From positions 1-22,662 of IMG/VR virus record IMGVR_UViG_3300022538_000055: a stretch of DNA of 22,662 bases. The stretch is one strand, 5' to 3'. Both the position numbers and the translations under genes were made by a program. The notes beneath the pieces are model-generated. The model saw only the letters and a program-made list of their open reading frames with translations, had not been told where the DNA came from and ran no database searches. Origin of the DNA: a virus. Numbering within the stretch: position 1 is the stretch's first letter; every line of letters begins with the position of its first letter. Shown piece by piece: positions 1 through 22,662 of the stretch.

Positions 1-795
1 AGAGTCCCCCCTGCAGCTATCCCTATTGAGATTCAGGCTAATCTGTTGGACATCCGAAGGGAACTACAGAAAGGTAGCTTTACTGATGCTGTGTGGGGGA
101 TGGTTGAGAAGCAGCCTGGATATGCTTTATCCATTATGGCTACAAGCTCAGCTAATCAGATTCTTTACCCCTACATGGATGCTAAGCACTTTATAGTGGA
201 GGAAGCAGATAGGTTCTGGTTATCCAACCTTAAATCTAGTAAGCGTGTCTTTGAGATTAAGGGTAAGCTTATAGAGAAGCTGAAACCCACAGATATACCA
301 GATGATGTAAGTATAAATGTTGAGTCTGAGGTTGCTACTGCTAAGGACTGGTTAGAGAGAGCTACTATTGCTAACCAGCTTAAAGAGCACTTAGACCCAA
401 TAACTATTCTGAGTGAGGTCTTAGGACAAGGTGACCCACAGGCAATATTACGGAGTAAGGACACTTATGATGTTATGCACTCCCCAGAAGCTATGGCTTT
501 GAAGAAGATAGCAGCCTTCAGAGGTCATGCTAGATATCTAGAGTTTCATGGTGACTTAGAGCAAGCAAGGTCTTTTAATAAGATGGCAGATGCTTTAGAA
601 ATGCAAATGACAGCACCAGCCCCTGGTCAAGCTGCTATCCCAGAGATGGGAAGAGTGGAAGCCCAGAGAGAGGCTGGAGCACCAAAGAAGAGACCTACTG
701 TTAGACCTGAGATAGCACCACCTGAAGCTAGGGGTGGCTTTACACCACAAGAGTTAAGAAACAGACTTGGTCGTGGGAGAGTGATAAGAGGTTAA
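1..795 (+). CDS. Probable portal protein, C-terminal part (5' end outside window)
   Basis: The frame is open from base 1, so the true start lies upstream; a TTG at 46 is only an internal codon. About 264 residues are visible, mostly helical and charged, ending in a Pro/Ala-rich basic tail (last 60 residues). I assign it to the portal family, the dodecameric ring at the capsid vertex through which DNA passes. The reasons are its place upstream of scaffold and capsid genes and the feel of its helical C-terminal region (a segment with Phe-Thr-Asp-Ala-Val-Trp-Gly and then Gly-Tyr-Ala-Leu-Ser near the visible start resembles the region before portal C-terminal helices). No single motif proves it; a head-tail connector or other head protein is the alternative. 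The stop is one base before the next ATG, so the two genes are probably cotranscribed. Confidence 0.5.
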   Translation, partial: RVPPAAIPIEIQANLLDIRRELQKGSFTDAVWGMVEKQPGYALSIMATSSANQILYPYMDAKHFIVEEADRFWLSNLKSSKRVFEIKGKLIEKLKPTDIPDDVSINVESEVATAKDWLERATIANQLKEHLDPITILSEVLGQGDPQAILRSKDTYDVMHSPEAMALKKIAAFRGHARYLEFHGDLEQARSFNKMADALEMQMTAPAPGQAAIPEMGRVEAQREAGAPKKRPTVRPEIAPPEARGGFTPQELRNRLGRGRVIRG

Positions 796-796
796 T

Positions 797-3700
797 ATGG
801 CAGAACCAATATTACCAATACTACCTGAATTCCCAACTCAGTGGGGAGAAGGAGAACAAGAAAGGCTAAAGACTCTTAAAGAGCAGAAGACTCAGATGGA
901 GGAGCTCTATAAGACTAAGTTTGCTCCAGAGGCTTGGGAGGCTACCCCATTTCCAGAGAGGTTATTTAGGGGTATGTTGCCTGGGACTGTATTTGAGCCC
1001 ATAATAAGTAAGCTAACTCCCTGGCAGTGGGGCTTTGATTATGGTGTTACCCCTGAGCAAGCTAGGGAGCGGATGCAGAAGGCCGAGGATGAATACAGTG
1101 AACTCCTAAGGATGCAGAGGGTAGTTACTATTCTACCTTCTATTCAGAATACACTAAGAGCATTGGCTCTAGCTAATGCTACTATTATAACAACAAGGGA
1201 AGAGCTTGATAAGTATTTCAAGCTATCCAGGCTTGGCTTCACAGAAGAAGAGCAAGCATATGTAGTGACCTTTGCCCAAGACTTGCTGGGAATGAGCAAG
1301 GAGGACTTGACTTCAGGTGAGCCCCTAGGCTTACAACCTATTACTCCTGGGGAAATTGATGCTTTAATCAGTGGGGAGCATCCTATACTCCAGCCTGGTC
1401 AAATTATGTCCACTGTTGCTTTCTCTAAGGATATAGATGAAATAACACAAACACTTAGACAGGCTTATCCACCTGTGGGTGGTGAGCTTGATGTAGCGAA
1501 AGGTACAGAGAATATCCTACAAGAGATACTTAATGCCATAAGAGACCTGGGAGTAGATGTACCTGAAGGTGCTTCTATACCAGAAATGACTTCCAAAGCT
1601 TTTGATATACTAGGAGCTGGGAAGGGGTGGGTTATGCCCACTGATGAAAGTGGGCTTCCTCTTATAGACCCAGCCACCAATGAACCAGTAGTTTATGTCA
1701 TTGATGATGATAGTTATGCTTGGTATGGGGAGGATGTTATAGCATACTATGATGAAGGTACAGGTAACTTAGCTCCATTATCCATAGCTGGTGAGCCACT
1801 TATAACAGATGAACAGAAGGAACACGCCTTAATAGACCTAGGACAAGCAGGTATTATCAGTATGTGGAATACTGCATATATGGGGGAACAGTATGTCCTT
1901 AATGCTATTCCACTGTATGTTCAGACTCTTGCTCGTGCTCCTCTTGGTGAACCCCCTGAGATACCTGTAACATTGAAGATTACCCCAGAGAGGTATATGC
2001 GTGAGTTTACCATTGATGAGAAATACATTGTTGATGGACAACTAACTGGACTTGGCTTGCGTATTGCAAAAGCTAAGGAGGAGCAGACAAAGTTTGACTC
2101 ATTTGACGCTCGCTTGATTGAGATACAGTATGCTTATGAGCAGGATTACTTTGCTCGTGAGCAAGCCTATGTTGATGATATGGCTGATTTCTTCAAGGAG
2201 AATCCTAATTGGTTACCAAGACCAGAGTGGACTGAAGGAATAGTGGAGAGATGGGGTCGTAACTGGAAGGATGTACTTGACCCTGGCTACCTTGCCTACC
2301 AAGTGGCTAGTAATATTCATGTGTATGTTGCTGCTTTAGCTTCTATTGGAGTAACTTATCTTACTAAGAATCCTTGGCTTGGTATGGCAACAGCTACAAC
2401 TATGTTCCTCCCTTTGGAAACCGAGTCTCTACGACAGGATTTAATAGCTTCTGGGGCTAGTTATGCACAGGCAACAGAGTTGTCTATCCCTGGTGGGGCT
2501 CTTATCAGTTCTATGGAATGTATAGGTAATATCCCTTTGCTAAAGGCTGTTGCTCCCCAATTCTTTGCGGGGTTTATGGCTACCTTTAGACGAGGACTAG
2601 CTAAACAGCTCCTTTACTATGGTATTGTAACACCAGCTAAGATTGAATTCACAGAGGTATTCCTTGAGGAAGTCCCACAAGAGGTTCTACATAACCTCAT
2701 TGTTCAATCTGTGGATGAGAACAGGCATCTCTTGGAGAATATGCCTGAGGTTATTGCCCAATCCTTAGTAACTATGGCTCCTCTTGCCTTTATGGGTGGC
2801 GGTGGAGAGTATATCAATATGAAGAGACATCTTTCAGCAGCTACCCAAGCCCAGCTAGATGATATGTCTAGGACATTTACAGACAATGGTATGTCTCAAG
2901 ACCAAGCTGACTTGTTAGCCTTTAACTACCTTACTAGCACTGAGGAAGGTATGGCTCAGGTGCAGTTGGCTTATGATGAAGCTACTACTTATGCTAATCC
3001 TGATTCCAATACTTGGACAGAAGCTAGCCAAGGTGATGTAGTCTATGAAGATTGGGATGGAACAACTGGTTCATCCCAAGACTCACTTACTGAGATAGCC
3101 AATATGGAGAGCCAACTTGAAGACCTTAGTAAGAATATTACTGACCTTGAGAAGATTCTTGAAGATACAGAAGCAAGACTAGGAAGAGCTGAAGAGCTTG
3201 CTAAGACTAAGAAGGAAATATTAGAACTGGAACAGATAGTGACTACCCTTCAGGAACAGCTAGAGGAGCTAAACATAAAGAGGGATACCCTCATTGGTAG
3301 TCTTGAAGCTAAGAAGAGGTTAGTGGCTGAAGAACCACCCCTAGCACCAGCTAAGGCTAAGATTACTAGGCTTGAAGGTGGAGTTAAGCCAGAGGCAATA
3401 CCAGTAGAACCTAATGTGCCTAAGTTCCATTCTACCTTCAATACTAAACTTCAGGAGCGTTGGAAGGAGATAGTGAGTGGATTCCCTGAAATCCTCCAGA
3501 GAGTAAAGGTAGCTAGAGTAAAGATTAACTCTAAGCTTGTTGACTCTCATGGTAACCCAGTAGACAGTATGACCTATGATGATGGTCTTATAGAGTTTAG
3601 AAATAAAGCAGTTGCTGGAAATGCACATATTGTAGCCCATGAGATTGCTCATTTGTGGCTACTAGAGAATATGGAGTTACAGCCAAAAGTTGACAATATG

Positions 3701-6700
3701 GAAATGATTAAGTTCTGGGCTAGGGCTTTTGGTGATACTTACCTTCTCAAGCTTATAGATGCTAAAGAGAAGACTACAGTAGATAAACCTGTGCCAATAA
3801 AGTGGAAGGATTTAGACCATGATGCTGAAGAGGCTTTCTGTGATGCAGTCCCTGATTTTCTTGGTTATCCAGACCCAGATACAGGATTTGTTGTTCTTGA
3901 GGCTGAACAAGAGATTTTCTTGAAGAAGTATCTATTTGGTGAGGAAGTAGCCCCAGAGGCAGTAAAACCCACTGAAAAACTAGGGTTTATGGAACTTCAA
4001 GAGGAGGCTAGTAAAAGGGGCATAATATCAGAGCAGGAATACGCCGAGGCTACCATAAACAAGCGAAATGAGTTAATTGAGAGGTATCGGCAATTAGAGG
4101 TAGAGATTGAGAAAGCAAGGGAGGCTGGCGATTATGCCCTAGTTCGTAAGTTAAAGGACGAGTTAGACCGCTTATACAAATTCACTAGTGTTATGGCTGT
4201 TCAACTTGAATACAGGGCGTATGTAGAAACAGGTAAAATACTACCTGAGTTCGAGGGTTTAGTGCCTAAGAATGATTCTCCTATTATGCCTGAAGTGGTA
4301 AAGCCAAAGGTGGAGCCAGAGGAAGTCCAGGGCACTCCAATGCCTGAAGCTGTTAGGCAGGGTCTAATTGAGTGGGCTGATGAACTACTTAACCAAGTAG
4401 ATATAAGAAAGCCCAGTGCTCTCCATGTTATAGGTATATCTGAGGGTGAAGCCCTAGTAAGGACAGATAGCACTGGTAGACCAATGATGATAGCAACCCT
4501 TCTCATGAGGGAAGGGAAACTTACCCTGTCTACCATAGCCTCAGCTGAGGATAGGTTTGCTAATGGTAGAGCCTTATTGGATATTATCAATTATATCAAA
4601 GCTAGGAAGGATATATACTTCCCTCCTGAAATAGAGATGTCTGAAGTTGCTAAAAAAATATATAGGAAGGTAATGGATAAAGAGAAAGCTAAGAAGGTTG
4701 AGGAAGAACCCTCTCTTGAACCAGGGTTAGATGAAGGTGAAGTAAAAGCCTTTGGGATTGTACTCCCCAGAGAAGTCCTCCTAAAGACAGAGCTTGATAA
4801 GGTTGATATGGCTACTCGAACTCATCCTGATATAGCGAAACACATTAAGATAAATAAGGATATCACTGAGCTTAGAGAACGAGCTAAGAGTGGCTGGGAG
4901 TCGGCTGATGAAGAGACTAAACTAGCCATAGCTAAGAGGATGCACCTTGGTAAAGCCTTCATAGCTAAGAGTTGGGATGGTATGTCTGACTATGAGAGAG
5001 GTGTTGTAGCCCTAGACTTCATTCCAGATGGCTCAATACACTTTAGTATGGCTAGAGAGATAGCAGATATGGAAGAGTTCCTAGAGTTTCTTGAGGAAGC
5101 TACTGGGTTACCCTTCACTGCTGTCTATGAAAGAGCTGCTAGGTCTAAGAATATCAGTGAAGCTTCTAAGGAGTACATTGTTAAGGATTTCGCAGAGAAC
5201 CCTGAATTTCGTGATATCTTACAAGATGAACAGCAGCTAATTGTAGCTACTCAAGAGCTCAATGCTAGGAATGAAATTCAAGGAGTTGAGCACCCAGATG
5301 ATGCCCTCCTTACCCCAGAGATAGTAGCTCTTGTTGATGAAATTCAGCGTATCTATGACCTTTACAAGCCCTATGTTCGCTATCTGGAGTTCATGAGGAC
5401 AGAAGCTAAAGTGGATGTCCTAAAGAAGAGATTCCCAGATGCTGTTAAGGCTGGTAAGGAATCAGAGCTAATCATGGCTCTTGAGCTTAGGAATAGGGGT
5501 GAATATAATAGTCTTTGGCTGTTCCTCAAAGGATGTACTTGGGGTGTTTATGAGTATGGATTTGACCCAAGACAGATGGCTGCTCCTGACCTTAGGGTAC
5601 AAGATGTCCCAATGGGGTATGTCATAGGAGCTAGCTCCCTGAATATGAGGACAAAGGTAGAGTTCCCTGGCTTTGGTAAGTTCAGGAAGAACCTAGTCCA
5701 GAGGATGCTTAGCTATGTAACCCAGATGGAAATCCAATGGGAGATAGAGCCAGAGCTTAGAAACTTCCAGAAGATATGGGATATGGCTTATTGGAAGTTT
5801 GAGAACAAGGATGAAATCAAGAATGGACTCAACAAATGGTGGGGTATTATGCAAGGTATCCCCTCTTCCTATGGATGGTGGACTAAGCAAGCAAGAAGGG
5901 TATGGAGACAATCCATGACTGCTATCTTTCTTGAGCCTGTACTATCCCTAAGAAATACATTCCAAGTTGGGTTGCTTCACATGGATAGAACTGAGCTCAT
6001 TAGATGGCTAGTTCATGGCAAGCAAGATATGTCTCCTATTCAGAGAGCTAAGGCTAAGAGATTCTTTGATATCTTTGTCAGTCAGCTTGGTGGATTGAGG
6101 AAGTATGTGCTTCTAGTAGGTCAGCCTGGTTTACCTGGACTTGGGTGGCTTAACAGAGCAGCTGATGCCCTCAATCTCTATGGATGGTCTGACTACCTTC
6201 CTAGGCAATGGTCTTTCTTTGCTTACTTAAATAAAGCTCAAAGAGCTGTTACCCAGTACCTTAAAGATGGCGATGTAGGTAAACTTCTAAAGAATTCAGG
6301 TGCTATGCACTTGAGACAGACTGAGAGGAACTTTCTCCTAACCCATTACCTAGCTAGAGCTAATGATACCTTCAACCTTAGAGTTGATGGACTAGAGGAT
6401 ATAACTGGTGCGGAGATGGCAGCCTTTTATATAGCCAGACGGAACACCGACCATACTCACTTCAAGTATGCTAGATGGGCAAGAGGTATGGTGGAGATGG
6501 GTGTTGCAGGTGAAACTCTATGGAACTTGTTTGTGTTCCCAAGAGGATATGGAATAAGAGTAGCAGGGCAAGCTGAGAAGATAGTTGGACTCTTTAAGGG
6601 AGAGACTACTTGGGAAGAAGCCAGAGGTGGTTTCAATGACTTGATAAAGTTGTTCATCGTAGCCCAGCTATTTTCATCCCTGTGGAAGAACCTATCAGGA

Positions 6701-7549
6701 AGAAAGAGAAATCCTTATGACCCATTCAGTATCCTTACCCAGTGGACATTTGGTGGTCTGTTTGTGGGTGCTATGCAAGATATGACCCAGCTCATAACTG
6801 ATGCTGGGATGGCAGTTAACCTTTGGGGTGATGAGGACCAGGCTGAGCAAGCTAGGGGTAGATTACCTGGAAAGCTATCTGACCTAACTGAAATGTTAGT
6901 CACCTTCTATCGGAGGATTATAGATGTATGGGCTGCTTTTGAAGATACCCCAGACCAGGATGAGTACTGGCTCAGGAGGATGAGACAGCAGTTTGAAAAG
7001 GACTACACACTTGAAGAGCTTGACAAGCTACATATGACCCAAACGGAGCAGATGAAGAAAGCCACACTTGGTGCAAATCCCCCTGACCCTGATGCTTGGG
7101 AGAAATCCCAAAAGACTATGCAGGAGTCTAGGGACTTACTTGGTACAAGGGATATAAATGGTCGGTACTACACCCTTGAAGACCATGCTGGGGTAGTGGC
7201 CTCTACCACTAGGGGCTTCCCTGACATCTTTGTATCAGACTATGCTGGTTCGCATGGGCTAGATGTCTTCTATAAGGACTGTGAAACCCAATGGGAAGAG
7301 TACTACTTACTGCCCACAAAGCCTTCCTCTATCAGAGAAGATTGGCGAAGGGAACATGTAGAGGAGGAAGCTATGATGCTCTTTTGGGGCAAGTTACATA
7401 GTAGTAAGGCTCTTGGCTCTTCATATGAGGAGGTACTTGGTCTTCTAGTCTTTTGGGCAAATATGTTCAGGATTGATAAGTTTATGTTTCCTGAAGGAGC
7501 AACATGGAAGGATGAAGTAGAGCTAGGAATAGATTTATCAAGAGAGTGA
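797..7549 (+). CDS. Giant 2,250-residue virion-type protein with zinc metallopeptidase motif
   Basis: The start ATG is one base after the upstream stop, with AGAGG at 786-790 as ribosome site. Visible parts: an acidic N-terminal region; hydrophobic segments near residues 509-540 and 566-600; a coiled coil at about 762-842; a zincin motif His948-Glu-Ile-Ala-His952, with acidic residues Glu1011/Glu1012 downstream that could supply the third zinc ligand; a second charged helical stretch at about 1078-1147; and a long Trp/Tyr-rich helical C-terminal half with further hydrophobic segments near 1949-1964 and 1979-2008. The Ser-Leu-Arg-Asn-Thr-Phe-Gln stretch near 1717 recalls the large polyvalent protein associated domains of phages (inference, no search possible). 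Size, membrane-like segments and place between portal and scaffold suggest a protein packaged in the head and injected with DNA. The peptidase could act on the prohead or on the host. A tape measure is unlikely from its position. Confidence 0.7.
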   Translation: MAEPILPILPEFPTQWGEGEQERLKTLKEQKTQMEELYKTKFAPEAWEATPFPERLFRGMLPGTVFEPIISKLTPWQWGFDYGVTPEQARERMQKAEDEYSELLRMQRVVTILPSIQNTLRALALANATIITTREELDKYFKLSRLGFTEEEQAYVVTFAQDLLGMSKEDLTSGEPLGLQPITPGEIDALISGEHPILQPGQIMSTVAFSKDIDEITQTLRQAYPPVGGELDVAKGTENILQEILNAIRDLGVDVPEGASIPEMTSKAFDILGAGKGWVMPTDESGLPLIDPATNEPVVYVIDDDSYAWYGEDVIAYYDEGTGNLAPLSIAGEPLITDEQKEHALIDLGQAGIISMWNTAYMGEQYVLNAIPLYVQTLARAPLGEPPEIPVTLKITPERYMREFTIDEKYIVDGQLTGLGLRIAKAKEEQTKFDSFDARLIEIQYAYEQDYFAREQAYVDDMADFFKENPNWLPRPEWTEGIVERWGRNWKDVLDPGYLAYQVASNIHVYVAALASIGVTYLTKNPWLGMATATTMFLPLETESLRQDLIASGASYAQATELSIPGGALISSMECIGNIPLLKAVAPQFFAGFMATFRRGLAKQLLYYGIVTPAKIEFTEVFLEEVPQEVLHNLIVQSVDENRHLLENMPEVIAQSLVTMAPLAFMGGGGEYINMKRHLSAATQAQLDDMSRTFTDNGMSQDQADLLAFNYLTSTEEGMAQVQLAYDEATTYANPDSNTWTEASQGDVVYEDWDGTTGSSQDSLTEIANMESQLEDLSKNITDLEKILEDTEARLGRAEELAKTKKEILELEQIVTTLQEQLEELNIKRDTLIGSLEAKKRLVAEEPPLAPAKAKITRLEGGVKPEAIPVEPNVPKFHSTFNTKLQERWKEIVSGFPEILQRVKVARVKINSKLVDSHGNPVDSMTYDDGLIEFRNKAVAGNAHIVAHEIAHLWLLENMELQPKVDNMEMIKFWARAFGDTYLLKLIDAKEKTTVDKPVPIKWKDLDHDAEEAFCDAVPDFLGYPDPDTGFVVLEAEQEIFLKKYLFGEEVAPEAVKPTEKLGFMELQEEASKRGIISEQEYAEATINKRNELIERYRQLEVEIEKAREAGDYALVRKLKDELDRLYKFTSVMAVQLEYRAYVETGKILPEFEGLVPKNDSPIMPEVVKPKVEPEEVQGTPMPEAVRQGLIEWADELLNQVDIRKPSALHVIGISEGEALVRTDSTGRPMMIATLLMREGKLTLSTIASAEDRFANGRALLDIINYIKARKDIYFPPEIEMSEVAKKIYRKVMDKEKAKKVEEEPSLEPGLDEGEVKAFGIVLPREVLLKTELDKVDMATRTHPDIAKHIKINKDITELRERAKSGWESADEETKLAIAKRMHLGKAFIAKSWDGMSDYERGVVALDFIPDGSIHFSMAREIADMEEFLEFLEEATGLPFTAVYERAARSKNISEASKEYIVKDFAENPEFRDILQDEQQLIVATQELNARNEIQGVEHPDDALLTPEIVALVDEIQRIYDLYKPYVRYLEFMRTEAKVDVLKKRFPDAVKAGKESELIMALELRNRGEYNSLWLFLKGCTWGVYEYGFDPRQMAAPDLRVQDVPMGYVIGASSLNMRTKVEFPGFGKFRKNLVQRMLSYVTQMEIQWEIEPELRNFQKIWDMAYWKFENKDEIKNGLNKWWGIMQGIPSSYGWWTKQARRVWRQSMTAIFLEPVLSLRNTFQVGLLHMDRTELIRWLVHGKQDMSPIQRAKAKRFFDIFVSQLGGLRKYVLLVGQPGLPGLGWLNRAADALNLYGWSDYLPRQWSFFAYLNKAQRAVTQYLKDGDVGKLLKNSGAMHLRQTERNFLLTHYLARANDTFNLRVDGLEDITGAEMAAFYIARRNTDHTHFKYARWARGMVEMGVAGETLWNLFVFPRGYGIRVAGQAEKIVGLFKGETTWEEARGGFNDLIKLFIVAQLFSSLWKNLSGRKRNPYDPFSILTQWTFGGLFVGAMQDMTQLITDAGMAVNLWGDEDQAEQARGRLPGKLSDLTEMLVTFYRRIIDVWAAFEDTPDQDEYWLRRMRQQFEKDYTLEELDKLHMTQTEQMKKATLGANPPDPDAWEKSQKTMQESRDLLGTRDINGRYYTLEDHAGVVASTTRGFPDIFVSDYAGSHGLDVFYKDCETQWEEYYLLPTKPSSIREDWRREHVEEEAMMLFWGKLHSSKALGSSYEEVLGLLVFWANMFRIDKFMFPEGATWKDEVELGIDLSRE

Positions 7550-7555
7550 CAGGGC

Positions 7556-7584
7556 TTGACAAAATAGTTGAGGTATGTTAAGAT
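7556..7584 (+). promoter_or_regulatory. Sigma-70-type promoter for scaffold and capsid genes
   Basis: TTGACA at 7556-7561, a 17-base spacer, then TAAGAT at 7579-7584 preceded by TG at 7576-7577 (extended -10). It sits in the only gap between the giant gene and the scaffold gene, about 30 bases upstream of the scaffold ATG. The flanks match the promoter at 16383 (GGCTTGACAAA before, ATAAC at the end of the -10). Confidence 0.8.
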
Positions 7585-7612
7585 AACTGCAGTACATTAA
7601 AAAGGAGGAGAA

Positions 7613-8122
7613 ATGCCTGAAGAAGACAAAAAAGGCGATGGTGGGGATAACCCTGATGCCGAGGAAATCAAACCTGGTGCAGATGGGAAACACCCAGAAA
7701 CAGTTCCCTGGAACAAGTATGTTGGTATCAAGGAGAGCCTTGGTGGTAAACTGAAAACTGAAGGGGATAAGGCCAAAAGTCTTGAAGAGCAACTCAAAAA
7801 TGCTCCCAACAAGGAAGAGCACGACAAAACTGTGAAAGAGTTAGATGAGGCAAAGTCAGAGCTCCAGAAGGTAAAGGATGAGCTCAACCAAGGAAAAGAG
7901 AAGACTGCCAATGAGTTGAGGGAAGCCTTGAAAGAAAGTAAGGCTTTCACTGAAGAAGAACTAGGAAAGATGTCAGAGGCAGAGTTGCGAGCAGCTGTTA
8001 AAGCTGCAGGGGGCAAACCAAAATCTCTACCCGATTTAGGGGGTGGAGGTGGCGGAGGTGTGCCGACAGGCTCACCAATGAAACTAGCCAGAGATGCGTA
8101 TGCAAGCTCTGACAAAAAATAA
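7613..8122 (+). CDS. Probable capsid scaffolding protein
   Basis: A 169-residue, highly charged protein directly upstream of the major capsid gene. An acidic, Gly/Asp-rich N-terminus (residues 1-25) is followed by a helical, Lys/Glu-rich coiled-coil region (about 55-125), then a run of seven glycines and a short basic C-terminal end (about 150-169), which is where scaffolds usually contact the coat protein. Scaffolds direct assembly of capsid subunits into a prohead and are then released or cleaved. The assignment rests on composition and position, not on a conserved motif. It has a strong ribosome site (AAGGAGGAG) and lies just after a consensus promoter, which fits a protein made in large amounts together with the capsid protein. 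The Gly run also produces a long antisense open frame that is not a gene. Confidence 0.75.
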   Translation: MPEEDKKGDGGDNPDAEEIKPGADGKHPETVPWNKYVGIKESLGGKLKTEGDKAKSLEEQLKNAPNKEEHDKTVKELDEAKSELQKVKDELNQGKEKTANELREALKESKAFTEEELGKMSEAELRAAVKAAGGKPKSLPDLGGGGGGGVPTGSPMKLARDAYASSDKK

Positions 8123-8142
8123 AATAAGGAGGAATAAATACT

Positions 8143-9147
8143 ATGGCAGATGCTTGGACTTTAGCTGAGTTAAGCAAAATAGAAACTGATACCTTGCGGA
8201 AGTCAGTGATAGACACGCTTCTGATGGAATCCAACCTGATGCAATTAGTTCCTTGGGAGACCATTGGGCAGCTTGCCACTACTATCGTAAGAGTACAAGA
8301 CCTACCTAGTGTTGGCTTTCGTAAGATAAATGCAGGTTATGCTGCTACGATTGGACACTTCGAGCAAAAAGTAGAGAACATCTCCTTGATGGGTTGTTAT
8401 ATGGACTGTGACAAGGCTATTGCTAGAGCTAAGAATACTATTGCGGATGCGAGAGCAATCGCACAGGTTATGGCTCTGAAGTCAATGGCTTACAAGTTCA
8501 ATGACAAGTTCATCAATGGGAATCCTGAAGTTGACCCTGAAGAATTCAAGGGTCTAGCTGAGAGAGTAGATGGTGTGGTCACTGAGGGTTACACTGACCA
8601 GAAGATTGCCCTTGGTGGAACTGTTGGTGCTGCTCGTGATGCAGGAATTCTGCATGATGATGTTAACTCTTTCAACTTCCTAGACAAGCTAGACCAGCTT
8701 ATCTACTCCATTAAGGGTCACCAGCCCGACTTCTTGCTAATGAACAAGAAAACACTTCTTGCTACTAGAGCGGTGCTCCGAAAGCTGAAATTGCTGGATA
8801 ATACCAGGGATATGTTTGACCGAGTGATAGATGTCTACCAAGGTGTTAAGATGATTGAAGTTGGCACTAAGGCTGACCAGACCACTGAGATTATCACTAA
8901 CACTGAGGATGAAGATGGCTCTTACACCAGTAATGTAGCTACTTCTATCTATGCGGTTAAGTTCGGAATTGGCGAACTGCTTTGGGGTATTCAAGAATAC
9001 CCACTAGAAGTTGAGGACAAGGGGATACTGGAGGCTTTGCCTGTCTACCGCACTGAGGTGGATTGGCCTCTAGGTTTGGCTCTTGCAGATGCAAGGTCTA
9101 TTGGAAGACTTTATGACATCTTCCCAGATTCCGTAACTGAGTCATAA
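8143..9147 (+). CDS. Major capsid protein (HK97-fold type)
   Basis: A 334-residue protein of normal length for a phage coat protein without a long N-terminal delta domain, which fits the separate scaffold gene just upstream. The N-terminus (Leu-Ala-Glu-Leu followed by a helix and then Leu-Val-Pro-Trp-Glu-Thr-Ile, residues 8-43) and the Pro-Asp-Phe-Leu-Leu-Met-Asn segment near residue 195 are typical of HK97-type major capsid proteins, where the latter begins the P-domain strand and helix. A Gly-Ile-Gly-Glu-Leu stretch followed by strands fills the C-terminal third. It forms the icosahedral shell. The leader has AAGGAGGAAT close to the ATG, nearly the same as the leader of the next gene, and both fit high expression. 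Family membership is recognised from pattern, not computed. Confidence 0.88.
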   Translation: MADAWTLAELSKIETDTLRKSVIDTLLMESNLMQLVPWETIGQLATTIVRVQDLPSVGFRKINAGYAATIGHFEQKVENISLMGCYMDCDKAIARAKNTIADARAIAQVMALKSMAYKFNDKFINGNPEVDPEEFKGLAERVDGVVTEGYTDQKIALGGTVGAARDAGILHDDVNSFNFLDKLDQLIYSIKGHQPDFLLMNKKTLLATRAVLRKLKLLDNTRDMFDRVIDVYQGVKMIEVGTKADQTTEIITNTEDEDGSYTSNVATSIYAVKFGIGELLWGIQEYPLEVEDKGILEALPVYRTEVDWPLGLALADARSIGRLYDIFPDSVTES

Positions 9148-9173
9148 AAAATAAATAAAGGAGGAATGATACT

Positions 9174-9869
9174 ATGGCGTTTGACGCAAAAGGGATTTTG
9201 AAAGGGCTTTATAGTGGAGCCTTAGTCCCAATGGATGAGAGTGATGTTGCAGCTGTTGCCCTTGCTGCTAATAGTGATGGTAACTGTGTAGTTGACATCC
9301 GCAAGACAGGTGCTAAGGGACTAGCTGCAGTGGCTGTCTACCTTGGGCCAAGTGCTTCGGAACAGGCTTTATTGGTCAATAACGACTATGCCCAGCTTAT
9401 CATCCAGGCTTCTGACAAGCTAGATGGAAGTTGGGAGAATGTGGCCTCTTTTCCAAAGGTTTACTACCATGTGCTTGAGTTGTATTGTACAGCTACTACA
9501 GCTTTTGTACCTGGGGATATTGGTGGAACTATCACGCAGGAAACTACTGTTGATACTGGAATACTTATAGCCTATGACCCAGAATTACTTGTCATTGGTG
9601 GAATAGGTAAGCTCTATATTGCAGTAACTGCTGAAACTGATGTCTTCAATGAGGCTTCAGGAAAGACCCTGACTTCATCTGTAACTGGTGCAGGGACTAA
9701 GACCTATGGTGTAGGAACTACAGTAGCTTCCCCAACAATGGCACCTGGTGTCTATGTTGTAAGGTTTGCTACTAACAAGCGATATGTTCGCTGTAACTGT
9801 GACGATGTGATTGATAGCTTTGGTAATGTGTGGATTCTCCTCACAGACAATGCTTTCGAGACACTTTAA
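9174..9869 (+). CDS. Probable capsid cement / head decoration protein
   Basis: A 231-residue, strand-rich protein directly after the major capsid gene, with almost the same leader (AAGGAGGAATGATACT before ATG). The first half holds a Gly-Leu-Ala-Ala-Val-Ala-Val core strand followed by a Ser-Asp-Lys-Leu-Asp-Gly-Ser-Trp turn near residue 83. This resembles the jellyroll-like cement proteins found after coat genes in many phages (the Bbp16 family is one candidate). The second half (about 125-231) looks like an additional beta domain with few charges, ending in Val-Trp-Ile-Leu-Leu-Thr-Asp. Such proteins sit on the capsid surface and stabilise it. It could instead be a head-tail joining protein. 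No catalytic motif is seen. A strong hairpin follows the stop codon. Confidence 0.55.
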   Translation: MAFDAKGILKGLYSGALVPMDESDVAAVALAANSDGNCVVDIRKTGAKGLAAVAVYLGPSASEQALLVNNDYAQLIIQASDKLDGSWENVASFPKVYYHVLELYCTATTAFVPGDIGGTITQETTVDTGILIAYDPELLVIGGIGKLYIAVTAETDVFNEASGKTLTSSVTGAGTKTYGVGTTVASPTMAPGVYVVRFATNKRYVRCNCDDVIDSFGNVWILLTDNAFETL

Positions 9870-9888
9870 GCTTGATTAGGTTGGTAGC

Positions 9889-9922
9889 CAAGGGGGAGGG
9901 GGATTTAACCCCCTTCTCCTTG
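9889..9922 (+). terminator. Strong hairpin after capsid genes (attenuator or mRNA end)
   Basis: Arms 9889-9902 and 9909-9922 pair over 14 positions with two G-U pairs and a 6-base ATTTAA loop; five consecutive G-C pairs close the loop. No U-tract follows (the next bases are TAGACC), so it is not a classic intrinsic terminator. It may cut read-through from the strong capsid transcript or protect the 3' end of processed mRNA. The next promoter is at 10439. Confidence 0.6.
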
Positions 9923-9941
9923 TAGACCAAAGGAGGATGAT

Positions 9942-10136
9942 ATGGCAGACTTTGGAAGAGATGTAGATATTGGCTTTCCTACAGTTGTAGGAGTAGCCGA
10001 AGTTTATGCCAAGGTTGATACAGAAGTAGCTGCTATCCTAGCTGACACAGGTGAACTGCAAACAGACTGGGCAAATGGTGGAAGACTTGACCTGCTCATA
10101 GATGCCATCAAAGCTAAGACAGATACGATAACATAA
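9942..10136 (+). CDS. Small phage protein, 64 residues, unknown
   Basis: The ribosome site AAGGAGG lies a few bases before the ATG. The C-terminal half carries the pattern Asp-Thr-Gly-Glu-Leu-Gln-Thr-Asp-Trp, then Gly-Gly-Arg-Leu-Asp, then Ile-Asp-Ala-Ile-Lys-Ala-Lys-Thr-Asp. Related short helical segments recur in uncultured phage tail and fibre proteins, so a structural or chaperone role is possible, but I cannot assign one. No signal peptide or membrane segment is visible. It lies between the capsid block and the tail block, 12 bases before the SD-proximal start region of the next small gene. Confidence 0.7.
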   Translation: MADFGRDVDIGFPTVVGVAEVYAKVDTEVAAILADTGELQTDWANGGRLDLLIDAIKAKTDTIT

Positions 10137-10154
10137 GCACTGAAGGAGGTGAAC

Positions 10155-10346
10155 ATGAGCCCAATACCAGAGATTGAGAAGCTAGAGAAGGGTGCGGGAA
10201 AGTCCCAAACTCAGGCAGCTATCTCTGCTTGCATACAACGAGAAATAAATAATGGTCGAGAAAGAGACCAGGCCATTGCTATGTGTCATGAGATGGCTCG
10301 TGGCAAGACAGGAGGTACACCTGCTGCACCAAAGGAAGGTGGGTAA
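10155..10346 (+). CDS. Small soluble protein, 63 residues, unknown
   Basis: The ATG at 10155 is preferred over an in-frame GTG at 10149. AGGAGG occupies 10144-10149, so the GTG overlaps the ribosome site, while the ATG sits five bases after it. The protein has a charged N-terminus, a central helix with two cysteines (residues 26 and 44) and a Gly/Pro-rich tail. The pattern Ser-Gln-Thr-Gln-Ala-Ala-Ile-Ser then Gln-Ala-Ile-Ala-Met-Cys is like short helical segments seen in phage head-maturation proteins, but the similarity is too short to assign a function. Its stop codon shares an A with the ATG of the next gene. Confidence 0.65.
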   Translation: MSPIPEIEKLEKGAGKSQTQAAISACIQREINNGRERDQAIAMCHEMARGKTGGTPAAPKEGG

Positions 10347-10495
10347 TGGCTGCCAAGGTTACTCCCCCAAAGTGGTTTCAGGAATGGCTAGTTAATGATT
10401 TCTTCCACCTGAAGAGAGATTTATGGTGGGTTAAATGGTTGACGCTAGCTATCTTAGCTGCTATAATAATGGCAGTAGTAACAGAGCTAATATAA
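10346..10495 (+). CDS. 49-residue single-pass membrane protein
   Basis: The ATG overlaps the upstream stop (TAATG), and AAGGAAGG at 10332-10339 serves as ribosome site. The first 30 residues are soluble, Trp-rich and slightly basic; residues 31-47 are a continuous hydrophobic segment (Leu-Thr-Leu-Ala-Ile-Leu and on), and the protein ends two residues later. The positive-inside rule puts the N-terminus in the cytoplasm. It might be a holin-like or assembly-related microprotein; no family was recognised. A near-consensus promoter lies inside the coding sequence of the membrane segment, so part of the base conservation may serve transcription. Confidence 0.55.
   Translation: MAAKVTPPKWFQEWLVNDFFHLKRDLWWVKWLTLAILAAIIMAVVTELI
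10439..10467 (+). promoter_or_regulatory. Near-consensus extended -10 promoter inside the 49-residue gene
   Basis: TTGACG at 10439-10444, a 17-base spacer, then a perfect TATAAT at 10462-10467 preceded by TG at 10459-10460. Transcription would start near 10474, about 30 bases before the ATG at 10505, whose ribosome site (AAGGAGG) follows the stop of the 49-residue gene. Confidence 0.7.
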
Positions 10496-10504
10496 GGAGG
10501 AAAT

Positions 10505-11059
10505 ATGATAAAGAAAATAGAACTTAAACTACCATCAAACCTACGAACTGGGGGTAAGTTCAAAGGTGTCTTTGATATAGAAATCAAGGATAAACTTGGT
10601 AATTTGCTTTCCAAGAGTAGAGCTGAGAATATCATCACTGATGAGGGTTTGAACTCAATACTCAATGTTTATCTTCATGCTGCTACGCAGATTACAGCTT
10701 GGTACTGTGTGATATTTGAGACTGATACTACACCCGCTGCTGGTACAACCTATGCAGTGCCTGTATTCACGGAGTGGGCAGCCTATGATGAAGCTACCAG
10801 ACCTGAGTATGTTGAGGCAGAGTCAACTGCTGAGTCAACAACTAACTCAGCCAACAAAGCAGTCTTCACAGCCAATGCCACCAAGACGCTCTATGGAGCA
10901 GCCTTAGTAGGCGGTGGGTCTGCCCCTACCACTAAGAGTAATGTCGCTGGTGGTGGTACTATGCCATGTGCTGGTAAGTTCGCTGCATCTCAGCCTGTGG
11001 TTGATGATAATGTAGTAAACCTGACCTACACAGTCACAGCAGCAGATGATGCAGTCTAA
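10505..11059 (+). CDS. Virion structural protein, probably tail or fibre, 184 residues
   Basis: A protein with a basic N-terminus, then Leu-Lys-Leu-Pro-Ser, a strand-rich Gly-Lys-Phe-Lys-Gly-Val-Phe-Asp segment and an Asn-Ile-Ile-Thr-Asp-Glu-Gly-Leu-Asn motif (residues 42-50). This arrangement, a short strand followed by '(N)xxTxxGLN', opens many small phage tail and fibre-associated proteins. The rest is Thr/Ala-rich with low charge and few helices, as expected for beta-structured virion proteins. It is the first gene downstream of the promoter at 10439 and is followed by the large propeller protein. The exact role is unknown. Confidence 0.6.
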   Translation: MIKKIELKLPSNLRTGGKFKGVFDIEIKDKLGNLLSKSRAENIITDEGLNSILNVYLHAATQITAWYCVIFETDTTPAAGTTYAVPVFTEWAAYDEATRPEYVEAESTAESTTNSANKAVFTANATKTLYGAALVGGGSAPTTKSNVAGGGTMPCAGKFAASQPVVDDNVVNLTYTVTAADDAV

Positions 11060-11063
11060 TCAG

Positions 11064-11089
11064 CTAATACATAAGAATAGAGGTATTAG
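11064..11089 (+). promoter_or_regulatory. Hairpin abutting the start codon of the propeller gene
   Basis: CTAATAC at 11064-11070 pairs perfectly with GTATTAG at 11083-11089 across a 12-base loop. The right arm ends at the base before the ATG (11090), and the ribosome site (AGAGG, 11079-11083) lies in the loop and the closing pair. It could lower translation of a very large protein. The stem is A/T-rich and only 7 bp. Confidence 0.4.
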
Positions 11090-13435
11090 ATGGCTGATGT
11101 AACGATTGAGGTTGCTGCCAAGAATACTCTATGGAATATGGCAGTGAGAGGGGGTGTATTCTGGACTTCCCCTACGACTGGTTATGTTATTTATATTAAT
11201 GACTCTTCTGACCTAGTATATAGAAAGACAACTAATGGTGGAGCTGCCTGGGGTGGTGCTGTAAATATCAAGACAGGCACTATAATTAACTTTGATTCTT
11301 GGGCAGACTGGCAAACGGAAGGGGATGCTGGCACTAAAATACATATAGCCTACATAGACGCTGATGCCAATGATGTTCATTATGTGTATCTGGATACAAG
11401 TGGCGACTCAGTTGGCGGAGACGACCAGATAGAGGCTTGCCAGGGAACTGGAGCAATATACACAGTAGTGAGGTGGGATTATGTGCTGATATCCATAACT
11501 AAAACCAGGGGTGGTAATTTTGCTGTTGCTCTTCATTATCGAGACTCAGACCAAGTTCATTTTTACTCATTTTATACTTCACCAGATGCTACTACGTGGA
11601 CTAGCGAAGCATCACCCTGGGAAGCTGCTGGTGATTTTATATTACTATTTCCAGGCAACGAAGTGGATAATCAAGATGTGTGGGCTGCATTTTGGGATGG
11701 GTCTGCGAACGCAATATCGCTTAAAACCTATGATGACTCTGGAGATAGCTGGTCAGAACAAGCCTTTTCTGGACTGATGATTGACCATCCATATCATCTA
11801 CAGATGGATGGACAAGTTCGGCTGACTGATGGACACCTTATCTTTGCTGCGTGGAGTAGGTTTGATAATCTTACCTCCGATTTGATGGTTTGGGACATAA
11901 ATGGAGCAGGGAGCATTACAGCAAAGACCAACATAATTACTGATACAGCTGAGTATGCTCTGGTTTCTGTGTTTATCAATCAGGTCAATGACGATATTTA
12001 TGTTGCCTATGTTGGTGGCACAGATATGGGCAATTTCGTAAAGGCTTTTTACCAGAAGTCTGTTGATGGAGGTGCTAATTGGGGAGGACAGGAAGCACTA
12101 CAGGCTGATGCCGAGGATGATGAGAGGTGGATTAGTGCTGGTGCTATGAAGGCTGCCTGGGGTGGTAAGTTTCAACCCTTCTGGTTTAATATTGACCTTC
12201 ATGACCTATTCACAAATACCAATAATGGTATTTTAATTGAGGCTGCAGGAGAAGAAGCTTTTCAACTAAGTATTACCGATTTAATCTCAATGGGTGATAG
12301 TAGCCTCAAGAGTATGCTTGCTGGATTGTCAATAGATGATGGTTTTAAGTCAGGGGATACAAATAATCCTTTTGGAATGATAAGCAGGGCTGATGGTTTG
12401 GAGATTGGAGATAGTCATTCCATCTTAGCCAGCTTGCTAGCTAGTGATAGCTTGAAGGTAGGGGATACCCCTCTTTACAATCTTATTTGGTATCTTATCA
12501 CTACTGATGGCATAAGGCTTGGGGATTCTACTCTTGTAAACTTAATCTTACCCCTTATTGTTACCGATGGCACAAAGCTGGGTGATAGTCTCTCTCTCTT
12601 AGCTAAACTGATAATCAGTGATGGTTTAGAATTTGGGGACTCTCGCTCAGTGGAGATGCTTGCCAATTTACTTCAATCAGATGGGGTGAAGCTAGGCGAT
12701 TCTACTACATACGGAGAAGCTATTCTCTATTTAGCTATTGTAGAGGGTCTAAAGGCAGGAGATACACACCTTATTGAGATGCTAGCAGATATTCAAACAT
12801 CAGATGGTACAAAGGTAGGTGACTCTTCCCTGATAGGGATGCTCACTAGCTTGCTCTCCGCAGATGGATTAGAGGTAGGTGATAGTACCTCTAGCTTAGT
12901 TGATATATTACCAGCAGTTATTGATAGATTAAAGATAGGGGACTCTAGACTCCTTGAAGCTCTTATGTCCCTCAGTCATACTGATGGAGTTAAGCTAGGC
13001 ACAGTTGCCAATATATATATCTCACTGATTGGTAGATTACTTAGAATGTGGCTTTCCACAAAAACTTATCACAATGTTAGTATGTTTACAGAACCCTACC
13101 ATTGTGTTACAATACGGACAGGAGGAGAAGATATGATTAGAAGAGATTGGCAAAGAGGTGAAACAGTCCCAATATGGGCTGAAGTTAAACTGACTTCAAA
13201 TGGTGCTTTATATGACCCAGAGGCTATTATCCTTTACCTCTATGATGAGGCTGATGCAACTATTGTTGATGGTGAAGCTATGGTCTATGACTCCCAGGGA
13301 ATGTATGTATACTACCACCAAACAGCTATTGATGCCATACTGGGCTGGTACAGAGCTAAGGGTAAGGTTACTGATGGTTCTGGTGAGACTCTCAGAGTCA
13401 CATTAGAGAATGGTGGCTTCAATCTCCAAGTATAA
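11090..13435 (+). CDS. 781-residue virion protein: sialidase-like propeller, DGxKxGDS repeats, C-terminal cap domain
   Basis: Residues 1-380 look like a BNR/sialidase-type beta-propeller: Asp-box-like turns at Thr47-Trp54 (Asn in place of the usual Asp) and Ser324-Trp331 (Ser-x-Asp-Gly-Gly-x-x-Trp), a looser one near Tyr-Asp-Asp-Ser-Gly-Asp-Ser-Trp, and many Trp/Tyr strands. I see no complete sialidase catalytic set, so binding is more likely than hydrolysis. Residues about 392-640 are some 13 copies of a roughly 20-residue repeat. A linker with two short Tyr-x-x-Val-x-x-x-Thr units (about 656-680) leads to a 100-residue C-terminal domain. The order suggests a receptor- or surface-binding tail protein with a repeat stalk. 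The start has a weak ribosome site inside a hairpin. The last 100 residues also form a separate gene with its own signals. Confidence 0.7.
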   Translation: MADVTIEVAAKNTLWNMAVRGGVFWTSPTTGYVIYINDSSDLVYRKTTNGGAAWGGAVNIKTGTIINFDSWADWQTEGDAGTKIHIAYIDADANDVHYVYLDTSGDSVGGDDQIEACQGTGAIYTVVRWDYVLISITKTRGGNFAVALHYRDSDQVHFYSFYTSPDATTWTSEASPWEAAGDFILLFPGNEVDNQDVWAAFWDGSANAISLKTYDDSGDSWSEQAFSGLMIDHPYHLQMDGQVRLTDGHLIFAAWSRFDNLTSDLMVWDINGAGSITAKTNIITDTAEYALVSVFINQVNDDIYVAYVGGTDMGNFVKAFYQKSVDGGANWGGQEALQADAEDDERWISAGAMKAAWGGKFQPFWFNIDLHDLFTNTNNGILIEAAGEEAFQLSITDLISMGDSSLKSMLAGLSIDDGFKSGDTNNPFGMISRADGLEIGDSHSILASLLASDSLKVGDTPLYNLIWYLITTDGIRLGDSTLVNLILPLIVTDGTKLGDSLSLLAKLIISDGLEFGDSRSVEMLANLLQSDGVKLGDSTTYGEAILYLAIVEGLKAGDTHLIEMLADIQTSDGTKVGDSSLIGMLTSLLSADGLEVGDSTSSLVDILPAVIDRLKIGDSRLLEALMSLSHTDGVKLGTVANIYISLIGRLLRMWLSTKTYHNVSMFTEPYHCVTIRTGGEDMIRRDWQRGETVPIWAEVKLTSNGALYDPEAIILYLYDEADATIVDGEAMVYDSQGMYVYYHQTAIDAILGWYRAKGKVTDGSGETLRVTLENGGFNLQV
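12263..13010 (+). repeat. About 13 tandem ~20-residue DGxKxGDS protein repeats
   Basis: Within the 781-residue protein the unit Asp-Gly-Leu-Lys-x-Gly-Asp-Ser/Thr followed by 9-12 mostly hydrophobic residues recurs about 13 times. The Gly-Asp-Ser core is nearly invariant, whereas DNA copies are well diverged, so the array is old and kept at protein level. The last copy lacks the Asp-Ser. The hydrophobic spacing suits a beta-solenoid or stacked stalk. Confidence 0.85.
13085..13113 (+). promoter_or_regulatory. Internal extended -10 promoter for the nested gene
   Basis: TTTACA at 13085-13090, a 17-base spacer, then TACAAT at 13108-13113 preceded by TG at 13105-13106. Each hexamer matches consensus at five of six positions. 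The expected start point, about 13120, is only some 12 bases before the ATG at 13133, so the leader would be barely longer than its ribosome site. Confidence 0.5.
13133..13435 (+). CDS. Nested 100-residue gene, C-terminal domain of the propeller protein
   Basis: An in-frame ATG (codon 682 of the 781-residue gene) preceded by AGGAGG at 13120-13125, a ribosome site far better than that of the parent gene. A promoter-like sequence lies just upstream. The product starts Met-Ile-Arg-Arg-Asp-Trp-Gln-Arg-Gly-Glu, continues with Val-Pro-Ile-Trp-Ala-Glu-Val and ends in strands, an immunoglobulin-like layout (inference). Proteins with this Arg-Gly-Glu-x-Val-Pro-Ile-Trp opening also seem familiar to me as stand-alone small phage proteins. 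It could be made both as the C-terminus of the long protein and alone, giving extra copies of a cap or trimerising domain. Coexpression is inferred, not shown. Confidence 0.55.
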   Translation: MIRRDWQRGETVPIWAEVKLTSNGALYDPEAIILYLYDEADATIVDGEAMVYDSQGMYVYYHQTAIDAILGWYRAKGKVTDGSGETLRVTLENGGFNLQV

Positions 13436-13446
13436 TAGGAGGATAA

Positions 13447-15480
13447 GTGAGAACAGGAGCAACACAAAGTTCACCAGCTGCCCACCCAGACCAGCGTATA
13501 ACAGTTGGTGGGGATACCTATACTACCCAAGATGGAGGTAGACTCACTAGAGCCTATGAGGATGAGCAGGTTTGGGGGAGTCAATATGTTATCGAGATTG
13601 ATAATTCAGACGAATCCCTTAATTCAAAAGACTATAAGGGTTCTGAGGCTACTATCTATCATGGTTTTATTGGTGGTTCTGGCTCCAATGTGTCTCCTGT
13701 ATGGGTTCATAATCAGCAACTTATCTCCAAAGAGGGAAAACTACTTCTTCAACTGAACTGTATAGATGCTTGGGGCTTGCTATCACAGGTCAATGCTGAC
13801 CTTGCTATGGCAGCCTATAACCAAAATTGGCAGCAGTCTTCAGAGCTAGATAAACGAACTTTACCATCTGGTGAGGACATTCCTTCAGCCTTGAAGACTG
13901 CTATTACAGCCAATTATGATAAGACTATCTTTGAAATCCTTGGAGACCTCTTTGGTACTATTGGTATGACCATAACCAAAGACGATGATGATGGGATAAT
14001 TGATACTCGTAAGCCAGCTGTTAGGATATCTAACCCAGTATCAGGTGCTAGACAACTTTTTGATATGACTAAGTGTTATGCTAAGTGGAAGACTGGTGGG
14101 ACATTTGGGACTTATCAACCTAGTACTCATGCTACTGTGTACTCCTTTAATGCAGCTGACCTTATCTTTAACAATCTTGAGGATGCTGCAGTGGTGATAC
14201 CCAACCGAGTCACCTTCTATGCCCTTAACGCTGCTGGTGATGATTGGATTAGTGGGACTCCAGCTGTGGACTCAGACTCCTACACTAAGCTAGGTGTCTA
14301 TGTTGACAGGCACTACCTACTTGCTAACTTTGATATGGATGGTAGGTCTTCTACTGCTGAGCTTACTGCACTAGCAGAGGGAGCTTTGGATAAGATACAG
14401 GGTGAAAGAAGTCAGGGTATAGTGACAGCACCTATGCACTGTAGCCTTGAACTTTTCGATAAGGTAGAGATACAAGATAATATGTACAGTCCTACAAGGA
14501 CTACTACAGGCTATATCCATAGAATAATCAGGGAATATGATAGGGGAGTCTATCGGATAACCCTACAACTAGGTGGTGTCACTGGAGGATACACACCTCC
14601 TGGTGGTAATGATGCAGCTCCATTAGTTGATGTAGGTGACCAACCCTCAGTCCCAGGGATACCTATTGATTGGAAACCTGCTTATCTACCAGCAGTAATT
14701 GATATTGATTTCACTGCTGTAGATGATGATGATATATCATGGACATCAGGGTATATTAAGACAGCTGATGGTTCTGTGTTCAGTGTGGATTCTGGCTCTA
14801 AGAACTTAGCTAATGCTAATGTCTACTATGCCTACTATGATGTAGAAGCTGATACTGGCACAATAGAGTGGACACAAACATTTGGTAATACCATATCCCA
14901 TGAAAGAATACTCATTGGCTTCTTCAAGAAGGGAGTCGGTGGTGAACCAGCTCTGATAGTGATTGGCTCTCAGGGACCAGACTTATTTGTAGATGTTCTA
15001 TCTGCTATTACAGCCAACCTTGGACTTGTCAATGCTGGTGAAATAAGGATTGGCACAGGTGAACTAGGTGTTGATTTCACTGGCTGGAGAATGTGGTTAG
15101 AAGGTGGTGTAGGTAGGATAGCTGGTTACACAAGTGATGTAGTACAGTGGTATTCAGGAACTGATGGTAAGCTTTATGCTGGTGGTGGTGCTATTATGCT
15201 GGATTCTCTTTACCTTACTATTTCTGGTGCTGCCTTGAGGTTCACAGATAATGATAAAATTCTAAGAGGAGGGATTTATGCACACGCAGATGGGCTCTAT
15301 ATAGTTTCCATGTCTACCCCTTCCCCAGGTGTAGATATTATATTAGACAGTGGCTCAAATATCATTCGCCCTGCTTCTAATAATACAGATAGTTTAGGCT
15401 CTCCTACCTATCAGTTCAAAGGAGGCTACTATGCATCGAGACTCAAAATCCCAGTAGGCACAGATATGTATGATGTGTAA
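13447..15480 (+). CDS. Tail protein, hub-like N-terminus with fibre-like C-terminus, 677 residues
   Basis: GTG start with AGGAGG a few bases upstream, 11 bases after the previous stop. Residues 1-390 resemble the tail-hub/baseplate proteins of long-tailed phages: a Gly-Gly-Arg-Leu-Thr-Arg opening, Ile-Glu-Ile-Asp-Asn-Ser-Asp near residue 49, a Leu-Asn-Cys-Ile-Asp-Ala-Trp-Gly-Leu-Leu segment near 102-111, and a closing Tyr-Asp-Arg-Gly-Val-Tyr-Arg-Ile-Thr-Leu near 365. Residues about 400-677 are Gly/Asp-rich beta strands and end with Leu-Gly-Ser-Pro-Thr-Tyr-Gln-Phe and then Lys-Ile-Pro-Val-Gly-Thr, a pattern common at tail-fibre ends. It probably connects the tail tip to receptor binding. A hub-like protein without visible tube or tape-measure genes is odd. 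Confidence 0.65.
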   Translation: MRTGATQSSPAAHPDQRITVGGDTYTTQDGGRLTRAYEDEQVWGSQYVIEIDNSDESLNSKDYKGSEATIYHGFIGGSGSNVSPVWVHNQQLISKEGKLLLQLNCIDAWGLLSQVNADLAMAAYNQNWQQSSELDKRTLPSGEDIPSALKTAITANYDKTIFEILGDLFGTIGMTITKDDDDGIIDTRKPAVRISNPVSGARQLFDMTKCYAKWKTGGTFGTYQPSTHATVYSFNAADLIFNNLEDAAVVIPNRVTFYALNAAGDDWISGTPAVDSDSYTKLGVYVDRHYLLANFDMDGRSSTAELTALAEGALDKIQGERSQGIVTAPMHCSLELFDKVEIQDNMYSPTRTTTGYIHRIIREYDRGVYRITLQLGGVTGGYTPPGGNDAAPLVDVGDQPSVPGIPIDWKPAYLPAVIDIDFTAVDDDDISWTSGYIKTADGSVFSVDSGSKNLANANVYYAYYDVEADTGTIEWTQTFGNTISHERILIGFFKKGVGGEPALIVIGSQGPDLFVDVLSAITANLGLVNAGEIRIGTGELGVDFTGWRMWLEGGVGRIAGYTSDVVQWYSGTDGKLYAGGGAIMLDSLYLTISGAALRFTDNDKILRGGIYAHADGLYIVSMSTPSPGVDIILDSGSNIIRPASNNTDSLGSPTYQFKGGYYASRLKIPVGTDMYDV

Positions 15481-15489
15481 AGGACAGTA

Positions 15490-16380
15490 ATGATATTTAA
15501 CTTTACATCAAGGCATCAATTCGAGGTAAAACGCTATATAGCTAACTATGGTGATGATTGTGCAGCTACCTACAGTGCTGCTTACAATGCCAATAATGCT
15601 GATATTGTTATCAGTAATCCAACAGGCTACATTGTTATTGGGCAGAGTTATATACCTGAGAAATTCCGAATTTGTCGAGGCTTGTGCTTCTATGACCTCT
15701 CTGGTTTGGCTGGAACTGTAGAGGATGCAATACTAGCTAGTGAGGGTGCATGGGTTACCAAGGATAGTGGAATCATAGCTCAAGTTTATGATGGGACATA
15801 CATATCAACTGGAGTAGCTGGCTATGGACAAATTGGAGATTTAACCACAGTTCTTGGCTTTGGTAGTATTCCTGACTTGGGTGGAGTTGATGAATATTAT
15901 CCTTTTGAAATAGTGTTTAATTCAGCAGGGCTAACTTTCTTGGCTGGCAAAGCAGGGGGAATTGTTAAGCTTGCTTTCAAGGTGGATACTGAAGGTAGTG
16001 AAGTAGGGAACTGCCCTCTTAGTTCTGGATATGAAGAGTTTTTCCTAGATAATGAACAAGCTAGGCATAAACTTATAATAAATCTACCAAAGGGATATAT
16101 CTGGGTGGAAGGTACTCAGTTTGCCTATCTAGATTCTAGTGGGAGAAAGAGAGTAACAGAAGGTGGACTACCAGGAGGTACTGGTTTGAATCCTGGATAT
16201 CTTTGGATACAGAGTGACTACCTTTATTACATAGATTCTAGTGGAGCTAAAAGGAGAATATTAGGCTCAACAACTGGGACTTCGGGATTAACCCCAGGAT
16301 ATCTGTGGATAGAAGGTTCATATGTCCACTATACAGATGCAGATGGAGACGAGAGACGCTTTGCTGGGGGTCTAGTGTAG
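15490..16380 (+). CDS. Tail fibre / receptor-binding type protein, 296 residues, with three 34-residue repeats
   Basis: The first 195 residues are a strand-rich domain without a motif I recognise (Cys at 24, 63, 67 and 175). The C-terminal third is three repeats with a Gly-Tyr-(Ile/Leu)-Trp-(Val/Ile) core, an aromatic strand and a turn with Asp-Ser-Ser-Gly or Asp-Ala-Asp-Gly followed by basic residues. The ribosome site is modest (AAAGGA at 15479-15484). It follows the 677-residue tail protein and closes the tail block; a promoter starts just after its stop codon. The likely role is host-surface contact, but no ligand can be inferred. Confidence 0.6.
   Translation: MIFNFTSRHQFEVKRYIANYGDDCAATYSAAYNANNADIVISNPTGYIVIGQSYIPEKFRICRGLCFYDLSGLAGTVEDAILASEGAWVTKDSGIIAQVYDGTYISTGVAGYGQIGDLTTVLGFGSIPDLGGVDEYYPFEIVFNSAGLTFLAGKAGGIVKLAFKVDTEGSEVGNCPLSSGYEEFFLDNEQARHKLIINLPKGYIWVEGTQFAYLDSSGRKRVTEGGLPGGTGLNPGYLWIQSDYLYYIDSSGAKRRILGSTTGTSGLTPGYLWIEGSYVHYTDADGDERRFAGGLV
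16084..16377 (+). repeat. Three protein repeats with an exact 34-residue period
   Basis: The GGA-TAT codons that open each Gly-Tyr-x-Trp unit are at 16093, 16195 and 16297, exactly 102 bases apart. Each copy runs Gly-Tyr-x-Trp-x-x, an aromatic strand, an Asp-x-x-Gly turn, then two or three Arg/Lys. Copies differ at DNA level. Confidence 0.85.
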
Positions 16381-16382
16381 GC

Positions 16383-16411
16383 TTGACAAATACAGCAAAT
16401 GCGAGTAAAAT
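16383..16411 (+). promoter_or_regulatory. Sigma-70-type promoter for the lysis-like cassette
   Basis: TTGACA at 16383-16388, a 17-base spacer, then TAAAAT at 16406-16411. It fills the 50-base gap between the fibre gene and the small membrane protein at 16431. It shares GGCTTGACAAA and the TAAxATAAC end with the promoter at 7556, but lacks the TG of an extended -10. Confidence 0.8.
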
Positions 16412-16430
16412 AACGTAAAGGAGGTATAAT

Positions 16431-16616
16431 ATGTTTGATTTTGCAAAAGGAGCTTCAATAGTGACAGTAGGTGTTGTAACTGTACTGTCCTTTGTGCTAG
16501 TACCAGCTAGTTCTGGACTCCATGATAAACTTGTTTATGGGCTTTTAGCCCTAACAGGTATGTATGGTATCGGTGCTGGTGCTAAGTATGCTATAAATTC
16601 AATAAGAGGGAGGTAA
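16431..16616 (+). CDS. Small two-helix membrane protein, holin candidate
   Basis: 61 residues with two hydrophobic segments (about 8-28 and 34-53) joined by a short polar turn (Ser-Ser-Gly-Leu-His-Asp-Lys) and a basic C-terminal tail ending Arg-Gly-Arg. Size and two-helix topology with both ends in the cytoplasm fit class II holins, which open the inner membrane to time lysis. There is no defining sequence motif, so this is inference from topology and position. It has a strong ribosome site (AAAGGAGG) and is the first gene after a consensus promoter, with a papain-like protein gene one base downstream. Confidence 0.55.
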   Translation: MFDFAKGASIVTVGVVTVLSFVLVPASSGLHDKLVYGLLALTGMYGIGAGAKYAINSIRGR

Positions 16617-16617
16617 C

Positions 16618-17055
16618 ATGAGGTATCGTAATACAGTAAGGGGGACAATAAGTTCCTCAACAATTATGGAAGCCTATCAAAGGGCTTTCGGAATGTCTTG
16701 GTGGGAGTTCTTACTTGCTAGCTTCCAAGGGGTCTTTAAGTTTGCTGACCAATACTATCAGGAAGCTGACGAGGGCATGATACTTGATATCCTTGAGCAT
16801 GATAAGACTGACCTAGAGAAGTATGTAGCTGAGGACTTTGACTGTGATGATTTCACCTTTAGACTATATGGTGTCTTCCATACAGACCTAAGGACTGCAG
16901 CTATGCCCATATTTATAACTTGGGTTAATATGCCTCAAGGTGGTCATGCAGTGATAAGTTACTTCAAGGATGGCATAGTCAAGATAATTGAGCCTCAGAA
17001 TGACAATGTATATCTTGTCCCAGAGGAGTGGAGCTTAATGTTGCTCTGTGGATAA
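16618..17055 (+). CDS. Papain-like cysteine domain protein, possible lysis or peptidase function
   Basis: 145 residues. Three spaced motifs match a papain-like Cys-His-acid arrangement: Phe-Asp-Cys76-Asp-Asp-Phe, Gly-Gly-His110-Ala-Val, and Ile-Ile-Glu125-Pro-Gln. This pattern recalls the C-terminal protease-like domain of the fungal agglutinin MOA and related phage/bacterial proteins (recalled, not searched). In MOA the domain is a calcium-dependent cysteine protease. Here it lies one base after a holin candidate, where an endolysin would be expected, so a peptidoglycan peptidase or amidase is possible. No signal peptide or cell-wall binding domain is visible. The N-terminal 60 residues are helical and aromatic. 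It may equally be a non-lytic protease. Confidence 0.65.
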   Translation: MRYRNTVRGTISSSTIMEAYQRAFGMSWWEFLLASFQGVFKFADQYYQEADEGMILDILEHDKTDLEKYVAEDFDCDDFTFRLYGVFHTDLRTAAMPIFITWVNMPQGGHAVISYFKDGIVKIIEPQNDNVYLVPEEWSLMLLCG

Positions 17056-17292
17056 ATGTTTAAGTGGTTTAGTCCTTGGGAGTTTATGAACACCTATGAA
17101 GAGTTCCATGCTGCAGTAGAGGGACTCTGTAGGGGTTTCCTAGTCTTATTCCCTTGGCTGGATAAGCATGAACCAAGTGATGAGCTAGTTGAGGATATTC
17201 GTTCTGAGCATCACTACTATGTCCCTGGGATAGTCCTTGGAGTAATACTCTTTGTACTATTCTCAGTAGGAGTCTACAAACTGGTGGTGTAA
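17056..17292 (+). CDS. Small single-pass membrane protein, 78 residues
   Basis: The ATG follows the upstream stop with no base between and no clear ribosome site, so translation is probably coupled to the cysteine-domain gene. Residues 1-52 are soluble and rich in aromatic and acidic residues (including His-Glu-Pro-Ser-Asp-Glu and Ser-Glu-His-His). Residues 55-76 form one strongly hydrophobic helix, and the protein ends Lys-Leu-Val-Val. As third member of the cassette it might be a lysis accessory or holin partner. A spanin is less likely, as there is no N-terminal signal or lipobox. Confidence 0.65.
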   Translation: MFKWFSPWEFMNTYEEFHAAVEGLCRGFLVLFPWLDKHEPSDELVEDIRSEHHYYVPGIVLGVILFVLFSVGVYKLVV

Positions 17293-17293
17293 T

Positions 17294-17453
17294 ATGGAAT
17301 ACAAAAGACATAGCCTATGAGTGTGATAAGTGTAGGAAAATCTTCCGCTATGAGCCTCAATGGAGGTATAACTTCTATATGTATAAAGGTACGAAGATAA
17401 TCACTCGGAGATTTCCTGTATGTAAGGAGCATAAGGAGGAAGAATGTATTTAG
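17294..17453 (+). CDS. Zinc-ribbon-like small protein with apparent frameshift
   Basis: An ATG at 17294, just after the previous stop and a GGTGGT that could bind the ribosome, runs into a stop after eight codons. One base lost or skipped in the AAAA at 17303-17306 joins it to a frame open to a TAG at 17451-17453, giving about 52 residues: Met-Glu-Tyr-Lys-Asp-Ile-Ala-Tyr-Glu, then Cys-Asp-Lys-Cys, a basic aromatic middle, and Cys-Lys-Glu-His. The CxxC...CxxH pattern suggests one bound zinc. The downstream frame has no ordinary start codon of its own. Options are an assembly error, a broken gene, or +1 frameshifting. The 3' end overlaps the next gene and supplies its AAGGAGG. Confidence 0.45.
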
Positions 17454-18619
17454 AAGATATGACTAATAGTATAAGGATAGAGCTTGGGGATAAGGCTAAG
17501 ACAGTGTGGACTGATAATGATGAGATAACAAGAGCAATAGTCAAGACAGTTGCCTTGATGTCTAGACTCACTCCTTATAGGAACTTAGCCGAGAAAGTTC
17601 TTACAGCTGCAATGATAAAAGACAAGTACCTTCTGGATATCAGTACAATCCTTTCTGACTATATCAAGATTGAAAGAGTAGAATACCCTATCACTACTAC
17701 TACCACACCCCCACCTGTAGTTACCTTCGATGTGATAGGTAAGTATCTTAAATTCAGGGAAGACCATAGCCTAAAAGCTGATGATGAAATCAGGATTATA
17801 TATCTTGGTGCTTGGACTCCACCCACACCCACTGCTGAAGGTAACTATCCAGTCCACCTAGATGATATAGTTATCATAGGTTCAGCTGGTCAGGCACTTA
17901 TCTTTAAGGCTGAGCAGTACACTCATACAGTCATATCTACTTTAGATGGTGCTATCACTGCTCTTGGTGCAATATCAGTTGTAACTTTCCCCTCTGCACC
18001 AGATATAACCAGCCATATTACTGCTGCAGGGACTGCTTTGACCGCTGCCATAGCTAGGTTTGCTGCTGCAGTAACTACGCTAGGCTCAATGGATGTCCCA
18101 TTGGGAGATGCAGATACAGCCCTAGACCAAGTAGGCACTGAGCTAACTGCTGCCATAGCTTATCTTGAATCTGGTGACGACCTTATCAACGCAGCCACCA
18201 GAGGTGAAAAGTCTGGTGCAGTCTTTGGTGACTATGCTGGGCATCGTACTGATATAGCAGATTCCTATGAGAAGGAAGCTGAACGAAGAATAGCACTAGC
18301 CCTGGCTTATGAGCAAGATGCAGCCAGAGATACCACCATAGGGAATAGCTATGTTAATGAGGCTATCCAGAGGATAACAATGGCATCAAGGCTCATAGAT
18401 AAGTTTGAGAATGAAGTTGGGTTAGCCAATGCTGGGGTGTCTTATTATAGGTCTCAGATAGATAAAGCAACACAGCTTGGTGTTATTGCTGCCCAATACC
18501 TAGAGGCTACTGGCAGGTATCTTGCTAGTGGTCAGTCCAAAATAAATGAGTTCCTTGCAGCTCTTGGTTTCAGACCCGAATTTTCTACCCAGAGAGCGAG
18601 TGCTGAACAAAGGAGTTAA
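17444..18619 (+). CDS. Adaptor-like virion protein with Ala-rich helical C-terminus, 391 residues
   Basis: The ATG has AAGGAGG at the right distance, inside the end of the zinc-ribbon frame. Residues 1-160 resemble phage head-tail adaptors: an N-terminal helix bundle (Asp-Asn-Asp-Glu-Ile-Thr-Arg-Ala-Ile), a Tyr-Leu-Leu-Asp-Ile-Ser strand, a Thr/Pro-rich loop, a Tyr-Leu-Lys-Phe strand, and a Leu-Asp-Asp-Ile-Val-Ile-Ile-Gly-Ser-Ala-Gly helix. Residues 160-240 are Ala/Thr-rich helices and 240-391 a long, charged coiled-coil-like region ending before a short Pro/Ser tail. Adaptors join portal to tail. The helical extension is unusual in length for an adaptor, and the gene is far from the portal and after the lysis-like genes. 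A fibre or internal virion protein is the alternative. Confidence 0.55.
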   Translation: MYLEDMTNSIRIELGDKAKTVWTDNDEITRAIVKTVALMSRLTPYRNLAEKVLTAAMIKDKYLLDISTILSDYIKIERVEYPITTTTTPPPVVTFDVIGKYLKFREDHSLKADDEIRIIYLGAWTPPTPTAEGNYPVHLDDIVIIGSAGQALIFKAEQYTHTVISTLDGAITALGAISVVTFPSAPDITSHITAAGTALTAAIARFAAAVTTLGSMDVPLGDADTALDQVGTELTAAIAYLESGDDLINAATRGEKSGAVFGDYAGHRTDIADSYEKEAERRIALALAYEQDAARDTTIGNSYVNEAIQRITMASRLIDKFENEVGLANAGVSYYRSQIDKATQLGVIAAQYLEATGRYLASGQSKINEFLAALGFRPEFSTQRASAEQRS

Positions 18620-18620
18620 T

Positions 18621-18980
18621 GTGCCTTATAAAGACCCTGAAACTCAGAAACAATATTGTCAAAGGTACTACCAGAATGTGTCAAAAACTTATTATCAAAG
18701 GCTAAAAGAAGAAGTCCTTACTCACTATGGGAAGGGAGTACTTGCCTGTGTCAGTTGCGGAGAGAAACAATTACCCTGTCTAAGCATTGACCATATAGAT
18801 GGAGGGGGGCGTATTCAAAGGCACTTAACTGGGGTAGGAAGTGGTGTTATCCTTTATCAATGGCTAAAAAAGAATGGTTATCCTTTAGGATACCAAACTC
18901 TCTGTATGAACTGTCAATACTTAAAAAGAGCCTTGAACAATGAAAATGGCAGTGGTAGACCAAAACAAAGTGGGCATTGA
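18621..18980 (+). CDS. Stand-alone HNH endonuclease
   Basis: The GTG start at 18621 is chosen because AGGAG (18611-18615) lies five bases upstream and the product then opens Met-Pro-Tyr-Lys-Asp-Pro-Glu, the usual opening of free-standing phage HNH proteins. An in-frame ATG at 18546 would overlap the previous gene by 74 bases. The 119-residue protein has a basic helical N-terminus, zinc cysteines Cys43/Cys46 and Cys95/Cys98, and a catalytic Ile-Asp57-His58-Ile-Asp. After the second cysteine pair the usual His is Gln99, which varies in this family. Such enzymes nick or cut DNA and are often mobile. It sits at the end of the + strand block, beside the strand switch, which suits a recent insertion. 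Confidence 0.85.
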   Translation: MPYKDPETQKQYCQRYYQNVSKTYYQRLKEEVLTHYGKGVLACVSCGEKQLPCLSIDHIDGGGRIQRHLTGVGSGVILYQWLKKNGYPLGYQTLCMNCQYLKRALNNENGSGRPKQSGH

Positions 18981-19006
18981 ATCCCTTTTAGGTGTTATGG
19001 GTAGTC

Positions 19007-19031
19007 AAAAAGATTTAACCCCCTTTAAATC
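19007..19031 (-). terminator. Terminator of the - strand operon
   Basis: Read on the - strand, GATTTAA (19031-19025) and TTAAATC (19018-19012) form a 7-bp stem with a 6-base loop, followed directly by TTTTT (19011-19007). It lies 18 bases after the last - strand stop codon, in the 68-base gap between convergent genes. The stem is A/T-rich, so termination may be partial. No T-tract follows it on the + strand. Confidence 0.5.
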
Positions 19032-19048
19032 GCATCCTAGTGCGTAGT

Positions 19049-19399
19049 TTATTGTAAAGTTGGAATGTCTTCTATGTGGTCATAGACTTTAAGACTGAGC
19101 TCGTTTGCTCTGTCTAATTCTTTCTGGACTCCCCAGCTCATAGAAGATATAAGGATGGCATCACAAACTTCGAGGAAGCTCATACCTATCCCTCGGTACT
19201 CATCTTCTTCCCAGTTCCCATTGACTAGACCTAACATGAAGTCCATCCCAGGAACATAAGGCATATGTCCCTTCTTCTTGACTACTGATGCTACCTTACA
19301 CATATGAGATAAGTTAGCAATATAGTCAGTAACTACCTTTGATGGATTCCTGTCATTCTTTTCCTTGGAGCTCAGTGCTCCTGCAATATAAATTCTCAT
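19049..19399 (-). CDS. Nucleoside 2-deoxyribosyltransferase-like protein (DUF4406 type)
   Basis: 116 residues. It opens Met-Arg-Ile-Tyr-Ile-Ala-Gly, the first strand and nucleotide-binding turn of this fold. It continues with Gly-His-Met-Pro-Tyr-Val-Pro (44-50), Cys-Asp80-Ala-Ile-Leu-Ile-Ser and Ser-Trp-Gly90-Val-Gln-Lys-Glu94, where the Glu is the expected nucleophile of deoxyribosyltransferases, and Lys-Val-Tyr near the end. The family exchanges or hydrolyses bases on deoxynucleosides, and phage members are thought to act in nucleotide pools or modification. Activity here is inferred. It is the last gene of the - strand operon. Its AGGAGG lies within the end of the upstream Cys-rich gene, whose TGA overlaps this ATG. 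Confidence 0.75.
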   Translation of the reverse strand: MRIYIAGALSSKEKNDRNPSKVVTDYIANLSHMCKVASVVKKKGHMPYVPGMDFMLGLVNGNWEEDEYRGIGMSFLEVCDAILISSMSWGVQKELDRANELSLKVYDHIEDIPTLQ

Positions 19400-19560
19400 T
19401 TAGTTAACCTCCTATCATTAGACCATGAGCACTCATAGTCTGCACAGTCCTTCCTTTCCTCATGGCATTTCTTACTAGCCTTGTGTCTCTTTAGGCACTC
19501 AGGATTGAAATTAGGGTAGCCACTGGTAGTGAAGTATTTACACATTGGGAGCTTCTTCAT
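19396..19560 (-). CDS. Cys-rich 54-residue microprotein
   Basis: The ATG at 19560 has AAGGAGG at the proper distance (AAGGAGGAACA-ATG), and the stop overlaps the next start as ATGA. The protein has five cysteines (7, 22, 32, 39, 44) and His27/His33 among many Lys/Arg, so it probably binds a metal. The pattern Met-Cys-Lys-Tyr-Phe then Pro-Glu-Cys-Leu-Lys-Arg-His resembles small zinc-binding phage proteins, but no family is certain. It is too short for ordinary gene-length cutoffs; the signals at both ends are the main evidence. Confidence 0.65.
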   Translation of the reverse strand: MKKLPMCKYFTTSGYPNFNPECLKRHKASKKCHEERKDCADYECSWSNDRRLTK

Positions 19561-19604
19561 TGTTCCTCCTTATCTGTCTTCCATGTAGAGACCTCTTCCA
19601 AGTC

Positions 19605-19835
19605 TCATTCACTTTTAACATTTAGTTTTCTTATCCTCTTTATAGCTCCCTTAGGAATGGCAATCTGGTGTAATTTATGTGTCCAGGAGATGTTTGGGAC
19701 TAACTCTATTTCCTTATCATCCTCCCTCACAACAATACCAAAGCTCACGATTATATCAATATGCTCTTTTTCTATTCTTCTCTGCCAGCCCATACCTGAA
19801 CAGGAATCATACCACTCTATCATAGCTAACCACAT
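19605..19835 (-). CDS. Small phage protein, 76 residues, unknown
   Basis: The ATG at 19835 lies inside the end of the upstream gene and follows an AAGGAGG eight bases before it. A second Met is at codon 5. The protein opens with a Trp-Tyr-Asp-Ser segment, has an acidic strand Val-Val-Arg-Glu-Asp-Asp-Lys-Glu-Ile in the middle, and ends Ile-Pro-Lys-Gly-Ala-Ile-Lys-Arg-Ile-Arg-Lys-Leu. This pattern of a small beta protein with a final 'IPKxxI' helix recurs in uncharacterised phage early genes, where its function is unknown. A 44-base gap holding the next ribosome site follows. Confidence 0.65.
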   Translation of the reverse strand: MWLAMIEWYDSCSGMGWQRRIEKEHIDIIVSFGIVVREDDKEIELVPNISWTHKLHQIAIPKGAIKRIRKLNVKSE

Positions 19836-20080
19836 CTTCCATTCCTCCTTATATACTCGATAGATATGGGCTTGTCTACCCCTCGGACTCTTTGACCAAA
19901 ATCCTCTGCTAGTTGGACTAGCTCTACTTGGGCTCCAGGAATGAAGACATTCATACCATACATGTTGAAAGCAGAGAGGACAGCACCAATGGCTAGTCTT
20001 AGTTGACCTACTGCTTTGGTATAGTCCTCTTCAGCTAGGACAATATAGCCAGCCTCCCCATCTTCTGAATATTCAACCAT
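19826..20080 (-). CDS. Small protein, 84 residues, unknown
   Basis: The ATG immediately follows the TAA of the upstream gene with no spacer and no ribosome site of its own, so it is probably translated by coupling. The N-terminus is acidic, followed by a helix rich in Ala/Leu (about 20-40) and a mixed C-terminal part ending Arg-Arg-Asn-Gly-Arg-Cys-Gly. Codons for that end contain the AGGAGG of the next gene. No motif or membrane segment was recognised. Confidence 0.65.
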   Translation of the reverse strand: MVEYSEDGEAGYIVLAEEDYTKAVGQLRLAIGAVLSAFNMYGMNVFIPGAQVELVQLAEDFGQRVRGVDKPISIEYIRRNGRCG

Positions 20081-20263
20081 TTATTTCTCATTGCTTAGGA
20101 TGGTGAGGAGTTGGTCAGCTCTCTCTTGCCAATATCCTTTGCTTGACCTTGGTAATTCTTCCCATGTCCTAGACTTTCTTATATCCAGACCATATTCATC
20201 TATGAAGGAATCTCGTTGATTTGCAAGAATCTTATATAACTCTTCTGTTGCCTTCTCTCTCAT
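20081..20263 (-). CDS. Small helical protein, 60 residues, unknown
   Basis: Strong ribosome site (AAGGAGG) seven bases before the ATG. The protein is charged and helical. Its C-terminal half has the pattern Arg-Thr-Trp-Glu-Glu-Leu-Pro, then Gly-Tyr-Trp-Gln-Glu-Arg-Ala-Asp-Gln-Leu-Leu, a layout ('W-x-x-L ... W-x-x-x-A-D') I associate with small early phage proteins of unknown role. It abuts the next gene end to start. Confidence 0.65.
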   Translation of the reverse strand: MREKATEELYKILANQRDSFIDEYGLDIRKSRTWEELPRSSKGYWQERADQLLTILSNEK

Positions 20264-20273
20264 TCATACCTCC

Positions 20274-20975
20274 TTAAATGCTAGTCTTGCTAGTCCGACT
20301 GAACTGGTTGAGCCTCTTGTATATACCCTCTAAGCTCAGCACATCCTCATCACAATGCTTCAGTATATAGGCTAGAGCTTGCTGAGAGCCAGCCTGTGCT
20401 CGTTGCCACACCTCAGGATTAAGGCGGTGTTCCTTAGAAGGGATACCTAATAGGTCACAGACATTCTCCATTCTAGTCCTATGAAGCCTCAATTTGGGTT
20501 TAGCTAAATCATAGGCATCAGTAAAAAGATAATCCTTCCACTCAGGAAACTCTAGCCCCCACTTGAGTGCTCTAGTCCTGAGAAAAGGAACATCAAAGCG
20601 GTAGTCCTTAGAGTAGTAGCCCACCAATCTATCAAAGGGTACAATGTCTTTGAGGAACTGCTTCATAACACCCTTATCAAAGGTGTAGCTTCTTATCTCC
20701 AGTGGTGTGACCAACCTATGTTTTAGCTCACCATCTAGTTCCTTGATGGAGTAGCACAGTATATAGCCAAAGTCAGCTGCGAGGTTAGTGGCTTCTATAT
20801 CCAAGAAGCCTACCTTCTCTACTGTGCCTATCCTATCCTTGTACTCCTCAAGGAAACATTGGGGATGTTCTGTGTACCTATGGTTGTGCTTGCATTTATG
20901 GTTAAACAACCATATGATTTCCTCCTTTAATAGTCTGTTGTAGTTTATACCAGACGGTATCCTTTCTTCATTCAC
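20274..20975 (-). CDS. DnaQ/RNase H-like 3'-5' exonuclease
   Basis: 233 residues. Exo I: Phe-Leu-Asp59-Ile-Glu61-Ala-Thr. Exo II: Tyr-Arg-Phe-Asp128-Val-Pro-Phe-Leu. Exo III: His207-Cys-Asp-Glu-Asp211-Val. These acidic residues would hold two metal ions for removal of 3' nucleotides. The set resembles the RNase_H_2 (YprB-like) branch of DnaQ exonucleases. The N-terminal 55 residues carry Cys28, His30, His32, His37 and Cys40, a possible metal site. The start overlaps the methyltransferase stop, and the AGGAGG of this gene encodes the two arginines near the end of that enzyme. As the polymerase gene upstream lacks its exonuclease part, this could be the separate proofreading subunit, though repair or nucleotide salvage is possible. 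Confidence 0.82.
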   Translation of the reverse strand: MNEERIPSGINYNRLLKEEIIWLFNHKCKHNHRYTEHPQCFLEEYKDRIGTVEKVGFLDIEATNLAADFGYILCYSIKELDGELKHRLVTPLEIRSYTFDKGVMKQFLKDIVPFDRLVGYYSKDYRFDVPFLRTRALKWGLEFPEWKDYLFTDAYDLAKPKLRLHRTRMENVCDLLGIPSKEHRLNPEVWQRAQAGSQQALAYILKHCDEDVLSLEGIYKRLNQFSRTSKTSI

Positions 20976-21657
20976 TTAACCTCCTCAGGATTATCTTATA
21001 ATAATCCTCATCTATTTCCCAGCCAAGATAGTTACGACCAGTCAACTTGGCTGCTTCAGCACTAGCACCTGAACCCACATAAGGGTCTATGATTATGTTC
21101 CCAGGCTCAGTGGTTAGTTCTATTATCTGCTTGTATAAGTCTACTGGCTTCTCAGTTGAATGTAACCTATTAGTTCCTACTCTTGGTATGTCCCAAGATT
21201 CCAAATCATTAAGTCTCTTGTCCTTGAGCTTCCACTGTCCCTTGACACCAAAGAAGATAACCTCATACATGTTGCCAAAGCTCCCTTCCAAATCACCAGC
21301 AGTCCAGTTACCCTTGTTCCAAATTATCTGATTCCTAATAAGTCCTCTTGGCATAAACTTAGCTTGAAACCACCAAGCTTCTTGCCAGTTGGTGAAGAAC
21401 CAGAAGGTTCTATCCATCTTGAGGACACGGATACATTCCTCAACTGTGCGTAGCTGGTCAGCCCTATCTTGCTGGACTAAGGACTGGCTTAGCTTACCCC
21501 CCTTATCTTTCCTATGTCCAGTCTTGTAGTCAAAATAAGGTGGGTCTATGAGGGCTAGGTCTGCTATACCCTCACCCATGCCCATTAGGGCTTCAAGGCT
21601 ATCTCCATGTAGTATTAGTGGGGGTGATACTTCACTCACTAGTTCTTCTCTATCCAA
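20968..21657 (-). CDS. DNA methyltransferase, N6-adenine/N4-cytosine type (beta class order)
   Basis: 229 residues. Catalytic motif IV Asp38-Pro-Pro-Tyr41 precedes motif I Asp191-Pro-Tyr-Val-Gly-Ser-Gly197, the beta-class order of the N6_N4_Mtase family. His166-Ser-Thr-Glu-Lys-Pro-Val precedes motif I, and Trp-Glu-Ile-Asp (213-216) follows it, all as expected for AdoMet binding. Asp-Pro-Pro-Tyr fits amino-group methylation, not C5-cytosine. The target cannot be read from sequence. The start is a TTG at 21657 with a weak GGAG. A GTG at 21639, overlapping the TAG of the upstream gene, is the alternative and would drop six residues. No restriction partner is adjacent, so it probably protects phage DNA or marks it for another process. 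Confidence 0.92.
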   Translation of the reverse strand: MDREELVSEVSPPLILHGDSLEALMGMGEGIADLALIDPPYFDYKTGHRKDKGGKLSQSLVQQDRADQLRTVEECIRVLKMDRTFWFFTNWQEAWWFQAKFMPRGLIRNQIIWNKGNWTAGDLEGSFGNMYEVIFFGVKGQWKLKDKRLNDLESWDIPRVGTNRLHSTEKPVDLYKQIIELTTEPGNIIIDPYVGSGASAEAAKLTGRNYLGWEIDEDYYKIILRRLSE

Positions 21658-21800
21658 AGTTCTAACTCCATTCTTGGTAGAGACAGGACAAAGGATATAC
21701 CTTTACCATAGTAAGTTATCTGAAATCCCAATGTATAACTCTTTGTCTTGAATATCCCAAGACCAATGAAACTTAATCTTATACTGTCAAACCGCTTCAT
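21639..21800 (-). CDS. Small protein, 53 residues, unknown
   Basis: The ATG overlaps the polymerase stop (ATGA) and AGGAGGTAAA lies directly before it, within the end of the polymerase gene, so translation signals are strong. The product is basic at the N-terminus (Met-Lys-Arg-Phe-Asp), strand-rich with hydrophobic and aromatic residues, and acidic at the C-terminus. It is not clearly a membrane protein. It overlaps the start of the methyltransferase by 19 bases if that enzyme uses its TTG. Function unknown. Confidence 0.6.
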   Translation of the reverse strand: MKRFDSIRLSFIGLGIFKTKSYTLGFQITYYGKGISFVLSLPRMELELWIEKN

Positions 21801-22519
21801 TTTACCTCCTCTAATTGATTATAAATCTTCCCTATCTTAACTGTGAATGGATACTGTGGGATATAGTGTGCTAGGGTTTTACATATCTCTATGGATTGTG
21901 AAAGCAATTCATCTGGACATTCCAATAACCATTCATCATGTACTTGTAATACAAACCTTACAGAATAGTCTAACATATTCCTTAGATAAAGTCCAGCCAT
22001 TTTAACAATATCCACAGCCATACCTTGCACAATACTATTAACTATCTCCCTTTCAGCAGCTTCCCTTGCTCTAAAGCTACCAGCATAGAGCTCAGGGATA
22101 GGTCTGATACGACCAAAGGGACTCACTACATAGCCACACTTCTTAGCCTTAACCTTCTCTTCCTCTATCCATTCGTAGAGTCTAGGATAAGCAGCCTTGT
22201 GCTCTGCCATAAATACTAGGGCTTCCTCCTCTGTACACTCCAGCATAAGGGCAAGCTTAAATTCATCAGCACCATAGACCATAGCGAAGTTACCTTGCTT
22301 AGCCTTGTACCTCCTAGACCTCATCTCCTCCACATCATCTGTCCAGCCAAACATACGGATGGCAGTTCCCATGTGAAGGTCTCCAGTTTCCAAGTCCTCC
22401 AGCATTTGGGGGTCTCCACTAAGGTAAGCTAAGACCAACAATTCGATTTGGGAGGCATCAAGTGAGATAAAAGAATAGCCAGCTTCAGCTATGATACAAG
22501 AGCGTAAGGTATCAGTCAT
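21797..22519 (-). CDS. Family A DNA polymerase, C-terminal palm/fingers part as a separate gene
   Basis: 240 residues align to the end of Pol I. Motif A: Leu-Asp21-Ala-Ser-Gln-Ile-Glu26-Leu-Leu28 (Leu where Pol I has Arg). Motif B: Arg70-x3-Lys74-x3-Phe78-x3-Tyr82-Gly. Motif C: Gln-Val-His194-Asp195-Glu196. Both metal-binding aspartates are present, with the expected Gly-Arg-Ile-Arg-Pro-Ile-Pro and Ala-Glu-Arg...Gln-Gly-Met-Ala segments between. The gene begins only about 20 residues before motif A, so the exonuclease, the thumb and the template-binding palm segment before motif A are absent. A TAG two codons before the ATG closes the frame, and upstream DNA encodes DUF4326. A GGAG seven bases before the ATG supports this start. 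The missing part may be a separate gene outside the window, or the gene may be a remnant. Confidence 0.92.
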   Translation of the reverse strand: MTDTLRSCIIAEAGYSFISLDASQIELLVLAYLSGDPQMLEDLETGDLHMGTAIRMFGWTDDVEEMRSRRYKAKQGNFAMVYGADEFKLALMLECTEEEALVFMAEHKAAYPRLYEWIEEEKVKAKKCGYVVSPFGRIRPIPELYAGSFRAREAAEREIVNSIVQGMAVDIVKMAGLYLRNMLDYSVRFVLQVHDEWLLECPDELLSQSIEICKTLAHYIPQYPFTVKIGKIYNQLEEVK

Positions 22520-22662
22520 TTGCTAACTCCAATAGAATATCTGCATGACAAGGTAAGGGAGCACACCAGCACACTAGGTCTTTGCCACGCAGTTCTTCTA
22601 TATCATTTATTAGACCACTTAGGTGGAGATACAGCTTGTATTCCATTATGACCTCCTCCCTA
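22512..22662 (-). CDS. DUF4326 protein, C-terminal part (5' end outside window)
   Basis: The frame is open to the window edge. It reads Arg-Glu-Glu-Val-Ile-Met-Glu-Tyr, then an amphipathic helix and Leu-Arg-Gly-Lys-Asp-Leu-Val-Cys-Trp-Cys-Ala-Pro followed by Cys-His-Ala-Asp-Ile-Leu-Leu-Glu-Leu-Ala, the closing motif of DUF4326. The Cys-x-Cys...Cys-His set probably binds a metal. The family is common in phages, and its biochemical role is not known to me. An ATG at 22646 after GGGAGGAGG could be read as a 44-residue gene, but the family-like residues before it favour a longer protein with an internal Met. The TGA overlaps the polymerase start by eight bases. Confidence 0.8.
   Translation of the reverse strand, partial: REEVIMEYKLYLHLSGLINDIEELRGKDLVCWCAPLPCHADILLELAND

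What the first reader, a model, noticed from the sequence alone, without database searches (positions are those of the whole stretch)
21797..22519. Family A DNA polymerase encoded as a half: gene starts just before motif A
All three polymerase motifs and both catalytic aspartates are intact, but the exonuclease, the thumb and the part of the palm before motif A are missing, the frame is closed by a TAG two codons upstream, and the adjacent DNA encodes DUF4326. Good translation signals argue against decay. It may be a true split polymerase whose N-terminal partner lies elsewhere, with the exonuclease at 20274 as a third piece. Split family B polymerases are known in some T4-like phages; a family A split at this exact point is not something I know as described.
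Basis: partly seen in the sequence, partly recalled or inferred. Interest (0 to 1): 0.62.

Follow-up and report, generated by a model that had tools for sequence, protein, structure and literature searches.

The report
Phage DNA polymerase in two genes
This phage gene makes only the catalytic half of a DNA-copying enzyme; two sister phages keep a gene for the missing half immediately in front of it, so the enzyme is probably a true two-piece polymerase, a rare layout already reported once in marine phages.

Summary
21797-22519(-) encodes only the palm-after-NLQN/fingers part of a family A DNA polymerase, with catalytic residues intact, and overlaps the stop of a DUF4326 gene cut off by the contig end. 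It is a real gene half, not decay or a bad join. Two syntenic sister phages (L129, 38.6 kb; L044, 26.2 kb) start the same gene at the same codon (67-71% identity, purifying selection). In both, the upstream neighbour is the N-terminal half (exonuclease-like domain, thumb, start of palm), overlapping by the same 8 nt. L129 has everything, including GRxxS...PNLQN; its joined halves align collinearly with Taq and Klenow. An intact one-chain homologue sits in a more distant member of the phage family. The window's N-half most likely lies beyond DUF4326, off the contig. Best model: two polypeptides assemble without splicing. The 'third piece' idea is not supported: the exonuclease gene is absent from both sisters. 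The kind is not new: OM43 phages MEP401/402 (PMC10580990) and relatives have family A polymerases split 15 residues downstream, once with seven genes between the halves. This is a second lineage, probably independent (not proven). Unexplained: L044's N-half lacks the NLQN motif.

The parts
21797..22519 (-). C-terminal half of a family A DNA polymerase (end of palm, fingers), 240 aa, own start codon
   Evidence: PF00476 140-362/381, E 2.4e-50; same start codon in L129 and L044
22512..22519 (-). 8-nt stop/start overlap ATGACTGA between upstream gene and C-half; same geometry in L129 (ATGACTGA) and L044 (ATGGCTAA)
22527..22530 (-). GGAG, Shine-Dalgarno-like, 7 nt before the ATG
   Evidence: sequence read directly
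22512..22662 (-). DUF4326 gene, 3' part only (runs off the contig); occupies the place where sister phages have the polymerase N-half
   Evidence: PF14216 54-82/82, E 7e-11; family members in G011/G014 end ...ELANR*, this one ...ELAND*
22439..22459 (-). Motif A DASQIEL, catalytic Asp at codon 21
22274..22312 (-). Motif B RYKAKQGNFAMVY (fingers)
21932..21940 (-). Motif C HDE, second catalytic Asp at codon 195
20968..21657 (-). Downstream N6/N4 DNA methyltransferase gene, syntenic in L129 and L044 (context, not part of the polymerase)
   Evidence: PF01555 E 2.4e-29; 72% and 62% identity
20274..20975 (-). Stand-alone RNase H-like 3'-5' exonuclease gene (RNase_H_2); considered as third piece and not supported
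   Evidence: PF13482 E 7.7e-12, phrog_403; absent from L129 and L044

Best explanation
The gene is the C-terminal subunit of a two-gene family A replicative DNA polymerase. An N-half gene (exonuclease-like domain, thumb, palm up to the GRxxS...PNLQN primer-template motif) and this C-half gene (rest of palm, fingers, both catalytic aspartates) are translated separately, normally by translational coupling across an 8-nt stop/start overlap. The two proteins then assemble, without splicing, into one Klenow-like polymerase. In the window phage a DUF4326 gene probably sits between the halves and has inherited the coupling; its N-half should lie just beyond the contig end. Shown: conserved C-half, its start, the overlap, and N-half neighbours in sister phages. 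Inferred: assembly, activity, and the window's own N-half.
For: Two syntenic sisters, L129 (71%) and L044 (67%), start the C-half at the same codon. Directly upstream each has an N-half ORF; the two N-halves are 58% identical over 297 aa and hit DNA_pol_A_exo1 and the first part of DNA_pol_A. L129 N-half ends ...TGRWRSGDKKMGKPNLQNITRDSKFEDSND*, overlapping the C-half ATG; the joined halves align collinearly with Taq and Klenow, E about 1e-53 for Taq. Differences are concentrated at third codon positions (0.51 against 0.17 at second), dN 0.23 with dS saturated, and the window lineage is not accelerated (20 private changes against 21 in L129). No other polymerase match in L129's tested replication genes. 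A more distant family member, G011, has an intact 545-aa homologue beside an ERCC4-type gene as in L129; it groups with the split clade (SH-aLRT 93) and shares loss of the Exo III Asp. No Rfam intron. MEP401-type phages show that family A halves can persist separated by other genes.
Against: The window's own N-half is not in the data. L044's N-half lacks the GRxxS...PNLQN segment (profile 113-133), so one of three sisters lacks residues that contact primer-template in Klenow (the contact role is from general knowledge). The window has Leu at the otherwise invariant motif A Arg.
Confidence: 0.8

Rival explanations
1. The gene is the downstream exon of an intron-interrupted polymerase: a self-splicing intron, or a trans-splicing pair, joins the halves at RNA level.
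For: SPO1-like phage Goe26 has its polymerase interrupted at GRLSSENP^NAQN with a separate 3' piece and an ORF between; the MEP401 authors suggested an intron for their phages.
Against: In L129 the halves overlap by 8 nt, leaving no room for an intron. C-halves have their own SD and start. No Rfam intron in the window or L044, although Rfam also found none in Goe26, so this negative is weak. In ct2os315, of the other split lineage, seven genes lie between the halves.
Confidence: 0.05
2. A broken polymerase: the N-half was lost or replaced by DUF4326 in the window phage and the C-half is a relic, with the host enzyme used instead.
For: Window N-half unseen; the motif A Arg is Leu; L044's N-half has lost its motif segment.
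Against: Intact catalytic set, third-position-biased differences, no rate acceleration, conserved start, SD and overlap.
Confidence: 0.1
3. Programmed +1 frameshifting fuses the upstream ORF to the C-half, making one chain.
For: Upstream ORF and C-half are in +1 relation with the same 8-nt overlap in all three phages.
Against: In the window a frameshift would fuse DUF4326, not the N-half, to the C-half; each C-half has its own SD and ATG; L044 has a different overlap sequence.
Confidence: 0.04
4. A three-part polymerase with the 20274 exonuclease as third subunit.
For: The Exo III Asp is lost from the N-half exonuclease domain; the intact-polymerase relative G011 also has an RNase_H_2 gene next to its polymerase.
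Against: No homologue in L129 or L044; the closest homologue of the exonuclease (70%) lies in a 9-kb record with no polymerase match and a different neighbourhood.
Confidence: 0.1
5. Assembly join or sequencing artefact.
For: The window ends 143 bases upstream of the gene.
Against: Same gene start and overlap geometry in contigs from two other metagenomes.
Confidence: 0.01

Closest known systems
Split family A DNA polymerase of OM43 phages MEP401/MEP402 (PMC10580990; OP830906, OP830907) and relatives: Alcaligenes phage QDWS535, ctOsX528, ct2os315
   Same: Family A polymerase in two genes: N-half with exonuclease domain ending soon after NLQN, C-half starting before or at motif A; halves adjacent (QDWS535), separated by one small ORF (MEP401, ctOsX528) or by seven genes (ct2os315)
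   Different: MEP401's C-half starts 15 residues nearer motif A; low sequence identity; a separate clade in the best tree, though one common origin is not rejected (AU p 0.38); DUF4326 is the neighbour here; the authors suspected an intron
Intron-interrupted family A polymerases of SPO1-like phages (for example Goe26; literature on HMU phages cited in PMC10580990)
   Same: Interrupted in the same short segment (GRLSSENP^NAQN)
   Different: A gap with an ORF lies between the pieces and the published relatives splice a group I intron; here genes overlap or coding genes intervene
Split PolB with split intein in phage MIJ3 (PMC6892783)
   Same: Replicative polymerase in two phage genes with a gene between
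   Different: Family B; intein sequences at the junction, none here
Split DNA Pol III alpha of group 2.2 jumbo phages (PMC7824862)
   Same: Polymerase domains in separate phage genes
   Different: Family C, different fold and break

Membership tests
Family A DNA polymerase (PF00476) | Palm and fingers with motifs A, B, C | tested here: met
   E 2.4e-50, catalytic residues present
Family A DNA polymerase (PF00476) | Thumb and GRLSS...NLQN part of palm in the same chain | tested here: not met
   Absent from the window gene and window; present in the L129 N-half
Two-gene split family A polymerase (MEP401-like layout) | Both halves encoded in the same genome | tested here: inconclusive
   Met in L129 and L044; the window contig ends before it could show
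Two-gene split family A polymerase (MEP401-like layout) | Break between NLQN and motif A | tested here: met
   C-half starts 20 residues before the motif A Asp; L129 N-half ends after NLQN
Two-gene split family A polymerase (MEP401-like layout) | Halves associate into an active enzyme | not testable with these tools
MEP401 polymerase lineage | Common descent of the split | tested here: inconclusive
   Separate clades in best tree; one clade not rejected, AU p 0.38
Intron-interrupted polymerase gene | Recognisable intron at the break | tested here: not met
   No Rfam match at E<=1 in window and L044; 8-nt gene overlap in L129
Split intein polymerase | Intein N and C parts at the junction | tested here: not met
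   C-half starts MTDTLRSC directly in polymerase sequence; L129 N-half runs through NLQN to its stop; contrast L096 and L104

The most novel reading that the evidence does not exclude
Splitting of family A polymerases in the short NLQN-to-motif A segment is recurrent and stable: a break that tolerates gene insertions, so replicative PolA can live as an obligate heterodimer, and in L044-type phages even without the conserved primer-template (minor-groove) motif, with a replaced N-half tail doing its job.
Probability: 0.15. Interest if true: 0.7.

Novelty: new variant of a known kind. Interest (0 to 1): 0.42.

Why it matters
It gives a second, probably independent phage lineage with a physically split family A replicative polymerase, at a different residue from the published one. 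It points to a short palm segment where single-chain polymerases, inteins, introns and gene splits all occur. That makes a natural heterodimeric PolA directly testable, offers a natural break point for split polymerases as tools, and warns that half-length polA genes in phage contigs need not be assembly errors or pseudogenes.

Tried and rejected
Single-protein IMG/VR search with the C-half found nothing; an alignment-based search found L044 and, with L044 added, L129. One genome scan (84,980 species) found no relative. Nearest GenBank 'phage' hits were polA contigs of bacterial type, intact. All 79 other viral loci have an open frame reaching well upstream of motif A except L078, which keeps 14 residues. 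Intron searches negative. Frameshift hypothesis rejected because the window's upstream frame is DUF4326. Six-frame search for a stray GRLSS/NLQN segment in L044 and the window found none. L044's 46-aa tail has no relative in GenBank phages or the session's loci. Third-subunit idea tested and not supported. AlphaFold was closed, so no model or fold search.

Full report
OBSERVATION. The gene at 21797-22519(-) is as described. It encodes 240 aa matching PF00476 only from position 140, with motifs A, B and C and both catalytic aspartates. By Klenow numbering (my own counting from D705), its first residues correspond to about 685 and its Arg6 to R690. The stop codon upstream and DUF4326 are real. 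DUF4326 ends at its family's natural C-terminus (...ELAND* against ...ELANR* in G011 and G014) and its frame is open to the contig end, so it is a gene cut by the contig end rather than a scrap fused to the polymerase. The ATG of the polymerase half and the TGA of DUF4326 share ATGACTGA.

SISTERS. An alignment-based IMG/VR search found L044 (67%), and an alignment of window plus L044 found L129 (71%). Both are syntenic with the window over the parts they share: major head protein 69% (L129), methyltransferase 72% and 62%. All three start the half gene at the same codon (M-x-x-T-L-R), with an SD-like sequence and an 8-nt overlap with the gene before. In L129 the gene before is the N-half: exonuclease-like domain, thumb, and palm through GRWRSGDKKMGKPNLQNITR. 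Joined, the halves align collinearly with Taq (E about 1e-53) and Klenow (E about 1e-48) (the joining is only a reading device). In L044 the gene before is a 58% identical N-half, but after GRIHTDFD its last 46 residues are unrelated to any sequence found, and the GRxxS...NLQN segment is missing.

NOT DECAY. Between window and L129, the fraction of differing sites at codon positions 1, 2 and 3 is 0.26, 0.17 and 0.51. NG86 dN is 0.23 with dS saturated. Private amino acid changes are 20 (window), 21 (L129) and 30 (L044). L129, 38.6 kb and running from packaging genes through the replication module, shows only this polymerase among the genes tested. One caution is the motif A Arg (R712-equivalent), Leu in the window and Arg in 41 of 41 others.

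ORIGIN. Of the more distant phages sharing the major head protein, four have intact 545-581 aa polymerases. The one in G011 is nearest to the split clade in the tree (SH-aLRT 93, a long branch), has a nuclease gene of the same kind just upstream, and shares an unusual change: the Exo III Tyr...Asp is replaced, with His at the Asp position, in G011, L129 and L044. The split therefore probably arose inside this phage family from an intact gene whose proofreading domain had already lost a catalytic residue (inference).

PRECEDENT. The OM43 phages MEP401 and MEP402 encode family A polymerase in two ORFs around a small unknown ORF; the authors wondered about an intron (PMC10580990). Read here, MEP401's N-half ends ...TGRLSSSSPNLQNFDGEIKTLFLSRYGE* and its C-half starts MILNAD, 15 residues nearer motif A than the window's. 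Relatives show the halves overlapping by one base (QDWS535), around a 68-aa ORF (ctOsX528), or with seven genes between (ct2os315). The last excludes an ordinary intron there, and shows that genes between the halves, as DUF4326 suggests here, are tolerated. The best tree keeps the two lineages apart (two changes), but a single origin is not rejected (AU p 0.38). The same short segment also hosts inteins in L096 and L104 (NLQN^C) and the interruption in SPO1-like Goe26 (GRLSSENP^NAQN).

MECHANISM. Most likely the halves are translated by coupling and fold together, the break falling in the palm between the R682 and R690 equivalents. Translation as separate genes follows from the sequence; assembly and activity are inferred. 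DUF4326 may simply be cargo. The stand-alone exonuclease at 20274 could in principle restore proofreading to a polymerase with a damaged exonuclease domain, but neither sister has it, so it is not a conserved subunit.

LIMITS.

Noticed in passing
L044:3868-4008: Last ~46 residues of the N-half are replaced by sequence of unknown origin, removing the primer-template motif GRxxS...NLQN that intact relatives keep.
   Followed up: partly
L096 and L104, just before motif A: Family A polymerases carry intein-like insertions at NLQN^C, within the same segment where the split occurs.
   Followed up: partly
L129:4013-5005, L044:2974-4008, L151 (G011 polymerase): Exo III catalytic Asp (and Tyr) of the polymerase exonuclease domain is lost, suggesting no proofreading by that domain in this phage group.
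   Followed up: yes
L133:347-2921 and its counterpart in L126:14004-16630: Three-gene cluster of an unknown protein, a ThiF/E1-like protein and a JAB-like protein, conserved in both sister phages; resembles parts of ubiquitin-like conjugation systems.
   Followed up: partly
window 22439-22459: Motif A reads DASQIELL; the Arg after DASQIEL, invariant in 41 others, is Leu.
   Followed up: partly
L007:3-5247: Record with the closest homologue (70%) of the window exonuclease has apparent intein-like insertions in two structural genes.
   Followed up: no
L148 (MW202796) 6923-12392: Deposited phage ct2os315 has polymerase A halves 3.6 kb apart with seven genes between, annotated merely as two DNA polymerases.
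   Followed up: yes
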